NCBI GenBank assembly: GCA_018970725.1
Contig: JAGWVU010000007.1
Coordinates: 62,001 to 126,000, forward strand
DNA length: 64,000 nucleotides
Direction of reading: 5' to 3'
Source: Verrucomicrobiota bacterium
GTDB lineage: Bacteria; Verrucomicrobiota; Verrucomicrobiia; Verrucomicrobiales; DEV007
Part shown: piece after piece, positions 1 through 64,000 of the stretch
How positions within the stretch are numbered: the stretch's first letter is position 1
Layout of the letters: the number at the start of each line of letters is the position of its first letter
The notes under the pieces: model-generated
The model's database searches: none
What the model was told of the DNA's origin: nothing
Seen by the model: the letters and a program-made list of their open reading frames with translations, nothing else
Position numbers and translations under genes: made by a program

Positions 1-2
1 GG

Positions 3-326
3 GGCGAGCATCTGCGCACCCTCAATCTCGGTCCTTTCAAGCCCTTTCGCCACAACTGCGCCACCCACGGCCAACAATTGGTCGAGGCCCTCCTTCCCAT
101 GGGCGAAAAACTGTGCGGCCCCCACCCCCTCGCCGACCTCCCGAAACGGCTGATGCGCAAGTCCGAACGCCAGTTCGGCAAGGTCACCACCGTCGCCATC
201 CCGCCGCAACCCGCTCCTCCCGGCGTCACCCAGTCCCAGAATTCCACCCTGCGGGTTTGCCCCGATCCAACCGCCATCCCGGAAGTCCGTCAGTTGCGCG
301 AGGTGCCGGAAATCAACGGCCGTTGA
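3..326 (+). CDS. C-terminal part of an unknown protein (5' end outside window)
   Basis: The frame is open from the first bases of the window to a TGA at 326, so this is the last 107 codons of a gene that starts upstream. I do not recognise the family. The visible part has a short cysteine/histidine-containing stretch, a basic segment and a proline-rich tail, with no membrane segment. Its last 14 bases overlap the 3' end of mutY on the opposite strand, so the two genes are convergent. An internal TTG at 78 could start a shorter ORF, but the frame continues upstream of it without a stop. Confidence 0.5.
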   Translation, partial: GEHLRTLNLGPFKPFRHNCATHGQQLVEALLPMGEKLCGPHPLADLPKRLMRKSERQFGKVTTVAIPPQPAPPGVTQSQNSTLRVCPDPTAIPEVRQLREVPEINGR

Positions 327-1416
327 ATCCCGCGTCCGCAACGAGGGAACGCAAAGCGCGGCGATACGGGGAACCCAGCGCCACCGATTCCAGCTCCGCC
401 CGCGAAACCCATCTGCCCTCGCCCCGGGGGAGCGCGGAGGCGGGCATCGCATGCACGTGCAGCCAAACGCGGTATCGGGTGATCGAATAGGCAAAGCGCA
501 GGAGGGGTTCCGCGTCCCCGTGTTCCTCCGCGGAAACCGGCGGCAACCGCCACAGGCCGGAACGGCGCGGACCACTCTCCACGCAGAGAAAGACACGATC
601 GCCCTCGCCCCGGAAATATCCGACGTGTTCCGCCACCTCCTCGATCCGGGCCCGCTCCCGCTTCACCGGGAGGTGCTCCGGGGCCCGCGCCGCGCAAAAA
701 CCGGCCACGGGACAGTCCGGACACTGCGGCCGCCGGACCTTGCAAAGCCGTTGCCCGATTTCCATCAAGCCGGACTGGAAACGACGCGCCCGCCGGGGAT
801 CCGTCAGACGACCGGACCATTCCGCCAGCTGCCTTCGGCCCGCGGGCCCCTCGATCGACCCGTTGAAATCGAAGAGCCGGGCCAGCACCCGCGCCACGTT
901 CCCGTCGATCATCGGTGCCGCGCGATCGAAGGCAAACGCCAGGATGGCCCCGGCCGTGTAATCCCCGACCCCGGGCAGCGCGCGGATCTCGGCCGGGTCC
1001 CGGGGAAAAAGACCGCCGTGCCGTGACACCACCGCCCGCGCGGCCTCCCGCAGGTGCCTCGCCCGCCGGTAGTAACCCAACCCCTCCCAAAGTTTCAGAA
1101 TCTCCTCGTCCGGGGCGTCCGCCAGCTCCCCGACCCCGGGAAACCGCCGCATCCACCGCTCGAAATACCCCCGCTCCAGGACCGTCTCGACCCGGGTCTG
1201 CTGCAGCATCAATTCCGAGACGAGGATGGCGTAAGGATCCGTGGTCTCACGCCAGGGATAGGGTCGCCCCACGGCATCGAACCACCCGACCACCGCCTCC
1301 CGGAACCCGTCCGGATCTTCGGTCGGCAACTCACGGCAAGGCGGCTTGCCGAATCCCGGGAGGTCGTCCGCCTCTTGCCTTGCGGCCGGGCGTCGGTTAG
1401 GTTGGAAATGTCTCAT
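313..1416 (-). CDS. mutY: A/G-specific adenine DNA glycosylase MutY
   Basis: Base-excision repair enzyme that removes adenine mispaired with 8-oxoguanine. From the ATG at 1416 the product is 367 residues. The catalytic glutamate is in SELMLQQT (E68). The helix-hairpin-helix is LPGVGDYTAGAI, with the tyrosine typical of MutY rather than the lysine of endonuclease III. The catalytic aspartate is in MIDGNVARV (D171). The [4Fe-4S] ligands are C225-x6-C232-x2-C235-x5-C241. The C-terminal ~120 residues fit the Nudix-like 8-oxoG recognition domain. An upstream in-frame ATG at 1440 would add eight residues; I prefer 1416 because homology begins well downstream and the divergent rnhC starts here. Confidence 0.93.
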   Translation of the reverse strand: MRHFQPNRRPAARQEADDLPGFGKPPCRELPTEDPDGFREAVVGWFDAVGRPYPWRETTDPYAILVSELMLQQTRVETVLERGYFERWMRRFPGVGELADAPDEEILKLWEGLGYYRRARHLREAARAVVSRHGGLFPRDPAEIRALPGVGDYTAGAILAFAFDRAAPMIDGNVARVLARLFDFNGSIEGPAGRRQLAEWSGRLTDPRRARRFQSGLMEIGQRLCKVRRPQCPDCPVAGFCAARAPEHLPVKRERARIEEVAEHVGYFRGEGDRVFLCVESGPRRSGLWRLPPVSAEEHGDAEPLLRFAYSITRYRVWLHVHAMPASALPRGEGRWVSRAELESVALGSPYRRALRSLVADAGFNGR

Positions 1417-2320
1417 GGCAAAAACCTCCCATACCGCCATCCTGACGGCAGCTCAAGCGGCGCGCCTTCGTGAAGTGCTCGAGGAAGACGGCTACGAATT
1501 CCAGCCGAAACCTCACACGCTCTTCGCCGCCAGCCGCGGAAAACTCTCCGTCGCGGTTTACGAGAAAGGGCCCAAGGTCTTGATCCAAGGCAAGGAGACG
1601 GAGGATTTCATCCGCTTCACTCTCGAGCCACGGGTCCTCGGAGAAGCCAGGCTCGGTTACGAGGAACTGCACCAACCCGAAATGTTCGCCCCACACATCG
1701 GAGTGGACGAAAGCGGCAAGGGCGATTTCTTCGGCCCTCTCGTGATCGCGGGGGTGTTCACCGACGCAGTCGCGGCCCGACATCTGCTGGAGGCCGGGAT
1801 CCAGGACAGCAAAACGATCCGTTCCGACGCCCGGATCCGGGCTCTCGCCGAGGTGGTCCGGCAGGCTCCGGGAGTCGCTTGGGAAGTGGTCTGCATCGGC
1901 CCGCGCCGTTACAACGATCTCTACGATAAATTCACCAACCTGAATCGTCTCCTCGCCTGGGGTCACGCCAAGGTCATCGAGGTGCTTCTGGATCGCAGAC
2001 CGGACTGCCCGCGCGCCCTGAGCGATCAGTTCGCCAATCCGAGGGAACTGGAGCGCGCCCTTCAGGATCGCGGCCGCGGCATCCTCCTCGAACAACGCAC
2101 CAAGGCGGAATCGGACATCGCCGTGGCGGCGGCCTCAATCCTCGCGCGGGAGTGTTTCATCAATTGGCTGCGGGACACTGGCAAAACCCTCGGAATCAAC
2201 CTGCCGCGGGGAGCCTCGTTGGAAATACAAGAACTGACAAAATCCCTGCAAACTAAACATGGGGATGATTTTCTTCGGGAAATCGGGAAGATGCACTTTC
2301 GGTTTGCAAAAACCCCCTAA
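1415..2320 (+). CDS. rnhC: Ribonuclease HIII
   Basis: Cleaves the RNA strand of RNA:DNA hybrids. The 301-residue product has an N-terminal substrate-binding (TBP-like) region of about 80 residues, then the RNase HII/HIII core opening with VDESGKGDFFGPLV (catalytic D98, E99). DSK and AESDIAVAAASILAR follow, the latter carrying a further conserved acid. DESGKGD rather than DEAGRG is the signature of type HIII. The ATG at 1415 has a purine-rich GGAA stretch upstream and overlaps the start codon of divergent mutY within one CATG. The ORF stays open further 5', but that extension reads through the mutY coding region and is not credible. Confidence 0.92.
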   Translation: MAKTSHTAILTAAQAARLREVLEEDGYEFQPKPHTLFAASRGKLSVAVYEKGPKVLIQGKETEDFIRFTLEPRVLGEARLGYEELHQPEMFAPHIGVDESGKGDFFGPLVIAGVFTDAVAARHLLEAGIQDSKTIRSDARIRALAEVVRQAPGVAWEVVCIGPRRYNDLYDKFTNLNRLLAWGHAKVIEVLLDRRPDCPRALSDQFANPRELERALQDRGRGILLEQRTKAESDIAVAAASILARECFINWLRDTGKTLGINLPRGASLEIQELTKSLQTKHGDDFLREIGKMHFRFAKTP

Positions 2321-2333
2321 AAGGCGGAATAGG

Positions 2334-2645
2334 ATGAGCATGCCTACCATAACCAAGCGTGATATCGTTCAGCAACTTGCCAGCCGCACCGGCCTGACTC
2401 AACAACAGGTTTTCGATGTCGTGCAAGGAATGCTCGATGAAATCACCACGCGCTTGGCTAATGGCGATCAGATCGTCATGCGCAACTTCGGCACGTTTCA
2501 CCTGCGTCGCACCAAACCAAGGGTCGGCCGCAATCCTTCCCGTCCGGAGAACAACGTGAACATCCCGGAACGCACCATCGTGCGTTTCAAACCCGGCAAG
2601 GAATTGCAAGGCAAAGTGCTTGAGGTCGTCCCGTCAGGGGAATGA
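2334..2645 (+). CDS. HU/IHF family DNA-binding protein
   Basis: Small nucleoid protein of 103 residues that bends DNA as a dimer. The family pattern is clear: TKRDIVQQLASRTGLTQQQV, then MRNFGTFHLRRTKPRVGRNP (the beta-arm entry, GRNP signature) and a C-terminal RTIVRFKPGKEL. The ATG at 2334 follows AAGGCGGAATAGG; a second ATG two codons later is possible. It lies 13 bases after rnhC on the same strand, so co-transcription is plausible. I cannot separate HU from IHF subunits by motif alone, so no symbol is given. Confidence 0.9.
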   Translation: MSMPTITKRDIVQQLASRTGLTQQQVFDVVQGMLDEITTRLANGDQIVMRNFGTFHLRRTKPRVGRNPSRPENNVNIPERTIVRFKPGKELQGKVLEVVPSGE

Positions 2646-2653
2646 CCGTAGCC

Positions 2654-3601
2654 TCACTTGACCAAACCCGAACTTAGCTGGGTCACCGCTTGACGCAGGC
2701 TGGTTAGACCGGCCTCCGCAGCCTGCAATTCGGCGGCCTGTTTTGCCGCCAGCTCACGGACCCCGTCCAAGGAACGCTGCAAGGCGCCGATCCTCTCCTC
2801 CCCGCGCACCGTCATCTCTTTGCGCCCGGCCTCAAGTTGCCCGATCTGCACCAAACGCTGATCGGCCAAAGCCCGCGCACTGGCCAGCTCCTGACGCGTC
2901 TGGGCCACCAAATCACGCTCTGAAGAAAGCTGTTGGGTCAGGGAATCCGCATCCCGCTTCCGCGCGTCCGCCAGATTCTGGACCGCCACCAACCGGGTCT
3001 GCGTGACTTGGCCGATCTCCGTCAACGCGGCGACTTCACTCTTCAGCCGACCGTTTTCCGCGCCGCGCTGGTCGGCCAAAGCAGCGAACGAGCGCGCTTC
3101 CTGCCGGGCGGCGGTCAATTCCGTGTGCAGGGTCGACTCCGCCTCACGCCCATCCGCCAGGCGCTGGGTCATCCCGGCCACCTGATAGGCAAATCCCTGA
3201 AGCCGCTCACGGTGGACAATCTCCGACTCGGCCTGCTCCTGCCGGGCCAACCGGGCCACCTCACGGACCTCGCGGATCTCGGACAAGAGTTTTTCCAACT
3301 CCGCGTCCAGCATCGCGTTGCGCTGCTCGGATTCATCGAGCCGGGCCTGCAGCGCGGACAATTCCGGGCTCCAATTCCGATTCGCCCCCCCCGCGCCTCC
3401 CGTTCCGGCGGCGGTCGTGGAAAGGAGGGCGGACCGCGTTTCGACCCGGTCGGGGTTCAGTCCTTTGAGCACTCCTGCCAGCATGATCAGCGGCAGTCCG
3501 ACGGCGACCGCGAGCGAGGCCAGCAGGTCGTTGCCCCGCGGGATCTCGACGATCTCGGACTCTGAGGCGAGGGGATGGGAATGGCCGGAAGAAGAGGGCA
3601 T
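2654..3601 (-). CDS. Single-pass membrane coiled-coil protein, unknown function
   Basis: 315 residues from the ATG at 3601. A short cytoplasmic N-terminus (about 30 residues) is followed by one hydrophobic segment (LLASLAVAVGLPLIMLAGVL). After a glycine/alanine linker come roughly 220 residues of heptad-like Glu/Gln/Arg/Ala/Leu sequence, a long coiled coil. No enzymatic motif is visible. It starts 37 bases after the end of the OmpA-like gene on the same strand, and both encode a transmembrane helix plus coiled coil, so the two probably act together in the envelope. The longer frame up to 3739 runs into the upstream gene and is rejected. Confidence 0.7.
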   Translation of the reverse strand: MPSSSGHSHPLASESEIVEIPRGNDLLASLAVAVGLPLIMLAGVLKGLNPDRVETRSALLSTTAAGTGGAGGANRNWSPELSALQARLDESEQRNAMLDAELEKLLSEIREVREVARLARQEQAESEIVHRERLQGFAYQVAGMTQRLADGREAESTLHTELTAARQEARSFAALADQRGAENGRLKSEVAALTEIGQVTQTRLVAVQNLADARKRDADSLTQQLSSERDLVAQTRQELASARALADQRLVQIGQLEAGRKEMTVRGEERIGALQRSLDGVRELAAKQAAELQAAEAGLTSLRQAVTQLSSGLVK

Positions 3602-3638
3602 GGCGGGTTCGGGGCTTCGGGTTGTCAAAAAAGGAGGT

Positions 3639-4976
3639 TCAGGGATCGATGCGCCAAAGTTCGACCACACGGTTCTTGGAGAGATCACCCGGGTCGAATT
3701 GGGACGTTTCACCGAAGAAAACCATTTGCACTTTCCCATCGCGGACGACCGGACGCACCAGATCGGCCACCGCTTGGGCGCGCCGGGAGGAAAGACCGTC
3801 GTTGTAGCCGGACTGGCCCTTCACCGATGCGTAACCCACCGCCAAAAGGTAGGCATTCGGAGCGATTCCGGAAACTGCGCGGTTCAGCGCGGCCGTTGCG
3901 CCGGGACCGGGCCGGGCTTCGGCATCGTCGAAGTGAATCCGGGCCACCAACGTACCCAAACGGTTGGATTGCACATAGGCGTCCCGCACCTCCACGGCCT
4001 CCCGGGCATGCGTCGAAAGTTTCAAGGTCTGGAAAAGAGGCACCGCCCCGATCCAAAGATCCCCGGGCTGCACCGCCTCCGCCGGCAACACGGTCCAATC
4101 CGAGGAACGGCGGAAGGCATCGGTGCGCCCCTCCTGGCGCGTCGCCGATTGCTTCTTCAATTGCTCCTCAAGGCCGCGGATCCGGTCTTGCGCCGCTTCC
4201 AGCTCTTTCCGAAGCCGGGGCAGCTCATCACCCGGAACGGCGGGAACCGCAGGGGAGACAGTGTCCGGTGGCATCGCCGGAGTCACGGGAACGGCCGGCG
4301 CCGTCTTCTGCCGCAGGATCATCCGCTCCAACTCGGCCACCGCCGCCTCACGATCCTTTTCGGCCGCAGCCAACCGCGTCTGCAATTTCCCGAGGTCGGC
4401 CCGCGCCTTTTGCAGCGCCACCCCTTCCTCCCGGGAAAGCCCGCGCAACTTCGCTTCAGAAGCTTTCAACCGCTCCACCTCGCCCCGGGCCGCCGCCAAC
4501 TCCCCCGCCCCTTCCGAGGCCCGCGCCTCGTGGCGCTTGTTCGTCCCGTTCAACTCCACCACCAAGTCCTTGAGAACGTTCATCTCCCGCTCCATGGCCG
4601 CCAGATCCGAGGCGGGAACCCATCCCGCCAATTTCTGCTCCTGCTGCGCCAGCCTCGCGCGCAACTCCGCGTTGTCGCTCTCCAACAGAGCCAGCCGGGC
4701 GGAAGACGCCCGCGCCGCCACCTCTGCCGCCGTCCCTCCCGTTCTCGCGACCACGGCGGGCACCTCCGGCAAAACCAGCTCCTCCGGCCCATCAAAAACC
4801 ACGGGCCCCGCGCTTGGCCGCCCCCCCCACACCGAAGGCACCAGCCCGGGGACTGCGCCCGGGGAAAACCAGGCGAACAACAGCGCGATGAGAATCAAGC
4901 CGAGAGCGAGCGCCATGAAGATCATGACGCGCTCTTCCTGCTCCCTGGTCTGGGAACCGATGGGGCTCGCACTCAT
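3639..4976 (-). CDS. Membrane-anchored coiled-coil protein with OmpA-like C-terminal domain
   Basis: 445 residues from the ATG at 4976 (a second ATG at 4997 adds seven). One N-terminal transmembrane helix (MIFMALALGLILIALLFAW) is followed by a long coiled coil (about residues 90-290) broken by a proline/valine-rich stretch. The C-terminal ~110 residues resemble the OmpA/MotB peptidoglycan-binding fold: LVARIHFDDAEA, a YNDGLSSRRAQAVADL motif and a terminal NRVVELWRI strand. Such proteins usually link the inner membrane to the cell wall. It is probably the first gene of a two-gene operon with the coiled-coil protein downstream. The partner complex is not identifiable. Confidence 0.72.
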   Translation of the reverse strand: MSASPIGSQTREQEERVMIFMALALGLILIALLFAWFSPGAVPGLVPSVWGGRPSAGPVVFDGPEELVLPEVPAVVARTGGTAAEVAARASSARLALLESDNAELRARLAQQEQKLAGWVPASDLAAMEREMNVLKDLVVELNGTNKRHEARASEGAGELAAARGEVERLKASEAKLRGLSREEGVALQKARADLGKLQTRLAAAEKDREAAVAELERMILRQKTAPAVPVTPAMPPDTVSPAVPAVPGDELPRLRKELEAAQDRIRGLEEQLKKQSATRQEGRTDAFRRSSDWTVLPAEAVQPGDLWIGAVPLFQTLKLSTHAREAVEVRDAYVQSNRLGTLVARIHFDDAEARPGPGATAALNRAVSGIAPNAYLLAVGYASVKGQSGYNDGLSSRRAQAVADLVRPVVRDGKVQMVFFGETSQFDPGDLSKNRVVELWRIDP

Positions 4977-4997
4977 GCGTTTATCATGCGGGGGCAA

Positions 4998-5080
4998 AGG
5001 GCCGACATCAAGCGGTTATTTAATAATTCTTAAATAACTACGATTATCGCAAAATTACTCATCTGATTTATATGGAGGTT
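4998..5080 (-). promoter_or_regulatory. AT-rich region upstream of the OmpA-like gene
   Basis: In a window of about 63% GC this stretch is conspicuously AT-rich (around 5020-5070: TTATTTAATAATTCTTAAATAACTACGATTATC). It lies directly upstream of the minus-strand OmpA-like gene and downstream of the VWA gene. It is the best visible place for a promoter of the two-gene coiled-coil operon. No -35/-10 pair is clear enough to name. Confidence 0.35.
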
Positions 5081-5139
5081 CTGACCTGCAGCAAGAGCAA
5101 TCACTGCTGCCCCTTGAACAGGCCGCACCGAGCTGGCTC

Positions 5140-7878
5140 TCAGCGCAACCGCTTCGCCCGGTCGAACCGGGAGCGTCTCCGGTCCACTTCCGCCGGGTCT
5201 CCGGCCGCGGCAGCTGCTTGGGCTGGTGCGGGGCCCTTGCCGGGCGCTGGCGCCGGAGCACCGGCTGGCGGGGCGGACTCCCGGGCCGGTATCGCCGACC
5301 GGTAAGCGCCGGAGGGAGCCGACCGGGGAGACGCCTTTTCGCCCCTGGCTCCACGGCCGAACGAAATCCGGTTCCACCCCAGCCGGGTGGCCAACGCCTC
5401 CGCCAAAATCAAGAGCAGGGCGGCGCCCAGAAGCCAGGGCTGGATGCTGGCGAATTCCTTGGTCTCCGGTTGCTGCCAGACATCCGCCAGATTGATCCGT
5501 TCCTGACCCCCGGATTGGGCGGCCACCTGACGCAACTCCTCGACCCGGCTCCGGTCAAAGGTCCACTCCGGACTGCCCCCCACCACCACCGGACCGAACG
5601 GGATCGCCAGATCGCCCACCTGCACCGCCCCGCGGGTCAGCACTCCGTGTTCCAGACTGGATTTGGCCCGGAAATGCCCGGGCTCGAGACGCTCCCAAGC
5701 CACTTCCCGGACGCTTCCCTCTCCGGTCTTCGCCCCGTCCGCAAGGAAAACCCGGGGCGGAACCGCCAGACGCTGGAACCAGGTATCGTCATGGAGGAGG
5801 TCGATGCTCAACTCGGTGCCATCCAGCCGGGTCCGCAACCCGAGACCGGGCGGCAGCATTTCCCCCATGAGCCAGCGGGTCAGGGTTTGCGCAAAGTCCG
5901 CCATTTGCGGCCAAGCCCGGGTGGCAGCGGAAAATTCCCCGCCCAAGGGAAAACAGACGGCGGCGGTCCGGCCCAACCCGCGCTGCACGCAGGCCACCAG
6001 CGGCGCCTTGTATTCGTCCGTGGTCAAGGCCATGACCGACGTCTGCGGCCGGGCATAACTCAAATTGTAACCGTCCACCCGGGAGAGCCAGGCCAGGCTG
6101 TCCCGGGAGATCTCCAGCCACCTCCCGCTCGGCACCAACCCGACCGCCTCCTTGATGAACATCGACCTCGCCACCGCCACCGTCTCCTGCGCGAAGATGT
6201 TCGGCACCGTGGTGGCGTCGTCCGTGAAGAACATCCGTCCCTTGCCCAGTTTCGCGATGTCCTTGAGCAGGGCCGCATCCACGTCTTTCTCCGTCCCCAG
6301 CCCGATCACGCTCACGGACGCCCCCTCAGAAACCATTTCCCCGACGAGCCGCTTGTAGTCCCCCGGTTCCTCGGAGTCCGCCGCATCGGAAAACAGGATG
6401 AGGTGCCGCTGCCCCACCTCGGCCTTCTTGAGGTCCTCCCAACCCGCCTTGAGCCCCTCGTAAACAAAAATCCCACCGCCCGTGCTGCCGATGCGCCGGA
6501 CCCGGTTCACGATCGAACCCCGGTTCGGCCCCACCACCGTCAGCGGAACTTCCCGGTGCGGCGAGCTGTCGACCGCGTGGACCGTGACAAAGTCGAAATC
6601 CCCGAGCAACTCCACCGCCCGGGCCGCCCCTTCGTTCGCCAAATCCATTTTGCTCCTCCCTCCGGCCACCGTGGCCGACATCGAACCGGAACGATCCATC
6701 ACAATCGCCATGGCCACCGCCAGCTTGCGGTGCTCCGCTTTCAACTCCATCGAAACCGGAAGCAGCGGATCGATCGACGATTCAAAATACCCTCCCGCCC
6801 CGAAACTGCGGGTTCCCCCCGCCATCAGAAGGCCGCCGCCCTGGCGCCGGACGAAAAAGTCGATGGACGCGAGGAAGTCCGACGGGATCTCATGGGCGGG
6901 CACATTGTTCAGGATCAACACCTTGGCCCCCGTCAACTGCCCCGCATGCAGCCCGGCCGGCTCCATGATCTTTTCCACCGTGAATCCCTGCGCCGAAAGA
7001 ATGCGTTGCAACGGATCGTCCTGATAACGGGTCACCAAGAGAACCCTCGGACCGGACACGATCTCCACCCATCCCTCGAACCGGTTGTTCCCTGAATAAG
7101 CGTCCTCCACGGACAACCGGGCCTCATAGCGGTGGGCCCCGGGCTCCACGAGACGCGCCGCGAACCGGAGCGATCCCGTCCCCCCCTTGATCTCCACCGT
7201 CTCCTCCCGCTCTTCCCCGCCATCCCGGGAAATCAAGACCGGCACGGTGCCGTCCCGGTTGCCGCGCACCTCGATTTCCACGATGAACGGTTCCCCGGGC
7301 CGCTTCCGGGATGGCAACCGCAGATCCAGAATCTGGTAGTCCGTCGCTTCCGGCGGAGCCACGAGGCGGAAATCCAGCGGAACCCCGGCGCCTTGCAGCT
7401 TCAAACCCACGTCCCCAAGCGGCTCCGTGGCATAACCATCGGTAAAAACCAGCATCCGCGCGTGCCGGTCCGGATCCAGCGAAGCCAGCGTCGTCTCGAT
7501 CGCCAACCGGGTCCGCGTATGGTTCGCCGCCCCGGCCACCGTGCCGGTCTCCGGTCCCGTCAATTCAACGGCCTCCCCGGAGAAATTGACCCAGCGGATC
7601 CGGTCGGACCTCGAGGGCATGGAACGCCGCAACAACTGTTCCCACTCCCGGAAGGAACGCTCCACGAGGGAGCCCGCCGATTGGGACCGGTCCACCAGCA
7701 CCCACAGGTCCATGCCCCGCTCCGTCCGGTTGATCCGCGGATCCGCCAGCACCAGGACCAACACCAGCAGGCAGGCCCCGCGCAACGGCCGCCAGAGACG
7801 GAGCCCCTTCCAAAACCAGCCGCAGATCAAAAGGACCGGCAGTAGGAAAAGCCATTGGGGAGAACTGAAGACGACCAT
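5140..7878 (-). CDS. VWA-domain membrane protein (BatA-like, glutamine-amidotransferase-like region)
   Basis: 912 residues from the ATG at 7878. Two N-terminal hydrophobic segments (WLFLLPVLLICGWF and ACLLVLVLVLA) and one near residues 820-840 (PWLLGAALLLILAEALA) indicate a membrane protein with a large domain between. A von Willebrand A domain with a complete MIDAS start (VMDRSGSMS, about residue 394) lies in the middle. Before it, KVLILNNVPA and the following glycine-rich segment resemble the class-I glutamine-amidotransferase-like region common in these long PVC proteins. The C-terminal ~90 residues are a low-complexity Pro/Ala/Arg tail. Metal-dependent protein binding at the periplasmic side is likely; the partner is unknown. 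Confidence 0.75.
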   Translation of the reverse strand: MVVFSSPQWLFLLPVLLICGWFWKGLRLWRPLRGACLLVLVLVLADPRINRTERGMDLWVLVDRSQSAGSLVERSFREWEQLLRRSMPSRSDRIRWVNFSGEAVELTGPETGTVAGAANHTRTRLAIETTLASLDPDRHARMLVFTDGYATEPLGDVGLKLQGAGVPLDFRLVAPPEATDYQILDLRLPSRKRPGEPFIVEIEVRGNRDGTVPVLISRDGGEEREETVEIKGGTGSLRFAARLVEPGAHRYEARLSVEDAYSGNNRFEGWVEIVSGPRVLLVTRYQDDPLQRILSAQGFTVEKIMEPAGLHAGQLTGAKVLILNNVPAHEIPSDFLASIDFFVRRQGGGLLMAGGTRSFGAGGYFESSIDPLLPVSMELKAEHRKLAVAMAIVMDRSGSMSATVAGGRSKMDLANEGAARAVELLGDFDFVTVHAVDSSPHREVPLTVVGPNRGSIVNRVRRIGSTGGGIFVYEGLKAGWEDLKKAEVGQRHLILFSDAADSEEPGDYKRLVGEMVSEGASVSVIGLGTEKDVDAALLKDIAKLGKGRMFFTDDATTVPNIFAQETVAVARSMFIKEAVGLVPSGRWLEISRDSLAWLSRVDGYNLSYARPQTSVMALTTDEYKAPLVACVQRGLGRTAAVCFPLGGEFSAATRAWPQMADFAQTLTRWLMGEMLPPGLGLRTRLDGTELSIDLLHDDTWFQRLAVPPRVFLADGAKTGEGSVREVAWERLEPGHFRAKSSLEHGVLTRGAVQVGDLAIPFGPVVVGGSPEWTFDRSRVEELRQVAAQSGGQERINLADVWQQPETKEFASIQPWLLGAALLLILAEALATRLGWNRISFGRGARGEKASPRSAPSGAYRSAIPARESAPPAGAPAPAPGKGPAPAQAAAAAGDPAEVDRRRSRFDRAKRLR

Positions 7879-7942
7879 GGGACCGGAGATAGACGCAAGC
7901 GCGGCAAAACCAAGGCAAGATTTCGTGCCAATGCCCCGAAAC

Positions 7943-8488
7943 TCAACCGGGCATCATCGGATGATTCTGCGCCAGATACAGCGCCGCCGCGATCTTGAAA
8001 TCCACCGCCACCCCTTCTTTTTGCCGTTTCGCCAGAAAATCCCGGACTTCGCCGATTCCCAGACAATGCCGCCGGATCCTCTCGCCCCCCACCCCGAAAT
8101 GTTCCAGATCCCGCACCTTGAGCAGCCCGGTCGCCAAAAAGAGGGTGACCATCTCATTGGTCAATCCTGCGGAACTCGGCCCGTCGCCAAGGCTGTGCCA
8201 GTGCCGCGCCTCGTAGCCCGTCTCCTCCAGCAGTTCCCGCCGCGCCGCCGACACCAACGGCTCATTCCCCCGAAGCGGCTCGTCCCCAGCCAAACCCGCG
8301 GGAAGTTCCAGCACGTTCCGCCCCAACGGAGGCCGGAACTGTTCCACCAGGAGGATCTCCCGACGCTCCGTGACCGCCAAAATCCCCACCACTCCGGTTC
8401 CCCTGGCCCGGCTCACAAACTCCCACCCCCCCACACTCCGCAACTGGAGGTGGCGGCCCGCATGCAAAATGTTCGCCTCGTCACTCAT
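7943..8488 (-). CDS. NUDIX hydrolase (ADP-ribose pyrophosphatase type)
   Basis: 181 residues from the ATG at 8488; a longer frame to 8548 lacks support. The catalytic Nudix segment is clear: ELPAGLAGDEP, then E-x7-RRELLEETGY, giving the metal-binding RELLEE helix. Between the usual glycine of the box (PAG) and the first glutamate there are about five extra residues. The upstream strand VGILAVTERREILLVEQFRPP is typical of ADP-ribose/nucleoside diphosphate sugar hydrolases. It lies 64 bases downstream of the VWA gene start on the same strand, but I see no functional link. Confidence 0.85.
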   Translation of the reverse strand: MSDEANILHAGRHLQLRSVGGWEFVSRARGTGVVGILAVTERREILLVEQFRPPLGRNVLELPAGLAGDEPLRGNEPLVSAARRELLEETGYEARHWHSLGDGPSSAGLTNEMVTLFLATGLLKVRDLEHFGVGGERIRRHCLGIGEVRDFLAKRQKEGVAVDFKIAAALYLAQNHPMMPG

Positions 8489-8609
8489 CCGCACCCGGTC
8501 CCGGACCGGGGACAACCTCGAACCAACCATGCGCGGGCCCGGACGCAACGAAAACCCCGGGAAAACTCCGCGCCGGACTCCTCCACCTTGCCCGGTTCCG
8601 GGGATTGCC

Positions 8610-9002
8610 TCAATTCAAGGGCAATTCCGCCACAGGGGCCACGTCCAAACGGGACCGTTCCAAAGCCTCCGCCAGATGGCTGTAAACTTGACGGCGCAAC
8701 TCCTGCAACCTCCGCTCCATCTCGCCCTGGCGCATCCCGTCCAACCCCTTCAACTCCCGTTCCATCCCGTCCAACGCCCGCGCACAATCCAAGGCCACAT
8801 CACTGACCCGGCGGCTCACCCACAATTCCGTCTCGCGTTTTTCTTTGCGCATCCGCTCCAATTGGCGCGATACTTCTTCCGTCACCTGGGCAAGGAAGCC
8901 ACCGGGGGACCCCTCCCCGGAAACCGGCACCGGAACAAAGTGGGCCCATCCCTCCGTGCCTTCGGCCGGGTCGAACTCGAAATGATCCTCTGGAAACGTC
9001 AT
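8610..9002 (-). CDS. Hypothetical protein, charged helical
   Basis: 130 residues from the ATG at 9002 (a TTG two codons upstream at 9008 is the alternative). The N-terminal 40 residues are acidic and probably unstructured. The rest is strongly helical and charged (EEVSRQLERMRKEKRETELWV, then ERELKGLDGMRQGEMERRLQELRRQ), compatible with a short coiled coil. There is no signal peptide, membrane segment or known motif. It is divergent from nadA, from which it is separated by about 60 AT-rich bases. I do not recognise a family. Confidence 0.6.
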   Translation of the reverse strand: MTFPEDHFEFDPAEGTEGWAHFVPVPVSGEGSPGGFLAQVTEEVSRQLERMRKEKRETELWVSRRVSDVALDCARALDGMERELKGLDGMRQGEMERRLQELRRQVYSHLAEALERSRLDVAPVAELPLN

Positions 9003-9061
9003 CGGCAAGACGATAATTCTTAATCTCCATAATTTCCATATTTTTTTACCATCTTTTTCCC
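9003..9061. promoter_or_regulatory. AT-rich divergent promoter region before nadA
   Basis: 59 bases between the starts of the minus-strand hypothetical gene and nadA, markedly AT-rich (ATAATTCTTAATCTCC, then CATATTTTTTTACC). Both genes must be transcribed from here unless transcripts enter from outside. No Shine-Dalgarno sequence precedes the nadA ATG. The string ATAATTCTTAA also occurs near 5025, in the other AT-rich gap of this region. Confidence 0.35.
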
Positions 9062-10006
9062 ATGGCCACCTCCGCCCCCTCCCTGGATCTCCGCGACGAA
9101 ATCCTCGACCTCAAAAAACGGCGCAACGCCGTCATCCTGGCTCATAACTACCAAATCAAGGAAATCCAGGAGGTCGCCGATTACGTCGGGGATTCCCTCG
9201 GCCTTTCCTATCAGGCGCGGGAAACCGATGCGGAAGTGATCGCCTTTTGCGGCGTTCATTTCATGGCCGAGACCGCCAAAATCGTCAACCCGGGCAAAAC
9301 GGTGGTCCTTCCGGACAAAGATGCGGGCTGTTCGCTGGAGCAAAGCTGCCCGGCCCCCCAACTGGAGGCGTTTCTCCGGGACCACGCGGACCGGAACTAC
9401 TACGTCATCTCCTACATCAACAGCAGCGCCGGCGTCAAAGCCCTGAGCGATGTCATCTGCACCAGCGGCAACGCCGTCCGCATCGTGCAAAAGGCCCCGG
9501 CGGACCGCAACCTCCTCTTTGTGCCGGACGAAAACCTCGGGAATTGGGTCGAACAACAGACCGGCCGCCCCATGGACATGTGGCGCGGCGCCTGTTACGT
9601 CCACGTCGAGTTCACCCGGGAAAGCATCGCCCGCATCAAGGCCCTGCATCCCGAGGCCAAAGTCGTCGCCCACCCCGAGTGCACCCTCGCCGTGCGCCTC
9701 CTCGCGGACGAGGTCTGCTCCACGGAGAAGATGGTGACCTACTGCCGCGCTAACCCCGCCCCCGCCTTCATCGTCGTGACGGAATCCGGCATGCTCCACC
9801 GCCTCCGCAGGGAATGCCCGGACAAAACGTTCATCGCCGGTCCCACCGACCACTGCGCCTGCGCGGATTGCCGCTACATGAAGATGAACACACTCGCCAA
9901 ACTGCGCGACTGCCTCGACCATCTCAGCCCCGCGATCGAGATGGAAGAGAACCTCCGCCGCCGCGCCGAGGCCCCGATCCTCCGCATGCTCGAATGGAGC
10001 CGTTGA
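9062..10006 (+). CDS. nadA: Quinolinate synthase NadA
   Basis: Condenses iminoaspartate with dihydroxyacetone phosphate to quinolinate in de novo NAD synthesis, using a [4Fe-4S] cluster. The 314-residue product shows the family motifs in order: AVILAHNYQ near the N-terminus, VGDSLGLS, a KTVVLPDKDAGCSL segment, YINSSAGVKALSD followed by CTSGNA, VPDENLG, MWRGACYVH, the HPEC motif and the C-terminal CRYMKMNT motif. Cysteines in the CTSGN, HPEC and CRYM segments are the expected cluster ligands. Length and motif order are normal. nadB and nadC are not nearby. Confidence 0.93.
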   Translation: MATSAPSLDLRDEILDLKKRRNAVILAHNYQIKEIQEVADYVGDSLGLSYQARETDAEVIAFCGVHFMAETAKIVNPGKTVVLPDKDAGCSLEQSCPAPQLEAFLRDHADRNYYVISYINSSAGVKALSDVICTSGNAVRIVQKAPADRNLLFVPDENLGNWVEQQTGRPMDMWRGACYVHVEFTRESIARIKALHPEAKVVAHPECTLAVRLLADEVCSTEKMVTYCRANPAPAFIVVTESGMLHRLRRECPDKTFIAGPTDHCACADCRYMKMNTLAKLRDCLDHLSPAIEMEENLRRRAEAPILRMLEWSR

Positions 10007-10093
10007 CCCGAAGCTCCCCGGCTTCCTCAATTTGCGGTTGGCGCTCTTCGGATTGAAGGCTACCTTGAAGGCCGCAACGCGAATTCCCGCGAG

Positions 10094-10178
10094 GGAGGGG
10101 TGGCAGAGCGGTTGATTGCAGCGGTCTTGAAAACCGCCAGACGGCAACGTCTCGTGGGTTCGAATCCCACCCCCTCCG
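10094..10178 (+). tRNA. tRNA-Ser (anticodon UGA)
   Basis: A full class II tRNA cloverleaf can be drawn. The 7-bp acceptor is GGAGGGG (10094-10100) with CCCCTCC (10171-10177) and G discriminator at 10178. The D arm is in TGGCAGAGCGGTTGATTGC. The anticodon stem-loop is CGGTCTTGAAAACCG with anticodon TGA. There is a long variable arm and a T arm GTGGGTTCGAATCCCAC. The long variable arm and TGA anticodon identify tRNA-Ser reading UCA. CCA is not encoded. It lies at the edge of the gene-poor, repeat-bearing stretch that precedes the 11-25 kb accessory region. Confidence 0.95.
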
Positions 10179-10604
10179 GACTGCTGATTTTCAGTGACTT
10201 ACGACGAAAATCCGAGCAAACCTCAACGCGTAGAGAGGGCAGCTGCCCGCAGGGGAATCACGGATCGCCAGGATGCTTCGCAGGTTAGAAATTCTTGTTC
10301 GACCCGAACAATCATCCTCCCGCTTCATCGCGTGCTTTTTCCGACGAGGCTTGCCGGGGAGTGATCATCGTTGAACCTCGTCAAGCTTCGGTTCGGAAAG
10401 CGGAGACGAGTCTCCATAGTCCGAGGACCCGCCGGGAGGTCCGGTCTTCCGCTTTGCCCTGGCCGGCTGGCTCCAGTCAGGGACGGAACGCGGCCAGTTC
10501 CAATCCACTCTTCTCTGGTTGTAGTTTGGAGATGCGGCGACACGGAACGCCGGGTTGTTTGTCGCTCCCCACGGAAGAACGCGGCAACCAGGGACAATTC
10601 ATGG
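10179..10604. other. Gene-poor stretch downstream of tRNA-Ser
   Basis: About 425 bases with no convincing gene. ORFs on both strands are low-complexity, Arg/Pro-rich and lack ribosome-binding sites or recognisable motifs. The composition is less GC-rich than flanking genes. The stretch runs into the first CGCAGAG-type repeat at 10605 and may be degenerate repeat or mobile-element remains. I see no terminator, integrase remnant or second copy of the tRNA 3' end. Confidence 0.4.
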
Positions 10605-10632
10605 CCTCGCGCGGAGCCGCAGAGAGCGAGAG
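10605..10632 (+). repeat. CGCAGAG-family repeat, copy 1
   Basis: CCTCGCGCGGAGCCGCAGAG followed by AGCGAGAG. It matches the reverse complement of copy 3 (11170-11201) apart from one substitution and one missing base. It lies 46 bases upstream of the GxxExxY gene. Confidence 0.7.
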
Positions 10633-10678
10633 TTTTGTTGGACTCCACCGGGTTAGGAGATACCGGCTTGAAGCAATC

Positions 10679-11062
10679 ATGAGCGCCAACGAAACCTCTG
10701 GGACGATCATTGACATTTCGGTCAAGATCCATCGCGTGTTGGGCCCGGGCTTGCTCGAGTCCGTCTACCAGCGAATTCTTGCCTATGAATTGCGAAAAGC
10801 TGGACTCGAAGTGGAAACCGAGGTTCCGGTGCAGGTGATCTGGGACGGGCACGTGATTGACGAGAGCTTCCGGGCCGACATGATCGTCAACGGCAAGGTA
10901 TTGGTCGAACTCAAGTCGATCGAAGCCACCAAACCACTACATCGGAAACAAACGTTGACCTACGTGAGGCTCGCGAACCTGAGTCTTGGTCTACTCATTA
11001 ACTTTGGATCCCATCTACTCAAAGATGACATCCACCGGCTCGCCAACAACATTCAGGAGTGA
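10679..11062 (+). CDS. GxxExxY family protein (PD-(D/E)XK nuclease-like)
   Basis: 127 residues from the ATG at 10679; the longer frame to 10295 reads through repeat sequence and is rejected. The defining motif is GLLESVY (G24, E27, Y30) within HRVLGPGLLESVYQ. A restriction-endonuclease-like core follows: FRADMIV (D67) and VLVELKS (E77, K79), the D...ExK arrangement of PD-(D/E)XK folds. The family has no firmly established function that I know of. The gene is isolated, flanked on both sides by CGCAGAG repeats, and looks slightly lower in GC than its neighbours. This suggests it moves or is maintained with those repeats. Confidence 0.85.
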   Translation: MSANETSGTIIDISVKIHRVLGPGLLESVYQRILAYELRKAGLEVETEVPVQVIWDGHVIDESFRADMIVNGKVLVELKSIEATKPLHRKQTLTYVRLANLSLGLLINFGSHLLKDDIHRLANNIQE

Positions 11063-11079
11063 ACCTTCTTCTGTGGCCT

Positions 11080-11116
11080 CACGCAGAGGCGCAGAGCTCG
11101 CAGAGGACGGAATCTT
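11080..11116 (+). repeat. CGCAGAG-family repeat, copy 2
   Basis: 37 bases beginning CACGCAGAGGCGCAGAGC and ending GAGGACGGAATCTT. It differs from copy 4 (11225-11261) at only three positions, including an identical GACGGAATCTT tail. Direct orientation relative to copy 4. Confidence 0.85.
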
Positions 11117-11169
11117 CGCCGACCCGTCTCGCTCAAATTGCTTTTCCACCCCATTCTGACACCCCCACT

Positions 11170-11201
11170 CCTCTCTGCGCTCTCTGCGGCTCTGCGCGAG
11201 G
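11170..11201 (-). repeat. CGCAGAG-family repeat, copy 3 (inverted)
   Basis: Read on the minus strand it is CCTCGCGCAGAGCCGCAGAG followed by AGCGCAGAGAGG. It is inverted relative to copy 4, with 20 bases between them. Bases 11174-11201 pair with 11222-11249 over 28 positions with one mismatch, giving a long stem-loop. Confidence 0.85.
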
Positions 11202-11221
11202 TTTTCCAACGTCCGCCCCTT

Positions 11222-11261
11222 CCTCGCGCAGAGGCGCAGAGAGCGCAGAGGACGGAATCTT
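11222..11261 (+). repeat. CGCAGAG-family repeat, copy 4
   Basis: CCTCGCGCAGAGGCGCAGAG followed by AGCGCAGAGGACGGAATCTT. It is a direct repeat of copy 2 (three mismatches over 37 bases) and an inverted repeat of copy 3. Confidence 0.85.
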
Positions 11262-11414
11262 CAAAAGATACCTCCGGCCGATTCACGAACCGTTGCTCGA
11301 TGAGCCAATGCCGGACGGCGTAAGCGTAAGCTTAGTCCTTGTGATTATAGGAAATGAAGAGACGGGCCATGACAGGAAGAGTAGGCTGCCCCCAGGTTTC
11401 GGGGACCGCCCGCG

Positions 11415-12782
11415 TCACTCACCGGCGCCGACCGCCTGCAGGGCGACACTCCCTAGTCCGGTAGCGGAGACGGCGAGAAAGGCGGTGTTGATCAGGGCCA
11501 TGAGGATGGCAATGGCCCATTTCAGGGGGGTCCGGGGACGAACCTGAGCGTCACTCAAAGTCACCAAAAAAATCAGCAACCCGATGACGGACGCTGCGCC
11601 CAGGATCAGGACGTTTTCTTCCACGCCCTGGACCAATCCCTTTGCCAGCTTGGAGAGCATCGCCACCGCTCCGGAGGCGATGGGAAAGGACATCACGGAT
11701 TGGGGGGTCACGAAGGCTCCGACGGCACTGGGGAGCGGTTGCCCGGTCGGCTCTTCACCGCTTTCCGCGGCTTCGGGAGCTTCGGCGGCGGCGCTTCTGG
11801 TCCCGCCGGGGATCGTCCGGGAGGATCGCGAGGGCGCCGGGCGGCGGCCCCGGGTCACGAAGAGGTCGGCCATGCGGAATCCGCCGCCTGGTTCCGTTTC
11901 CGGCGCGGCCGCTGGTTCCGGCGCTGGAGGGGAGACCGGCGCCGGGGCGGGGGCGGGAAGGACGGGCTCGGCTGGTGGAGGAGAGACGACGGGAGCGGCG
12001 AGAAGCCGGGCGCGCAAATCCGGCATGAGGAGGGAGAGCGATCCACCGGGGTCCTGTTTCCGGGCGGGGGCGATCTCGTCGTGGCCGAGGACGTATTGGA
12101 ATTGGAAGACGGTCGGATGATTCGCCTGGAGCCAGCGGAGCAGGGTGAGGAGGGATTCTTCCTGAGCCGGCGTGAATTGAAGGTAATAACCCGCCTGGGT
12201 GATGTTCGCCGTCTTCTCGACCCGGCGCACCTGATCCGCGGTGTAATACGTCTTGCGCGAGGAGGTCTTGTTCCAACCGGGTTCAAATCCCTGATCCGTC
12301 TGTTGCACGATCCCGGCCCCGCAGACTTCGATGCCCACCAGTTTGCTGGAGAGCGACTCCCCCAACCCGGGGTAAGAACTCCGGCCGGCGTGGGAGCCCC
12401 AACGGTTCAGCGGTGCGGTCTGGTAAATCCGGCCGGTGGCGGAGATGCAGAAGTAACAATGCTTGAGGCTGGCACCGTAACGGATCGTATTTTCCGCATC
12501 GGCATCTCCTTTCTCACTCCGTCCCGCGGTGAAGTGGACCACCGCCCCGACCGGATAGTTCCGGGGATAGGTTCCTTGGGTGGGCATCTTCAAAAACGTG
12601 GTGGCCCCGGGATACCAGAGGGCGGGGCCGGATGACCGGGTTCCCTCACTGTCCGGCCCGAGCCCGAGGGCATCGTAATCCGTGACCCAGTCCACGGCTT
12701 CGCCGCGGGTCTCTTCCGCTTCGAGATCGAGAAGATCGGCGATGTATTCAGCGGCTTCTCCGGGCAGGTCAGTCGGTGTCAT
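11415..12782 (-). CDS. N-acetylmuramoyl-L-alanine amidase (Amidase_2/PGRP type) with C-terminal membrane anchor
   Basis: 455 residues from the ATG at 12782, 29 bases after the upstream CHAT gene. The catalytic domain (about residues 55-260) is of the zinc amidase type: GAVVHFTAG (H83), SHAGRSSY, KLVGIEVCG and VLGHDEIAPARKQDPG (H234, D244). It would cut the bond between muramic acid and the stem peptide. A proline/alanine-rich linker follows (about 260-360). Then two hydrophobic segments (LILGAASVIGLLIFLV and WAIAILMALINTAFLAV) place the anchor at the C-terminus. No N-terminal signal peptide is visible, so export of the catalytic domain is unexplained. It is the last gene of the minus-strand operon with the lipase-CHAT and trypsin genes. 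Confidence 0.82.
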   Translation of the reverse strand: MTPTDLPGEAAEYIADLLDLEAEETRGEAVDWVTDYDALGLGPDSEGTRSSGPALWYPGATTFLKMPTQGTYPRNYPVGAVVHFTAGRSEKGDADAENTIRYGASLKHCYFCISATGRIYQTAPLNRWGSHAGRSSYPGLGESLSSKLVGIEVCGAGIVQQTDQGFEPGWNKTSSRKTYYTADQVRRVEKTANITQAGYYLQFTPAQEESLLTLLRWLQANHPTVFQFQYVLGHDEIAPARKQDPGGSLSLLMPDLRARLLAAPVVSPPPAEPVLPAPAPAPVSPPAPEPAAAPETEPGGGFRMADLFVTRGRRPAPSRSSRTIPGGTRSAAAEAPEAAESGEEPTGQPLPSAVGAFVTPQSVMSFPIASGAVAMLSKLAKGLVQGVEENVLILGAASVIGLLIFLVTLSDAQVRPRTPLKWAIAILMALINTAFLAVSATGLGSVALQAVGAGE

Positions 12783-12811
12783 GATGGGATCGGGTTGGGT
12801 GTGGCTTGAGG

Positions 12812-15800
12812 TTAGAGATGGATGTCCGGGGAGCCGTAGAGCAGGTAATTTGCCCAATCCGCGCGACCGGCGTCGAAAAGTTCCTGACGGGCTTTGAGCA
12901 TGGCGGCTCCGAGAGTCAGGCCTTTGGCGAGGGAACGATAGAGCGAGATGGCGAAGGCCGCGGCGCTGTCATCCCCGACCTCCCAGCGGTTCGACACAAA
13001 GCCGCGGATCCCGGACCCGAGAATGCGGTGGGCCAGGCTGGTGGAGCCGCGGACGGCGTTGCGGATATCGTCCACCTTGGCGGTCTCACAGGCGTTGAGG
13101 AAAACGAGCATGGGCAGGCCTTCGAAGGACCGGGAGCGGAAGGGTTCCAGATCGTTCTCGGTGAGCATTTCCCCGCCCGGAAACATGAGACCGCCTTGCC
13201 GCGGGTCGGCCGTGTCGAACTTCCCGTGGCCGGCGTAGTGGACGAGGTCGAACCGCCCATCGGCGAGTGCCTGGAGAACCGCCGCCTTGGTCGCTTGCTG
13301 GGGACCGATCAGCGAGACCACCTCGATCAGGGGATCCTGCTGTAGTTCCTTGGCAATTTCGTCCGCTTCCTTCTCGGTTCCCGGGAGGTCCCCGGTCGGG
13401 TTGGCCACGATGAGGAGTTGGACTTTAGCGCCTTCACGCCGGTAGGGTGGCAGGATGGGCACCTCACCGGTGAACAATCCATGGCGGATGCCCTCGGTCA
13501 AAGCTGGCCGGAAGAGGGCTCCGGAGGGGAGCGGAAAGGCCAGCAGCTCGAAAGGAATGACCGACGCCGCCAGATCATGGAGCACGTCCCAGGATCTGCC
13601 CCGGTTCTGGAGAATGGATGTGATGACCGCTTTCGAAAAGACCCGCTCCGCGAGCAGTTTGCCGAGCTCATGCTGGCGCTTGAACGATGGAGGCACGCGA
13701 CCGAAGAGTTCCTCGAGACCGGACCAGTCCACGGGAATCCGTTCCTCGGCCACCGCTCCGCCGGTCCCGGGAGCACGGGAGAACTGGAGCCAAGAGTTGT
13801 GGCGTTCCCGGATCGAAAGATAAACCGGGGCCCGGATCGCCGCGGGGATCTTGGGCGGCAACTGCGTGAAGACGAGCGTCGACGGACCCTCGTCCCCGGC
13901 CAAACAACGCACCGCTTCGACCACCTCCGTGTAGTGATCCGGGTCATGCTCGCAAATGGTCAGCGCGGGAACCGGCCCGTCCTTCCGGGCGTGGACAAAG
14001 CCGCACACGATGGCATGGATCGAATCTGCGGCGCTCAGTCCGAAGCCTCGGCCAAAGGGGACCATGGCCACGGACTCGATCCCCTGGTCCTGGCAGGCTT
14101 CGACCACCTCGCGCACCGCGCGGTCAATCCGCTGCAACCACCAATCCTTTTCCTGCGACTCCTCGACGGATTCCAGGTCTGAAAGATCACCGATCGTCTT
14201 AGGGATGATGTAGCTGCCGGCGAGCCGATCGTCCTGGATGGCGAGGAAATTTTCGCGTTGCCCGCTATTCAAGTGACGCCCCAAAGCCCCGCCAAGGCGT
14301 TCGTCCAAGGCTCCATCCGCTCCGCGGAGCCTCGCGCTGCCGAGCACGAGCACGGCGTAGGCCTCCGTATCGAGCACCTCGGTGATGGAACCATTGAAAA
14401 GAGAGACCTGGGCCGGGGCGTCTTCCTGCTGCGTCTCCCGGTCTGCCAGCCGCCGCAGGCCCCGGAGAATCAGCGCGCTGATTTCATCGTGTCGCGTGGA
14501 GCGGAACAACGTCAGGTTTTCGTCTTTGCTCAAGCCGTTGTCAATCCAGCGCGTCCCCGCCGATGCGTCCCCCCAGAACATGCCCTGGCCGAACCCGGCG
14601 AGCCCCGCCCAGAGATCGTCCAGGGAATGCGGCAACAGGGCTGCATCTTCCCCCAGAGCCTGGCGATCATACTTTTGGCACAGTTCCCGGAAGAGCGGAT
14701 TGCCTTCGCGGAGGGAGGCTTCCGTCGCCAGTCCTTCCCGATCTCCCTGGAGGACGCGGGCCACATCTCCGGCCACGCCGCCGAATCCGCCGATGACATA
14801 GAGAGGTTTGCCCGCCTGAAGATGAAGGAAAGCTTCTTCCGCCTGCCCGGGAAACCGTCCCTTGTAGCCGACTTTGTCGTCTTCGGATTCCTTGGGCAGC
14901 CTGCGGCCTCCAAGAATGATGCGGACATCGCAGTCCCGGGCCATCGCGAGACGGGTTTGGGACAACTCCAAGGCCTGCGCTTCCGGCGCTTCGGCGACTA
15001 CGTCAGGTTTCTTTGCAGGGATGGGCCGCAGCTCCGCCCGGATCGACTCCAGAACCTCCTGTCTCTTCTCGAGGACAAAGCGGGCCACGTAACAACGGAG
15101 CAGGTATTTCCGGGCATCATGGTCTTTGTCGCCGGAATCATTCAAATAGCGCCAATGAGCCAAGGTCAGGTCCGAGAGCAACCGGGAGAAGGATTGATCG
15201 ACGCTGCCATAGGCCAGCGTGGCGCCGGCGCGGATCAGACAGAGGGCCAGATGTTTGATGGTGCCATAAATGTGGGCCTGCAAGACCCCTCCTCCGTCGC
15301 AGGCAGTGCCCGCACAATCCGGGGAAACTTCGGAGATGGAGGCGGGGATGTCCGGGCTGAAGTGCGAGAGTGAGAGGGCCACGACCTTGCCGCGCAAGGG
15401 CACGGTGGGAACCCGGCGGAGCAGTTCGCGGGACAGGGTGGACGGCGTGGCAAAGCGGACCCGGGGGAAAGAGTGCCGGATGAGGTTGATCTCACTGAGC
15501 GGCAGGGGGGGATCCGGATACAAGACCAGACTGGCTCCGGTGGAGGCCAAAGTGCCTTGGGCGAAGTCCACCAACTCCGGAGGGCGGGACAGGTAGAAGG
15601 CGTGAAAAGGCAAATGCTGGCGTTGGAACACCAGTGGGGCGGTGAGGTGGAAGTGAAGGTGCCTCAACCAGACGAGGAGGATTTCGTCGAGAATGGAGTC
15701 CGCCTGCTCCGCCAACTGCTTCTCATCTTCCGAAGGATTCCAGACCAAGGTGGGGGAATTTCCCGCGTATCGCGGGCTGAGCCGCTCTTGCGTGCGAAGA

Positions 15801-17512
15801 ATCTGGATCGTGACCACCGGCATGCCGAGCCGCTTGCAATGGAGCAGCCGTTCCTGACAGCGCAATGAGGCCGCGAAGGAATCGGTCCGCAGCACCAGGC
15901 TGAGCGAGCCCGATTCACGGAAGGTGGCAGCGAGGTTTTGGGGTTGGATCGACTCGGCCGGAGGCACCAACGAAACGAAATCCCGCAGGACGGAAGCGTT
16001 GAAGCGGGCGTTGAGTTGCTCAAGCGGGATCTTATGGTGCGCATCATCGTTCTCCTCAAAATTCAGAATCACCTGGACAGGTTTGAGAGGGCCATTGGAA
16101 ACGGCCCCATCCCCGGCAAGGCGGCGGCACAGCGCCTTGGCCACGTCCCGGATCACCGCCCGGTTCTTCTCTCCCAGGGTGGCAGCCTTTGTGGCAGAGT
16201 CGGAAGGCACCAAACGATGCTGAACCAGATCGGGAACGGGCAAAGGCCGGCTTCCGTCGAGATAGACCGGGATGACGAGCAAGGAACCGGGACCGGTTGG
16301 ATTCGTGGCCAGATCGAGGAACCAGTGGCAGGATTCAAGGAAGCTGGCGTCGCCCATAGCCGGACCGTCAAGGAGCAGGACGACCACGAGCAGTTGGTGG
16401 TCGGTCCGCTGCGCGGAAAGCGCCGCCACCTTGGCTCGCACCGTCCCGACGTGATGCCCGGCGAAAACCGGGATGTTGACCCCGGTCTCCACGTCGGCCC
16501 TCAGATTGGAGCGATGACAGAGAAAGGAAAACAGGGCTTCCGCCGTCTGCGGGCAAAGCTTGCCGTTCTGGGACTCCGGGCTCCACAAGAGGTGGACGAC
16601 GACGGGCGGTTCCCCGCTCGTCTCGACAGGCTCCACCGGGGGGAGGATCGCCCGCTTTCGTGCGGGCGGGGTCGGTCCGGGGACCGGAATGATCGGGGAC
16701 GTCACCGCCATCGCCGGGACGGGTCCCCGGTCGGCAGGAGCCAAACCGGCTTTCGCGGCGAGCAGTTCGAGATACCCGGGAAGACGGTGATCTTGCAAAC
16801 CGTCGAAAAAGCGCGTGTTCTCCGCCCGGGTGGACTCACCCGCCGGGGCCCGGCGCAAGTCCTCCTGCAGATCCGCCCATTCGTCCTCCGTCAGCAAGGA
16901 CTCCCCTCCCCGTCGTGAATCGCCGAGCGGCACGAGTTCCGCGACGTGGGCATAACCGGGGGGCAACCGGGTCACCACGTCCTCCCCGTGAACGAAACGG
17001 AAACAACGCCCGCGGTAATGGTGGTTGAAGAAGTCCGCGAACCCCTGCTGCCCGGCGCAGGGCTGGCCGAAGGTGTAAATCCCGGCCACCAAAGAGGCGT
17101 ATTGGGAAAACTCGGCGGCCAGGATGGTGGCAAGCGCTCCGCCCAGACTGTGCCCGGTCAGCCAGACCCGCTTGGTTTGCAGGCCATGCGCGGAGAGAAG
17201 CCGCCAGGCCTCCGACCTCACCTCCTCGAAGCACTCGGCAAATCCACCATGCAGCGTGGCGTATCCCCGGTCCACCGGAAGAAAGTTCAGGTTGCGCAAC
17301 CAATTCTCCAGGTTGGCCGAACCCCGGAAGGCGAGGACCAGATCGGTCTCGTTGGACACCACCATCCCCCGGGTTTCGTTGACCTGAAAATAGTCGCACC
17401 GGGAAAAGCGGCCCTCCTCCAGCGCCTCCGCTCTTCCCACGGATTCATCCCGGTAAGCCCACTGGGAGACGAGGGCCAGAAGATGGGCCCGATTCCAATC
17501 CACGTTGTTCAT
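12812..17512 (-). CDS. Giant lipase/TIR-like/SLOG/macro-like/CHAT-protease fusion protein
   Basis: 1566 residues. Residues 10-255 form a class 3 lipase with GHSLGG (S122), EDVVTRLPPG (D178) and DHRLPGY (H242), the expected Ser-Asp-His triad. Residues about 300-470 and 478-600 look like two TIR-like domains; the second has SLVLRTDSFAASLRCQERLL and PVVTIQIL. Residues about 705-975 resemble SLOG Rossmann domains: VVALSLSHF, ATLAYGSVD, VRIILGGRRL, GRFPGQAEEA, LYVIGGFGG. Residues about 1035-1205 look macro-like (NGSITEVLDTEAYAVLVLGS, then ESVAMVPFGRGFG). Residues about 1280-1566 are a CHAT caspase-like protease with HYAGHG (H1429) and LNACET (C1475). There is no signal peptide. The lipase and CHAT calls are firm; TIR, SLOG and macro are motif-level inference. 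It sits 30 bases after the trypsin gene and is probably co-transcribed. Confidence 0.85.
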   Translation of the reverse strand: MNNVDWNRAHLLALVSQWAYRDESVGRAEALEEGRFSRCDYFQVNETRGMVVSNETDLVLAFRGSANLENWLRNLNFLPVDRGYATLHGGFAECFEEVRSEAWRLLSAHGLQTKRVWLTGHSLGGALATILAAEFSQYASLVAGIYTFGQPCAGQQGFADFFNHHYRGRCFRFVHGEDVVTRLPPGYAHVAELVPLGDSRRGGESLLTEDEWADLQEDLRRAPAGESTRAENTRFFDGLQDHRLPGYLELLAAKAGLAPADRGPVPAMAVTSPIIPVPGPTPPARKRAILPPVEPVETSGEPPVVVHLLWSPESQNGKLCPQTAEALFSFLCHRSNLRADVETGVNIPVFAGHHVGTVRAKVAALSAQRTDHQLLVVVLLLDGPAMGDASFLESCHWFLDLATNPTGPGSLLVIPVYLDGSRPLPVPDLVQHRLVPSDSATKAATLGEKNRAVIRDVAKALCRRLAGDGAVSNGPLKPVQVILNFEENDDAHHKIPLEQLNARFNASVLRDFVSLVPPAESIQPQNLAATFRESGSLSLVLRTDSFAASLRCQERLLHCKRLGMPVVTIQILRTQERLSPRYAGNSPTLVWNPSEDEKQLAEQADSILDEILLVWLRHLHFHLTAPLVFQRQHLPFHAFYLSRPPELVDFAQGTLASTGASLVLYPDPPLPLSEINLIRHSFPRVRFATPSTLSRELLRRVPTVPLRGKVVALSLSHFSPDIPASISEVSPDCAGTACDGGGVLQAHIYGTIKHLALCLIRAGATLAYGSVDQSFSRLLSDLTLAHWRYLNDSGDKDHDARKYLLRCYVARFVLEKRQEVLESIRAELRPIPAKKPDVVAEAPEAQALELSQTRLAMARDCDVRIILGGRRLPKESEDDKVGYKGRFPGQAEEAFLHLQAGKPLYVIGGFGGVAGDVARVLQGDREGLATEASLREGNPLFRELCQKYDRQALGEDAALLPHSLDDLWAGLAGFGQGMFWGDASAGTRWIDNGLSKDENLTLFRSTRHDEISALILRGLRRLADRETQQEDAPAQVSLFNGSITEVLDTEAYAVLVLGSARLRGADGALDERLGGALGRHLNSGQRENFLAIQDDRLAGSYIIPKTIGDLSDLESVEESQEKDWWLQRIDRAVREVVEACQDQGIESVAMVPFGRGFGLSAADSIHAIVCGFVHARKDGPVPALTICEHDPDHYTEVVEAVRCLAGDEGPSTLVFTQLPPKIPAAIRAPVYLSIRERHNSWLQFSRAPGTGGAVAEERIPVDWSGLEELFGRVPPSFKRQHELGKLLAERVFSKAVITSILQNRGRSWDVLHDLAASVIPFELLAFPLPSGALFRPALTEGIRHGLFTGEVPILPPYRREGAKVQLLIVANPTGDLPGTEKEADEIAKELQQDPLIEVVSLIGPQQATKAAVLQALADGRFDLVHYAGHGKFDTADPRQGGLMFPGGEMLTENDLEPFRSRSFEGLPMLVFLNACETAKVDDIRNAVRGSTSLAHRILGSGIRGFVSNRWEVGDDSAAAFAISLYRSLAKGLTLGAAMLKARQELFDAGRADWANYLLYGSPDIHL

Positions 17513-17542
17513 AAGTATTCGCCGGAACCGGGGTCGGTCCTG

Positions 17543-18343
17543 TCAGGCCAAAGCGCTTTCCTCCGGGCCCTGTTTGACCCATCGGGCGACTTGTTCCCCG
17601 GTCTCCCCGCTCAACAAGGGCCCCAGATTGGTCCGGTTGTCCTCGGAGGTATGGGCATGGATCGCCACGACCTGCAACCGGGCCCGTCCCGCGGAAGTGG
17701 GATGGATCAGGAACACCGGGCCCCCGCTCTGGCCCTCCGTCGTGTCTGTCCGGTAGTGAAGAAGTCCATCCCGGATCTCCACGATCTCATCCTCATGGAA
17801 ATATTGAAATCCCGGTTCAAGATCCTCCACGACCGGATACCCGCTGACGCAAACCTTTTGCCCGACCAAACATGCCGGGTCCCCGGAACAACCGAATTCA
17901 AACGGGGTGGTGACGTGCGGGAAAGGCTTGGGCAAACCGATGACGCCGAAATCGCGCGCCGGGGTTCTGAGGCTCCCGGGGCCCCGTTCCCAACCGGAGA
18001 AGAGACGGTAGCCGGTCTGGTGACCGAAAGGAAACTTGTGGCCGTGGCGACCCGGACTGACCCGGATCTCTGCCAGAGGTGTGCCAACCTTCTCATGACC
18101 GCTGGGATACTCCAGACAATGCGCCGCCGTCACCACCTTGTCCGGAGCCACCAACCAGCCGGTGGCAAACGGCACCCACTTGGAAAGAAACGGCCAACGT
18201 CCCGGTTCCCGATACTCCAAACAGCAAATCAAGGACCATGGAGCCTTCTTCGGGTCCTCAACGAGTTTGCGGCCCTCCTCACCAAGCACCGCACGAGTCG
18301 CTACCGCCGGGGAAAGCAGTCGCTCATCCAAATCGACTTCCAT
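17543..18343 (-). CDS. Trypsin-like serine protease, no export signal
   Basis: 266 residues from the ATG at 18343. The chymotrypsin-fold triad is present: VVTAAHC (H75), RDFGVIGL (D131) and GQSGGPVF (S206). The surrounding strand pattern is typical (FATGWLVAPDKV before the histidine; VCVSGYP and QVVAIHAH around the serine). There is no signal peptide or transmembrane segment, so it should act in the cytoplasm, unlike DegP/HtrA, and no PDZ domain is present. It lies between a lipoprotein gene and the lipase-CHAT gene on the same strand. Signal-less trypsin-like proteases are known as effector modules in bacterial conflict systems, which fits this setting. Confidence 0.87.
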   Translation of the reverse strand: MEVDLDERLLSPAVATRAVLGEEGRKLVEDPKKAPWSLICCLEYREPGRWPFLSKWVPFATGWLVAPDKVVTAAHCLEYPSGHEKVGTPLAEIRVSPGRHGHKFPFGHQTGYRLFSGWERGPGSLRTPARDFGVIGLPKPFPHVTTPFEFGCSGDPACLVGQKVCVSGYPVVEDLEPGFQYFHEDEIVEIRDGLLHYRTDTTEGQSGGPVFLIHPTSAGRARLQVVAIHAHTSEDNRTNLGPLLSGETGEQVARWVKQGPEESALA

Positions 18344-18408
18344 GGTTCACCTTGGTTTGATCAGCCCGGGAACCGCCCCGGCAAAATGAAGCGGCGAGGC
18401 CTCCGCGT

Positions 18409-18984
18409 TCAGGAACGCACCTCGCTCCAACTCCGCATTTTCAATTTCGCGAGCTGGGCTTTGAAATCCGCCGCGCTGTCTTCCCGCTTTTGCCGCCAAG
18501 GTTTCGCCACCCCTCCAAATGCCCCGATCAAGACACCCACCGCAGCCGATTCATTGGTGCCCCGGGTCATGCCGATCGCTTCCTTGAACGCCGCATACGC
18601 CTCCACGACGCCGGCGGCGGATTCCTCGGACAGATCCACATACCCCGTCAGCTTTTTCCCCAAGGCATCCGCCTCCCCGCCCTTTTCCTCGATCCAAGTG
18701 TTGACCGCGGCCGCGAGCAATTTGTAACTCCGCGCGGCCGTTTCCGGCGCATCCCCTGCCAAGGCTTCGGCATCGTTTTTGATGACGCGAACCCTTGAAA
18801 GTCCCCGTCTCTGCTCGGCCGCCGGGGGGACGACGCTCCGCGCCTCACCAACCTTTTTTGCCACACCGGCTGATTGCTTCGCGACGGAGAGCGCTTGCGT
18901 CATGTCGGGAGGGGTATTGCAACCGCTGGCCGCCAAGCACATCGGAACCACACAGCAAACCAATTTTGGGAACGTCGGTTTCAT
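18409..18984 (-). CDS. Lipoprotein, unknown function
   Basis: 191 residues. A signal sequence ending in a lipobox (CLAASGC, about residues 16-22) marks a lipoprotein. The rest is alanine/lysine/glutamate-rich and helical, with no recognised domain. It is the first gene of the minus-strand block (lipoprotein, trypsin, lipase-CHAT, amidase); the gap to the next gene is 65 bases. A purine-rich AAAAGGCGAAG precedes the ATG at 18984. It could be a surface-exposed or periplasmic component of the same system, but nothing in its sequence says which. Confidence 0.68.
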   Translation of the reverse strand: MKPTFPKLVCCVVPMCLAASGCNTPPDMTQALSVAKQSAGVAKKVGEARSVVPPAAEQRRGLSRVRVIKNDAEALAGDAPETAARSYKLLAAAVNTWIEEKGGEADALGKKLTGYVDLSEESAAGVVEAYAAFKEAIGMTRGTNESAAVGVLIGAFGGVAKPWRQKREDSAADFKAQLAKLKMRSWSEVRS

Positions 18985-19179
18985 CTTCGCCTTTTCTGGA
19001 CTTTGATTACAAAAATTTCAAGGATGCTAACAACCCGCATCGGGAACACAAGCAAATTTTTTTCAAGATTAATCCCATTTTTCCTCTCCGATCCGCCTTT
19101 CCTTGCAAATTTCCACTTGGCATTCCGACAGGCCGTGGTCTAGCTGTACCCGCGAACTACCGGCGTATCCAAGAGCATC
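18985..19179. promoter_or_regulatory. Divergent intergenic region between the two arms of the accessory locus
   Basis: 195 bases separating the lipoprotein gene (leftwards) from the lysozyme-like gene (rightwards). The left part is AT-rich (around 19004-19080, with AAATTTTTTTCAAGATTAATCCC). Both arms must be transcribed from here unless internal promoters exist. I cannot assign a -35/-10 pair or an operator with confidence. Confidence 0.45.
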
Positions 19180-21390
19180 ATGATCACCCCGTTGCGCCCC
19201 GAGTGCCTCCTCTCCCCTGAAGCTGAAGCGGCGATCGATCTGGCTCGCTCCCTTCGTGAGGCGCTGTCCGGGGACGACAGCCTTTCCGAGACCCTCAAGC
19301 GGTTGGAGGGTGACGGAACGCGATCTCCAATGCGCGCCTTGGATCCGGCGGCGAGAGACCTCATCATCGGCTTTGAAACAGGGGGCAGGGCTTACTACCA
19401 GAAGAAGCTGACGCGCCCCAACTGGCCCGGTTTTTTTTCCGGTGTGACCATTGGCTTCGGCTATGATTTGCGATCGGATGACGCCGCCCGGTTGGCGCAA
19501 GCGTGGGGCACCATCCTCACCCCGGAACCACTCGGGCGGCTTTCCGCCGGTTGCGGGTTGCGGGGCGAAAAAGATACCGAACGGATCAAGGAAATCCTGG
19601 GGACGGTGCAGGATATTGTCATTCCTTGGGAAGCGGCAGAGCGGGTCTTTCTCGATCAAACCCTACCGCGTTACCGGAAACTTCTCCTGGACCATTTGCC
19701 GGAGATCGCGACGGCGCCGCCGAAGTGTGAGGGAGCCCTTCTGAGCCTCGTCTTCAACCGCGGCGCGGTTTTCCGCGAGGAAGGAGATCGTTTTGCGGAG
19801 ATGCGGGAGATCCGGGGTTTGGCGGAGACCGGGCAGTGGGAAGGGATCCCCGCCCGGATCCGGTCGATGAAACGGTTATGGCCCCAAAGTCCGGCACCTT
19901 ACGGGTTGCAGGGAAGGCGCGAAGCCGAGGCGCTCCTCTTTGAGGAAGGCCTGCGCGAGAGAACCTCTGTGGTGACCGCCCTTCCCTTGGAACCTCCTCC
20001 CCGTCCGGACCCCTTGGCCGTTGCTCCCTCCCCGGGCCCAACCGGGAGCGATATCTCCGAAAGATCGCTGCCCGCTCCCACCGACCTTTCCGCGCCCGTG
20101 AGCAACGTCCCGACCGCCCCTGCCGCGCCGCCGGTCCCTCCAGCCTTTCCGCCCGTGCCCGCCCCTGCCAAATGGCCTGAAGACGCGGCACCGGTGGCGT
20201 TCCGTGCCTTGCCGGAGGCCGGGAGCCTCACCCGGAACATGCCCGAGGGGGCTGAGGAATCCACTGAACCGGGCGAAGGCGACCTGGCCCTGGATCGTTT
20301 CATGGACGGCGCCCGCGGAGTAATGGACTTCACCCAGGCGCGCGCGTCTTCTTACTGGCCGTCACGGGATGAGACCTCCACCGAATACGCCCACCTCGCC
20401 ACGCTCGGAGCCCCGGATTCCTTTGAACTGACCCCGGAAGCCATCGAAGTCCTCATCGCCGCCAACCGGTTCGACCCGGAGAGGGAACAGTCCATCTTCG
20501 CCCTAGGCATCCGCGGCAGCTTCCTGACTTCGGACGGTCACGAGGCGGAACGACGGGACCGGATCTCCCTCACCGAGACGCGTCCGGACCATGTCCACTT
20601 CAAGTGCACGGTTGGCTTTTACCATCGGGCAGAAGGCAAGATCACCCTCTACGCCGGTTCCACTGTCCCCTGCCCTTACTACATGCGGAACTACCATCTC
20701 CGCATGACAGGCAAGGCCCATCAAACCAAGGAAGGCTGCAACCTGATGCCTTGCGGTTGTTACCTCTCCCGGGTCGGCACCCATTCCAAGGGAACCATCG
20801 ATCCCGCGGTGCGCACCACGGATCCCGTCAATCCCCTCGCAGACGCGTGGGTAACGGTCTTGCGAAGCAGCAGCGATGTCGGCTTCGGCACCCACGACCA
20901 CTGGGACCGCACCCAGCCTTATGACAACATTCACTGCTCCTACTATCTGAACGAAAGTCCCAAGCACGAAGCCTTCTTCTCCTCCGCCGGTTGCACCACG
21001 GTCCGGGGGCGCAAAGACAGCAGCACGGACCAATTCGGCAAGTTCCAGAAAACGCTCCTCCAGATCGGCAAAGGACGGCGCATTGATTACCTTCTGCTCA
21101 CCGGCAAGGAATATGCCCTCGCTGCCGAATCCTTGCGCCCGGGAGGTTCGGGGACACCGGCCTCGTCGCTCACCCGGCTCCGGACTGGATCGATGGGTGA
21201 GGAGGTGCGGCGTCTGCAGCAAAAACTGGGCTTCGTGGGTAGCGGGTATTTCGGTGCGTCCACAAAAAAGGCTTTGGCCGAGTATCAGCGAAGTCACGGG
21301 GTCACCTCCGACGGGATTTATTCTCCGGATCTGGACGTGAAGTTCCAGTGGAACGTCTTCCACCTCCAGACCGCCGGAACCTTGGCTTGA
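19180..21390 (+). CDS. Lysozyme-like (GH24 type) / NIH-SSxGC module / peptidoglycan-binding fusion
   Basis: 736 residues. The N-terminal domain (about 50-260) resembles phage-type lysozymes and pesticin: LIIGFETGG (catalytic candidate E66), then SGVTIGFGYDL and a later ALLSLVFNRG helix. A proline-rich linker covers about 265-385. The middle domain (about 440-650) begins FALGIRGSF and carries NIH (H585) and SSAGCTT (C605). A similar His...SxGC arrangement ends the caspase protein, and it recalls L,D-transpeptidase active sites. The C-terminal 664-725 is a peptidoglycan-binding domain (LRTGSMGEEVRRLQQKLG). No signal peptide is seen. It is followed 44 bases later by the caspase gene. Confidence 0.72.
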   Translation: MITPLRPECLLSPEAEAAIDLARSLREALSGDDSLSETLKRLEGDGTRSPMRALDPAARDLIIGFETGGRAYYQKKLTRPNWPGFFSGVTIGFGYDLRSDDAARLAQAWGTILTPEPLGRLSAGCGLRGEKDTERIKEILGTVQDIVIPWEAAERVFLDQTLPRYRKLLLDHLPEIATAPPKCEGALLSLVFNRGAVFREEGDRFAEMREIRGLAETGQWEGIPARIRSMKRLWPQSPAPYGLQGRREAEALLFEEGLRERTSVVTALPLEPPPRPDPLAVAPSPGPTGSDISERSLPAPTDLSAPVSNVPTAPAAPPVPPAFPPVPAPAKWPEDAAPVAFRALPEAGSLTRNMPEGAEESTEPGEGDLALDRFMDGARGVMDFTQARASSYWPSRDETSTEYAHLATLGAPDSFELTPEAIEVLIAANRFDPEREQSIFALGIRGSFLTSDGHEAERRDRISLTETRPDHVHFKCTVGFYHRAEGKITLYAGSTVPCPYYMRNYHLRMTGKAHQTKEGCNLMPCGCYLSRVGTHSKGTIDPAVRTTDPVNPLADAWVTVLRSSSDVGFGTHDHWDRTQPYDNIHCSYYLNESPKHEAFFSSAGCTTVRGRKDSSTDQFGKFQKTLLQIGKGRRIDYLLLTGKEYALAAESLRPGGSGTPASSLTRLRTGSMGEEVRRLQQKLGFVGSGYFGASTKKALAEYQRSHGVTSDGIYSPDLDVKFQWNVFHLQTAGTLA

Positions 21391-21434
21391 GGTCCCTCGA
21401 GGACGGGCATTTGGCAATTCAATCATTCACCACC

Positions 21435-23687
21435 ATGTTCGGAAACAAACGCAAGGATACTGGGACGGCCCGGGCTCTGCTGGTCACCCTGACCCACATC
21501 GATCCGGCGAAGCACAACCAGTGGGATGGACGCAATGGTTGTTCAGGGTGCGGGCTGGACGCGGAGCACATCGCGGATTTGCTCCGTCCGGCGGGTTACG
21601 AAATCACCTGGATCAAAGACGCCGAGGCCACCAAGGCCGCCGTGCTCAAAGCGCTGCGCGCCGCTGCCGCAGCCACGCAGCCCGGGGACAACTTCTTTTT
21701 CTTTTACGCCGGTCACGGCGGGCAAATGCCGGATCGGAATGGCGACGAGGAAACGGAAAGCCCCGGCGGGGTCGGACGGGACGAAACCCTGGTGCTCTTC
21801 GATGCGGAACTGATCGATGATGCCTTGGATGAAGTCTGGCTCTCCTTCAGGTCGGGGACGGTGATCCACATGATCAGTGACAGCTGCAATTCCGGCACGA
21901 ACTATCGCGGCCGGGCGACCCAGGGCCCGAGCCCGATCCGGCCCATGGCGCGAGCGGCGGCAAAAAAGATGAAAGCCCGCCTCCTGCACATGGGAGGCTG
22001 CCGGGACGGATTGACCAGCGCCGGAAGCGATCAGGGGGGCGCGTTCACCCGGGCGCTTCACGCCTGCTGGCACGGTGGCCGCGGTGCCTCCACCTGGAAA
22101 GACCTGCACGAAGACGTCTGCGCGCACATCAGCGGACAAGTCCCGCAAATCAGCACCTATGGCCCGGGGGCGGGCGATTTGCTGCAGGAACGTCCGTTCC
22201 AGGGAGTGGCCGCGCAAGGCCCGGAAATCCTCACCGCCACCCGTGGCTCCGCTCTGGAAGATGCCTTCCGCTCCGGTGAACTGACGCCGACCGGTCTCCT
22301 GAGCAACGAGGAAACCCGCGGGGTCGAGGAACTGCCGATCGACGAAGCGCAGGCGCGGCAAGCGACGCGCTGGCTCATGCATCATTTCGGCGACCTGATC
22401 CACGCAGCCGGAGAAGGCACGCCGTTCACTCCGGAGATTCTCACCGCGATCGTGTGTCAGGAGACGGCTTACTTCTGGCTTCCCTTGGTCAAGAAGTTGG
22501 AAAAAGATCCCGATCGTTTCGATTGTCCCGAGGAATTGCCCGAACTGATCCTGGCGCGCTGCGTTCTGGATGCCTCCGGCGATTGTCCTGGGACCAGCCG
22601 CAGCGCGTTTCCTGTCAACACGGCTGCATTCCGGGCCAAGTATGGTGAAGCCTTCACCAACCTCTTGATCGCGGAAGCCAATGCCACCCGCGCCTTGCGA
22701 GACTACGCCCCGAAGCGATGGGTTTACAAAGGGTATGGGATTTTCCAATACGACCTTCAGTTCGTGGAGAAGGACCCGGACTTTTTCCGGGAGCGCCGGT
22801 GGCAGGATTTTTCCGCTTGTGCGAGGCATTGCGTCGAAGAACTCAAGGTCACCTACGCCCGGGAGAACCAGGACCTTTGGGAAGCCGTCCGGGCCTACAA
22901 CGGGGCCGGTCCCGCCGCCCGGAAATACCGGGACAATGTGAAGCAGTTCGCCGTTTGGACCGAGGACGAAATCAGCAAACTCGAGTCTTCCGCCGGAACC
23001 CGGAACACGCCCCGGGCCCCGAGGGTTCTGATGCCCTCATCCAAGCCCAAACGGACCCAGGCCGAGTTGGCCGCCCAACTCAGCGCGCTCGGAATCGATC
23101 GCACCAAACATCCCCTCGTCATCGTTGGCATCCGGGGCTACTACCGCGACACGATGGGCAACCCCGGGGTGAACGATCGGGGGATCTATGACGATGCGAT
23201 CTTCATCGACAGTCCGGATGCGTTCGCCGCCTTCAACGGGAACACGGATCCGAGCAGTTACCGCCCCGGCAAAGGCTTTGAGCCAAGCGCCCGGGGCCGC
23301 GCCACCCTCAAACCGGGGGTTTGGTATGCCTACCGTTTCGCGGATCACGGCAGCAAGGTTCATGGCTCTTACCCGGCAATTTGCCAACGACTCGGCGAGG
23401 TCACGGTGATCCGGGACGGAAATCCGCCTTACGAACACACCGGTGCGGACTTCGGGATCAACATCCACAAGGGCGGTTATCAAGGGACGTCCAGTGAGGG
23501 CTGCCAAACCATTCACCCGGACCAATGGCCCGGATTTTATGCTTTGGCCAAAGACTTGGCCCAGCGGTATCACGGAGCCCAATGGAATGCCGTGGTCATC
23601 CCGTATGCCCTGATTGACGAAAGTGTCAGCCCGGTCCCGGTGCCGATGACAGGAGAGCCGACGGAAAGCGTGGACTCGATCGCATGA
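21435..23687 (+). CDS. Caspase-like protease / lytic-transglycosylase-like / NIH-SSxGC fusion
   Basis: 750 residues from the ATG at 21435; an in-frame extension to 21348 overlaps the preceding gene. Residues 15-280 form a peptidase C14 (orthocaspase-type) domain with FFFFYAGHGGQ (H94) and MISDSCNSG (C151), the catalytic dyad. Residues about 310-530 resemble a lysozyme/lytic-transglycosylase fold: TPEILTAIVCQETAYFW (E343), then YGIFQYD and a VRAYNGAG motif. Residues about 570-740 start LVIVGIRGYY and contain NIH (H678) and SSEGCQTI (C690), resembling L,D-transpeptidase active sites and the module in the neighbouring gene. No signal peptide is visible. A caspase fused to wall-active domains is unusual. 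Confidence 0.8.
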   Translation: MFGNKRKDTGTARALLVTLTHIDPAKHNQWDGRNGCSGCGLDAEHIADLLRPAGYEITWIKDAEATKAAVLKALRAAAAATQPGDNFFFFYAGHGGQMPDRNGDEETESPGGVGRDETLVLFDAELIDDALDEVWLSFRSGTVIHMISDSCNSGTNYRGRATQGPSPIRPMARAAAKKMKARLLHMGGCRDGLTSAGSDQGGAFTRALHACWHGGRGASTWKDLHEDVCAHISGQVPQISTYGPGAGDLLQERPFQGVAAQGPEILTATRGSALEDAFRSGELTPTGLLSNEETRGVEELPIDEAQARQATRWLMHHFGDLIHAAGEGTPFTPEILTAIVCQETAYFWLPLVKKLEKDPDRFDCPEELPELILARCVLDASGDCPGTSRSAFPVNTAAFRAKYGEAFTNLLIAEANATRALRDYAPKRWVYKGYGIFQYDLQFVEKDPDFFRERRWQDFSACARHCVEELKVTYARENQDLWEAVRAYNGAGPAARKYRDNVKQFAVWTEDEISKLESSAGTRNTPRAPRVLMPSSKPKRTQAELAAQLSALGIDRTKHPLVIVGIRGYYRDTMGNPGVNDRGIYDDAIFIDSPDAFAAFNGNTDPSSYRPGKGFEPSARGRATLKPGVWYAYRFADHGSKVHGSYPAICQRLGEVTVIRDGNPPYEHTGADFGINIHKGGYQGTSSEGCQTIHPDQWPGFYALAKDLAQRYHGAQWNAVVIPYALIDESVSPVPVPMTGEPTESVDSIA

Positions 23688-23701
23688 CAGGCCTTCGGGA
23701 G

Positions 23702-23722
23702 CTTGGTAAACGTTTAACCAAG
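23702..23722. terminator. Short inverted repeat between convergent genes
   Basis: CTTGGTAAACGTTTAACCAA plus G forms a 6-bp CTTGGT/ACCAAG stem with an AAACGTTT centre. It sits between the 3' ends of the caspase gene and the small membrane protein gene, just overlapping the stop of the latter. It could act as a bidirectional terminator, but there is no following T-tract. Confidence 0.25.
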
Positions 23723-23977
23723 CAGCGGCCCGGAGGCGTCGGAAGTGCTGGTTTCGGCCAAGCGGGCCAGCTTTTGCCTGAGTTCGAGGTTCTCGCGCTC
23801 GAGGGCGTCCATGTCCTCCAGTTGGGCGCGGGCACGAAGCAGTTGTTCCTCGCAAATTCCGCAGGGGCGACGCCAGAGGATCCAACCGACTAGCACGCCC
23901 ACGGTCAGGAAAGCAAGCGCCGTAAGGAGGGTGATGCCGAGGGCGGAAACAGCAAGATAGGAGGATCCTTCGAACAT
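23714..23977 (-). CDS. Small single-pass membrane protein with coiled coil
   Basis: 87 residues. An N-terminal hydrophobic segment (residues about 7-34, ending VGWILWRR) is followed by CGIC and a short coiled coil (LLRARAQLEDMDALERENLELRQ...). The topology resembles small bitopic scaffold or accessory proteins. It lies 56 bases downstream of the BON-OmpA gene on the same strand, so the two are probably an operon. No family is recognised. The paired cysteines (C39, C42) just after the membrane segment are the only notable residues. Confidence 0.65.
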   Translation of the reverse strand: MFEGSSYLAVSALGITLLTALAFLTVGVLVGWILWRRPCGICEEQLLRARAQLEDMDALERENLELRQKLARLAETSTSDASGPLLG

Positions 23978-24033
23978 GGATTGAGGGGTTGGGAAAACAG
24001 GGCGGGGAAGAATGACCGACCCGGTATCTTCCC

Positions 24034-25137
24034 TCAGCGCACGCGGATTTCAACCCTGTGACTTTCCGGAGCTTCAGGGGAAGCGGAACCGGAAGGCAAG
24101 GCGAAGGCGGTGACCTCCAGTTGCGCGGGCCCGACGCCGAGGGCGACCAAGGCCCCGGCCACCGTTTCCGCGCGGCGGGCCGCGAGTCTTTCCCGGGCCG
24201 GACCGCCATCCCCGGCCAGATGGAAGCCACCGACCACGAAACGGACCCGTCCCCCAACCGCGCGCATCGCCCGGGCGGCCTGCTCCAGCTTTCCTTTCTG
24301 CGTGGGCAGGAACTCGGAAGCCCCCGCCGGGAACAGGATCTCCGCGGTGCGCAGTTGTTCGGTGAGGTTCTCGAGCCGCGCTGCGGTGAGGGGCGCTTCC
24401 GGTGAATAGAGGGGCATGTGCAGGGGGGAAGGGAAGAACTTCACGTCCGCCTTCACTTGGAACCGCTCCGGGCGGGTCTCCATGCCCAGCATCTTGGCGG
24501 CCGCGGCCAGGACGTCCGGCCGCACCGTTCTCCCGATGCGTCCCTCGGCTCCGGCCCAAACTTCCGCGAGCTTGACCGTGGCCATGCCCTGCAACCGGAT
24601 GCCGCACTCCGTGGCCTGCAGGATGCCATTCCCGGGAAGCTCGAAAAAGCCCGACGCCAGCTCGCCGAACGCTGGTTGGGTCAGGTATTCCGGGTCCACC
24701 ACGAAGGGATCGAACACGAGATCCTTGGTCAGCACCGCGTCCACGCTCCCGAGATCCTGCAGAAGACCGACGAGCTTGCGGGCGGTTTCCAGGTTTCCGA
24801 GACGACCGGAGAACTGCAATCGTCCCGAGCCCGGCACCATCCGCAACTCGACCCGGGCCGGAATCTTGAGGCCGTTGTTCCGCTCCAGCGCCCGCAAGCC
24901 CTCCATCCGGTCCACGATGGCCCGGGCCTCGAGCCGGTCCTTCGCTTCGGGAACCGCGCCGGTCAGTTCCACATCCATTCCTCCGACCGGGGCCACCCGG
25001 ACGGTGTAACCCGCCTGGTCCAATTCAGCGGCGGCCTTGGCCAAAAGAGCGGGCCTCGTCTCTTCCCGGTAATGGTTCACCTGCCAATTGGAGAAGGCAT
25101 ACACAAGAACCAACGTGGCGAGCACCAGAAACTTCAT
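24034..25137 (-). CDS. BON/OmpA-domain membrane-anchored protein (OmpATb-like layout)
   Basis: 367 residues from the ATG at 25137; the frame to 25194 is less likely. One N-terminal transmembrane helix (FLVLATLVLVYAFSNW) is followed by a BON-like region (about 40-115; VELTGAVPEAKDRLEARAIVDRM) and probably a second divergent repeat (LQFSGRLGNLETARKLVGLL). A C-terminal OmpA-like domain (about 255-367; AEILFPAGASEFLPTQKGKLEQAARAM and ERLAARRAETVAGALVALGV) would bind peptidoglycan. The arrangement recalls mycobacterial OmpATb (BON plus OmpA). It sits beside the caspase/lysozyme genes, transcribed towards them, and could anchor a wall-associated complex; that link is inferred from proximity only. 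Confidence 0.72.
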   Translation of the reverse strand: MKFLVLATLVLVYAFSNWQVNHYREETRPALLAKAAAELDQAGYTVRVAPVGGMDVELTGAVPEAKDRLEARAIVDRMEGLRALERNNGLKIPARVELRMVPGSGRLQFSGRLGNLETARKLVGLLQDLGSVDAVLTKDLVFDPFVVDPEYLTQPAFGELASGFFELPGNGILQATECGIRLQGMATVKLAEVWAGAEGRIGRTVRPDVLAAAAKMLGMETRPERFQVKADVKFFPSPLHMPLYSPEAPLTAARLENLTEQLRTAEILFPAGASEFLPTQKGKLEQAARAMRAVGGRVRFVVGGFHLAGDGGPARERLAARRAETVAGALVALGVGPAQLEVTAFALPSGSASPEAPESHRVEIRVR

Positions 25138-25258
25138 CCAAAAGCTTGTTAGGAGAACCTTACATTCCCTACCACCAAAGATTGCGCCTGTCACGGGAGA
25201 ATTTGGCCCTCGTCGAATCCGTGGACGTCCCCTGCCCTCCCGTGCTATCTTCCGCTCG

Positions 25259-26548
25259 ATGCCCCGTTCCTTCCGGCCGCTTTCCCGGCGTCACCTCCTC
25301 AGGGGAGCCGGCGCCGCCCTTGCTTTGCCCGCGCTTGAACTGATGGGAGCGTCCGCCGCCCCGCCGACGCGCTTCGTCTGCCTCTTCCAACCCAACGGCG
25401 TTTTCCCCGCGGCCTGGGATCTCCCGGGTCCGACGCTGGACGGCGACCTCTCCCCCATTCTGCGCCCGCTCGCTCCCCACCGGGAGCAGCTCACCGTCCT
25501 GCGCCAGCTCGACAACACCGGGTTCGGCCATGTGGCCCTGACCACCGCCTTCCTCACCGGCGTGGGCGTCAAGGACCGGCGCAACGCGGTCTCCCTGGAC
25601 CAGTGGATCGCCCGGAAGATCGGAGAGAAGACCGTTCTCCCCTCCCTCGAACTCGGGACCGAGCCCCCGCGCCCCGGAGGAGACGGCGGCCAACCGATCG
25701 CCTACGCCAACACCATCGCTTGGAACAGCCCCTCCACGAGGCTCTCTCCGGAAATCATTCCCCAAGCCGCCTTCGACCGCCTCTTCCGCACCCGGACCGA
25801 TCCGGCGTCCCGCCGGGCGGCGGAGCAGAGGCTGAGCGTGATCGATCTTGTGCTGGACGAAGCCAAATCCCTGCGACGGCAGGCCGGAAGCGCGGATCAG
25901 GCGCGATTGGACGAGTATCTGGAAAGCGTGCGCACGGTGGAACGCCAGCTGGAGCGGAGCTTGGAGCCGGCGGCGGGGGAAGTTCCGGCCGGGGTGGATT
26001 TGGTGCGACCTCCCTCCGGAATTCCGGGGGACCGGCGCCAGCATCTCCGCCTCATGATGGACGTGCTCGTCCTCGCCCTGCGGACAGATTCCACCCGCGT
26101 GGCCACCCTCATGACCGCGCATGGGTTCAGCCGCCAGTCGTTCGCGTTCCTCGGAGGGATCACGACCGACCACCACGGGATGTCCCACCACCGCCAGCAA
26201 CCGGTTCTGGTCGCCGAATACACCCGGGTCTGCACTTGGTTCATGGAGCAATTCGCCTATTTGCTCGACCGGATGAGCGTCGCTTCCGAGGCCGGCGGCA
26301 CCTTGCTGGACCATAGCCTGGTCCTTTACGGTTGCGGCATGAAGGACGGCAACGGTCACGTGCCCCGGGATCTTCCCCTCCTCCTCGCGGGCAAGGCCGG
26401 GGGAGCCCTCCGACCGGGCAAAATCCACACTGCCCCTCCCGGGACGCCCCTCGCCCACCTGCACCTCGCCATCGCCCAACAGTTCGGCATCGCCATGAAC
26501 GACTTCAATGGAACCGGCGCGAAGCCGCTTTCCGGCTTGTTCACCTGA
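25259..26548 (+). CDS. DUF1552 family protein with Tat-type signal
   Basis: 429 residues from the ATG at 25259; the longer frame to 25088 overlaps the divergent gene's promoter and start. The N-terminus carries a twin-arginine-like signal (LSRRHLLRGAGAALALPALE), so export by Tat is likely. The body matches DUF1552: FVCLFQPNGVFPAAW, TVLRQLDNTGFGH, LDEYLESVRTVERQL, DSTRVATLMTAH, TTDHHGMSHH, and a C-terminal VLYGCGMKDGNGH with LPLLLAGKAGG. The DUF1501/sulfatase-like fold is suspected for this family but the activity is unknown. In planctomycetes and verrucomicrobia it usually pairs with DUF1592/1588 cytochrome proteins; here it stands alone. Confidence 0.85.
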   Translation: MPRSFRPLSRRHLLRGAGAALALPALELMGASAAPPTRFVCLFQPNGVFPAAWDLPGPTLDGDLSPILRPLAPHREQLTVLRQLDNTGFGHVALTTAFLTGVGVKDRRNAVSLDQWIARKIGEKTVLPSLELGTEPPRPGGDGGQPIAYANTIAWNSPSTRLSPEIIPQAAFDRLFRTRTDPASRRAAEQRLSVIDLVLDEAKSLRRQAGSADQARLDEYLESVRTVERQLERSLEPAAGEVPAGVDLVRPPSGIPGDRRQHLRLMMDVLVLALRTDSTRVATLMTAHGFSRQSFAFLGGITTDHHGMSHHRQQPVLVAEYTRVCTWFMEQFAYLLDRMSVASEAGGTLLDHSLVLYGCGMKDGNGHVPRDLPLLLAGKAGGALRPGKIHTAPPGTPLAHLHLAIAQQFGIAMNDFNGTGAKPLSGLFT

Positions 26549-26611
26549 AATTCCCGGTTGCTTTTTGCCGTGGCCCGCCCAGCCTGTGGCATGCCACGGA
26601 GCCGGGTCCGG

Positions 26612-27385
26612 ATGTTTCAAGATCGCGCAGCCGAGGCTGGCCATGGCGCGTTGTCCCGGGGCGGGCCCACGGGTCAGAACCGCCTAACGCTTCTCGCGCC
26701 CCTGTGCCTCGGACTTCTCCTTTTGCTGGCCGGTGGATGCGCCACCGTCAGTCACCGGGCCCTGGCTTGGGAGGCGGAACTCGGCCCCGTTCCGGGCACG
26801 CTCGTGACTCCGCAAGAGCTGCTGACCGAGTTGAACCTTCACCAGATCCCGATTCCGGACGGACGCTTCGGGCGCCGCAAGGATCTCGCGATGCGCCCCT
26901 CCTACATCACAATCCACAGCACCCAGAATCCCACCGGGGATGCCTGGGCCCACGCCCGCGCCCTGCAGAACGGCAAGCTCAGGGGCGGCCGCCGCACCGG
27001 GTTCCTTTTCTGGCACTTCACGGTCCAACAGGACGTCGCGATCCAGCATCTGCCGGTCCAGGTGGCGGGGGAACATGCCGATCTGGACGGCCCGGGCAAC
27101 CGTCATTCCATCGGGATCGAAATGGCCGAGCACCGAGGCAACCAACTGGCCGCTACCATCGACCGCACCGCCAAGCTCACCGCTTTCCTCGCCTATACCC
27201 AGGGGATCTCCCCGCGCAACGTGGTGCCGCACTATCACTGGCCGCGCGAGGGCTACAATCCCCCGAACAAGAATTGCCCGCATTTCCTGCTGGAGAACGG
27301 CAAGCCCGGAGCCACCTGGGCTTGGTTCAAGGCCCGGGTCCAAGCGCATTACCGCCGCATCGCGCCCGCCCCTCCAACCGCTTGA
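26612..27385 (+). CDS. Amidase_2 lipoprotein (AmiD-like N-acetylmuramoyl-L-alanine amidase)
   Basis: 257 residues from the ATG at 26612; ATG at 26591 or TTG at 26651 are alternatives. A hydrophobic stretch ends in a lipobox (LLLLAGGC), so a lipoprotein is expected. The amidase domain shows SYITIHSTQN (first zinc histidine), FLFWHFTVQ, HSIGIEMAEH, VVPHYHWP and NKNCPHFLLENG, matching the T7 lysozyme/AmiD group. It would cleave muropeptides between MurNAc and L-alanine in the periplasm. It is the third or fourth cell-wall hydrolase within about 16 kb, but unlike the others it has a normal export signal. Confidence 0.83.
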   Translation: MFQDRAAEAGHGALSRGGPTGQNRLTLLAPLCLGLLLLLAGGCATVSHRALAWEAELGPVPGTLVTPQELLTELNLHQIPIPDGRFGRRKDLAMRPSYITIHSTQNPTGDAWAHARALQNGKLRGGRRTGFLFWHFTVQQDVAIQHLPVQVAGEHADLDGPGNRHSIGIEMAEHRGNQLAATIDRTAKLTAFLAYTQGISPRNVVPHYHWPREGYNPPNKNCPHFLLENGKPGATWAWFKARVQAHYRRIAPAPPTA

Positions 27386-27517
27386 AACGCCGGCCCTCCC
27401 CTGTTCCGATCACGCCCCGTCCCGGTGAATTTGGCCGAGAATACTTGACGACCCCCACCCTTCTCCGATGAAATACGGAGGCCCGTCTCCCGCCCCGGCC
27501 GGAGAGACCTTCCCGAC

Positions 27518-28321
27518 ATGAAGAAACATTCCGCTCTCATCGCCGCCGCCTTCCTCGCCACTGCCACCGTCTTGGTCGCGGCAGACTCCCCGGCCTCCAC
27601 CGGGCCGGGCGAAGGATCCGGGGTGCAGCACAAGACCCTGTGGGAAACGATCCAGGAGGGCGGCTGGGTCATGATCCCGATCGGCATCTGCTCACTCCTC
27701 ACGGTCTATCTCATCGGTGAGGGCTTCACCCGGGTCACCTCTCCGCGGCAGATGATGCCGAAGCAGCAGGTCGAAGCGGTGAAAAACTATTTCCGCCAGG
27801 GCAAATACGTCGATGCCGTGACCTACTGCCGATCGAAGAACTCCGCGTTCGCCGGAGTGATGGGCGCGGCCATCAGCGCCTTGGGGGAAGGCAAGACCGC
27901 CACCGAGGAAGCCGTGCTCAAGGAGTTGACGAAAGAGAATTCCCGGATCCAGACCTTTGTCAGTTACCTCAGCGTGATCGGGGTTTGCACCCCCATGATC
28001 GGCCTGCTCGGAACCGTCACCGGGATGATCAGCGCCTTCGCGGTCCTTGGTTCCGCGGGTATCGGGGACCCCAGCGGCCTGTCCAAAGCGATCGGCGAGG
28101 TCCTGGTGGCGACCGCATCCGGTCTTTTCATCGCGATCCCCGCTTTCACCGGATACTACTGGCTGCGCAACCGCGGCGTCAAGGCGCTGCACGAGTTGCA
28201 GGACACTGTGGCCACGCTGCTCCGCCGGATGCCGTATGAGAAGCTGGCCGGGGCTCATCTGGGCGGGGAGGAAGTCTTTGCGGCCGACCCGGAATGGTGG
28301 ACCGGCGTCGCGCGGGCCTGA
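27518..28321 (+). CDS. exbB: MotA/TolQ/ExbB proton channel protein
   Basis: 267 residues. A signal-like N-terminus (ALIAAAFLATATVLVAADS) is followed by the ExbB core: a first transmembrane segment (GGWVMIPIGICSLLTVYLIGE), a cytoplasmic loop with EEAVLKELTKEN, and the two C-terminal segments. The last two carry the typical LSVIGVCTPMIGLLGTVTGMI and AIGEVLVATASGLFIAIPAF. With ExbD it forms a proton-driven motor for outer-membrane processes. It is followed 47 bases later by exbD-1. The partner TonB is not in the window, so whether this serves TonB-dependent transport or a Tol-like role is open. Confidence 0.9.
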   Translation: MKKHSALIAAAFLATATVLVAADSPASTGPGEGSGVQHKTLWETIQEGGWVMIPIGICSLLTVYLIGEGFTRVTSPRQMMPKQQVEAVKNYFRQGKYVDAVTYCRSKNSAFAGVMGAAISALGEGKTATEEAVLKELTKENSRIQTFVSYLSVIGVCTPMIGLLGTVTGMISAFAVLGSAGIGDPSGLSKAIGEVLVATASGLFIAIPAFTGYYWLRNRGVKALHELQDTVATLLRRMPYEKLAGAHLGGEEVFAADPEWWTGVARA

Positions 28322-28368
28322 ACCCGGATCGGTCGGAATTTCCAGCAAGTCGAGCGCGGGAGACGGAC

Positions 28369-28824
28369 ATGGCAGGCGGCGGAGGCGGAGAGGGGGATCC
28401 CGAGTTTCAGATCGCGCCGATGATCGACGTTCTCCTCGTGCTGCTCATTTTCTTCATGAGCATCACCAGCGCCCAAGTGCTGAAAGTGGACAAGAACATC
28501 TCGCTGCCGCTCTCGGACAACGCAGCCAAAAAGGACAACGCCCGGGCCGAGGCCATTGTCAATGTGCGTTGGGAACCTGCCACCCGCCAAGCCGTCTACA
28601 CCTACGACGACAAGGTCTACGAGGACATGCAAAAGCTCTCCGACGCCCTTGCAGAAGCCAAGCGACGCGATGACCGCGCCAAGCTCACGGCCGGAGGAAC
28701 GGAATTCCGGGTCGTGATCCGGGGAGACCGCGAGGCCAAGGTGGGAAGCGTCACCCGGGTGATGAGCGCGGCCGCCGAGGCGGGAATCGTGGACGTCTCG
28801 TTTTCCACGACCAACAAGGATTGA
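28369..28824 (+). CDS. exbD: ExbD/TolR family protein, first copy
   Basis: 151 residues from the ATG at 28369; the frame to 28294 overlaps exbB. The defining segment is FQIAPMIDVLLVLLIFFM, whose membrane aspartate (PMID) carries protons in ExbB-ExbD motors. The periplasmic part ends with a typical REAKVGSVTRVMSAAAEAGI segment. An N-terminal GGGGGEGDPE stretch precedes the helix. Its TGA overlaps the ATG of the second exbD, so translation is probably coupled. Confidence 0.9.
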   Translation: MAGGGGGEGDPEFQIAPMIDVLLVLLIFFMSITSAQVLKVDKNISLPLSDNAAKKDNARAEAIVNVRWEPATRQAVYTYDDKVYEDMQKLSDALAEAKRRDDRAKLTAGGTEFRVVIRGDREAKVGSVTRVMSAAAEAGIVDVSFSTTNKD

Positions 28825-29279
28825 TGAAGCCGTTCAACCCACACGCGGCCGGGGACGGCAACCTGGGATTCCAGATCGCGCCGATGATCGACGTGGTGTT
28901 CGTGATCATGCTCTTTTTCATGGTCATGGCAGGGGCGGTGAAGGTGGAAACGGAACTCAACCAGCGTTTGCCCGGCAGCGTGGAGACCGGTGGCAGTGTG
29001 GAATTCACGGACGAAGTCATCATCAACCTGCCGGAACAGGGGGAAGTCCTCCTCAACGATGAGCCCATGGACCCGCCCGGGCAGCGCCAAATGCCCAAGC
29101 TCACGGCCACCCTGATGCGGCTCAAACAAGCGAGCGACGCCGCCAAGAGCCCGGTTCTTGTGACCATCGTCAGTGAACCGGAGGCGAAATACGCCCGGCT
29201 CATCGATACCTTGGACGCGCTGGCCGCCGCCGGGATCACGAACGTCACGGTGACCGATGCCGGGGAGGAGGAGCCGTGA
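28824..29279 (+). CDS. exbD: ExbD/TolR family protein, second copy
   Basis: 151 residues from the ATG at 28824, which overlaps the preceding stop (TGATG). The membrane segment is FQIAPMIDVVFVIMLFFMVM, with the same conserved PMID aspartate as copy one. The periplasmic domain ends in YARLIDTLDALAAAGITNVTV. Two different ExbD proteins after one ExbB is a common arrangement in this group and suggests a heteromeric motor. The two copies are clearly divergent outside the helix. Confidence 0.9.
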   Translation: MKPFNPHAAGDGNLGFQIAPMIDVVFVIMLFFMVMAGAVKVETELNQRLPGSVETGGSVEFTDEVIINLPEQGEVLLNDEPMDPPGQRQMPKLTATLMRLKQASDAAKSPVLVTIVSEPEAKYARLIDTLDALAAAGITNVTVTDAGEEEP

Positions 29280-29365
29280 AAAGCGCCGCCACCGATTCTT
29301 TCCGCGCGAAATGAAATCGACTCCCGGAGCGTGTTCGTATCTGTTCAACCTCCTGTCATCGCCCC

Positions 29366-32359
29366 ATGTCCACCATGCTTCCACGGAATCTGCTCGTCGC
29401 CGCGCTGCTCGGCATCGGACTTTCTTCTCCGACCCGGGCCAAGGCAGATGAATCCACCTTCCTGTCCAAGATCCGTCAGGTCACGTTCGCCGGGAAACGG
29501 GCGGGCGAGGGCTACTTCAACGCGGACGGCACCAAGCTCATCTTCCAGAGCGAACGGGACCCGGCCAACCCGTTTTACCAGATCTTTCTTCTGGACCTCG
29601 AAACCGGGGACACCACCCGGATCTCTCCCGGCCATGGCAAGACCACGTGTTCCTGGGTCCACCCGGACGGAAGCAAGGCCCTCTTCGCCTCCACCCAGGA
29701 GGATCCGGACGCCCGGGCGGAGCAGGAGGCGGAGCTAAAGGATCGCGCGGAGGGCAAACAGAAGCGCTATGCCTGGGATTACGACGAATTTTTCGATCTC
29801 TACGCCTATGACTTCAAGACCAAACAATACACCAACCTGACCCACACCAGGGGTTATGACGCGGAGGGCTGTTATTCACCGGACGGCACCCAGATCGTCT
29901 TCTCCTCCAACCGCGCCTGGTTCGATCCGGAGAACCAGGCCATCGCCCCGGAGGACCGCGCCTGGTTCGCCATGAATCCCTCGTTCGGCCTCGATCTTTA
30001 TCTCATGAACGCCGACGGCTCCGGACTGCGGCGACTCACCTCCGCCCCCGGTTATGACGGCGGACCGTTTTTCAGCCGGGACGGAAAAACCATCTGCTTC
30101 CGGCGGTTCGATCGCAAGGGCGAGACCGCCGAAGTCTACACGATCCGGACCGACGGCACGGAAGAGCGGCAGCTCACGAGGCTTGGAGCGATGTCCTGGG
30201 CCCCCTTCTTTCACCCCTCCGGCAAATACCTCATCTTCAACACGAACACGCAGGGCTTTGCGAATTTCGAGCTCTATCTCGTCGATGCCGCGGGCACCAA
30301 GGATCCGGTCCGTGTCACCTTCACCGATGGCTGGGACGGTTTGGCCAGCTTCTCGCCGGACGGAACCAAACTGACCTGGAGCAGCAAGCGCGGTTCCGAC
30401 GGCCTGTCCCAGATTTTCCTCGCGGATTGGAATCACGAGGCCGCGCTGGCTGCATTGGCCGGGTCAGGCGCTCCATCGACAAACGCTCCGGCGCCTCCCG
30501 CCTCCGCCCCGGGCGACGCGCTCCGCGAGGCCAAACCGGAAATCCGGGCCGAGGATCTCCGGGCGCATGTGGAAACCCTCAGCTCCGATGCCCTGACCGG
30601 GCGGATGACAGGCACCGAGGGGGAGCAACTCGCGACCGCTTACGCGGCCCGGGCCTTCGACGCCTTCGGCCTCAAGCCCTGGCGGGAGGAAGCCGGGAAA
30701 GCGGGTTACTTTCAGGAATTCACCTTCACCGCCGGGGTCGCCCTCGGCCCGAACAACGCCCTGACCCTGCAACGCAAAGAGGAAACGATCCGGGGCGTCC
30801 TCGACAGCGACTGGCGCCCGATCTCCTTTTCCCGGCTCGGGACGGTGGACCCGGCGGAAATCGTCTTTGCCGGCTACGGAATTGAAATCCCGGAAGGGCA
30901 GGCGGAGGAGGATGGAAGCGTAACCAAACTCTACACTTCTTACTACCAGACGGATCCGAAGGACAAATGGGTCCTCATGTTCCGCTTCGTTCCGGAGGGA
31001 TTGGAAGGCGAAGCCCGGCGGCGTTTTCTCCGCTACGCCAGTCTCCGCCACAAAGCGCTGAACGCCCGGGAGCGGGGAGCGAGGGGCGTCATTTTCGTCA
31101 GCGGCCCGAACTCGCAGGTCAAGGAGGACCTTGTTCCCCTGACCTTCGACGCCAGTCTCGCCGATTCCGGCATCCCCGCCCTCTCCATCAGCACCCGGTT
31201 GGGTGAGCAGCTCGTGGCCGCCGCCGGCAAGAACCTGAAAGAGCTTCAGGACGGGCTGGACAAGGGCGAGATGATGATCGGTCTCCCCCTGCCCGGGACC
31301 AAGCTCGGCGCGGAAATCGACATCGTCCAACAAAGCGCCACCGGGCGCAACGTCATCGGCCGCCTCCCCGCCGCCACGGAAGAGGGCCGGAAACGTCCTG
31401 CGCTGATCCTCGGAGCCCACATCGACCACCTTGGCAACAAGCCGAATTCCTCTTCGCGCGCCTTGGGCAAGGAACAATACGACATCCATCACGGCGCGGA
31501 CGACAACGCTTCCGGCACGGCCGGGCTTCTCGAACTGGCCCACTTCCTCGCTGATGCCGCGGCCAAAGGGACCTTCGTTCCGGAGCGGGACCTCCTCTTC
31601 GCCGCCTGGTCCGGGGAAGAAATGGGCCTGTTCGGCTCCGCCCATTTCTCCCGGGAACTGGCGCAAGCGCGCAAGGGCGATGCCGATGCCAAGCTGAAGG
31701 ACGTGCTCTGCGCCAACCTCAACATGGACATGATCGGGCGGTTGCGGGGGTCGTTGGTCCTCCAGGGAATCGGCTCCAGCTCCCTCTGGACGGAGGAAGT
31801 GGAACGCCGCAACGCGCCGGTCGGCTTGGCGCTGACCTTGCAACAAGATACCTACATTTCCACGGACGCGACCTCGTTCTACCTGCGCGGGGTCCCCATC
31901 CTCAGTGCCTTCACCGGAGCCCATGAAGACTATCACCGACCCAGCGACACCGCGGACAAGTGCAATTACGAGGGAATGAAGGACATCACCCGCTTCATGG
32001 GCTTGGTGGCGCGCGGTCTGGCGACCTCCGTGACCGAACCGGATTTCATCGAAATCCAGCGTCAAGCTCCCCGGGGACAACGCGCCGGGCTCCGGGTCTG
32101 GTTGGGGACGATTCCGGACTACGCCCAAGGGGAGATCACCGGGGTGAAACTGAGCGGGGCCACGCCGGGCGGACCGGCCGCCGCCGCCGGGGTAGAGGCA
32201 GGTGACATCATCACCAAGCTGGACGGAAAACAGATCAAGAATATCTACGATTACACCTACACCCTCGAGGCGCTCAAGGTGGGCAAGGAAATCGAAATGG
32301 AAGTGCGGCGCAAAGACGCTACCGTCCTCCTCAAGGTCACACCCGGGTCCCGGGAATGA
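29366..32359 (+). CDS. PD40 propeller / M28 zinc peptidase / PDZ fusion, secreted
   Basis: 997 residues with an N-terminal signal peptide (LLVAALLGIGLSSPTRAKA). Residues about 40-360 hold repeated TolB-like PD40 beta-propeller blades (YFNADGTKLIFQS, YSPDGTQIVFSS, FSPDGTKLTWSS). After a proline/alanine linker comes an M28 peptidase with a PA-like insert. Its zinc ligands are in LGAHIDHLG (about H685), GADDNASG, WSGEEMGLFG, NMDMIGR and HEDYHRPSDT. The C-terminal ~90 residues form a PDZ domain (GVEAGDIITKLDGKQI). It is probably an aminopeptidase acting in the periplasm or outside the cell, 86 bases after the ExbD gene. Confidence 0.88.
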   Translation: MSTMLPRNLLVAALLGIGLSSPTRAKADESTFLSKIRQVTFAGKRAGEGYFNADGTKLIFQSERDPANPFYQIFLLDLETGDTTRISPGHGKTTCSWVHPDGSKALFASTQEDPDARAEQEAELKDRAEGKQKRYAWDYDEFFDLYAYDFKTKQYTNLTHTRGYDAEGCYSPDGTQIVFSSNRAWFDPENQAIAPEDRAWFAMNPSFGLDLYLMNADGSGLRRLTSAPGYDGGPFFSRDGKTICFRRFDRKGETAEVYTIRTDGTEERQLTRLGAMSWAPFFHPSGKYLIFNTNTQGFANFELYLVDAAGTKDPVRVTFTDGWDGLASFSPDGTKLTWSSKRGSDGLSQIFLADWNHEAALAALAGSGAPSTNAPAPPASAPGDALREAKPEIRAEDLRAHVETLSSDALTGRMTGTEGEQLATAYAARAFDAFGLKPWREEAGKAGYFQEFTFTAGVALGPNNALTLQRKEETIRGVLDSDWRPISFSRLGTVDPAEIVFAGYGIEIPEGQAEEDGSVTKLYTSYYQTDPKDKWVLMFRFVPEGLEGEARRRFLRYASLRHKALNARERGARGVIFVSGPNSQVKEDLVPLTFDASLADSGIPALSISTRLGEQLVAAAGKNLKELQDGLDKGEMMIGLPLPGTKLGAEIDIVQQSATGRNVIGRLPAATEEGRKRPALILGAHIDHLGNKPNSSSRALGKEQYDIHHGADDNASGTAGLLELAHFLADAAAKGTFVPERDLLFAAWSGEEMGLFGSAHFSRELAQARKGDADAKLKDVLCANLNMDMIGRLRGSLVLQGIGSSSLWTEEVERRNAPVGLALTLQQDTYISTDATSFYLRGVPILSAFTGAHEDYHRPSDTADKCNYEGMKDITRFMGLVARGLATSVTEPDFIEIQRQAPRGQRAGLRVWLGTIPDYAQGEITGVKLSGATPGGPAAAAGVEAGDIITKLDGKQIKNIYDYTYTLEALKVGKEIEMEVRRKDATVLLKVTPGSRE

Positions 32360-32365
32360 CCGGGC

Positions 32366-33610
32366 TCAACTTCCCCGGCGGATCTCCGATCCCGGGAAGC
32401 TGATGACGAAGCGCCAAACCTTCTTGGTGCGGCATTCGATCTCGAACGTCTCCCGGTTGATCCGGGCCGGTTCGGCGTATTTGCGCACATCCACCACCGT
32501 GTGAAAACCGCGCTCGGAAAAGATGTCAATGATCATGGCGAGCACCCGGTGATCCTCGAGCATCGGATGTTCCGAGTTGATATAAGCCTTGCCTGAAATG
32601 GAATGAGTCACGATGATGGGAAGAAATTTCTCCTCGATCAAATCCACGGCTTGCGCGAATAAATCCCCATCTTCCTGACAATACGCATCGAGCCGCCGCA
32701 CAAGATCCTGCCTGGCGTGCACACTGAGACTCTGGGCGATCGGAATCCGTCCGATGACATCGTGGGTGCGTTGGTCCAGCTCGAGGGAGCTTTGATAGCG
32801 CAACTCGTCCTCGATGCGGCGCCGCACTTCCCAGACGGAACCGTGCGCATTGATGTAATGATAAAAGAAGACCTCGCGCAAGCTCGTCAGGGACTCGTAG
32901 GTCACCTCCTTGAACGTCCGGTAACGGTTCCGCGCCGTCTTGCGGGAAAGGTCAGTGGCCCGCACCTCGGTCCGCCGGCCCACTCCCGAGGCCTCGACCT
33001 CCCGGTTGTTCTGCAGGGCGCGCTCCCCGCGCGAAATCTGGCGCCGGACGGACTCCGCCTCATCGATGAAAAGGACCACGATGTGGAACATCGGCTTGGG
33101 AAATTGTCCCTCCCGCTCCGTGCCCCGGTAAGTGCCGCGCATTTGCAGCAGTTTCTCGTGCAGGAGCTTCAGGCAGATGACCTGGACCTTGGTGCGCGGA
33201 TAGCCGTCCACCACCACTCCGGAAGCGTTCTCCGGGCGCAGCAGGGCCCGGATCACCAGCGCGGTCACCTCCCGGTCCCCCACCATCATCCCGGAATCGA
33301 TCAATTCCCGCGCCTCCGGACTTTGCAACAGGGAGCTGACGAGAACCGGCGGCGCGGTGAGCCCGCGGAACTGCATGATGAATTCCGTCTGGGTACCCTT
33401 GCCCGCGCCCGGAGCCCCGTTGAGCCAGATCACCTCTTTGGGAAACCGGATCCGATCGAGCCCCATCTCTTCCTCGAGGCCCTGCCAGACGGAATTGAAG
33501 ATGAGGTGGGCGTCCTTGACCTCAAGATCAAGCGACTTCGCGGCAGCGTTCACCGGGTTCTCCGCGGAGACCGCACCGGCGTCGGGGACAGGGGGAACTG
33601 GGTAAGACAT
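32366..33610 (-). CDS. Adenylate-kinase-like nucleoside monophosphate kinase with C-terminal extension
   Basis: 414 residues, much longer than the usual 180-220 of adenylate kinase. The P-loop is [12 protein letters not shown] (about 64-74) and the NMP-binding signature is VVDGYPRT, so an ADK-type core is secure. After it come an arginine-rich lid-like region ([11 protein letters not shown]) and about 160 further residues ending in a separate domain ([30 protein letters not shown]) that I do not recognise. It is the third gene of a minus-strand set with an actin-like ATPase and an unknown protein, with an 85-base gap. Nucleotide recycling for the filament is one speculative link. Confidence 0.78.
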
Positions 33611-33695
33611 GGACCTCTCCTTACCAACCCGCGACTCGCCTTGAAGTCAATCCGGGAATCGCGCGCGGGGAGGAGAAACCGGGTTCCGGAGCCTG

Positions 33696-34985
33696 TCAGG
33701 CCAAATCAAAGAGCACGGAAGATCCGCCCACCGCGCTCGCACCCCGGACCACGCCGGGAACAATCTCCACCTGCCGTGTGCCCCCCAGGGGCGCTCCCGC
33801 CTTGGGCAGATAGACGGTGGAGACGCCCCAGGGAGCCAGCGCCATCCGGAGCCTTGCCGTCAGGGCCGGGATATTGTTGCCGCCTCCGGTCAAGATCACC
33901 TCCTGAACCCGGGTGGGGCGGTGGAGCCGGAGAAAGGCGTCCATGGCGGCAGCGATCCCTCCGGAGAACCGGTCCATCACGGTGCGGATCCGCGCCCGTT
34001 CCGCAGCACTGCCGTTCACCGCGCCGCCGGCCGGCAGGGTCCATTCCCGCTCCTCCGTGTAGACCACGCGGTGAAAGCGCTCCCATGCCGCCCCGGTAAA
34101 CCGCCGCGCCTGATCGGCCATCGGCTCGGGAAGAACCTCGATGACCCGCCGGTCCAACTCATGAATCCCGAGCGGAACGGATTTTGTTTCGGAGATGGGG
34201 ACAAAACCGTGACCCGCCAGATCGATGGAAATCAATCCGAAATCCGTGGTGTAAGCCCCCACGTCCACGATCAGCGTGGCGTATTCCGGCACGTCCCCCT
34301 CGTCGCCTTCCTGGCACACCGCCGCCATTTCCAGAAGATGACTGCGCTCGAACATCTTCGGCACGTCCGCGAACAGTTTGCCGGGCTGCGGTTCCAACAC
34401 CGCGTTGTGTCCCTGGGTCAGGGCTCCGGTCAGGTTCGACATCGGCTCCGAACAGCAATAAGAGGCCGGGTGATGCCAGCCCGCCTCATCGAGCATGCGG
34501 TCCATCTCGGCGGCGTGGGGCGAAAACATGGCGAACTCCGGAATACAGATCCGCATCACCACCTTGCCGAGATCCTGGCCCGGGATCATCCGGGGCACCA
34601 GATCCTGACGGAGCCAACCGAGGTAACGGGCCGCCACATTGCGGGCGCGGGCGTAGGAACCAGGTCCATCCCGCAAGCCCTCGTGCGCATCTTCCCCGAG
34701 CAGATCCCATGGGTTCCCCGCGCCCGGGCCATCGGGAAAAAGATCCGCCTTCCAATTGCGGTAAACATGAATCCCGTTCCCGGCCACCATGTCCGCCGCC
34801 TCGATCCCGAACGCCCAACGGTCATCCCGCTCCCGCCAGGCCGCCACCGAGGGAATGCAGACGTGTTGGTCGTCCAAGCTCAACTCGTTCAGACTCAGGA
34901 GCCGGGACCGGGAGAACGGAGTCTCCCGGAAGCCGATTTTGGTGTAGGCGGAGCCGAGGTCGATGCAGAGGGAGGAAGGGAGCAT
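33696..34985 (-). CDS. Actin-like ATPase (ParM/StbA/Hsp70-superfamily)
   Basis: 429 residues from the ATG at 34985; the longer frame to 35048 overlaps the upstream gene. The actin-fold nucleotide site is intact: phosphate 1 is SLCIDLGSAYTKIGF (residues 5-19), phosphate 2 is ATLIVDVGAYTTDFG (236-250) and the adenosine motif is VILTGGGNNIP (about 370). A large insert between phosphate 1 and 2 lacks obvious transmembrane segments. I cannot place it in ParM, MamK, Alp or DnaK-like groups from the motifs. It lies 19 bases after an unknown 233-residue gene. No plasmid partition genes are nearby, so a cytoskeletal or chaperone-like role is open. Confidence 0.8.
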   Translation of the reverse strand: MLPSSLCIDLGSAYTKIGFRETPFSRSRLLSLNELSLDDQHVCIPSVAAWRERDDRWAFGIEAADMVAGNGIHVYRNWKADLFPDGPGAGNPWDLLGEDAHEGLRDGPGSYARARNVAARYLGWLRQDLVPRMIPGQDLGKVVMRICIPEFAMFSPHAAEMDRMLDEAGWHHPASYCCSEPMSNLTGALTQGHNAVLEPQPGKLFADVPKMFERSHLLEMAAVCQEGDEGDVPEYATLIVDVGAYTTDFGLISIDLAGHGFVPISETKSVPLGIHELDRRVIEVLPEPMADQARRFTGAAWERFHRVVYTEEREWTLPAGGAVNGSAAERARIRTVMDRFSGGIAAAMDAFLRLHRPTRVQEVILTGGGNNIPALTARLRMALAPWGVSTVYLPKAGAPLGGTRQVEIVPGVVRGASAVGGSSVLFDLA

Positions 34986-35004
34986 GAGGGATTTCGGTCG
35001 TCCG

Positions 35005-35706
35005 CTACACTGGCGCAACCCGCGCTTTTTCCAACAAGTAGTCGCCACTTCCGTCGTGCATCCTCCACCCGGGCTCGATCACCACGGCGGCATCCCCCGG
35101 AAACATCGGCTCACCGGACGTGTGCAGGCTTCCGGCGAAGACCACCCGTTCCCCGGCCACCCCGATCGGATGCAACCCGACCCCGCGCATTGCCCTCGCG
35201 ATCCCTTCCCGGACCTCGGCATTCGCCGCGTGCTTCCAACTCAAGGTCAGTTCCCGGGCCATCTGATGTTGGAAATCCGCCGGCGCCCGGTCTTCCCCCG
35301 GGCCGGGAAACCGGAAGTCCCCGGACAGGGCATCGGCACACCGTTCCCATTCCGGTCGGTCCGCGCTCCAGCCGCGCATTTGCAAGAGGAGGAGCCATTT
35401 CCTGAGAAAGACCCGCTGGTAAAGGACAGAAACGGACCAAACCAGGGCGCATCGCTCTTCCGGCGCGGTTTCTTCCAGCAAAACCCCGATCCCTGCCTCG
35501 GTGAGCCGGACCCAGCGCGTTTGGTTGGAACCACGGGGTTCCTCGTGCAGCCACTGCGGGACCGCTTGCGGGATGAGGTGAAGCCGGGACACCGGGAACA
35601 AGCCCGGGACGGCACCACCCGCCGCCCGTGCGATGAGGCGGGCCGGACCGTCAATCCGGGCCGCCCGGAGCAGGGCATCGAAAACCAGGGAACGGGCGGT
35701 GGACAC
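35005..35706 (-). CDS. Hypothetical protein preceding the actin-like gene
   Basis: 233 residues from a GTG at 35706. There is no signal peptide, membrane segment or recognised motif. The sequence is rich in Trp/Arg (QWLHEEPRGSNQ, EWERCADAL) and ends with GWRMHDGSGDYLLEKARV. Close spacing (19 bases) to the actin-like ATPase suggests an operon partner, for example a regulator or client of the filament. Its 5' end is divergent from the plus-strand gene whose ATG is at 35858. Confidence 0.65.
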   Translation of the reverse strand: MSTARSLVFDALLRAARIDGPARLIARAAGGAVPGLFPVSRLHLIPQAVPQWLHEEPRGSNQTRWVRLTEAGIGVLLEETAPEERCALVWSVSVLYQRVFLRKWLLLLQMRGWSADRPEWERCADALSGDFRFPGPGEDRAPADFQHQMARELTLSWKHAANAEVREGIARAMRGVGLHPIGVAGERVVFAGSLHTSGEPMFPGDAAVVIEPGWRMHDGSGDYLLEKARVAPV

Positions 35707-35857
35707 AAGGCAAACTTATCACGAAGATCCCGCGCCGGGGATCCGGTCAAGCCACATTTCGTCACATTTCCGAGGACCGTCGGAGCGTTGCCGAAAAAGC
35801 GTGTTTGCCGATGCGGTATCGGTGGCATTTTTTCCTTCCCTGCTCCAGAATGCGGGC

Positions 35858-36544
35858 ATGGAAAAGACGACTTCCAAAGGTTTTGGCTGGGTGATCGCCG
35901 TCGTTCTCTTGTTGGGCGGAGCGGGCGCGGCCGTGTGGTTCAGCCGGGAACAACCCGCCGTGGCCGCCGTGATCGGAAAGGCCGCGGAGAACAAAGCGGC
36001 GCCAGCGCCGGTGCGCCCCTTGCCAGCCAGTTCCTTGGAGAACCGGCCTGCGGCCGCCCCCATGAGCGCCCCGACCCCGCCGCCCGCTCCGGAAAACACG
36101 CCCCGCGGCGTGGCCGCGCTGGAAGAGATCGACACCGTTTTGCGGGACCAAACCGTTTCCACCGACGCCGCCGCGCAGCGTTTGGTGAAGCTGGCCTCCG
36201 ATGAGGCGGTCCCCGCGGAAATCCGCAACGAAGCCCTGCAACACGCCATGAACCTGCTGCCGGACGAGGCCTTCAACTCGGTCGATGGCATGATCAAGGC
36301 CAAATCGACTCCGCCGGAGCTGTTGGACCTGCTCTTTCACGAGATCCACAACCGTCCGGTCGATGTGCAACTCCCGACTGCGTTTCTCCTGATGAGCGAG
36401 CGGCGTGGTGAGGAGATCAGCCAACAGGCGCGCGACCTGCTCTCGTTTCACCTGGAAAAGGACTTGGGCGACGATCCGGCTGCGTGGGCCCCGGTCGTGC
36501 AACAGGCCACCGCCAAGGCCAGGACCGAGGGCGCCGCCAGATGA
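35858..36544 (+). CDS. Single-pass membrane protein upstream of gspE, unknown function
   Basis: 228 residues from the ATG at 35858. One N-terminal transmembrane helix (FGWVIAVVLLLGGAGAAVWF) is followed by an alanine/proline-rich linker (about 40-85) and a helical C-terminal domain of HEAT-like character (AAQRLVKLASDEAVPAEIRNEAL). Its stop overlaps the first possible start of gspE (ATGA at 36541), so it is probably co-translated with the T2SS genes. It may be an accessory T2SS component. I do not recognise a named Gsp family. Confidence 0.68.
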   Translation: MEKTTSKGFGWVIAVVLLLGGAGAAVWFSREQPAVAAVIGKAAENKAAPAPVRPLPASSLENRPAAAPMSAPTPPPAPENTPRGVAALEEIDTVLRDQTVSTDAAAQRLVKLASDEAVPAEIRNEALQHAMNLLPDEAFNSVDGMIKAKSTPPELLDLLFHEIHNRPVDVQLPTAFLLMSERRGEEISQQARDLLSFHLEKDLGDDPAAWAPVVQQATAKARTEGAAR

Positions 36545-38280
36545 ACAATCCGCGGGGTCCGGGCGTCGGATCCTGCCAACGGGAAGTGTCCGCAATGAAT
36601 CAAGTGGTGTCGGAAGAAGAGTTCGCCTGGTTGGAGACGGCCCACGGGAGTGGTCCGGACTTCGTGGAGGAAAAGCTCTCCCGGTTCACCGATGACGAGT
36701 GGCAGCGGCTCGCGGCCCACCTCCATCTCGCCTGGACCGGTCAGCCGGAACCGGACGCCGGGCAGCGCCTCCTCCTCCAGGAACTGGTCCCCTCCTCCCT
36801 GGCCAACCGCCGCCAGGTTCTGCCCCTGCGGATCGAGGCTCCGCCGGATGCGCTCCCGGACGCCTCGGCCCCGCTCCACCTCGCCTGCCATCGCCCGTTC
36901 GATCTCGCCGCCCGTCAGGAGGCGGTCCGCACCGCCCGGCGCCCCCTGATCTGGCATCTCAGCCCGCCCCGCCGCATCGTCGAGGGCATCCAACGCTTCT
37001 ACGGATTGGGTGCGGATACCTTCGACGACATCCTCAAGCACCACGCGAACGACCTCTCCGGGGATGAGGAAGACGAGGGGGATTCCATCGACGACGAACC
37101 GGGCGACGACGAGGCCTCCATGAGCCGCCTCGTGAACCACTTCCTCCGGGAAGCCTTGAAACGCCGGGCCACGGACATCCACCTTGAACCGATGAAGGAT
37201 CGCTTGCGGGTCCGTTACCGCATCGACGGCCATCTGCAGGAAGTGCCCACGCCGGAGCAAATCAAACGCTTGCAGTCGATGTTCCTCTCCCGGATCAAGA
37301 TCATGGCCGGTCTGGACATCGGAGAAAAGCGCCTGCCTCAGGACGGCCGGATCTCCCTGACCCAGAAGGGACGCAACCCGATCGATGTCCGGGTCGCGGT
37401 GATCCCGACCAATCTCGGGGAAGCGATCAGCCTCCGCCTTCTCGGAGCGGAAAAATACGATCTGACGAAGCTGCAGATGACCCCGGAAATCGTGTCGGTC
37501 GTCCGTCGCGTGCTCCGTCAACCCAACGGGATCGTCCTCGTCACCGGTCCGACAGGCAGCGGCAAGTCGACCACCCTTTACACCTTCCTCAGCGAGCTCA
37601 ATACCGAGGAACGACGCATCGTGACCATCGAGGACCCGGTGGAAAACCAATTGGCCGGGGTCACCCAGATCGCGGTCAAGGCGTCGATCGGTTTAACCTT
37701 CGCCGCCGGGCTCCGATCAATTCTCCGCGGCGACCCCAACGTGATCATGGTCGGGGAAATCCGGGACTTGGAAACGGCGGAAATCGCGATCCGCGCCGCA
37801 TTGACCGGGCACCTTGTGTTCTCCACGCTGCACACCAACGACGCCCTCACCGGGATCACCCGCCTCGTGGAAATGGGGTTGGAGCCGTTCCTCGTCGCTT
37901 CCTCGGTCCGGGCCTTTCTGGCGCAACGATTGGTCCGCACCCTGTGCCCTTCCTGCGCCACCACGAAACGATACACTGCCGAAGATCTCCGGCACATGGG
38001 ATTCCCCGCCACGGCGGACATGGCCCTGGCCGCCAAAGGGGAACAGCCGAACTGCGAGAGTTGCCGCGGCACCGGGTATTTCGGCCGGATGGCGGTCTAC
38101 GAAATCGTCGAGATCAGCACCGCGCTTCAGGACCTGATCACCCGGCGCGCCACCTTGGGGGATCTGGAAATCCAGGCCAAATCTGAGGGGTTCCGCACCA
38201 TGCGTGAATACGGTTGGGAAAAAATCCTGGCCGGCAAAACCAGTGTCGATGAGGTCATCCGGGCCACCGCAGGCTCATGA
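36541..38280 (+). CDS. gspE: Type II secretion ATPase GspE
   Basis: 579 residues from the ATG at 36541, which overlaps the preceding stop (ATGA); the ATG at 36595 with a GGAAG upstream is the alternative. The N-terminal ~150 residues are the divergent T2SSE/MshEN region, ending in an acidic stretch (DEEDEGDSIDDEPGDDE). The core motifs are complete: ATDIHLEP, Walker A GPTGSGKSTT (about 334-343), the Asp box TIEDPVE, Walker B IMVGEIRD and His box STLHTND. A four-cysteine zinc motif follows (CPSC and CESC). It powers pseudopilus assembly from the cytoplasm. Confidence 0.93.
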   Translation: MNNPRGPGVGSCQREVSAMNQVVSEEEFAWLETAHGSGPDFVEEKLSRFTDDEWQRLAAHLHLAWTGQPEPDAGQRLLLQELVPSSLANRRQVLPLRIEAPPDALPDASAPLHLACHRPFDLAARQEAVRTARRPLIWHLSPPRRIVEGIQRFYGLGADTFDDILKHHANDLSGDEEDEGDSIDDEPGDDEASMSRLVNHFLREALKRRATDIHLEPMKDRLRVRYRIDGHLQEVPTPEQIKRLQSMFLSRIKIMAGLDIGEKRLPQDGRISLTQKGRNPIDVRVAVIPTNLGEAISLRLLGAEKYDLTKLQMTPEIVSVVRRVLRQPNGIVLVTGPTGSGKSTTLYTFLSELNTEERRIVTIEDPVENQLAGVTQIAVKASIGLTFAAGLRSILRGDPNVIMVGEIRDLETAEIAIRAALTGHLVFSTLHTNDALTGITRLVEMGLEPFLVASSVRAFLAQRLVRTLCPSCATTKRYTAEDLRHMGFPATADMALAAKGEQPNCESCRGTGYFGRMAVYEIVEISTALQDLITRRATLGDLEIQAKSEGFRTMREYGWEKILAGKTSVDEVIRATAGS

Positions 38281-39572
38281 GCAAAACCACCGCCACCGAA
38301 TTCCGTTTTACCGCGGTGGAAGCCGGGGGCGGCCGCCGCAGCGGCACCCTCTCGGCGCTCGACCGGAGCGAGGCCCTGCGAAAACTCAAGCGGGACGGGC
38401 TCCAACCGGTGGAACTCAGCGAGGTGGCCCCCGCCCCCAAAGAGAAGGAGAAGGCGACGGCGGCCCTGTCCAAAACGGAAACCCGTTCCCCATCCGCGTC
38501 CGCCAAGGATCGCCCCACCGGCAAACTGATTCTCAAACCGGATCAGGTGGTCGATTTCACGGAGGAATTCGCCGATCTTCTGGCCGCCGGGATTCCCATG
38601 GATGACGCCTTGGTGCTGATCGAGCGCCGCAAGGAAAAATCCGCGATGCGCGACGTGGCGGCCGGGGTGGCCTTGCATGTGAACGAGGGCAAATCCCTCG
38701 CGGAAGCGCTGCGCCGCACCTCCACCAGTTTCGGGGACCTTTACTGCGCGCTGGTGGCCGCCGGTGAAGCCAGCGGTTCGCTCGGGCAGATCCTGCGCCG
38801 TCACGCCGCGTATCTGCGCAACATGCGGGAACTCAAGGGGAAGGTTCAAGGGGCGATGATCTATCCCTCGTTCCTGGTCTTCTCCGGGTTGCTGGTGATG
38901 GTGCTCTTCGTGAGCTATCTCCTGCCGAGGCTTGCCAAGATGCTGGAATCCCAAGGGGCCAAACTTCCTCCGCCGGCCGCTCTCCTCATGGCCGCCGGGG
39001 GCGTGCTCAAGACGTTCTGGCCCTTCCTCCTGATCGGACTGATCCTCCTCGTCCTCGTTCTCCGGCTCGCCCTGCGCTCGCCCCGGTTCCGGGAGGCGTG
39101 GGACCGCGCGGTGATGAGCCTTCCGGGAATCGGCGCCCTCCTCTGGGCCCGGTTCCACGTCCAATTCACCGAAACCTTTTCCGGCCTGCTCAAGAACGGG
39201 CTCACCATGCAGAGGGCCATGACGCTCTGCCAGAACACCACCTCCAATCAATTTCTCCGCCAGCGCATCTCCACCATCAGCGAACTGGTCAGCAACGGCA
39301 GCACCCTGGCCAATGCCTTCGAAAAATCCGAAGCCTTCCCTCCTTCGATTTGCGACATGGTCCGCATCGGCGAACACACCGGCCAACTTCCCGAATCCCT
39401 CGGCAAGGCGGCGGAACGGCTTGATCGTGACCTGACCCGGCGGATGGAGACGATCGGCGAACTCTTTCAACCCGTCATCATCCTGGTGCTCGCTCTGGTT
39501 GTCGGCGGCATGGCTTGGATTATGATGGGTTCCGTCTTTGAAACCATTTCCCGGCTCCAAAACCGCGGTTGA
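38277..39572 (+). CDS. gspF: Type II secretion inner-membrane platform protein GspF
   Basis: 431 residues starting at an ATG overlapping the gspE stop (ATGA). The N-terminal ~90 residues include a short domain and a low-complexity linker. Two GspF repeats follow, each ending in a hydrophobic region (MIYPSFLVFSGLLVMVLFVSYLLP and the C-terminal PVIILVLALVVGGMAWIMMGSVFE), with a third segment (FLLIGLILLVLVLRLAL). The VAAGEASGSLGQILRRHA and RIGEHTGQLPESL motifs are typical. It anchors the GspE ATPase to the assembly platform. Confidence 0.93.
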   Translation: MSKTTATEFRFTAVEAGGGRRSGTLSALDRSEALRKLKRDGLQPVELSEVAPAPKEKEKATAALSKTETRSPSASAKDRPTGKLILKPDQVVDFTEEFADLLAAGIPMDDALVLIERRKEKSAMRDVAAGVALHVNEGKSLAEALRRTSTSFGDLYCALVAAGEASGSLGQILRRHAAYLRNMRELKGKVQGAMIYPSFLVFSGLLVMVLFVSYLLPRLAKMLESQGAKLPPPAALLMAAGGVLKTFWPFLLIGLILLVLVLRLALRSPRFREAWDRAVMSLPGIGALLWARFHVQFTETFSGLLKNGLTMQRAMTLCQNTTSNQFLRQRISTISELVSNGSTLANAFEKSEAFPPSICDMVRIGEHTGQLPESLGKAAERLDRDLTRRMETIGELFQPVIILVLALVVGGMAWIMMGSVFETISRLQNRG

Positions 39573-39598
39573 ACCCCCATCCTGATATCCCCACCCCA

Positions 39599-40006
39599 AT
39601 GAACCCAATCCCACTCCGTCCCGGGCGTCGCAACGGCGCCTTCACCCTGTTCGAGATGATCCTCGTGCTGGCCATCATCGCCATCCTCATCGGCCTCGGC
39701 ATCTATCACCTCTCCGGAACCGAGGACACCGCGAACATCGTGAGGGCGCGGGCCGACTGCAAGACGATCGCCATGACCCTGACCCAATACAAGGTGCGGC
39801 ACTCCCGGCTTCCCACCCAAGGCGAGGGCCTCGCCCCCCTGACCAAGGGACCGGACGGCTCCAGCCTCATCAAGCAGGAAGCCCTCACCGATCCCTGGGG
39901 ACAGCCTTACCAATACCGCAATCCATCGCGAAAAGGCAACGGCAGCTTCGATGTCTTCTCCGCCGGCCCGGACGGACAACCGGAGAGCCCGGACGACGTG
40001 TATTGA
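39599..40006 (+). CDS. gspG: Major pseudopilin GspG
   Basis: 135 residues from the ATG at 39599; an upstream TTG at 39569 is less likely. The prepilin segment is NGAFTLFEMILVLAIIAIL, with cleavage expected before FTLFE and the glutamate at +5. The C-terminal half has the GspG calcium-loop pattern: SRLPTQGEGLAPLTKGP, DPWGQPYQYRNP and FSAGPDGQPESPDDVY. It is the main subunit of the T2SS pseudopilus. The alanine (not glycine) directly before the mature phenylalanine is a tolerated variant. Confidence 0.92.
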   Translation: MNPIPLRPGRRNGAFTLFEMILVLAIIAILIGLGIYHLSGTEDTANIVRARADCKTIAMTLTQYKVRHSRLPTQGEGLAPLTKGPDGSSLIKQEALTDPWGQPYQYRNPSRKGNGSFDVFSAGPDGQPESPDDVY

Positions 40007-40030
40007 TCCGCTGCCGCGCCCGGATTTCCG

Positions 40031-40522
40031 ATGAGGCCGACCGCCCCCAGCCGACGTTTGAATGCGCCGGGGTTCACCCTGCTGGAGCTGGTCTTCGTCA
40101 TGGCAATCATCGCCTTGGTCATGGGCATGAGCGCTTTTTCCCTGGCCGAGTTTGAACAAAACCGGTCCATCGACGCCGCCCGCGCGGACCTGACCTTTCT
40201 GGTGCGCCAGGCGCGGCAGGTGGCTTCGGACACCGGGGAAACCGTGTGGATTGTCTTTGAAAAGAACCGCTTCGGGCTGCTCGATTCCCGCGGACCGGGC
40301 GCCATTTCCTGGTCCCAGGGGGCCGACATCGCGGTCCGTCTGCGGCGGGTGGGCGAGAGGAAGTGGCAGCAACCCGAGCTTTTCTTCTGGGAATTCACGC
40401 CCCGGCAATTGGGCGAGCCGCTGGCCGTGAGACTGACCGGCCTCCAGGGAGCGGACCTCGGGCTCGAGTTCAGTCCCTTGAGCGGCGAGTCCCAACTGCT
40501 CGATCCCGCGAAACTCCGATGA
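40031..40522 (+). CDS. gspH: Minor pseudopilin GspH-like
   Basis: 163 residues. Prepilin cleavage motif PGFTLLELVFVMAIIALV with E at +5. The following LTFLVRQARQVASDTGETVWIVFE is the usual GspH/FimT pattern. It lies 24 bases after gspG, and its stop overlaps the start of the next gene (ATGA). The assignment as GspH rests on the position and this pattern; the C-terminal half is divergent. Confidence 0.82.
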   Translation: MRPTAPSRRLNAPGFTLLELVFVMAIIALVMGMSAFSLAEFEQNRSIDAARADLTFLVRQARQVASDTGETVWIVFEKNRFGLLDSRGPGAISWSQGADIAVRLRRVGERKWQQPELFFWEFTPRQLGEPLAVRLTGLQGADLGLEFSPLSGESQLLDPAKLR

Positions 40523-40941
40523 CCGCGCCCACGACCAACCGGAAATGGCAACGCGACACGGGCGGTTTCACGCTTTTGGAAGCGATCCTGGCCTGCGCCG
40601 TGTTTTCAGTGGCGGCCATCGCTCTGGCCCACAGCCTCCAGATTCTGGGAGACATTGTGACCAATGTCCGGCGTGAGGAGGAGATCGTGCGGACCTTGCG
40701 GACCATGCTGGAGGAACAACGTTTTTTGCGCCCCCTGACTCAAGGGGAACAGGTCCTCGAATCCCCCTTTCCGGAAGTGACTTTCCGCACGGTCACCAGT
40801 CAGTTCGAAGCCCAGAACCGGGATGGGCAACCGCTCACGGGACTGTATCGGGTGGCCGTCGTGGCCCGTTGGAAAGAGGGAACCCAAACCCGCGAGCGGA
40901 CCGCGGAGGCGCTGTGCAATGAAGAGCTTCCCGACTACTAA
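40519..40941 (+). CDS. gspI: Minor pseudopilin GspI-like
   Basis: 140 residues from the ATG at 40519, overlapping the gspH stop. Prepilin motif GGFTLLEAILACAVFSVAAIALAHSL. The rest is short and divergent, with a beta-rich region (YRVAVVARWKEG). Position after gspH and before the longer gspJ-like gene supports GspI. Its 3' end overlaps the start of the next gene by 23 bases. Confidence 0.78.
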   Translation: MTAPTTNRKWQRDTGGFTLLEAILACAVFSVAAIALAHSLQILGDIVTNVRREEEIVRTLRTMLEEQRFLRPLTQGEQVLESPFPEVTFRTVTSQFEAQNRDGQPLTGLYRVAVVARWKEGTQTRERTAEALCNEELPDY

Positions 40942-41722
40942 CCGCCCGGGACCGGCTGCAACTGGAAGGACCGGGTTCACCCTGCTGGAGACCATTCTGG
41001 CGTTGGGCGTGACCTTCCTCATCGTCACCACCGCGTTCGGGATCGTCACCTCCTGCATGGAGCTGGGGGATACCGTCCGGATCAGCCGCACCGGCCGGGA
41101 AGAGAAAGCGGCGGTCGAGGACCTCTTCCGGAATTTCTTCAGCACACTGCCGCAGGACTCGGCCTTGGAATGCCGGGTTTCCGGTTCCTCACGAACTCCG
41201 CTCACCGAGATCCGTGTCCAGAACGCTCCGGCCTTGGCGGGCTCCATCCTCAACCCGGGACCGAACGAAGTCCTCGTCATCCAGACCACTGAAGAACCCG
41301 GTGGTTACCTCAGGCTCGGGGTCGGCATCTCCGAGGGCCGGCTCGGCACCGCGCGCGCCGGACCGGTCTCCGGGTTCGCCGTGGCGGGCCAGATCGCGAT
41401 GTGCCGGTGGCGCTTTTTCCAAGCGGATCGCAACCAATGGCAGGAGAAATGGGACCTCACCATGGGCCGCCCCCGCTTTGTCGAACTCACGTTCTCCCAA
41501 ACCAGCGCTCTTCCGGAACGCTGGGTCTTCCCGGTGCCCGTCTTCGCCGCCCCCCAAACGGGAAACGACCCTCAAAACCCCAATCCGCCGACGGACGAGG
41601 ACGGCGATGGAAAGCCCGACAACCCAGGTCAACCGCCCCGGGACGGAGACAGACCCCGGCCCGACGGAGGCCGACCGGGTCCCCCGAACGGCCCGCCCTT
41701 GCCCAACCGCAACCGACCTTGA
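40919..41722 (+). CDS. gspJ: Minor pseudopilin GspJ-like with hydrophilic proline-rich tail
   Basis: 267 residues from the ATG at 40919, which overlaps the gspI 3' end. Prepilin motif TGFTLLETILALGVTFLIVTTAFG. The globular part includes a beta-strand pattern (RPRFVELTFSQTSALPERWVFPV). The last ~60 residues are an unusual Asn/Pro/Gly/Asp/Arg-rich tail (DEDGDGKPDNPGQPPRDGD). Such a tail is not part of usual GspJ. The stop overlaps a TTG used as start by gspK. Confidence 0.8.
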   Translation: MKSFPTTNRPGPAATGRTGFTLLETILALGVTFLIVTTAFGIVTSCMELGDTVRISRTGREEKAAVEDLFRNFFSTLPQDSALECRVSGSSRTPLTEIRVQNAPALAGSILNPGPNEVLVIQTTEEPGGYLRLGVGISEGRLGTARAGPVSGFAVAGQIAMCRWRFFQADRNQWQEKWDLTMGRPRFVELTFSQTSALPERWVFPVPVFAAPQTGNDPQNPNPPTDEDGDGKPDNPGQPPRDGDRPRPDGGRPGPPNGPPLPNRNRP

Positions 41723-42729
41723 ACAACTCCTTTCCACGCAAGAACGGGACCGCCCGGTCCACCGGCAGTGCGCTGCTCGTGGTGATGTGGTGCATTGCCG
41801 TCATGGTGACCGTGCTCATTCTGGCCACCAGCACCGTGGAACAGGAGATGAACAGCATCTCCGGTCGGATCGCCCGGGATCGCGCCCGGCAACTCGCGCT
41901 GGCCGGACTCGCCCTGGCCGACCATCCGGCGGTCAAGCCGGGCGATCCCATCCTCAACCAGGACTTCGGGAATGGTGAAAGGATCCAGGTCCAAATCACC
42001 TCCGAGGAAGCCAAGCTGAATCTCAACCTCTGGCTGGCCGACGAACGTCAACCGTCCCTGGTGCAACTCTTCCGCACCTGGGGCATGGAACGCCGGGACG
42101 CGGAACGCCTCGTTTATGCCATGGCCGATTGGATCGATGGAGACGTTCTCAAGAGGGCGCAAGGTGCCGAAGTCCGCGATTACCCGGTCAAGAACCGTCC
42201 CTACAACCGCCCCTTCTCCAACCTCGACGAGATCCGGCTGGTCCGGGATTTCGTGCTGCTCGAGACCGTCCGCCCCGACTGGCGCTCCCGGATCTCCGTG
42301 CGCGGCCAGGGCTCACTCGACTTGATGGCGGCCCCGGCGGACCTCATCACCGGCCTTACCGGTTGTTCCCCGGAATCGGTCGCCCTCTGGTTGCGGGATC
42401 GCTATGGGCGGGATGGCATCCGCTATTCCGACGATGATGTGGAACCCAGCCTCGAACAGGCCTTGGCCCAACTGGGCATTCCGCCCGCCAACGGCGTCGG
42501 TCGCTGGCTCACGGTGCGCGGTCCCACCCGCCGGATCCAGTCCATCGGAATCGCGGGGGATTATGCCCACATCGTCAGCTTGGTGAGCGCCCGGCAGGGT
42601 GGCGGCGGTCCGCAGGGAAATCCGGGCATCGCCCTGCCCGGAGGACGGGGTTCCTTGCTCTGGAAAGAAGAACGGAGCGGCACGGTCCAAGGCCTCCTAC
42701 GCTCCGGAGCGGGTGAAATGACATTCTGA
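41719..42729 (+). CDS. gspK: Minor pseudopilin GspK
   Basis: 336 residues from a TTG at 41719 that overlaps the gspJ stop (TTGA). The frame is open further 5' inside gspJ, but the N-terminus after the TTG (SALLVVMWCIAVMVTVLILAT) is the expected GspK helix, lacking the usual E+5. The body shows ERLVYAMADWIDGD, the large helical insert and a later SIGIAGDY strand. GspK caps the pseudopilus tip. It ends 12 bases before the convergent 3' end of the other T2SS arm. Confidence 0.85.
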   Translation: MNNSFPRKNGTARSTGSALLVVMWCIAVMVTVLILATSTVEQEMNSISGRIARDRARQLALAGLALADHPAVKPGDPILNQDFGNGERIQVQITSEEAKLNLNLWLADERQPSLVQLFRTWGMERRDAERLVYAMADWIDGDVLKRAQGAEVRDYPVKNRPYNRPFSNLDEIRLVRDFVLLETVRPDWRSRISVRGQGSLDLMAAPADLITGLTGCSPESVALWLRDRYGRDGIRYSDDDVEPSLEQALAQLGIPPANGVGRWLTVRGPTRRIQSIGIAGDYAHIVSLVSARQGGGGPQGNPGIALPGGRGSLLWKEERSGTVQGLLRSGAGEMTF

Positions 42730-42741
42730 TCCGGCCCCGCC

Positions 42742-43410
42742 TCAAGGTTCGGCGAGCCGTTCGCCTTCGGAAACCGGCACGGGATCTTCCGGTTGGAAGC
42801 CGTGGCTTTCGAGAAAGGCATTCACCACGGAGACCCCATCGCCCGGCTGCCCACCCAACGTGTTGGCCTCCTCCGTGAGGCTGGCATCCATCTCCATGAC
42901 CACGTTGGAATGCTGGGCAAAGCCGATCGTCCCGTCCGGCCCCTTCTCCCCGTTCTCGCCGGATGAGGCCACGACTCCCCCCGAAAGGGTGCGGGCCAGC
43001 CGGACCTGAAGATCGAAAGCGGTGCTCTTCAAACGCATCGAACTCAAGACCGGTCCGAACGCGCACAAGGAGGCATCCCCCCTGCCCTTGCAACCGAACG
43101 TGGCCATCAACCGCTTGTCCTTGTCCAAGCCGATGAAAAAGTCTCCGCCCGAAACAGCCGGACTGTAAGTCGCCGCGCCGGACGCATCCCGATTGATCAT
43201 CACCAAGGAGGGAAGACCGCCCAGAGCCGGAGCCACGAGATACCCGCCATCGTAAAAATCCACGTTATACCCGGCCACATGGGTGAAGCTGATGCGGTAG
43301 ATGATCACCTGGGCCTGGGCCATCCCGGCGCAAAGAAACAACAGGGCGGACAAAACGGACGAGACGGCGGGACGGCCCTGAGCCGGACGCACTGACCCCG
43401 CCCCGTTCAT
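42742..43410 (-). CDS. Exported hypothetical protein at the end of the gspD arm
   Basis: 222 residues from the ATG at 43410, which overlaps the gspD stop (ATGA). The N-terminus is a signal peptide (VSSVLSALLFLCAGMAQAQ). The mature part is beta-rich (VIIYRISFTHVAGYNVDFYDGGY, a DASGAATYSPAVSGGDFFIGLDKD segment) and resembles surface-associated beta-sandwich proteins, with no catalytic motif. Being translationally coupled to the secretin, it could be a T2SS substrate or outer-membrane partner; I do not recognise a family. Confidence 0.65.
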   Translation of the reverse strand: MNGAGSVRPAQGRPAVSSVLSALLFLCAGMAQAQVIIYRISFTHVAGYNVDFYDGGYLVAPALGGLPSLVMINRDASGAATYSPAVSGGDFFIGLDKDKRLMATFGCKGRGDASLCAFGPVLSSMRLKSTAFDLQVRLARTLSGGVVASSGENGEKGPDGTIGFAQHSNVVMEMDASLTEEANTLGGQPGDGVSVVNAFLESHGFQPEDPVPVSEGERLAEP

Positions 43411-45881
43411 CGGCCCCCGGCGGTTCCCGTGGCTTTGGAGGGCGCGGGTTCGGCGACGGCCGAAGGCACTCCCTTGACGGTGGTCTTTTTCCCGAAAACC
43501 TTCCGCCACATCGGAACCTTGCCGCCCCCGACGGCGAAGGTGCGCCCCTGAGGATCGGCCTGATGCGGGAACGTCGGGATGGCGCCGGCCAAAGCGGAAT
43601 CCTCGGAAACCTCGTCCCCGACCTCGGGCGCGAGCTGGGGATTTTCGACGATGGTGGGTTGCAGGAAAATCAACAGTTCGCTGCGATTCTTCTCCAGTCT
43701 GGTCGAGGAAAAGGCATGACGGGCGATCGGGATCCGGCTCAAGATCGGGAGCCCGTTGGAGGATTCCCGGTCCCGCTCCGTGATCAACCCCCCGAGGAGC
43801 ACGGAGGATCGGTTCGGCACCACCACGGTGGTGGTGAGTTGTTGCGTGGTGATGTTCGGAACCAGATTCCCCCCGATGTTTGTTTTGTCCCCAAGATCCT
43901 CGTTCTTCTGTTGAATCTGCAGGGTGACCTCGTTTTCCGAGTTGATCAGCGGAATGACTTGGATCTCGAGAAGAACCTCCTGGTATTGCACCGTGGCGCT
44001 CACCGAGGCATTCTGGCCGGGGAGCCCCGCCGTGGTCAGCGTGTTGGAGGGAACCGCAATCCGTTGCCCCGTGGAAATCGCGGCCGGCACGTTGTTGAGC
44101 GTGAACACAGTCGGATTGGAAAGCACTTTGAAGCGACTGGTGCTCTCCAGCAGGGTCAGGTAGCTGCTCAAGCGGTTGCCGATCAATCCGTAGAGGGTGA
44201 ATCCACTCGCCGCGGCCGCGCTAAGCTTCGAGAAGTCGCCCAGAGTCCCGATATCCGGTGCCGCCCCGACCGTCAGCCCGCTTCTCGTGCGCAAGGCCCC
44301 GGCCATCTGGCCATCCAACGTCCGCAGATAATCTACGCCCGATTCCAGATCATTTCCCAGCGTCAACTGTCCGATGACCGCGGAGATGATCACCTGCCGC
44401 GGTTTGCGGTCCAATTGAGCCACCAACTCCGAGAGGGTCTCCAGGTGATCCGGAGGTCCGGAGATGAACAATTCATTGGATACGGAATCCGCAATGATCA
44501 AGGTCTTGCCCACGATCACCGAGACCGGCGCCTGATTCGCCCCGGAACCACCCGAGCCGAAGGACGAGGAACCAAAGCCCGAACCCGAGCCGAACCCGGA
44601 GCCGCCTGACCCAAATCCGGAACCGCCCGATCCGAATCCCGAGCCACCGCCGAACCGGGAACCGAATCCGCCTCCTCCCCCGCCCGAGAGAGAAGATCCG
44701 AAGGCCGAACTGCCGCCGCCGGTATTGAGCCCACCGGCTCCACCCTGCGGGATCAAGGCACCGCCCAGACCGCTTGCCGCGCCCCCCGCAGCCCCGGTCC
44801 CCGAACCGGTCTCGTCCGACTTGGCTCCGGAAAGCAGGGAGGTGCGGAGGGCATCGAGAACCCCCAGGACCGAGACATAACGCAGCGGAATGGAGAGGAA
44901 ACGCCGCGAATCCGCCGGAGAATCCAATTCCTGGACCAGCAACTCGATCCGCTCCATGTCAAACGGCGTGGCGATGACCAGCACCCGGTTCGTCCGCAAC
45001 ACCGCAAAGATGCGCGGGGCCGGAGAGGAGCCGGCGCGGTCCGCGGACCCCACCGAAGCACCAGCCTGAACCGCCGGGGCGGGTGGCGGAAGGGCACCGC
45101 CTCCCGGGTTTGAAGCGGCGTTGACGGGCTGGGGACGAGCCGGTTGGGACGCCGGACGCACGCCGCTTGAGGGAGACTCGTTCTCGTCCAGCCCGAGCAA
45201 TTCCTTGAGCGCCTCCACCACGTCCTCGGCATCGGCCCGTTCCAAGGCGAAGGTCTTCTGTTCCGTCGTTCCCGGTTGGACGTCGATGTGGGTCATCAAC
45301 TCGAGGTAGGCACGAATCGTGACGCTGTTTTCCGTGATGATCAGCGCTTGGGCGTTGGCCAGGGGCGTGATCGAGCCATAAGGGTGGCCGGGAGCGATTT
45401 GCTGCAAGGCGGCAACCGCCTCCTCCGGCTGCAGGAAAGAGAGCGGCAGGACAAAGGTCACCACCTCATCCGACTGGGGAAGGCCGGATGCATCGGAGAA
45501 GACCCGGATTCCCTCGTTCCGCGGCTGTTTGCCCGCCTCAAAGGCCACGACCTTGACGAGGTTGGGACCGCTAGGGACGATGGCATAACCGTTGAGCAGG
45601 AGACTCTGCTCGATGAACTGGACCGCCTCCTCCTTGGTCACCGTTCCGCTGGTCTCAACCGTGACCTTGCCGCCCTCAACCGCGTTGTCCCGGATCACCT
45701 TCTTCCCGGTATACTTCTCATACTCCAGCAGCACGAGGTGAAGATCCCCGTTCGGAATGGAAAGACGGAATTCATTCGGCGGCGCCTGAGCCTGAATGCC
45801 AGGCCCGGGACCCAGGGCGGTCACCGCAGTGAAAATCAAGGCGAAGAAAAGGCTCCGAAGCCCGGTGAACATTCGATTCAT
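43407..45881 (-). CDS. gspD: Type II secretion secretin GspD
   Basis: 824 residues from the ATG at 45881. A signal peptide (SLFFALIFTAVTALGPGPGIQA) is followed by N0 (LVLLEYEKYTGKKVIRDN) and N1-N3 domains. The secretin core follows, with VPVIS-like motifs (LLGGLITERDRESSNGLPILSRIPI) and LLIFLQPTIV. Between N-domains there is an unusual glycine/serine/phenylalanine-rich stretch. It forms the outer-membrane exit channel. It is transcribed leftwards, convergent with gspE-K, and its start overlaps the stop of the GspC-like gene. Confidence 0.93.
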   Translation of the reverse strand: MNRMFTGLRSLFFALIFTAVTALGPGPGIQAQAPPNEFRLSIPNGDLHLVLLEYEKYTGKKVIRDNAVEGGKVTVETSGTVTKEEAVQFIEQSLLLNGYAIVPSGPNLVKVVAFEAGKQPRNEGIRVFSDASGLPQSDEVVTFVLPLSFLQPEEAVAALQQIAPGHPYGSITPLANAQALIITENSVTIRAYLELMTHIDVQPGTTEQKTFALERADAEDVVEALKELLGLDENESPSSGVRPASQPARPQPVNAASNPGGGALPPPAPAVQAGASVGSADRAGSSPAPRIFAVLRTNRVLVIATPFDMERIELLVQELDSPADSRRFLSIPLRYVSVLGVLDALRTSLLSGAKSDETGSGTGAAGGAASGLGGALIPQGGAGGLNTGGGSSAFGSSLSGGGGGGFGSRFGGGSGFGSGGSGFGSGGSGFGSGSGFGSSSFGSGGSGANQAPVSVIVGKTLIIADSVSNELFISGPPDHLETLSELVAQLDRKPRQVIISAVIGQLTLGNDLESGVDYLRTLDGQMAGALRTRSGLTVGAAPDIGTLGDFSKLSAAAASGFTLYGLIGNRLSSYLTLLESTSRFKVLSNPTVFTLNNVPAAISTGQRIAVPSNTLTTAGLPGQNASVSATVQYQEVLLEIQVIPLINSENEVTLQIQQKNEDLGDKTNIGGNLVPNITTQQLTTTVVVPNRSSVLLGGLITERDRESSNGLPILSRIPIARHAFSSTRLEKNRSELLIFLQPTIVENPQLAPEVGDEVSEDSALAGAIPTFPHQADPQGRTFAVGGGKVPMWRKVFGKKTTVKGVPSAVAEPAPSKATGTAGGR
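44540..44745 (-). repeat. Gly/Ser/Phe repeat region inside gspD
   Basis: Imperfect tandem repeats of GSGGSGF- and GFGSG-type units, about 65 residues, encoded in phase by imperfect DNA repeats (CCGAACCCGGAGCC-type). They lie between N-domains of the secretin, not in its core. The frame is kept, so this is a low-complexity loop rather than a break. Confidence 0.8.
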
Positions 45882-46591
45882 GGGCGACTGGGAGAGACGA
45901 CAGTTTGGGAGGCGGCCAACAGGGGAACGGGGCCGGGGCCGGGTTTCACCACGGAGGACTGGGGCGGGGCCGCCTGGGGCAGGATGATGCGGCGCCGGCT
46001 CTTCTGCTGGTTTGCCGCCCCGTCCGCATTGGCGGGGGCGGGAACCGCGGGAGGCACGGGTCCCGGAGGCCGTCCTCCGAGCACACCGGCGGCCTGGCCG
46101 GGCGCGCCCCCGGCGGCAACCGGCGTGAGCTGCTCCTGGGAATAGCTGACCAAAGCAGTTTCCGCGCCCTTGCGGAGGCTGACCTTGATCTGGCGGGGAT
46201 CGTCATTCTCCACGATCTTGTCGAACTCGATCCCGGACTCATGGGGGGACTGGCTGGTCAACTCCACGTATTCCCCGGTGGACTTGTCCTTGAGGTAGAC
46301 CGTGACCACCCCGTTGGCCTCCGAGAAACCGGCGAGCGCCAGATTCTCCGCGAATGACTGCGTATTCACCGGACCGGACGCCACCGTTTTCAGGTGAAAC
46401 GGTGCCCGCTCCCAAATGGCGGCATAGCGTTCCGCCGGCAGGGACTCCGGAACTTGGAAACTTCCTTCACCGGCCCCGAAGGCGGGAAGGATGACCATGG
46501 CAAAAAGGCAAAAAAAGCAGATTAGCGGGAGGATAGCGACGTGACCCTTTCCGCTCCAGGCGATTCTGTGGAAAGCCGGTACCATTGCCAA
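45878..46591 (-). CDS. GspC-like T2SS inner-membrane component (tentative)
   Basis: 237 residues from the ATG at 46591 (another at 46585). An N-terminal hydrophobic segment (AILPLICFFCLFAMVILPAFG) is followed by a periplasmic domain with FSEANGVVTVYLKDKSTGEYVELTS, which resembles the homology region of GspC. A proline/alanine-rich C-terminus follows, with no PDZ domain visible. Its stop overlaps the gspD start. The 5' end overlaps gspM by 70 bases, which is more than usual. GspC connects the secretin to the inner-membrane platform, and position alone supports this call. Confidence 0.5.
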   Translation of the reverse strand: MAMVPAFHRIAWSGKGHVAILPLICFFCLFAMVILPAFGAGEGSFQVPESLPAERYAAIWERAPFHLKTVASGPVNTQSFAENLALAGFSEANGVVTVYLKDKSTGEYVELTSQSPHESGIEFDKIVENDDPRQIKVSLRKGAETALVSYSQEQLTPVAAGGAPGQAAGVLGGRPPGPVPPAVPAPANADGAANQQKSRRRIILPQAAPPQSSVVKPGPGPVPLLAASQTVVSPSRP

Positions 46592-47127
46592 ATTTCTACG
46601 CTACACCTCAGCATCTCTGAGCTATCATCTTCAGGGATGACCTTCAAGAAATTTATCTGCCGGAAGCAGTCCGGACGGAGAAGTTCGTGCCACCACATCA
46701 CCAAATTTTTTAAATCTCCCGAAGCCGTGACCACGAGAGCAAATCCCTTGGGCTGATTCTCCATCTTGGGAGCGGTCTCCTCATCGGTTTTTCCTTCCGC
46801 GTCGGGATCGATCAATTTTTGACTCTGCAGGGAGACGGAATGGGCCCGGGCCGCCTCCTGAACGGCGCTGACCAGACTGCTTCTGGCTTCGCCGTCATTG
46901 GGATGCGCCGGAAGGCTGCCGGCGATCCAGCGCCGCCGCTCTTCCCAGAGAACCCCTCCGTTGCGCAATTCCCGGGCTTCCACCTCGCGCGTCTCCACGA
47001 TCGTCTCCTGCTCCGCAAGGCTGGTTCGCCAAGCCCGCACCCTGGAAGTGGCGACGGACAGACCGCCGAGCACGAGGACGATCATGACGCCCAAGGCCAG
47101 TTTCTCCTCACGGCTGCTCAGGGACAT
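46522..47127 (-). CDS. GspM-like T2SS inner-membrane protein
   Basis: 201 residues from the ATG at 47127. One N-terminal transmembrane helix (LALGVMIVLVLGGLSVATSRV) is followed by a coiled coil (SLAEQETIVETREVEARELRNG) and a C-terminal ferredoxin-like region (KGFALVVTASGDLKNLVMWWHELL), the layout of GspM. It starts inside the last 20 bases of the GspL-like gene. GspL and GspM normally form the assembly platform with GspF and GspE. Confidence 0.7.
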   Translation of the reverse strand: MSLSSREEKLALGVMIVLVLGGLSVATSRVRAWRTSLAEQETIVETREVEARELRNGGVLWEERRRWIAGSLPAHPNDGEARSSLVSAVQEAARAHSVSLQSQKLIDPDAEGKTDEETAPKMENQPKGFALVVTASGDLKNLVMWWHELLRPDCFRQINFLKVIPEDDSSEMLRCSVEIWQWYRLSTESPGAERVTSLSSR

Positions 47128-48334
47128 CTTGGAACGTGGCTTGGATTTGAAAACTGGCCCGGCCATCCTCCTGGAAACCGGGACTGGGCGCATCCCAAAC
47201 GGCTCCGCCGAGGGAAACGTTCTGCTGGAGGCGGTTCTGAAACTGGATCGCCAGTTGGGGCGTGCTCGCCTCCCCGGCCAGCATCAGGCTGTTCTGGGTG
47301 CATTCGAATTGGGTCACCCGGACCCCTTCGGCCGGAACTTCCTTGACGCAACGCAGGAGCAACTCCTGCGGGTAACGCTGGGGATTCAGCGCCGGCTGCA
47401 GCAGGTTCCAGACCTCCCGGGCTTCGCGCAGGCTGGAGAGCTCCGGCTCGATCTGGTCCAACGCCACCGCCCGCGCTTGCAATTCCTTCTGCCTTGAGAC
47501 CACCGGTTGCACCATGAAAAAAGCGGCCACCCCCATCACAGCGAAGGCGAAGAGGGCAATCGCCCGCATCTGGCGCTGGCTCCGGGACTGGCGCCGATAC
47601 TCCGCCGCGGACGGAGGAACCAAGGTGGCGGACAGGTCGAAGCCCGGGTCCGCCGGGGCCAGCTGCTCGATGGCCTCCGCCCATCCGAGCATCCGGGACA
47701 GGTCATGACGGGTGGAGGGATCCCCAAGTTCGCCCCGGAAGACGAGCACCGTCGTCCGGACCGGGACCCCGGAAAGCCGCAAGGACATCTCCACCATGTC
47801 GATCTCCGCCGCGAGGTCTTGATCCAGTCCGGCTCTGGACAAGCTCTGGCAATGCAGTGGGAAATTGGGCACGGCCCCGGTCCAAACCGCCGTGAGCAAG
47901 CCGTTCTCCATCCAGAGCGTGACCGCATGAGGGCGGTAAGCGTAGGCCCAAGCCGACGGGGTGAACCAACCGGCCCGCGCGAATTCCTCCAACGGAGGCT
48001 GCCCGGGCCAGCAGGCCGCCGAGCAGAGGACATGACCGGCTTGGGGAGCCATCAGCGACGCCGTCCGTCCCTCGTCCCGTCCATCCGGTTGCCAGCCGCG
48101 GCTCTCCATCTCCAGCTTCAACATCTCCTGGCGCTCCGCCGCAGTTCCCTCGGGCAGGCGGGCCCAGAGGTAATCGAAATGCAGGCTCGGCACCGCCACC
48201 CACGTCTCCGCGTCGACCGCCCGGCTTTCCTTCGGGCCGGCCGGAATCCACTCCGCCTGCCGGTTGACCCGACGGTAATGCACCCAGCCCCCCGGACCCG
48301 GAAGGATCAGTTTGGTCGGTGACGGAGAACTCAT
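47108..48334 (-). CDS. GspL-like T2SS assembly platform protein
   Basis: 408 residues. The N-terminal ~250 residues are an actin-like cytoplasmic domain of low identity, followed by one transmembrane helix (AIALFAFAVMGVAAFFMVQPVV). A periplasmic C-terminal part resembles PilN/GspL ferredoxin-like domains (LLLRCVKEVPAEGVRVTQF). It leads the leftward T2SS arm L-M-C-D. Assignment is by topology and position; PilM/PilN-like fusion is the alternative. Confidence 0.7.
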   Translation of the reverse strand: MSSPSPTKLILPGPGGWVHYRRVNRQAEWIPAGPKESRAVDAETWVAVPSLHFDYLWARLPEGTAAERQEMLKLEMESRGWQPDGRDEGRTASLMAPQAGHVLCSAACWPGQPPLEEFARAGWFTPSAWAYAYRPHAVTLWMENGLLTAVWTGAVPNFPLHCQSLSRAGLDQDLAAEIDMVEMSLRLSGVPVRTTVLVFRGELGDPSTRHDLSRMLGWAEAIEQLAPADPGFDLSATLVPPSAAEYRRQSRSQRQMRAIALFAFAVMGVAAFFMVQPVVSRQKELQARAVALDQIEPELSSLREAREVWNLLQPALNPQRYPQELLLRCVKEVPAEGVRVTQFECTQNSLMLAGEASTPQLAIQFQNRLQQNVSLGGAVWDAPSPGFQEDGRASFQIQATFQDVPEQP

Positions 48335-48458
48335 GCGGGGAGAATGGATATCATGGTTCCGGCCAGAATCCGGCGATCATTAGACGAAGCGGGGGCCAAT
48401 CACAAGCAGAACTTCCCCGGCTTCCTTCCGTCTCTCCGCCCGGGCTCGGCCCCTCAGC

Positions 48459-49364
48459 TCACTGACTTTTCTGCGCTCCCGGCTTGTCCTGCATGGTCAC
48501 CGCGTTGGCAAAGACCCGGGTGGCCAGAGGCTCGAGCGCCTTCTCCTCCGGAGGCCGGTGTTCCCAGACCCGGACGGCCGGTTTCCCGGGGCGCAGTGCG
48601 TAAATTTCCACCGCCAGAGTTCGTTCCGCGCCAGGAGGCAAGGGCAGCTCCCGTACTCCCACGCTGATGGGAAGCCCGGAACGGGAAAGCCCGCCGATGA
48701 CCACGTCGGTGACGATATTGTTACCAACCTGGGTGACATGCAGATCCCCGATCTTGACCGTGGTTTCGTAACCGACGGAGGCGACCCAGATCTCCCCTGG
48801 ATGATCGAACCCCTCGATCGACCTCGGCACCGGCGGCAGTTCGCCGCTCGGCTGGAACTCGGGGTCCTGAAGAAACTCGAGTTCATCGTTGAGGATGAGC
48901 TGGCGCACTCCGGGGTCCGATTCCAGGTTGATGAACTTGGTGTTGTCGAACTTCCACCGCCCTTTCTCGCGGAGGAATTTGAGCAAGAGGATGTTCTCGG
49001 GCACATTCCCCTCGAGCAGGCCGAAATCCACCCGGCCGAAGTAAATGAGATTCGCGGTGTCGCCCCGCTCAAAGGTGGCGATGTGCCGGAGCGTCGCGAT
49101 TTCCGGGAGGCGGAAGGGAAGATCGAAGATGGCCGCCGGCCAATCCGCCTTGCGGGAAATGACGTAATTCCGGGTCAACACCTGGCGCGAAGCCGCCGTG
49201 TGCTGCTGCCAGAGAGAGAGGCTGCGCTGGCTCATCGCTCCGGACCACCCCCGGTAAGTCCGCTCCAACTCAAAGCGCAATTCCTCCGCCCCGGCTGGAA
49301 AAACACAGAGCAAAAGCGCCGGGAGCCACCACCGGCCCGGGCGGGAAAAAGAGAGAGGAGTCAT
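48459..49364 (-). CDS. Exported hypothetical protein
   Basis: 301 residues from the ATG at 49364; the longer frame to 49505 overlaps the divergent hydrolase. An N-terminal signal peptide (WWLPALLLCVFPAGAEE) is visible. The mature part contains YFGRVDFGLLEGNVPENILLLKFLREKGRWKFDN and a conserved-looking beta-rich C-terminal half, but no recognised domain or catalytic motif. It lies about 125 bases upstream of the GspL arm on the same strand, so a link to secretion is possible but unproven. Confidence 0.65.
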   Translation of the reverse strand: MTPLSFSRPGRWWLPALLLCVFPAGAEELRFELERTYRGWSGAMSQRSLSLWQQHTAASRQVLTRNYVISRKADWPAAIFDLPFRLPEIATLRHIATFERGDTANLIYFGRVDFGLLEGNVPENILLLKFLREKGRWKFDNTKFINLESDPGVRQLILNDELEFLQDPEFQPSGELPPVPRSIEGFDHPGEIWVASVGYETTVKIGDLHVTQVGNNIVTDVVIGGLSRSGLPISVGVRELPLPPGAERTLAVEIYALRPGKPAVRVWEHRPPEEKALEPLATRVFANAVTMQDKPGAQKSQ

Positions 49365-49513
49365 CGGTTCAGTTCGCTCCCATTGGACCTCATTCCGGTG
49401 CAAAGGGAACGAAAAATGCTCGAGAAATGCAAAATCTGTTGGCAACATCCCGCCCGTTCCGTCGTAAGGTGGGACTCGCCCCGGCACCGACCCGGGGAAC
49501 TGCAACGATCGCT

Positions 49514-50371
49514 ATGAGCACGACCGGAGAGACGTGGGTTGACCGCAGGCGCCAGATTCTCGATCTCGCCCAGGAACACGTTTACAAGGAGACGGACGAC
49601 GGGATTGAACTCAAGGCCCATGTTTTCTCCCCGGACCGCGATACCCGGCAGCTCCGGCCCGTCATGCTTTTCTTTGCCAGCGGTCTGTGGGAGAACATGA
49701 GCATCACCCAGTTCGCTCCCCAGGCCCTGCATTTCATCGGGCGCGGGGCCGTCGCCATCCTCGTGGAATACCGGATCCGCTCCGCCCATGGAACCGGTCC
49801 GATGGAGGCCATGTCCGATGCCCGTTCCTCGATCCGTTGGGTCCGGCAGAACGCGGCGGCCTTGAAAGTGGACCCGATGAAACTGGTGGTGGTGGGCGGT
49901 GGAGGAGGGGCGCACATGGCCCTCGCGGCGGCCATGATCCCGGGGGTCGCGGATGATCCGAATGATCCCAACATCAGCTGCGTGCCGGACGGCATGGCAC
50001 TCTTCTGCCCCATCACCGATACCTCCCGGCCCGGCCTGATCCTCGAGAAATTCCCCAGCCCCGAGGAAGCCAACCGCTGCAACCCCTCCCGTTACGTGGC
50101 CAAGCACGTGCCGCCCACGATCATCTTCCACGGAACAGAGGACCGGGTCGTGCCCTACGAACCGGTCATGAAATTCGTCAGTCAGGTGAAGAAGAAGAAC
50201 AACATCTGCGAGCTCTGCCTGTTCAAGGGGCGCGACCATTCGTTCTACAACTTCAATGTCAATCAAGAGGGCTACGACACCACCCTCGCGGAAATGGACC
50301 GGTTCCTTGTGGCCCAAGGATTCCTCGCCGAACGGCCCCAACCCGCGGAAGGGGCCGGAGGGGACTGGTGA
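49514..50371 (+). CDS. Alpha/beta hydrolase-fold protein lacking the nucleophile serine
   Basis: 285 residues from the ATG at 49514. The fold is that of BD-FAE/carboxylesterase-like hydrolases: AVAILVEYRI, SDARSSIRWVRQ, KLVVVGGGGGAHMAL and TIIFHGTEDRVVP with GRDHSFYN. At the nucleophile elbow, where GGSAGGH is expected, the sequence is GGGGGAH, so the serine is glycine. The oxyanion HGG is replaced by FFASGLW. The aspartate and histidine of the triad remain. It may be a pseudoenzyme or use another mechanism. Its GTGA stop overlaps the start of the next gene. Confidence 0.8.
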   Translation: MSTTGETWVDRRRQILDLAQEHVYKETDDGIELKAHVFSPDRDTRQLRPVMLFFASGLWENMSITQFAPQALHFIGRGAVAILVEYRIRSAHGTGPMEAMSDARSSIRWVRQNAAALKVDPMKLVVVGGGGGAHMALAAAMIPGVADDPNDPNISCVPDGMALFCPITDTSRPGLILEKFPSPEEANRCNPSRYVAKHVPPTIIFHGTEDRVVPYEPVMKFVSQVKKKNNICELCLFKGRDHSFYNFNVNQEGYDTTLAEMDRFLVAQGFLAERPQPAEGAGGDW

Positions 50372-51189
50372 AGATCTTCCCCATGCACCCGCCCTCCCTC
50401 CGCTTCCTCATCCTCTCCCTCGCCGCGCTTGGCTCCGCCCCAGCCGGAGAACCCCCGCCCAACGCCGTGGACATCATCGCCCATCGCGGGGCCTCCGCCG
50501 CCGCCCCGGAAAACACCGTGGCCGCCTTCCGCCTCGCCTGGAGGCAGGGAGCCGATTCCTGTGAACTCGATCTCCACCTGACGGCCGACCATGAAATCGC
50601 CGTCCTGCACGATGCCAACGCCCAGCGCACCACCGGGAACGCCTTGGCGGTCGAACGATCGACCCTCGCGGAATTGCAAGCTTTGGACGCCGGCTCTCGG
50701 AAGAGCCCGGAGTTCGCGGGGGAACGCATCCCCAGCCTGAAGCAAGCCCTCGCCACCCTGCCAGGGGGGAACCATCGCTTCTTTCTGGAAATCAAGGGGC
50801 ATGACCCGGCCGTGATTCCGGTCCTGGCGCGCCAGCTCGCCCCGTGGAAGCCGCGCGCGCGGCAGCTGCGCCTCATCGCCTTTGACCGATCCATCGCCCG
50901 GGAAGCCAAGCAGACCTTGCCGTGGCTCGAAGTCTACCGGATCTCGGCTCCCGCCAACCTCGATCAGCTTATCCGGCATACCTTGGAAGACGGGCTGGAC
51001 GGGCTCGATCTCGGCTTGAAGTGGCCTTGGACGCCCGAAATGGTCCGGGAAGTCCGGGACGCCGGTCTCAAACTTTACGTCTGGACCGTGAACCAACCGG
51101 ACGACGTGAAACGCCTTGCTGCCCTGGGCATCGATGGCATCACCACGGATGATCCGGTCATGGCGCGGAGGGCGTTGACCGGTCTTTGA
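50368..51189 (+). CDS. Glycerophosphodiester phosphodiesterase, exported
   Basis: 273 residues from the GTG at 50368 overlapping the preceding stop (GTGA); the ATG at 50383 is the alternative and leaves a cleaner signal peptide. After a signal (LRFLILSLAALGSAPAGE) the GDPD core is typical: IIAHRGASAAAPENTVAAF (catalytic histidine and metal-binding glutamate), ELDLHLTADHEIAVLHD (second histidine), FFLEIKG and VWTVNQPDDV near the end. It hydrolyses glycerophosphodiesters to glycerol-3-phosphate, probably in the periplasm. Confidence 0.9.
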   Translation: MKIFPMHPPSLRFLILSLAALGSAPAGEPPPNAVDIIAHRGASAAAPENTVAAFRLAWRQGADSCELDLHLTADHEIAVLHDANAQRTTGNALAVERSTLAELQALDAGSRKSPEFAGERIPSLKQALATLPGGNHRFFLEIKGHDPAVIPVLARQLAPWKPRARQLRLIAFDRSIAREAKQTLPWLEVYRISAPANLDQLIRHTLEDGLDGLDLGLKWPWTPEMVREVRDAGLKLYVWTVNQPDDVKRLAALGIDGITTDDPVMARRALTGL

Positions 51190-51217
51190 GCCAACGACCA
51201 CGGTTTCCCCGGCCACC

Positions 51218-52150
51218 ATGAAGCGCTTCCTCAACTGGTTCAACGATCTCTACCCGGTCTGGCTCGCCGGTCTTTCGCTCATCGCTTTCCTCCATCCGGA
51301 GTCGATGCTGTGGTTCGGCAAGGAATGGATTTTCTGGGCCTTGGCCCTCTCCATGCTCGGGATGGGGTTGACGTTGAGTCCGGAGGATTTCAAGGGCATC
51401 GGCGCCATGCCCGGGAGCGTGGTTCTCGGCTTTGTCTGCCAATACACTCTGATGCCTGTGGGAGGTTGGTTGGTGGGCAAAATGCTCCGTCTGCCACCGG
51501 ATCTGGCGGTCGGCATCATCCTCGTGGCCAGTTGTCCGGGAGGGATGGCCTCCAACGTCATCAGTTATCTGGCCAAGGCGAATGTGGCGCTTTCCGTGGC
51601 GCTGACGCTTTTCTCCACCCTGCTCGCCTTCTTCTTCACCCCGGTCTGGACCAGTGCCCTGGCCGGGAAATACGTCGCGGTGGATGCCTGGGGCATGAGT
51701 CTCTCGGCCCTCAAACTCACCGTCGCTCCCGTCGTCGTGGGCGTGCTGGTCCGATGGAAGAACCCCCGCTTCGCCGACCGCCTCGGAGCCTGCGGCCCGA
51801 CCGTGGCCGTTCTCGCCTTCACCCTCGTCACGGGCGGCATCGTCGCGGCCAGCGCCAGAGACATCGGAGAGAACGCCGGCAAACTCACTTTGGCCGCCCT
51901 GCTGCTCCATCTGCTCGGTTACCTGACGGGCTACCTGGTTCCGAAGCTCCTCCGGTTTCCCGAATCCGTCGCCCGCACCGTCAGCATCGAGGTGGGGATG
52001 CAGAACGGAGGGATGGCCGCCTCCCTGGCCCGGCAACACTTCCCCACGATGCCTCTGGCCGCCGCCGCCGCCGTGTTCAGCTCGATCATCCAGAACCTCC
52101 TTGGGGCCATGCTCGCCGCCTGGTGGAAACGAAGAACCCCGGACGCCTGA
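51218..52150 (+). CDS. Bile acid:sodium symporter family (BASS) transporter
   Basis: 310 residues with about nine to ten hydrophobic segments. Family motifs are LALSMLGMGLTLSPEDF, VASCPGGMASNVISYLAKANVALSVALTLFSTLLAF (the core sodium-site helix) and ARTVSIEVGMQNGGMAASLA. The latter two are the signature of BASS proteins. Substrate is not predictable; bacterial members carry pantothenate, pyruvate or organic sulfur compounds as well as bile acids. It stands alone, with no obvious pathway neighbour. Confidence 0.88.
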   Translation: MKRFLNWFNDLYPVWLAGLSLIAFLHPESMLWFGKEWIFWALALSMLGMGLTLSPEDFKGIGAMPGSVVLGFVCQYTLMPVGGWLVGKMLRLPPDLAVGIILVASCPGGMASNVISYLAKANVALSVALTLFSTLLAFFFTPVWTSALAGKYVAVDAWGMSLSALKLTVAPVVVGVLVRWKNPRFADRLGACGPTVAVLAFTLVTGGIVAASARDIGENAGKLTLAALLLHLLGYLTGYLVPKLLRFPESVARTVSIEVGMQNGGMAASLARQHFPTMPLAAAAAVFSSIIQNLLGAMLAAWWKRRTPDA

Positions 52151-52175
52151 AAACCAGTCCCACCCGGCACCGGGT

Positions 52176-52982
52176 TCAACAAAGCATCCGCCGGATCGCT
52201 TCTGCCGCCGCCACAAAGCCGATCGTGCCCGTCATGTGGGTGACCGTGCCCAGCCCGGCGTCGCAATTCAGGCGCAACGGTTCTCCGGGCTCCACCTCGG
52301 AACAGACGGTGCCGTCGGACTGCGGATACACGGAATGCTCCATCGCAAACACCGCCGGAATGCCGAACGCATGCCCCGGCCGGTCCGGCTCCCCTTCCGG
52401 CCAACCATGTTCCCGGCGCAAGACCTTGCGGACCTGCTTGAGGAGGGCGTCGTGGGTGGTGTGCGCCAGGTCAGCCACCCGTACTTTCGTCGGATCCCTC
52501 TTTCCGCCGGCCCCGCCACAGGTGATCACCGGAAGCCCCGCCCGATGGCAGGCGTGCAGCAGCAGGGCCTTGTCCCGGACGGTATCGATCGCGTCCACCA
52601 CCACGTCACCACCCATCGTCAGAATTTCCTCCGCGCTGGCCGGGGTGAAGAACCGCTCCACCGCCACCACCGAGCACCGGGGGGAAATCGCGAGAACCCG
52701 CTCCGCCATGACCGCGGTCTTGGAGCGGCCGATGGTGCCCTCCAGAGCATGGAGCTGGCGGTTCACATTGGTGACGCAAACTTCGTCGAAATCAACGAGG
52801 ACAAGACGACCCACGCCACTCCGGGCCAAGGCTTCCACGGTCCAGGACCCGACCCCTCCGATGCCGATCACCATGACCGAGGCGGCATGGATCCGCTCCC
52901 AAGCCGGAAGACCGTAAAGCCGCCCGATCCCGCCGAACCGGCCCAGGTCATCCTCCGTCGTCCCTGAAATCGGGTTTGTCAT
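52176..52982 (-). CDS. tcdA: tRNA threonylcarbamoyladenosine dehydratase TcdA
   Basis: 268 residues of the ThiF/E1-like family. The ATP-binding glycine-rich motif is VMVIGIGGVGSWTVEALARSGVG, preceded by RFGGIGRLYG typical of TcdA. VVDAIDTVRDKALLLHAC and ITCGGAGGKRDPTKVRVADLAHTTHDALLK follow, also typical. It adds a ring-closing dehydration to t6A37 in tRNA. The start ATG is at 52982. The gene is convergent with the BASS gene (25 bases apart) and divergent from the small 53026 gene. Confidence 0.92.
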   Translation of the reverse strand: MTNPISGTTEDDLGRFGGIGRLYGLPAWERIHAASVMVIGIGGVGSWTVEALARSGVGRLVLVDFDEVCVTNVNRQLHALEGTIGRSKTAVMAERVLAISPRCSVVAVERFFTPASAEEILTMGGDVVVDAIDTVRDKALLLHACHRAGLPVITCGGAGGKRDPTKVRVADLAHTTHDALLKQVRKVLRREHGWPEGEPDRPGHAFGIPAVFAMEHSVYPQSDGTVCSEVEPGEPLRLNCDAGLGTVTHMTGTIGFVAAAEAIRRMLC

Positions 52983-53025
52983 CGCCCCTCATTCTGTCGT
53001 AGAGGAACCCCGCTTTCCAGTTCCA

Positions 53026-53349
53026 ATGCCATACACCTTTCATCTCGCCGAAACCCGGAGCGAGGCCAGCCAGTCCGAAGCCCTGCTCAGTCTGGACTAC
53101 CGGTTGCACCGGGCGATTTTCGAGGAGCCCCCGGAGACGCTGCACGATCTGACCTTGTTCTACAATCTTTCGGACTTCTATCAGGACGCCTCGTTCGTCG
53201 ATGGCCAGATCCTCGGCCTCAGGGTGGAGGTGGAAAAGGCGCGGCAGCGGATCCATCACCCGCAAGCCACCGCCGCCGTCAGCGAGCTGGGCAAACTCTG
53301 TGATCTCGCCGTCGCCAAACGGCTCAATCTTTTCGCGTTCGGCGAGTGA
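53026..53349 (+). CDS. Small hypothetical protein
   Basis: 107 residues. No signal peptide or membrane segment. The sequence is mostly helical (LLSLDYRLHRAIFEEPPETLH and VEVEKARQRIHHPQATAAVSELGKL). I do not recognise a family. It starts 43 bases from the divergent tcdA start and overlaps the 3' end of the ICMT-like gene on the opposite strand by 26 bases. Confidence 0.6.
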   Translation: MPYTFHLAETRSEASQSEALLSLDYRLHRAIFEEPPETLHDLTLFYNLSDFYQDASFVDGQILGLRVEVEKARQRIHHPQATAAVSELGKLCDLAVAKRLNLFAFGE

Positions 53350-53941
53350 AGCGGGGCCAGAGCAGCCCCGTATTTTCCCGGTAGCGGCGATAGGTCTCGC
53401 CAAAATGAGCCTCCATCATCCGCTCCTCCGCGCCAGTCCGGGCGCAGAGGACGGCCACGATCCCCGCCGCCAGAATCGCAATCCAGGCATGCGCCGCCAC
53501 CAGCGAAGCGCAGAGGAAAAAAGCACCGAGGGCGGAATACATCGGGTGCCGGATCCGGGCATACCAACCGTTGGTCACCAGCGGATGATTCTCGCGCACC
53601 AGCAACCGCACGCTGAAGGCCCGCCCGAGGTCACGGTGCACCTGATGCAACATCACCAGCGCGGCCACCGCGCCGGCACAACCCAACCACCGCACCGGTT
53701 CCGGAACCGGCAACCCGCCCCGGGCGAACCACGGGAACAAACCGAACACATGATGAAACCCGTGGATCACCACCAGGCAGCTGAGACACGCGGTCAACAC
53801 CCGCCGGATCCGGTCCAGCCTCCCGCCTTCCGGGCTAACCTGTGCCGGATCGGGCGCCCCGGCGTCCTTCCCACGGCACTGATGCACGGCGCGGAGAACC
53901 GCCAGGGAAACGAACAAGCCGAGAAACGTAATGGGGAGCAT
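53324..53941 (-). CDS. Isoprenylcysteine/phospholipid methyltransferase-like (ICMT) membrane protein
   Basis: 205 residues with about five hydrophobic segments. The C-terminal motif is that of the ICMT/PEMT family: LVTNGWYARIRHPMYSALG (cofactor and substrate contact) then EERMMEAHFGETYRRYREN. These integral membrane enzymes use S-adenosylmethionine to methylate lipid-linked carboxyl groups or phospholipids. The substrate in bacteria is uncertain. Confidence 0.85.
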   Translation of the reverse strand: MLPITFLGLFVSLAVLRAVHQCRGKDAGAPDPAQVSPEGGRLDRIRRVLTACLSCLVVIHGFHHVFGLFPWFARGGLPVPEPVRWLGCAGAVAALVMLHQVHRDLGRAFSVRLLVRENHPLVTNGWYARIRHPMYSALGAFFLCASLVAAHAWIAILAAGIVAVLCARTGAEERMMEAHFGETYRRYRENTGLLWPRFTRRTRKD

Positions 53942-54031
53942 TCAGAAAATGGATTCTTCGTTCTTTCGCGATCGGCTGTTCGCGGGTAACATACACCGCT
54001 TCCCTCCACAGGGAAGATTCCATTTCGCCTG

Positions 54032-54823
54032 ATGCGCCCCCTCCCCCCGGCTCTTGCCATCACCCTGCTCCTCCGGGCCTCCGCCCCGGGCGGGGAATTC
54101 CTTGGCGCGACCGCTCTGATCGATGTCGCGCATCCCTCGATCCAGAGTGCGGCGGCGCGGATCACCCGGGGCAAAGCAACGGACCGGGAAAAAGCGGTCG
54201 CGATCCACAACTTCGTCCGGGACCAGATCGCCTACGGTTTCGGGCCCAAATTTTACGATCACAAGGCGTCGGAGGTCCTCCGCAGCCGTCGGGGCTTTTG
54301 CAACCCGAAGGGCACACTCTTCATCGCCCTCTTGCGCGCCTCCGGCATCCCCGCCCGGCAGCACTTCGTGGAAATCTCCGGAGGGATTCTCCACGGCATC
54401 GTTTCCTCCCGGACGGAATGGCTGGACCACAGCTATACGGAGGTCTGGCTGGACGGCCACTGGATCCCGGTGGACAGCTACATCGTCGATCCACCGCTCT
54501 TCGCCGGAGCCCAGAAACGACTCCGCGCGGAAGGCCGGGCTTTCGGCTACGCGGTCCACCGCGCCGGGTCGTTGACTTGGGATGGTCGCGAAAGCAATTT
54601 CTCCCAACTGGTCCGCGGCCACGGTCACGAACGGATCTCCAATCGCGATTTCGGCGTCCACCCGGATATCCAAACTTTTTACGCCGCCACCCCGTCCGCC
54701 TCCAACCGGATGGACTCCCAGATGCGCGCCTTTTTCCGTCTGGCCACCGGAACCCTCAACGGCCGTCTGCACGAAATCCGTGCGGAGGGAAAGACCGGGA
54801 GCCTCCCGGGCGGAACCCCCTGA
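54032..54823 (+). CDS. Transglutaminase-like cysteine protease family protein, exported
   Basis: 263 residues with a probable signal peptide (ALAITLLLRASAPGGE). The transglutaminase-like core has the Cys in RRGFCNPKGTLFIALLRASGIPAR, the His in DHSYTEVWLDGHWIPVD and the Asp in PVDSY, in the expected Cys-His-Asp order. Such proteins act as peptidases, amidases or cross-linkers of unknown target. It is followed closely by the exported 54858 gene. Confidence 0.85.
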   Translation: MRPLPPALAITLLLRASAPGGEFLGATALIDVAHPSIQSAAARITRGKATDREKAVAIHNFVRDQIAYGFGPKFYDHKASEVLRSRRGFCNPKGTLFIALLRASGIPARQHFVEISGGILHGIVSSRTEWLDHSYTEVWLDGHWIPVDSYIVDPPLFAGAQKRLRAEGRAFGYAVHRAGSLTWDGRESNFSQLVRGHGHERISNRDFGVHPDIQTFYAATPSASNRMDSQMRAFFRLATGTLNGRLHEIRAEGKTGSLPGGTP

Positions 54824-54857
54824 CGCCCGCCACCCGAATCCTGTCGCGGATTTTCCC

Positions 54858-55400
54858 ATGCGCCCCACGATTCCCCAACCGACTCTTCTGGCCGCAGCCC
54901 TCTGCCTGACGCTTCCACCAACGAACGCCGCGTCGGAGGAGGCCAAGCCGCAACCCCATCCGCTGGAACGCTACCGCTCCCTCTGGACCGCTCCCCTCTT
55001 TCTCCAACAGGCTCCGCCCGAGGTGATTTCCCCTCCCTCCCCCGAACCTCCGCCGGTGTATCGCCTGCTCGGCATGGGCACCACTCCGCAGGGAATCGAA
55101 CTCGCCTATATCCAATCCCGGAATGGCGGGACCATTGAGGAAGTCGCCCGCCATTCCCCGTCCGGTCCCGTGCTCCTCGACGTGGAGCGAACTCCGGACG
55201 GGAACGTCAAGGCCATCACCTTCCGCAAAGGAGGCGAGGTTGTCCGGGCCGTGACCGGTGCCGCTCCCCCTCCTTCCGGCCCAACCCCGCCCGCCGCCCC
55301 GCGACCGCCGGCTCGCGCGGCAACTTCCTCCCCTTCCGACGGCGATCTCATCCGGATGAAGGCCCGCCTCGAAGACAGGGCGGTGCGCCTGCCCAAATAA
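54858..55400 (+). CDS. Exported proline-rich hypothetical protein
   Basis: 180 residues from the ATG at 54858; the frame open upstream overlaps the transglutaminase gene. A signal peptide (LLAAALCLTLPPTNAAS) precedes a region with YRLLGMGTTPQGIELAYIQ and VKAITFRKGGEVVRAV, a beta-rich motif recalling pilus-assembly or GspC-like periplasmic domains. Proline-rich low-complexity segments follow. No function is recognised. Confidence 0.6.
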   Translation: MRPTIPQPTLLAAALCLTLPPTNAASEEAKPQPHPLERYRSLWTAPLFLQQAPPEVISPPSPEPPPVYRLLGMGTTPQGIELAYIQSRNGGTIEEVARHSPSGPVLLDVERTPDGNVKAITFRKGGEVVRAVTGAAPPPSGPTPPAAPRPPARAATSSPSDGDLIRMKARLEDRAVRLPK

Positions 55401-55418
55401 GAAGCCCCGCTCGCTCCT

Positions 55419-56246
55419 GTGAAAACGCTGGTTCTCCTGCTGCCCGGTTTGGCTTTCCTCTTCGGCATCGCCGGGACCGGTCTGTATCTTTTTCAGGACA
55501 AACTGATCTACTTTCCACAACCCTACACCGCGCAGGACCTGCAGGATTTCCGGGACCGGGGAGGCCTTTGCCTGCCGTTCTCCGCCCCGCACGGCCGGCA
55601 GACCGCCTTCTACCTTCCCTGCAGAGGCGTCCCAAGCCAGATCTGGTGCTGTTTCGCGGGGAATGCGGGCCAGGCCCTCCGCTGGGAAACGTTCGCCCGC
55701 TCTCAGGCAGCCCCGGGGCGGGCCTTCCTCTTCGTGGAATGGCCCGGCTACGGCGCCAGCGAGGGAAAACCCCGCCCCGAAACCCTGCGCGAATCGGTCC
55801 GGGGCGCAACCCTGGCCCTCGCCGCCCACCTCGATCTTCCCCCGGAAATCCTGCGATCCCGATGCGCCGTGCTCGGACACTCGCTGGGATGCGCCGCCGC
55901 CCTCCTTGCCGCGGACGAACTGGGGGCCCGCCAAGCCGTCCTCTTCGCCCCTTTCACCAGCCTCCGCGACATGGCCATACTCCGCAAAGGACCGGTCATC
56001 GCCCGGCTGTTGGATCACGACTACGACAACCGCACGACGCTCGACGCCCTCGCCACCCGGCCGACCGCGCGGGTCACCATTTTCCACGGAACCGCGGACG
56101 AAGTCATTCCCATCGCGATGGCCCGGGAATTGCGCGACCGACATCCCGGAACCGTGAATCTCGTTGAACTCCCCGGGATGGGCCACGGGGGATGGTTCAC
56201 GACCTCCACGCCCGATCTGGTCACCGCGATGGCTCCGCAACCTTGA
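55419..56246 (+). CDS. Alpha/beta hydrolase with N-terminal membrane segment
   Basis: 275 residues. An N-terminal hydrophobic segment (VLLLPGLAFLFGIAGTGLYLFQD) is followed by the BEM46/DUF-type hydrolase layout: FVEWPGYGASEGKP, CAVLGHSLGCAAALL (nucleophile serine), ARVTIFHGTADEVIP (aspartate) and ELPGMGHGGWF (histidine). The triad is complete. The substrate is unknown. Its stop TGA overlaps a TTG used as the start of the hydantoinase gene. Confidence 0.85.
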   Translation: MKTLVLLLPGLAFLFGIAGTGLYLFQDKLIYFPQPYTAQDLQDFRDRGGLCLPFSAPHGRQTAFYLPCRGVPSQIWCCFAGNAGQALRWETFARSQAAPGRAFLFVEWPGYGASEGKPRPETLRESVRGATLALAAHLDLPPEILRSRCAVLGHSLGCAAALLAADELGARQAVLFAPFTSLRDMAILRKGPVIARLLDHDYDNRTTLDALATRPTARVTIFHGTADEVIPIAMARELRDRHPGTVNLVELPGMGHGGWFTTSTPDLVTAMAPQP

Positions 56247-59200
56247 ACCATCCCTGGCAAATCCGCGTCGATACCGGCGGCACCTTCACCGATTGCTGGG
56301 CCCTGCCGCCGGGGGCCACCCGTCCGGTGTTTCTCAAGGTCCTTTCCTCCGCCCGTCTGCGCCTGCCCCATGATCCCGCCTCCGGAAAACCGGTGCTTCC
56401 TCCCGTCTGGAACCTGCCCCCCGAATTCCTCGAAGGCTGGACCACCGAACCCGCGGGGAATCTGGCCACGGATTGCTTCACCGGGGAAGTGGCGCCCGTG
56501 ATCGCGATCCGCGTCCTCACCGGCACCCGCCTCGGCGAGCCCTTTCCCGAAATCGATCTCCGTCTCGCGACCACGCGCGGAACCAATGCGCTCTTGGAGG
56601 GGAAAGGCGCGGCCCTCGCCTTTTTCGTGACACAGGGTTTCGAAGATCTCCTCTTGATCCGGGACCAGAGACGCCCCGATCTTTTTGCGCTCCGGCATGA
56701 CGTGGCTCCCCCGCTCTACCGCGAATCCGTGGGCATCCGGGAGAGGCTCGACGCCTCCGGCCGGGTGGTCACTCCGTTGGCTTTGGACGAGACGCTGGCC
56801 GCGCGTTGCCGGGACCTGCTGGAGCGGGGAATCCACCATGCCGCCGTGGCCCTGCTCCACAGTTACCGCAATCCTTCGCACGAAAACGCCTTGCGTGACT
56901 ACCTACTGGAAACCGGGTTCGCCTCGGTGAGCCTTTCTTCCGAACTGGCCCCGATGATCAAACTGCTGCCGCGCGCCGGAACCGCGGTGGTCAACGCCTG
57001 CCTCACCCCCGTCCTCAATGCGTTCCTTGACGAGGTGAATCGCACCTCACCCCGCCGGTTCCTCGTGATGACCAGTGCCGGCGGTTTGACTCCCCGGGAT
57101 CGGTTCGCGCCCAAGGACAGTCTCTTCTCCGGCCCGGCGGGCGGAGTCGCCGGCGCGGTGGCCGTGGCCCGCCGCTCCGGATTCTCCCGGATCATCGCCT
57201 TCGACATGGGCGGAACCTCCACCGATGTGGCGCGCCACGACGGCCGTTTCCTCTACCAATTCCGCCAACAAGTCGGGCCCGCCCAACTTCTCGCCCCGGC
57301 CCTGCGGATCGAAACCGTGGCGGCGGGGGGCGGCTCCATCTGCCAATGGACGGAAGCCGGCTTGCGCGTCGGTCCGGAAAGCGCCGGGGCGGACCCGGGC
57401 CCCGCCTGCTACGGACGCGGTGGTCCCCTCACCATGACGGACGTGAATCTCCTGCTCGGGCGGATTGATCCGACCCGGTTCGCCCTGCCCCTCGGACCGG
57501 AGCAGATTCGGGCGGCCCGGGAGCGTTTGCAAGATTTGGCCCGGCAAGCGGGCACCGGAGATCCGGAGAGCCTCCTCAACGGCTTGGTGGAAATCGCCGT
57601 CGAACAAATGGCGGACAGCATCCGCGCCATCTCCGTGCGGGAGGGAGCGGATCCGGCGGATCACGTGCTGGTGGCCTTCGGCGGGGCCGGGCCCCTCCAC
57701 GCTTGTGATCTGGCGGAGAAATTGGGGATCGCCACCTTTCTCGTCCCCGCGGAGGCCGGAGTCCTCAGCGCCTTCGGCCTGCACCACGCCGCGGAAGAAA
57801 CATTCGCCGAGCGACAAATCCTCCGCCCCCTGCCGGAGTGTGCCGACCTTTCGCTCTGGTTGGATGACCTCCGGTCCGAGGCCGCCCGTGACCCGGCAAA
57901 AACTTCGCTCCGCGCCCTTGCGGAACTCCGTCTGCAAGGCCAGGAAGCCACCATCACCGTGGAATTCCACCCGGAAAGCCAACCCGGTCTGCCGGAAATC
58001 GCCGACCGTTTCCTCGGGGAACATGAATCGATCTTCGGCTACCGTCCCCCCCGGGACACCCTGATCGAACTCGTCAGCTTGCGGGTCATCGCCGGCACCC
58101 TTGCTCCCGCCTCCCCGCCCCTCCCCGCGCCCCCTCCGGAACGATCTCTCACCGGCCCGGCCATCGTTCAGGATGGATTCTTCACCCTTTACCTCAAGGA
58201 GGGATGGAAGGCGGATCATTCGCCCGACGGAAGCTGGATTTGCCAGCTCGCCCCAGCCGGCGACGTGGGTGCCAAGGCCGCTGCACCCCGTTCCGCCGCC
58301 GTGACCAGTGAACTGTTCCGTCACCGGTTCGAAGCCATCGTCAATGAAATGGGGGCCATGCTCGAACGCACCGCCACCTCGACGAACATCCGGGAACGGC
58401 TCGATTTCTCCTGCGCGCTTCTCGACCGCAACGGAAACCTCGTGGTCAACGCCCCGCATATCCCCGTTCACCTCGGCGCTCTCGGCCTTTGCGTCCGGGA
58501 AGTCATGGCCGTTCTCGACCTGCAACCGGGGGACATCGCCATCACCAATCATCCGGGCTTCGGCGGGTCCCATCTGCCGGATGTCACCCTGATCGCCCCG
58601 GTCTTCTCCTCGGGCGAACGGATCGGGTTCGTCGCCAACCGCGCCCACCACGCGGAAATCGGAGGCAAACGGCCCGGCTCCATGCCGCCGGACGCCTCAC
58701 GCCTCGAGGAAGAGGGCGTCGTCATCCCCCCGGACTTCCTCTTCCGGCAGGGCGTGGACCAATTCGCCCGCATCGCCGGGCGGCTCCGCTCCGGACCCGC
58801 TCCCACCCGGAATCCCGCCCACAACCTCGCCGATCTCCAAGCCCAGGCGGCCGCCATCCACCGCGGCGTGTCCGCGATGCAAGGGCTCGTCCAAACCTAT
58901 TCCTCCGCCACGGTCCGATCCCAACTCGACGCCCTGCTCGCACTCGGCCGCGCTTCCTTCCGCGAAGCCATCGCCCGCCGCCCCCTCGCGCAAACGCAGG
59001 CCCGCGAGACACTCGACGACGGCACCGTCATCCAGGTCCGGGCCACCCGGTCCGGTGATCGCCTCATCCTCGATTTCACCGGCACCAGCCCCGTCCATCC
59101 CCTCAACCTCAACGCCACCCCCGCCATCGTCCGCAGCGCGGTCCTCTACGCGTTGCGGCTCTGGACGCAAAGCAGGCTGCCCCTCAACGAAGGCCTCCTC

Positions 59201-59839
59201 GTGGATGTCGAAATCCGGCTCCCGTCCGGATCCTTCCTCAACCCGGCTTTCCCCGACGATCCCGCCCGATGCCCCGCCGTGGTCGGCGGAAACGTCGAAA
59301 CCAGTCAGCGCCTCGTCGATACCCTTCTCAAACTCTTCGGAATTCAGGCGGCCAGCCAGGGAACGATGAACAATTTGCTCTTCGGCGATGCCTCCTCCGG
59401 GTATTACGAAACGATCGCCGGAGGCTCGGGCGCAGGTCCAGAAGGCGACGGTGCCAGCGGTCTCCACACGCACATGACCAACACCGCCATCACCGACCCG
59501 GAGATCCTCGAACATCGCTACCCCGTCCGCCTCCACCGGTTCGCCCTCCGCAGGAACTCGGGAGGCGCGGGGAGATGGCACGGAGGGGACGGCCTGATCC
59601 GGGAATTCGAATTCCTCGTCCCACTCGAGGTCTCCCTCCTCACCCAGCGCCGGCTCTCCGGTCCTTACGGCTGGGCCGGCGGAGCTCCAGGGCAACCGGG
59701 ACGCCAAACCCTGATCCGTGCCACCCCCCATGGCACCGTCTCCGAACCGCTCCCCTCCGCCGCCGCCTTCCCCGTGCAACCCGGCTGGAGGCTGATCATG
59801 GAAACACCGGGCGGCGGCGGTTTTGGGCCACCGCCATGA
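56243..59839 (+). CDS. Fused hydantoinase/5-oxoprolinase (HyuA-HyuB)
   Basis: 1198 residues from a TTG at 56243 overlapping the previous stop (TTGA); an in-frame ATG at 56192 would add 17 residues. The HyuA-like half (about 1-680) starts RVDTGGTFTDCWAL, then TTRGTNALLE, FDMGGTSTDVA and PGPACYGRGGPLTMTDVNLLLGR. The HyuB-like half (about 690-1198) has FRHRFEAIVNEMGAMLERTATSTNIRERLDFSCA, GDIAITNHPGFGGSHLPD and GGSGAGPEGDG. Together these match ATP-dependent 5-oxoprolinases or hydantoinases that open cyclic imides. Which substrate it uses cannot be told. Confidence 0.9.
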   Translation: MNHPWQIRVDTGGTFTDCWALPPGATRPVFLKVLSSARLRLPHDPASGKPVLPPVWNLPPEFLEGWTTEPAGNLATDCFTGEVAPVIAIRVLTGTRLGEPFPEIDLRLATTRGTNALLEGKGAALAFFVTQGFEDLLLIRDQRRPDLFALRHDVAPPLYRESVGIRERLDASGRVVTPLALDETLAARCRDLLERGIHHAAVALLHSYRNPSHENALRDYLLETGFASVSLSSELAPMIKLLPRAGTAVVNACLTPVLNAFLDEVNRTSPRRFLVMTSAGGLTPRDRFAPKDSLFSGPAGGVAGAVAVARRSGFSRIIAFDMGGTSTDVARHDGRFLYQFRQQVGPAQLLAPALRIETVAAGGGSICQWTEAGLRVGPESAGADPGPACYGRGGPLTMTDVNLLLGRIDPTRFALPLGPEQIRAARERLQDLARQAGTGDPESLLNGLVEIAVEQMADSIRAISVREGADPADHVLVAFGGAGPLHACDLAEKLGIATFLVPAEAGVLSAFGLHHAAEETFAERQILRPLPECADLSLWLDDLRSEAARDPAKTSLRALAELRLQGQEATITVEFHPESQPGLPEIADRFLGEHESIFGYRPPRDTLIELVSLRVIAGTLAPASPPLPAPPPERSLTGPAIVQDGFFTLYLKEGWKADHSPDGSWICQLAPAGDVGAKAAAPRSAAVTSELFRHRFEAIVNEMGAMLERTATSTNIRERLDFSCALLDRNGNLVVNAPHIPVHLGALGLCVREVMAVLDLQPGDIAITNHPGFGGSHLPDVTLIAPVFSSGERIGFVANRAHHAEIGGKRPGSMPPDASRLEEEGVVIPPDFLFRQGVDQFARIAGRLRSGPAPTRNPAHNLADLQAQAAAIHRGVSAMQGLVQTYSSATVRSQLDALLALGRASFREAIARRPLAQTQARETLDDGTVIQVRATRSGDRLILDFTGTSPVHPLNLNATPAIVRSAVLYALRLWTQSRLPLNEGLLVDVEIRLPSGSFLNPAFPDDPARCPAVVGGNVETSQRLVDTLLKLFGIQAASQGTMNNLLFGDASSGYYETIAGGSGAGPEGDGASGLHTHMTNTAITDPEILEHRYPVRLHRFALRRNSGGAGRWHGGDGLIREFEFLVPLEVSLLTQRRLSGPYGWAGGAPGQPGRQTLIRATPHGTVSEPLPSAAAFPVQPGWRLIMETPGGGGFGPPP

Positions 59840-59899
59840 CCCCACGCCCGGAGAGGAACGCGAATCGGGAGCCTGAATCCGGATTCCAGCGGTCACCCC

Positions 59900-60790
59900 T
59901 CAGGGCTTCACCCCGAGAGGCTCCCGCAAGGACTCGACCACCATCCGGATCCGTTCGTCATCGAAAAACTCGCTCCCCCCATGAGCCGCCCCCGGCAGGG
60001 TGATCAACCGCACCGGGACCCCCGCTTCCCAACAGGCGGTCTGGAACCCGGTGGATTGCGCCAACGGCATCTGCGGATCCGCATCGCCATGGATCAGCAG
60101 AATCGGCGGATCTCCAGACTCAAGATGCGCCACCGGGCTGGCCAGCTTGGCCTGCGCCGGAACCTGTTCCGGCAGATCGCCGAGAAACATTTGCAAGGTG
60201 GCCATGCGCGATTCCCTCGCCGCCCCCTCGGCGGTTTGCTCCAAGACCGCGCGCAGATCCGACGCCCCGAAAAAGCTGACGATGGCATCGACCCGGCTGC
60301 TCCGGTCCAGATGCTGCCCGATCCGGCCTTCCAACTCCTCGTGCCCGTTGGTGACCCCGGTCAACGCCGCCAAATGCCCGCCAGCCGATGTCCCGCAGAT
60401 CGCGATTCGCGTGGCATCAAAGCCAAACTCGTCCGCCTTGGCCCGCAGAAAACGGATCGCCGCCTTGATATCGTGGATCTGCGCCGGAAACGGGGCCCGG
60501 GAGGATAGCCGGTAATCCACGCTGGCGATGGCAAACCCGTAATCCAGCAACCCCATCACCGGCACATCCGCCCGTGACCCGGCGCGCCACCCACCCCCGT
60601 GGACGAACACAACCAAGGGCGGTTTTTTGACGAACGGCGGCAAGTGCAGGTCCAATTCCAACAACACGCCCTCCGCATCGGCAAAAGGAATGCCCGTGAG
60701 GGTTTCCGCCCGGCTCCCCCAAGCGAGCGTGAGCCAGACAAGCGCGGCGGTGATTCGACGGATCGGAAGCGGGTGACGGCACGATTTCAT
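59900..60790 (-). CDS. Esterase/lipase (BD-FAE-like alpha/beta hydrolase), exported
   Basis: 296 residues from the ATG at 60790; the frame to 60823 adds eleven less plausible residues. A signal peptide (ITAALVWLTLAWGSRAE) precedes the BD-FAE/carboxylesterase core: VVFVHGGGWRAGS (oxyanion HGG), AICGTSAGGHLAAL (nucleophile serine), LIHGDADPQMPL (aspartate) and GAAHGGSEF (histidine). It is a complete counterpart of the defective fold at 49514. It probably hydrolyses acetyl or feruloyl esters of polysaccharides. Confidence 0.88.
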   Translation of the reverse strand: MKSCRHPLPIRRITAALVWLTLAWGSRAETLTGIPFADAEGVLLELDLHLPPFVKKPPLVVFVHGGGWRAGSRADVPVMGLLDYGFAIASVDYRLSSRAPFPAQIHDIKAAIRFLRAKADEFGFDATRIAICGTSAGGHLAALTGVTNGHEELEGRIGQHLDRSSRVDAIVSFFGASDLRAVLEQTAEGAARESRMATLQMFLGDLPEQVPAQAKLASPVAHLESGDPPILLIHGDADPQMPLAQSTGFQTACWEAGVPVRLITLPGAAHGGSEFFDDERIRMVVESLREPLGVKP

Positions 60791-60875
60791 GGACGGATTC
60801 GGACCATGTTTCCCCCGGATCACCCGATTCCGACGTTTTCCGGAAACAGTTTGCGACCGCGTGCGCCTGTTGAGG

Positions 60876-62342
60876 TCACCAGAGAAAACTCATCAGAACC
60901 CTGTCCCAAACCTGCACAGCCGCCAGCGTGAAGACCCCCGCGGCGGCCAGCTCCAGAAAACCGAGACGATGCCAAAGCGGGCGCTCGCGCCGAGCTTCCT
61001 TCTCCCCGGGCAACACGAGGCGGCTTTGCAAATCCGGTCCGAACACGACCGCCGGAACCGCGGCGGTCAGCACCGGATCCGCAGCGGCGGGGGAGGAAAA
61101 ATCGACCCCGCTCTCCAAGATTTCCCCGGATTCGCCCTCTCCGTCACGCGCGGCCGCACGAGCACGTTCTTCTTCCTGCAGAAGAATCCGGTGATAGGCG
61201 GAGAAGGCGCCCGCCAGAAGAAAAAATTCCAAGGCATAGGCGCGGTCGATCATCCAACCGGAAACCGCGGCCATCGCAAGCGAAAGAAACAAGGCGTCGC
61301 GAGCCCGGCGCATCCCGCCACCTTCCACGAAACGAACGCGAAGCATGGCGCTGCGGAGACAGGCAGCCACCACCAGCAGATAGAAAAAGAGTCCCGGATA
61401 CCCCAAATCCGCCCCGAGTTTGACATAAGATCCGTGGGTGGCCTTCGGAATGACGTAAACATAGCGGCCCTGCCTCCAACGGATGTGGGCGAGGAATTTG
61501 TCATAACCGACCCCGAATCGATTGGTCTGCATGGCGATCTTGGCCTGCTCCCAAGCGAGCATGCGCCCCTGAACCCCCTCGTCCCCCCGGATCCCCTTGC
61601 CCATCCGCGGCATCAAGGCCACCATCGATCCACCGCCGACCAGCGCCATCGACACCAAAAGGACCTGCACCAGCTTCGGTTTCCCGAAGCTGAAGGTCAA
61701 CAACAGGCCCCCGGCACAAACAACGAAAGCGCCACGGGATTCCGTCTCTTGAATGCAATAATAGACGAGCCACCACACCAGAACAACGGACAGACGCGAG
61801 ATGATCGACTGCTTCGAAAACCAGAAGACATAAACCAAGGGGATCGCCGCCACCACGCTGTGCCCGAGGGCATTCGGGTTGTTGTGCATGTAAGTGCCCA
61901 ATGACAACCGGCCCTGCTGCGCATCGGTCGCAGCCCGAGCCCCGGTCAGGTCGATCCCGAAAAGGCTGCCTACCGCCAACACGGCGAGGATGACGAGCAG
62001 AATGGCCCAGAGCCGCAGATACTTTTCCAATTCCCCTTCGCTTTGGATGCCTTGGGCGGTCAGGAGGAAGTAGACACCCAAGGGGTAAAAAGCCTTGAAG
62101 GTATCCACCATGGTGGCCGAGGTCAGCACGATATAGGCTCCGTAGGCCAGCATGGCCCAGTCGACCGGCGTCCGGAAAAGGCTGCGGAAGTCAAGGCCTC
62201 CCGGGCGGTTGAACAGGGCAATGATCCCCACCAAGGTGACGGGCTTCATGATGTTCCAACCCGCAAGCCCCGGCAACCAGTCCTGCGGCCGGATATAATA
62301 AAGGACCAGGATGATCCTGGCGATCTGGAAGCTCAGTGACAC
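60876..62342 (-). CDS. O-antigen ligase/polymerase-like exopolysaccharide membrane protein
   Basis: 488 residues with about eleven hydrophobic segments. The long periplasmic loop and downstream RMLAWEQAKIAMQTNRFGVGYDKF, then HGSYVKLGADLGYPGLFFYLLVV, match the Wzy_C/O-antigen ligase region, including the HGSYV histidine. A charged loop (residues about 400-445) precedes one last hydrophobic segment. With the adjacent sugar transferase it suggests an exopolysaccharide locus of the EpsH/Wzy type continuing to the right. Ligase versus polymerase cannot be separated. Confidence 0.8.
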   Translation of the reverse strand: MSLSFQIARIILVLYYIRPQDWLPGLAGWNIMKPVTLVGIIALFNRPGGLDFRSLFRTPVDWAMLAYGAYIVLTSATMVDTFKAFYPLGVYFLLTAQGIQSEGELEKYLRLWAILLVILAVLAVGSLFGIDLTGARAATDAQQGRLSLGTYMHNNPNALGHSVVAAIPLVYVFWFSKQSIISRLSVVLVWWLVYYCIQETESRGAFVVCAGGLLLTFSFGKPKLVQVLLVSMALVGGGSMVALMPRMGKGIRGDEGVQGRMLAWEQAKIAMQTNRFGVGYDKFLAHIRWRQGRYVYVIPKATHGSYVKLGADLGYPGLFFYLLVVAACLRSAMLRVRFVEGGGMRRARDALFLSLAMAAVSGWMIDRAYALEFFLLAGAFSAYHRILLQEEERARAAARDGEGESGEILESGVDFSSPAAADPVLTAAVPAVVFGPDLQSRLVLPGEKEARRERPLWHRLGFLELAAAGVFTLAAVQVWDRVLMSFLW

Positions 62343-62468
62343 CGGCGGGAGGTTTCGAGGCTGACAGCACGAATGCCCTCGGAGGGCGAACCTTCGGGAG
62401 TGGTCCCCAACCAGACCAATCCCGTTGATTCCATAAAACGCGGCGACGGGCCAACCATCCGCCTCACA

Positions 62469-63980
62469 TCAATCCATCAAAACAGGTTGCATGGCTTCGA
62501 CCCGGGGAGCAACGCACGCGGTTCGCAGGGCGGAAACCTCTTGGCTGACGCGGTGATGGACGAATTCAAACTGGGCCAACCGGGCCCCCCGGCGTTCGGA
62601 AGCTCCGCCACGCACCACCGTCTTGATCGTGTCCAGAAGAATGAAAGCGTCGAGCGAGAGGCTCATATGCTTGATGTAATACAGGTCAAATTCAAGCTTC
62701 CTCCTCGCATCATCCACCGACGACCCGTAGGGATAGCAAACCTGCGCCCATCCCGTCAAGCCCGGCCGCAAGAGCAACCGCTCACGGAAAAAAGGAATCG
62801 CCTCCGCCAATTCGTCAGTAAATTCCGGGCGCTCGGGCCGCGGCCCCACAAAGGACATCTCTCCCTTCAGGATGTTCCAAAGCTGGGGAATCTCATCAAC
62901 CCGGAATTTCCGGAGGAATCCTCCCACGAAGGTCACCCGGGAATCCCCTCCGGCTTTCGACCATTGAGGTCCACCCGCCTCGGCATCCAAACGCATCGTG
63001 CGGAGCTTCCGGACCAGGAAAGTTTCCCCGAAGCGCCCGACCCGCACCTGGGAATAAAGACCGGGCCCCTTCGAAGTGAGCCTCACCAAAATCCAGGAAA
63101 TCACGAACAGCGGCAAAGCAAAGAGCCCCAGACTGCACGCGATCACCACATCCATCAATCGCTTCAACTTCGAGACATAGAAGTGCCCCGGCTGCCCGCA
63201 AGCATGCAAGAGCCATTCATGGTCGATCAACTCGAGGGGGATCGCCTGATGGACCTCTTCACAAGCTTCCGTCACCGAAGAAATGGCCATGCCCGAATAC
63301 CGGAGCCTCCGAAGAATTACCGAGGTTTTCGCCTCCTGAAGATTTCGCTGGGTGCAGAAGACCCGGGAGATGTCATGAGCCTTCAGCCCCTCGACCAGAC
63401 CCTCGAGCGTTCCCAGAGGCTTCAGGACGGAATGCAGTTCGAGTCCCTCTTCCGCGAAGCATCCGACAATCCTGTAGTGATTCTGGTCCAACGAAAGCAA
63501 CCGGAGCGCTTCGACCTGATCTTCGGGGCAAGTCACGATGCAGGCCCCGTTCTCCCGGAAACTCCGGCTGCGTCGGTGCAGCAAGTAGTGATGCGCATAC
63601 ACGGCGAGCGCCGCAACCGGAAAACCCATCGCCACCACACCGCGCCCCACCCGGCCGTCAAGGTCCAAGGAACCCACCGCCAGCAGGATCATGACCCCGA
63701 TCGAGAGGCAGATCGTAACGATCCCGAGTCGCTTCCGCCAACCCCGGTGACGGGCATAGAGCGAATACATTCCGGACACGTAGAGGCAGGAGGCCACGGC
63801 TACCGCCGCGACGATCACCCCGGGGGTGTAGGCCACCCCGCGGGACATCAGCAGGTCCGGATCCAACCGGAAGCGAAGGGCGGTCGCGCCGGCGAACGCG
63901 TAGAACCAGCAGATGATGTCCAGAAGGAAATGATGGGTCGTGTAGCCCCAATCCCGCTTGAGATGCGTGTCCAATCGCAT
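62469..63980 (-). CDS. Exopolysaccharide-initiating polyprenyl sugar-1-phosphate transferase
   Basis: 503 residues. An N-terminal membrane region of four or five helices and a Rossmann-like middle part (YRIVGCFAEEG) precede the C-terminal bacterial sugar transferase domain. That domain carries KRLMDVVIACSLGLFALPLFVISWILVRLTSKGPGLYSQVRVG, LRTMRLDAE, GGFLRKFRVDEIPQLWNILKGEMSFVGPRPERPE and LRPGLTGWAQVCYPYG. This is the WbaP/WcaJ/EpsB-type enzyme that loads the first sugar phosphate onto undecaprenyl phosphate. The ATG at 63980 is preceded by a strong AGGAGG. Confidence 0.92.
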   Translation of the reverse strand: MRLDTHLKRDWGYTTHHFLLDIICWFYAFAGATALRFRLDPDLLMSRGVAYTPGVIVAAVAVASCLYVSGMYSLYARHRGWRKRLGIVTICLSIGVMILLAVGSLDLDGRVGRGVVAMGFPVAALAVYAHHYLLHRRSRSFRENGACIVTCPEDQVEALRLLSLDQNHYRIVGCFAEEGLELHSVLKPLGTLEGLVEGLKAHDISRVFCTQRNLQEAKTSVILRRLRYSGMAISSVTEACEEVHQAIPLELIDHEWLLHACGQPGHFYVSKLKRLMDVVIACSLGLFALPLFVISWILVRLTSKGPGLYSQVRVGRFGETFLVRKLRTMRLDAEAGGPQWSKAGGDSRVTFVGGFLRKFRVDEIPQLWNILKGEMSFVGPRPERPEFTDELAEAIPFFRERLLLRPGLTGWAQVCYPYGSSVDDARRKLEFDLYYIKHMSLSLDAFILLDTIKTVVRGGASERRGARLAQFEFVHHRVSQEVSALRTACVAPRVEAMQPVLMD

Positions 63981-63986
63981 GAAAAA

Positions 63987-63992
63987 CCTCCT
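63987..63992 (-). promoter_or_regulatory. Strong Shine-Dalgarno (AGGAGG) before the sugar transferase gene
   Basis: Read on the minus strand, AGGAGG ends six bases before the ATG at 63980. Most starts in this window have weak or no Shine-Dalgarno match, so this perfect one stands out and supports the chosen start. Confidence 0.75.
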
Positions 63993-64000
63993 GTTTCGCT

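Follow-up and report, generated by a model that had tools for sequence, protein, structure and literature searches.

A Verrucomicrobiota fusion protein with lipase, TIR, SLOG, macro and CHAT domains as a possible nucleotide-gated, Thoeris-like effector

A stretch of 64,000 nucleotides from a Verrucomicrobiota bacterium (contig JAGWVU010000007.1, positions 62,001 to 126,000; hereafter the window) contains an open reading frame for which an initial annotation, made from the sequence alone, proposed a multidomain product. Lipase, TIR-like, SLOG, macro-like and CHAT protease domains were thought to be joined in one polypeptide, with two catalytic effectors placed around nucleotide-sensor-like domains, an architecture believed to be undescribed. 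The locus therefore raises the question of whether such a protein is real and, if it is, in what kind of system it would act.

The reading frame runs without interruption on the minus strand from an ATG at 17512 to a stop at 12812 (Table 1), and its codon-position GC content (0.69/0.46/0.77, against a window GC of 64%) is typical of a gene. Homologs align almost end to end at about 35% identity; with the codon pattern, this shows that it is not a chance open reading frame. Hydropathy analysis of the protein found one stretch above threshold, located inside its second domain (domain A), and revealed neither a signal at the N-terminus nor a clear membrane helix. Within the protein, the lipase, SLOG and CHAT assignments rest on Pfam, and the TIR and macro assignments on homologs, profile comparison and AlphaFold2 models with structural alignment.

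Table 1. Features of the fusion gene and its operon. Positions are those of the window; residues are those of the fusion protein.
Feature	Residues	Position	Strand	Remarks
Main ORF		12812..17512	minus	1566 aa; Lipase_3, Rossmann-like, TIR, SLOG cluster 2, macro, CHAT
Class-3 lipase domain	1-265	16718..17512	minus	Pfam Lipase_3 (PF01764) 1.8e-23, over cutoff
Lipase triad	S122; D178; H242	17147-17149; 16979-16981; 16787-16789	minus	
Pro-rich linker, lipase to domain A	266-302	16607..16717	minus	Low confidence
Rossmann-like domain A	about 303-474	16091..16606	minus	Family unsettled
TIR domain	477-615	15668..16084	minus	Structure, profiles, homologs
SLOG cluster 2 domain	707-1024	14441..15394	minus	GRFPGQAEE motif
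Macro domain	1031-1211	13880..14422	minus	Separate AlphaFold2 model, pLDDT 83.7
CHAT caspase-like protease with its N-terminal half	about 1262-1561	12830..13729	minus	
CHAT dyad	H1429; C1475	13226-13228; 13088-13090	minus	
Amidase_2 (N-acetylmuramoyl-L-alanine amidase)		11415..12782	minus	455 aa from likely ATG; Pfam 2.8e-15
Trypsin-like serine protease		17543..18343	minus	266 aa; Pfam Trypsin_2 6.2e-9; TAAHC, GQSGGP
Small putative lipoprotein		18409..18984	minus	191 aa; LAASGC near N-terminus; no Pfam match

The active-site residues at both ends of the protein are intact. The Pfam Lipase_3 match spans residues 59-185, S122 sits in a GHSLGG motif, and the triad is kept in all fused and adjacent relatives in the alignment. 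At the other end, Pfam CHAT (PF12770) matches residues 1363-1561 (5.4e-30, over cutoff), with H1429 in HYAGHG and C1475 in NACE, and both columns are invariant in the aligned proteins (10/10). The same genome also encodes a divergent Lipase_3 paralog (G000:C82:8947-9507, L002/L044) in which GHGPGG replaces GHSLGG and the catalytic serine is missing; judged by this motif, the paralog may be inactive.

The region between these ends (residues 258-1375) was modelled by AlphaFold2 with 14 relatives, at moderate confidence (pLDDT 72.5, pTM 0.74). Foldseek with the whole 1118-residue model returned no match at E 0.001 or better, and domain-level structural alignments were therefore relied on. Domain A gave one structural match, AdiA (Z 10.5, 142 residues, 4.3 A); its reading as a second TIR had no profile support (hhalign 0.7%), and it is kept as Rossmann-like. 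The following segment adopts a TIR fold, matching the TIRs of MyD88 (Z 11.9) and SARM1 (Z 10.8) and the related DNPH1 fold (Z 10.4). Its family profile matches plant TIR proteins in the PDB (E 2e-4), and hhalign against neighbouring TIR genes gives 97.6%. Pfam scored no TIR match in the window protein itself, and TIR_2 was scored in co-linear homologs, namely at 2.5e-6 in L026 (locus numbers are given as L), which has the full architecture, and at 4.2e-10 in a shorter TIR-SLOG relative.

TIR domains with NADase activity carry a catalytic Glu within a WCxxE motif. In the alignment, R555 (15848-15850) occupies this column in the window protein, and box 1 of its TIR is degenerate as well (NFEENDD). 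The column holds Asp in L025, L027 and L028, and Glu in L026 and in all five lipase-less CHAT relatives. With Arg at this position, the TIR of the window protein is probably a pseudo-enzyme and not an NADase, and in the window lineage a scaffolding or regulatory role is more likely for this domain than an enzymatic one. The same residues bear on a different reading, in which the protein is a self-contained sensor. The signal would be made in cis by its own TIR, or by its SLOG if this hydrolyses nucleotides, and would be read or cleared by its macro domain, which would leave no need for a separate ThsB. The presence of TIR and SLOG in one chain, the Glu retained in six relatives and the fact that no TIR_2 or ThsB_TIR gene separate from the fusion was found on the window's contig (C9) are in keeping with such a sensor, but the Arg and Asp substitutions and the degenerate box 1 speak against it, and we consider it unlikely.

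The SLOG domain is matched by Pfam LD_cluster2 (PF18163) at residues 722-952 (E 5e-25; 89 bits, cutoff 25.3), and its GRxPGxxEE motif is intact. Its closest structural match is the SLOG of ThsA (Z 15.3, 190 residues, 2.9 A, 16% identity), followed by TRPM2/TRPM8 chains. ThsA is the receptor of Thoeris for cADPR isomers. For the macro region no Pfam Macro match was found in the window protein at E up to 1, and structure provided the assignment: the model aligns with PARP9 macro 2 (Z 17.9, 163 residues, 2.4 A), and Foldseek gives 4e-7 with prob 1.00. In hhalign, a local macro alignment reaches 86% and a narrower macro alignment 38%, compared with 0.5% for TIR and 0.1% for SLOG. The N-domain of M17 (leucine) aminopeptidases was considered for the same region; it is close in structure (Z 16.6, against 17.9 for macro), but profile comparison favours macro (86% vs 10.5%). 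The similarity of both domains lies at the level of the fold (12-18% identity), and ligand binding is putative.

The protein is thus confirmed as a single chain of Lipase_3, Rossmann-like, TIR, SLOG, macro and CHAT domains. Of the initial annotation, the single 1566-residue protein (on the minus strand), the two intact active sites, at exactly the residues named and conserved in relatives, and all five domain calls held, including the TIR-like and macro-like segments that had been read by eye. Structure prediction of the middle, which the annotation had suggested as a check, was run as the 258-1375 model and the separate macro model, and it places TIR, SLOG and macro folds there; the TIR is further backed by the Pfam scores of co-linear homologs, the macro by profile comparison, and the SLOG by Pfam. 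The domain order and the intact active-site residues also fit the idea of two catalytic effectors around nucleotide-sensor-like domains. The annotation had in addition linked the middle domains to NAD- or ADP-ribose-derived nucleotides; the SLOG, macro and TIR folds agree with this, but given R555 the TIR cannot be assumed to be an NAD enzyme.

The fusion gene is part of a tightly packed series on the minus strand, in the order lipoprotein, trypsin-like, fusion and Amidase_2 genes, separated by 65, 30 and 29 nt respectively, in which the lipoprotein gene is probably the first of the operon. For the trypsin and lipoprotein genes, no conserved counterparts were found as neighbours in the other loci. 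The amidase, which carries two C-terminal hydrophobic segments by hydropathy, shares 48-50% identity with the domain that begins the fused protein of the genus-mates L027 and L028. By this Rosetta-stone argument, the amidase forms a set with the lipase, TIR, SLOG, macro and CHAT domains.

The trypsin-like gene immediately upstream of the fusion invites a proteolytic explanation. The CHAT protease or the adjacent trypsin, triggered by protein-protein sensing, might cut flexible linkers and so free lipase and amidase zymogens, with the nucleotide-type folds serving as scaffolds. The long, Pro-rich linker behind the lipase would suit this (the model opens with four 10-residue blocks at pLDDT 23-31), and bacterial immunity includes known cases of proenzymes activated by proteases (PMC12799240). 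However, the SLOG motif and the Gly-Ala and loop positions of the macro domain are among the most conserved columns of the alignment, which is unexpected for inert scaffolds, and such a cascade seems improbable to us.

A lipase, a peptidoglycan amidase and proteases are also typical of the arsenals of exported lytic toxins or predation factors directed against other cells, and a divergent two-gene unit on the plus strand near the operon (19180-23687), which encodes a peptidoglycan-binding domain and a caspase, could be read in the same way. Against export stand the lack of a signal or clear membrane helix by hydropathy, the intracellular nature of TIR, SLOG, macro and CHAT domains, and the fact that no secretion genes were noticed adjoining the fusion gene; this explanation is very improbable. 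As regards the divergent unit itself, the peptidoglycan-binding domain belongs to a 736-aa protein whose N-terminus is lysozyme-like by eye. The second, caspase-family protein (750-779 aa) has YAGHG and SDSC motifs, and its C-terminal part resembles, by eye, a lytic transglycosylase followed by a domain similar to part of the 736-aa protein.

A search for related loci with the single protein gave no matches, and an alignment-based scan succeeded. Relatives of the middle region occur in 8 of the 75 genomes of the family, and the search for the same architecture found the lipase-fused form in every genome of the window's genus (3/3, one copy being split by a contig end into L028 and L029) and twice in G159 of a sister genus. 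Among 84,980 species genomes scanned, one MAG each of Planctomycetota, Myxococcota and Pseudomonadota carries the TIR-SLOG-macro-CHAT core with no lipase attached, and further phyla have TIR-SLOG proteins of shorter length. Within the phylum, SLOG cluster 2 is rare (8/388 sampled genomes). The lipase-fused proteins form one group (support 100/99) that adjoins five TIR-SLOG-macro-CHAT proteins (100/100). Since the core occurs without lipase in three other phyla, only the addition of the lipase (and amidase) is limited to the window lineage, and the core is not unique to it. An amidase-lipase-TIR-SLOG-macro-CHAT fusion was also seen in a MAG labelled Akkermansia muciniphila (L066, CAMCXS010000086.1); this genome (G027) groups in the window's genus, and the label looks wrong.

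The neighbourhoods of relatives contain similar activities in other arrangements. In L027 and L028 the amidase is part of the fusion; in the window, L030 and L042 it is a neighbouring gene, and in L040 it lies two genes away. The neighbour in L030 is an Amidase_3 gene directly upstream. Of 14 unfused SLOG loci, 3 have Lipase_3 within 6 kb, where 0.04 would be expected (P about 9e-6), and Amidase_2 within 7 kb in 2 of 14 (P about 0.003, but 0.06 at 6 kb, so that the value depends on the chosen distance), where the P values assume random placement, were computed after the loci were seen and ignore the clustering of defence genes. L042 (6716-17430) holds the same activities without the fusion: DUF4062-Amidase_2, TIR-SLOG, a 637-aa protein, an astacin/matrixin-like metalloprotease and Lipase_3 are encoded on one strand, and the opposite strand carries a TIR gene. 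The 637-aa protein has no Pfam match, and its family recurs in L032. In L040 (9202-17833), Amidase_2-SH3 and a patatin-like protein with hydrophobic stretches precede TIR-SLOG on one strand. The N-terminus of this patatin is related to a 156-161-aa protein encoded near the TIR-SLOG genes of L035, L036 and L075, for which no Pfam match was found in L036 and L075.

Genes of the ThsB type are found beside several relatives. In L031 a ThsB-like TIR gene and a lipase gene lie upstream of the TIR-SLOG-CHAT gene, the ThsB-like gene being the nearer of the two; in L039 a ThsB gene adjoins the TIR-SLOG gene (PADLOC ThsB 2.5e-58); and in L078, L074 and L079 ThsB_TIR genes (1e-16 to 1e-18) do so. Relatives also give weak, sub-cutoff matches to ThcB4 of Thoeris type III. 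The TIR-SLOG loci L034 (269-5418) and L077 (55-5596) share related nearby genes, including an Nmad2 protein (scored in L034), and could be mobile or defence islands common to several phyla.

At the window locus itself, PADLOC and NCBIfam assigned no named system, and PADLOC noted only the similarity of the CHAT domain to BovA, which is weak (6.5e-11), and the caspase in the nearby gene. In Thoeris, SLOG is the receptor of type I and macro the ADPR-type sensor of the TM-macro type II (PMC11204291). The window system resembles type I (ThsB TIR with SIR2-SLOG ThsA) in that TIR and SLOG occur in one system, in its ThsA-like SLOG and in the ThsB-like genes beside relatives. It differs in lacking SIR2, with CHAT protease and lipase as effectors, in having TIR, SLOG and macro in one chain, in a SLOG of Pfam cluster 2 and in the absence of ThsB at the locus. 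With type II it shares a macro domain as presumed ADPR-type sensor and the membrane as presumed target, but here the membrane would be attacked by an enzyme, the lipase, in place of a clustering TM domain, and SLOG and CHAT are added. The type IV effector is a caspase-like protease (as cited in PMC12847820). Going by that citing paper, TIR is likewise coupled to a caspase-fold protease, and the differences are a CHAT-type protease, a single polypeptide with TIR, SLOG, macro and lipase, and the lost TIR Glu. A receptor-type domain fused to an effector is thus present at the level of the fold, and a ThsB-type gene is absent from the operon; we think that the system falls outside Thoeris as defined, yet would work like it.

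Other systems share single elements. TPR-CHAT of type III-E CRISPR and the Borvo protease also use a CHAT effector, but no CRISPR parts were noticed at the window locus, and those systems are not known to include lipase, TIR, SLOG or macro (PMC10952713). The MoxR-vWA/FtsH ternary conflict systems (Kaur et al. 2020, PMC7159879), in whose main text the words lipase and CHAT are absent, are represented by bpMoxR, ivWA and fvmX7 beside the lipase-fused homolog of L025 (5185-19328). An actin-like and a nucleoside deoxyribosyltransferase-like protein were also seen there. MoxR and vWA genes were found adjacent only to L025 and are absent beside the window copy; the window's vWA gene (5140-7878) lies several genes away and matches general VWA models only. 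In plants, EDS1 binds its ligand via its EP domain. The EDS1 family offers a lipase-like protein downstream of TIR-made nucleotides (PMC10022894), but the window lipase keeps the full triad, no EP domain was recognised in the protein, and kinship beyond the hydrolase fold is not claimed. The SLOG clusters were reportedly defined by Burroughs et al. in 2015. The claim of an undescribed architecture stands in so far as no published account was found in the literature searched, which did not extend to that survey, and is qualified by the recurrence of the lipase-less core in three phyla.

Fold similarity to NAD-metabolite receptors, ThsB neighbours and the set of hydrolases together point to a nucleotide-gated death effector, and we lean towards the view that the fusion protein is the executioner of a Thoeris-like abortive-infection system that attacks protein, lipid and wall. 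Infection would be sensed by an enzyme that uses NAD, probably a TIR encoded apart from the fusion, which would generate an NAD- or ADP-ribose-derived signal; it counts against this view that no separate TIR_2 or ThsB_TIR gene was found on the window's contig. The SLOG and/or macro domain of the cytosolic fusion protein would bind the signal, with the TIR acting as an oligomerisation or regulatory module. Binding would free the CHAT protease to cleave cell proteins and the class-3 lipase to open the inner membrane, and the loose linker may first be cut by CHAT or the co-encoded trypsin to free the lipase. The co-encoded amidase, fused in relatives, would then reach and cut the peptidoglycan, so that the cell would be lysed or disabled before phage maturation. 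Lipase_3 enzymes can act on other esters, and membrane attack by the lipase is thus an assumption. We infer the ligand, the trigger, the receptor domain that gates the response, the membrane as lipase target, the order of events, the outcome and the anti-phage role.

To our knowledge, each Thoeris system described so far has a single receptor domain and a single effector activity. In the fusion, one chain unites two folds of the receptor type with two to three hydrolases that are directed at different parts of the cell, and its unfused cousins distribute similar activities over separate genes (for a lipase or patatin, an amidase, a protease and TIR-SLOG). More tentatively, it may represent a Thoeris-like class in which SLOG and macro receptors in one chain gate a joint demolition by CHAT, lipase and amidase, the ancestral TIR now being a scaffold. 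The fused and unfused forms together provide a Rosetta-stone map by which function may be assigned within SLOG cluster 2, a broad family that is uncharacterised, and the fusion would link TIR nucleotide signalling to cell death of the caspase-like and lipolytic kinds in a way that lends itself to testing.

Follow-up and report, generated by a model that had tools for sequence, protein, structure and literature searches.

The window, i.e. the whole 64,000-nucleotide stretch of Verrucomicrobiota DNA analysed here, carries on its minus strand three open reading frames that a first-pass annotation had described as a single operon. The gene read first (35005-35706, GTG start) encodes a partner protein of 233 aa with a winged-helix-like N-terminus and a GrpE-like C-terminus. 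It is followed, with the length and the 19 nt gap claimed by the annotation (-11 to +30 nt in relatives), by a gene (33696-34985) for an ATPase of 429 aa counted from its ATG, an Hsp70 NBD-like, actin-fold protein without a substrate-binding domain. An adenylate-kinase-like gene (32366-33610, 414 aa) lies a further 85 nt away, and we judge it to be a neighbour outside the module. Two points had escaped the first reading, namely that a GrpE-like domain is encoded upstream and that, among solved folds, the ATPase comes nearest to the Hsp70 NBD.

Relatives were found by scanning genome contigs with an alignment, a single-sequence scan having yielded none. In 30 of the 33 scorable loci, the gene immediately before that of the ATPase encodes a partner with a GrpE-like C-terminus, bearing out the tight link between the two genes that had been proposed, and a recognisable partner is absent from the other three. 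The pair-bearing loci belong to Verrucomicrobiota, Planctomycetota, Myxococcales, Gemmatimonadetes and others, and because relatives in several phyla keep the upstream partner, the pairing is more than chance. The genome studied here has three copies of the ATPase, each preceded by a partner, and also encodes an ordinary DnaK and GrpE. Within the partner family, the conserved part is the GrpE-like domain. The two proteins are co-inherited, the distances among partners following those among ATPases (r = 0.866, 32 pairs; best of 5000 permutations 0.293). Chromosomal positions of the pair copies are stable, and 11 of 34 loci, each of them labelled Planctomycetota, have hisB at most 3.2 kb upstream of the pair. 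No relatives were present in IMG/VR, in 50,697 phage records or in 72,556 plasmid records, and on this ground a viral or plasmid origin is rejected; together with the conserved chromosomal contexts, the missing plasmid match agrees with the earlier description of the ATPase as a non-partition protein. The ATPase and its partner seem to form a conserved pair that is apparently undescribed.

The AF2 model of the ATPase (pLDDT 87.4) gave 50 listed Foldseek rows, 49 of which named the Hsp70 family (best E 1e-14) and the remaining one was 7sqc, an entry holding HSP70A. VIA-align placed the model on the DnaK NBD 5obw (Z 29.1, rmsd 3.1 Å over 322 residues); MreB, ParM and actin were absent among the best 50 listed, which does not in itself exclude them. 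The best PDB profile matches of the family were also to Hsp70. The substrate-binding domain is missing, the 429-residue open reading frame and the NBD match finishing at the same point. Sequence searches gave a more diffuse picture: PF00012 (HSP70) was not listed for the window ATPase and matched 2 of 33 members (best E 0.041), MreB-like_C and PilM_2 being matched more often than HSP70 by the 33 single members, and the window ATPase fell under the cut-offs of the MreB_Mbl (11.5/27 bits), MamK (15.4/400) and NCBIfam BeeR (12.1/530) models. By hhalign the family is as near to MreB (95.9) as to Hsp70 (83.0), and placement by sequence alone was dropped, since this comparison did not decide between the two. 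A tree was built from the window ATPase and 19 of the 34 loci, with 13 Hsp70 and 5 MreB rows from related genomes; BeeR (with the BeeR-like loci L164 and L166) and ParM/StbA were left out, and L073, whose frame is cut at a contig end, was removed. The 20 ATPase-family rows formed one side of a branch (support 100/99) and the 13 Hsp70 rows a separate branch (98/98), so that the family falls outside both Hsp70 and MreB, in a tree where long branches were flagged. The phylogeny called for by the first-pass annotation therefore separates the ATPase from DnaK-type proteins, its StbA/ParM part lying outside the tree. The ATPase is a member of the actin/Hsp70 superfamily in a clade of its own, with family lengths of 405-484 aa.

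The nucleotide site, described earlier as the intact site of an actin-like ATPase, is indeed invariant over 33 aligned family members. All its elements are on the minus strand: the phosphate-1 loop (34938-34964; residues 8-16, IDLGSAYTK) with D9, G11 and K16, K79 (34749-34751), E180 in an EP motif (34446-34448), and the phosphate-2 loop (34242-34265; residues 241-248, DVGAYTTD) with D241, G243, T246 and D248, each identical in 33/33 rows. In the adenosine-motif TGGG (33879-33890; residues 366-369), G367, G368 and G369 are invariant. Profile alignments match K79 to the lysine of the Hsp70 AKRL motif, which we take to be the catalytic Lys70/71, and E180 to its counterpart in NEPTAA. At the +7 position of the phosphate-2 loop the ATPase has D, as does Hsp70, whereas the MreB comparison rows have E. 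By this profile correspondence, and given the roles of the catalytic residues in Hsp70, the complete Hsp70-type D, K, E, D, D set is present in 33/33 members. The long insert between the phosphate loops noted earlier also stands, their spacing being 232 residues in the window ATPase and 213-279 in 19 of 20 family rows (one unmeasurable), against 161-188 in Hsp70 (13 rows) and 142-144 in MreB (5 rows), with both sets taken from related genomes.

The partner gave an AF2 model with pLDDT 92.5 and pTM 0.59, and no match in Pfam and NCBIfam scans. Its residues 1-84 (35455-35706, minus strand) form a predicted winged-helix-like domain, aligned by VIA-align to MarR/PadR-type regulators (3elk, Z 7.9, rmsd 2.7 Å over 73 residues). 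This is a middling match, as a Z near 7.9 can reflect a common arrangement. By eye, this front part is not clearly basic in the window partner, and DNA binding is therefore putative. Residues 135-233 (35008-35304, minus strand) resemble GrpE, the nucleotide-exchange factor of chaperone Hsp70. The top VIA-align match of this part was GrpE 1dkg_B (Z 8.7, rmsd 3.2 Å over 91 residues), and GrpE/GrpEL1 occupied Foldseek ranks 1-3, where no match reached E <= 0.001 and that to GrpE (E 0.0087) is not significant alone. The hhalign comparison of the C-terminus with GrpE scored 43.1 (prob 92), with 7 of 21 loci giving no row to the GrpE set; among the controls, 30 column shuffles stayed at or below 18.4, the reversed profile gave 14.4 and six unrelated families did not exceed 20.1. 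In PDB profile searches, the C-terminal profile had GrpE 3a6m as its best match (E 0.024), and the whole-partner profile placed GrpE at E 0.41, beneath low-complexity matches. PF01025 (GrpE) was not listed for the window partner, nor among the 25 families listed for 28 partners, and the long N-terminal paired helices of GrpE are missing from the window model, which has the winged helix and short helices in their place. Fold and profile lines combined, none of them overwhelming alone, qualify the predicted C-terminal domain as GrpE-like.

Upstream of the pair, a direct repeat, AAATGTGAC-G-AAATGTG (35753-35769, minus strand), is a candidate operator; it is near-unchanged in three genomes of the genus and occurs as one copy in the window against none expected. 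A perfect inverted repeat is found exactly once per genome in three genus genomes, just before the partner gene of the second copy, and possibly hints at self-regulation. Inverted repeats upstream of copies a and c were not above shuffles in most rows.

We consider it probable that these two genes constitute a module in which an NBD-only ATPase of the Hsp70 type is served by its own winged-helix/GrpE-like exchange partner, perhaps tethered to DNA and self-regulated. The GrpE-like end of the partner would dock on the ATPase and hasten ADP release, and would thereby set the timing of its return to the ATP state. Tethering of this switch to DNA or to another binding partner may fall to the winged helix, or in other lineages to a different front domain, the simplest site for the winged helix being the pair's own promoter. 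The ATPase would then act on whichever complex, of protein or DNA, it has docked with, altering the state of that complex; a classical folding chaperone role is unlikely, because the peptide-binding domain is missing. A bolder version, which we put forward tentatively, would make the pair an ATP-driven, DNA-tethered regulator present in four or more phyla, in which one protein serves as both exchange factor and DNA binder and exchange is gated by operator binding, giving a self-regulated timer or switch. If the two-gene module is borne out, control of nucleotide exchange would be a portable unit from which switches of the actin/Hsp70 fold can be built, and the ATPase with its partner would offer a clean two-protein test system.

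Alternatively, the ATPase might polymerise as a cytomotive filament like MreB, ParM or BeeR, with the winged-helix partner as a DNA or cargo adaptor in the manner of ParR or TubR. The hhalign score to MreB and the weak matches of single members to MreB, MamK and BeeR models would fit, as would the presence of TubR (4asn) and the pNOB8 centromere-binding protein (4rs8) in the structural list for the winged-helix part. We nevertheless regard a filament as unlikely, given that the best solved folds are Hsp70 NBDs, that the conserved part of the partner is GrpE-like, and that the family is missing from the plasmid and phage records and keeps stable chromosomal places, such as those near hisB. It is similarly improbable that the GrpE-like domain kept the shape and not the job, serving for docking or dimerisation beside an ATPase that needs no exchange factor. 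The distance of the partner sequence from GrpE, too large for Pfam, and the lack of the long paired helices in its model speak for such a change, but the conserved domain adjoins the gene of an Hsp70-fold ATPase, the place expected of an exchange factor, in nearly all scorable loci.

A defence or conflict role, akin to PDC-M61 (a PADLOC candidate) or to HSP70/GrpE as found in GTPase-centred conflict systems, appears somewhat less plausible still. PDC-M61B matched 19 of 33 ATPases at E <= 0.01 (best 1.7e-8) and PDC-M61A one of 28 partners (E 5.4e-4), the window partner having no PDC-M61A match, and the portion of PMC7159879 considered here describes neighbourhoods in which HSP70 and GrpE occur along with an HSP70 domain that lacks the peptide-binding part. 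However, the PDC-M61B matches inspected cover short stretches, the window ATPase reaches just E 0.014, and matches in 11 of 14 control genomes mean that this profile may report the superfamily; moreover, the neighbouring genes resemble housekeeping or secretion genes, with no effector seen by eye.

Matches spanning at least 90% of the adenylate-kinase-like gene (PF00406, E 9.7e-11 over residues 64-151) occurred in 17 of the 38 genomes searched, an 18th holding it in two pieces, and 13 of the 17 carriers have no ATPase pair. Of the four pair-bearing genomes that carry it, two (that of the window and one relative) have it behind the ATPase in the same orientation, and in the other two the pair and this gene are on separate contigs. 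This gene order contradicts the three-gene operon and shows none of the conserved linkage expected for it, leaving the filament with an adjoining nucleotide-recycling enzyme unsupported and scarcely credible; the gene is probably a mere neighbour of the pair.

The pair resembles the Hsp70/GrpE system in its ATPase fold, in which catalytic residues it has and how they are spaced, and in the GrpE-like domain of its partner; it differs in lacking the substrate-binding domain, in its longer inserts, in the winged helix fronting the partner, and in that the GrpE-like domain, known from a chaperone-Hsp70 exchange factor, is here paired with an ATPase outside the Hsp70 clade. BeeR, described in the part of PMC11929497 consulted as a three-stranded actin of Verrucomicrobiota with unknown function and MamK as nearest relative, has the phylum and the actin superfamily in common with the ATPase, which lacks the N-terminal extension, is nearest to the Hsp70 NBD in fold and falls well under the BeeR cut-off. 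The two-protein candidate phage defence system PDC-M61 has A and B models with weak similarity to the partner and ATPase families, respectively, with inspected matches that are short and of superfamily level and a profile B of 588 positions, longer than any of the ATPases. The GAP1-N2 conflict systems likewise combine an HSP70 domain lacking the peptide-binding part with GrpE, but according to the sections of PMC7159879 at hand this NBD-only HSP70 sits in larger, GTPase-centred neighbourhoods that also hold ordinary HSP70, none of which was seen here by eye, and those sections describe no winged-helix-GrpE fusion. A precedent for the arrangement is given by two loci of related Verrucomicrobiota (L191 and L194), in which FHA-GrpE fusions are encoded directly upstream of short, dedicated Hsp70 genes of about 496 aa. 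These Hsp70s are recognised by Pfam (E 1.9e-97 and 4.3e-104), the GrpE match is weak and under cut-off, an FHA domain stands in place of the winged helix, and the partner compares weakly with the FHA-GrpE intermediates (prob 22, 26 columns). In both arrangements, the exchange domain is fused to a possible recruiter, a winged helix here and FHA in the related pairs.

All three ORFs noted in the first-pass annotation were present on the minus strand: the gene of a 233-residue partner protein (35005-35706), that of a 429-residue ATPase (33696-34985) and an adenylate-kinase-like gene (32366-33610), the first two separated by the reported 19 nt and the last two by 85 nt. However, the proposed membership of the adenylate-kinase-like gene in an operon was not borne out by conserved linkage: it follows the partner-ATPase pair in the window's own genome (G000) and in G002, but lies on a different contig from the pair in G001 (C19 versus C29) and G020 (C13 versus C95 and C99). 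This gene is a neighbour of the pair, with some match in 25 of the 38 genomes searched, over at least 90% of its length in 17 and in two pieces in an 18th, whereas the ATPase was found in four (own genome counted). The match to ADK spans residues 64-151 of its product, which carries an additional C-terminal region and is conserved in many relatives. Divergent from the pair lies a type II secretion/pilus-like cluster (ATPase, inner-membrane protein and pseudopilins, named by eye from the sequence; 36484-41722).

In contrast to the three-gene unit, the two-gene module is real and conserved. G000 (4.9 Mb in 108 contigs) holds two further ATPase copies, on contigs C23 and C94, each with a separate upstream partner. 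The ATPase is rare in the phylum, since draws of 288 genomes from the phylum and 384 from the class returned the window's own genome alone, and no relatives were found in the viral contigs, plasmids and phages searched. An alignment-based scan of genomes of 84,980 species recovered at least 34 loci, a lower bound because the scan relies on short patterns, from Verrucomicrobiota, Planctomycetota (chiefly Gemmataceae), Myxococcales, Gemmatimonadetes, a deltaproteobacterial MAG and others, according to record titles. Seven of these (L054, L055, L065, L082, L083, L085 and L087) come from genomes already in the 38-genome search, and L057 corresponds to the G020 copy. The title Akkermansia muciniphila of L054, L065 and L082 (CAMCXS01 contigs) looks wrong, as they match the window's own genus.

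Partners could be scored in 33 loci, L085 beginning within the ATPase. A protein with a GW...K/R-x-x-V/I ending lies directly upstream of the ATPase in 28, and a partner in 30 when L079 and L086, by-eye additions with a deviating end, are counted; none was found upstream in L058, L081 and L084. In L058, the ORF preceding the ATPase (6004-7242) encodes 1678 aa with a different ending. Distances among the last 100 partner residues and among ATPases were correlated (r 0.866 over 32 pairs, from 29 of the 30 partner loci and the three G000 copies, truncated L087 being left out; best of 5000 permutations, 0.293), which shows shared inheritance, as expected of linked genes, and is by itself no proof of contact. 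The pair follows hisB within 3.2 kb in 11 of 34 loci, often so in Planctomycetota, and is therefore a settled chromosomal feature. L060 carries two pairs in tandem (3118-7212), and the ATPase of L077 (5959-7359) has a cysteine-rich C-terminal tail resembling a zinc-binding motif, with a partner of 515 aa.

The ATPase model (AF2, pLDDT 87.4, 33 input sequences) resembles Hsp70: among the 50 Foldseek matches listed, 49 carried this family name, with E values down to 1e-14, and the remaining entry, 7sqc, contains HSP70A, while VIA-align superposed 322 residues on a DnaK nucleotide-binding domain (NBD; Z 29.1, rmsd 3.1 A). In profile searches of PDB sequences, Hsp70 (E 2.2e-5) preceded MamK (2.2e-4) and MreB (0.003). 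Against an Hsp70 placement, hhalign scored MreB above Hsp70 (95.9 versus 83.0), and the Pfam matches were to MreB-like_C in 18 of 33 members, to PilM_2 in 15 and to HSP70 in two. In a 39-row tree, which carries a long-branch warning, 20 family members grouped together (100/99), apart from 13 Hsp70 (98/98) and six MreB-side sequences (85/94). The ATPase is therefore best called Hsp70-NBD-like, not an Hsp70. No substrate-binding domain is present. As first claimed, the nucleotide site is intact, with D9, G11, K16, K79, E180, D241, G243, T246 and D248 invariant in 33/33 sequences; position +7 of the second loop is D, the Hsp70 residue, whereas MreB sequences carry E there.

The partner matched no Pfam or NCBIfam model. 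Its predicted structure has a pLDDT of 92.5 and a pTM of 0.59, so that domain packing is unsure. By VIA-align, residues 1-84 resemble MarR/PadR winged helices and residues 135-233 GrpE (1dkg_B top, Z 8.7). The first three Foldseek matches were GrpE (3a6m), GrpEL1 (9blt) and GrpE (8gb3), none reaching E 0.001, and when the C-terminal ~100 residues of 31 partners were built into a profile, its best PDB match was GrpE (E 0.024). Against 14 GrpE sequences of related genomes this C-terminal profile scored 43.1 in hhalign (prob 92), compared with at most 18.4 for 30 column-shuffled copies, 14.4 for a reversed copy and at most 20.1 for six unrelated families. These comparisons point the same way, and the domain adjoins an Hsp70-fold ATPase.

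The partner gene of the second copy is closely preceded by a TTGATCTY-N4-RAGATCAA inverted repeat that is perfect in all three genomes of the genus (TTGATCTT-ACAG-AAGATCAA at G000:C23:20854-20873, in L013 just before 8896) and could be an operator. It occurs without mismatch once per genus genome and nowhere else in these or G020; the reversed pattern had no match. A direct repeat upstream of the window copy (35753-35769) was kept. Both repeats would fit binding by the winged-helix partner, making self-regulation possible.

The identity of the module's parts is well supported, and its mechanism is one that we infer. The module is apparently undescribed: among the matches listed in searches of open-licence papers, none dealt with a fusion of winged helix and GrpE that accompanies an Hsp70-like ATPase reduced to its NBD, which is not proof. 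In related genomes, FHA-GrpE proteins are encoded directly upstream of ~496-aa Hsp70 genes (L191:2246-4652; L194:2182-5495), so that the fusion of an exchange-factor domain to a recruitment domain, and its pairing with a dedicated Hsp70 in this gene order, has parallels; their direct similarity to the window's GrpE-like domain is weak (prob 22). The nearest published precedent is in PMC7159879, and BeeR is described in PMC11929497.
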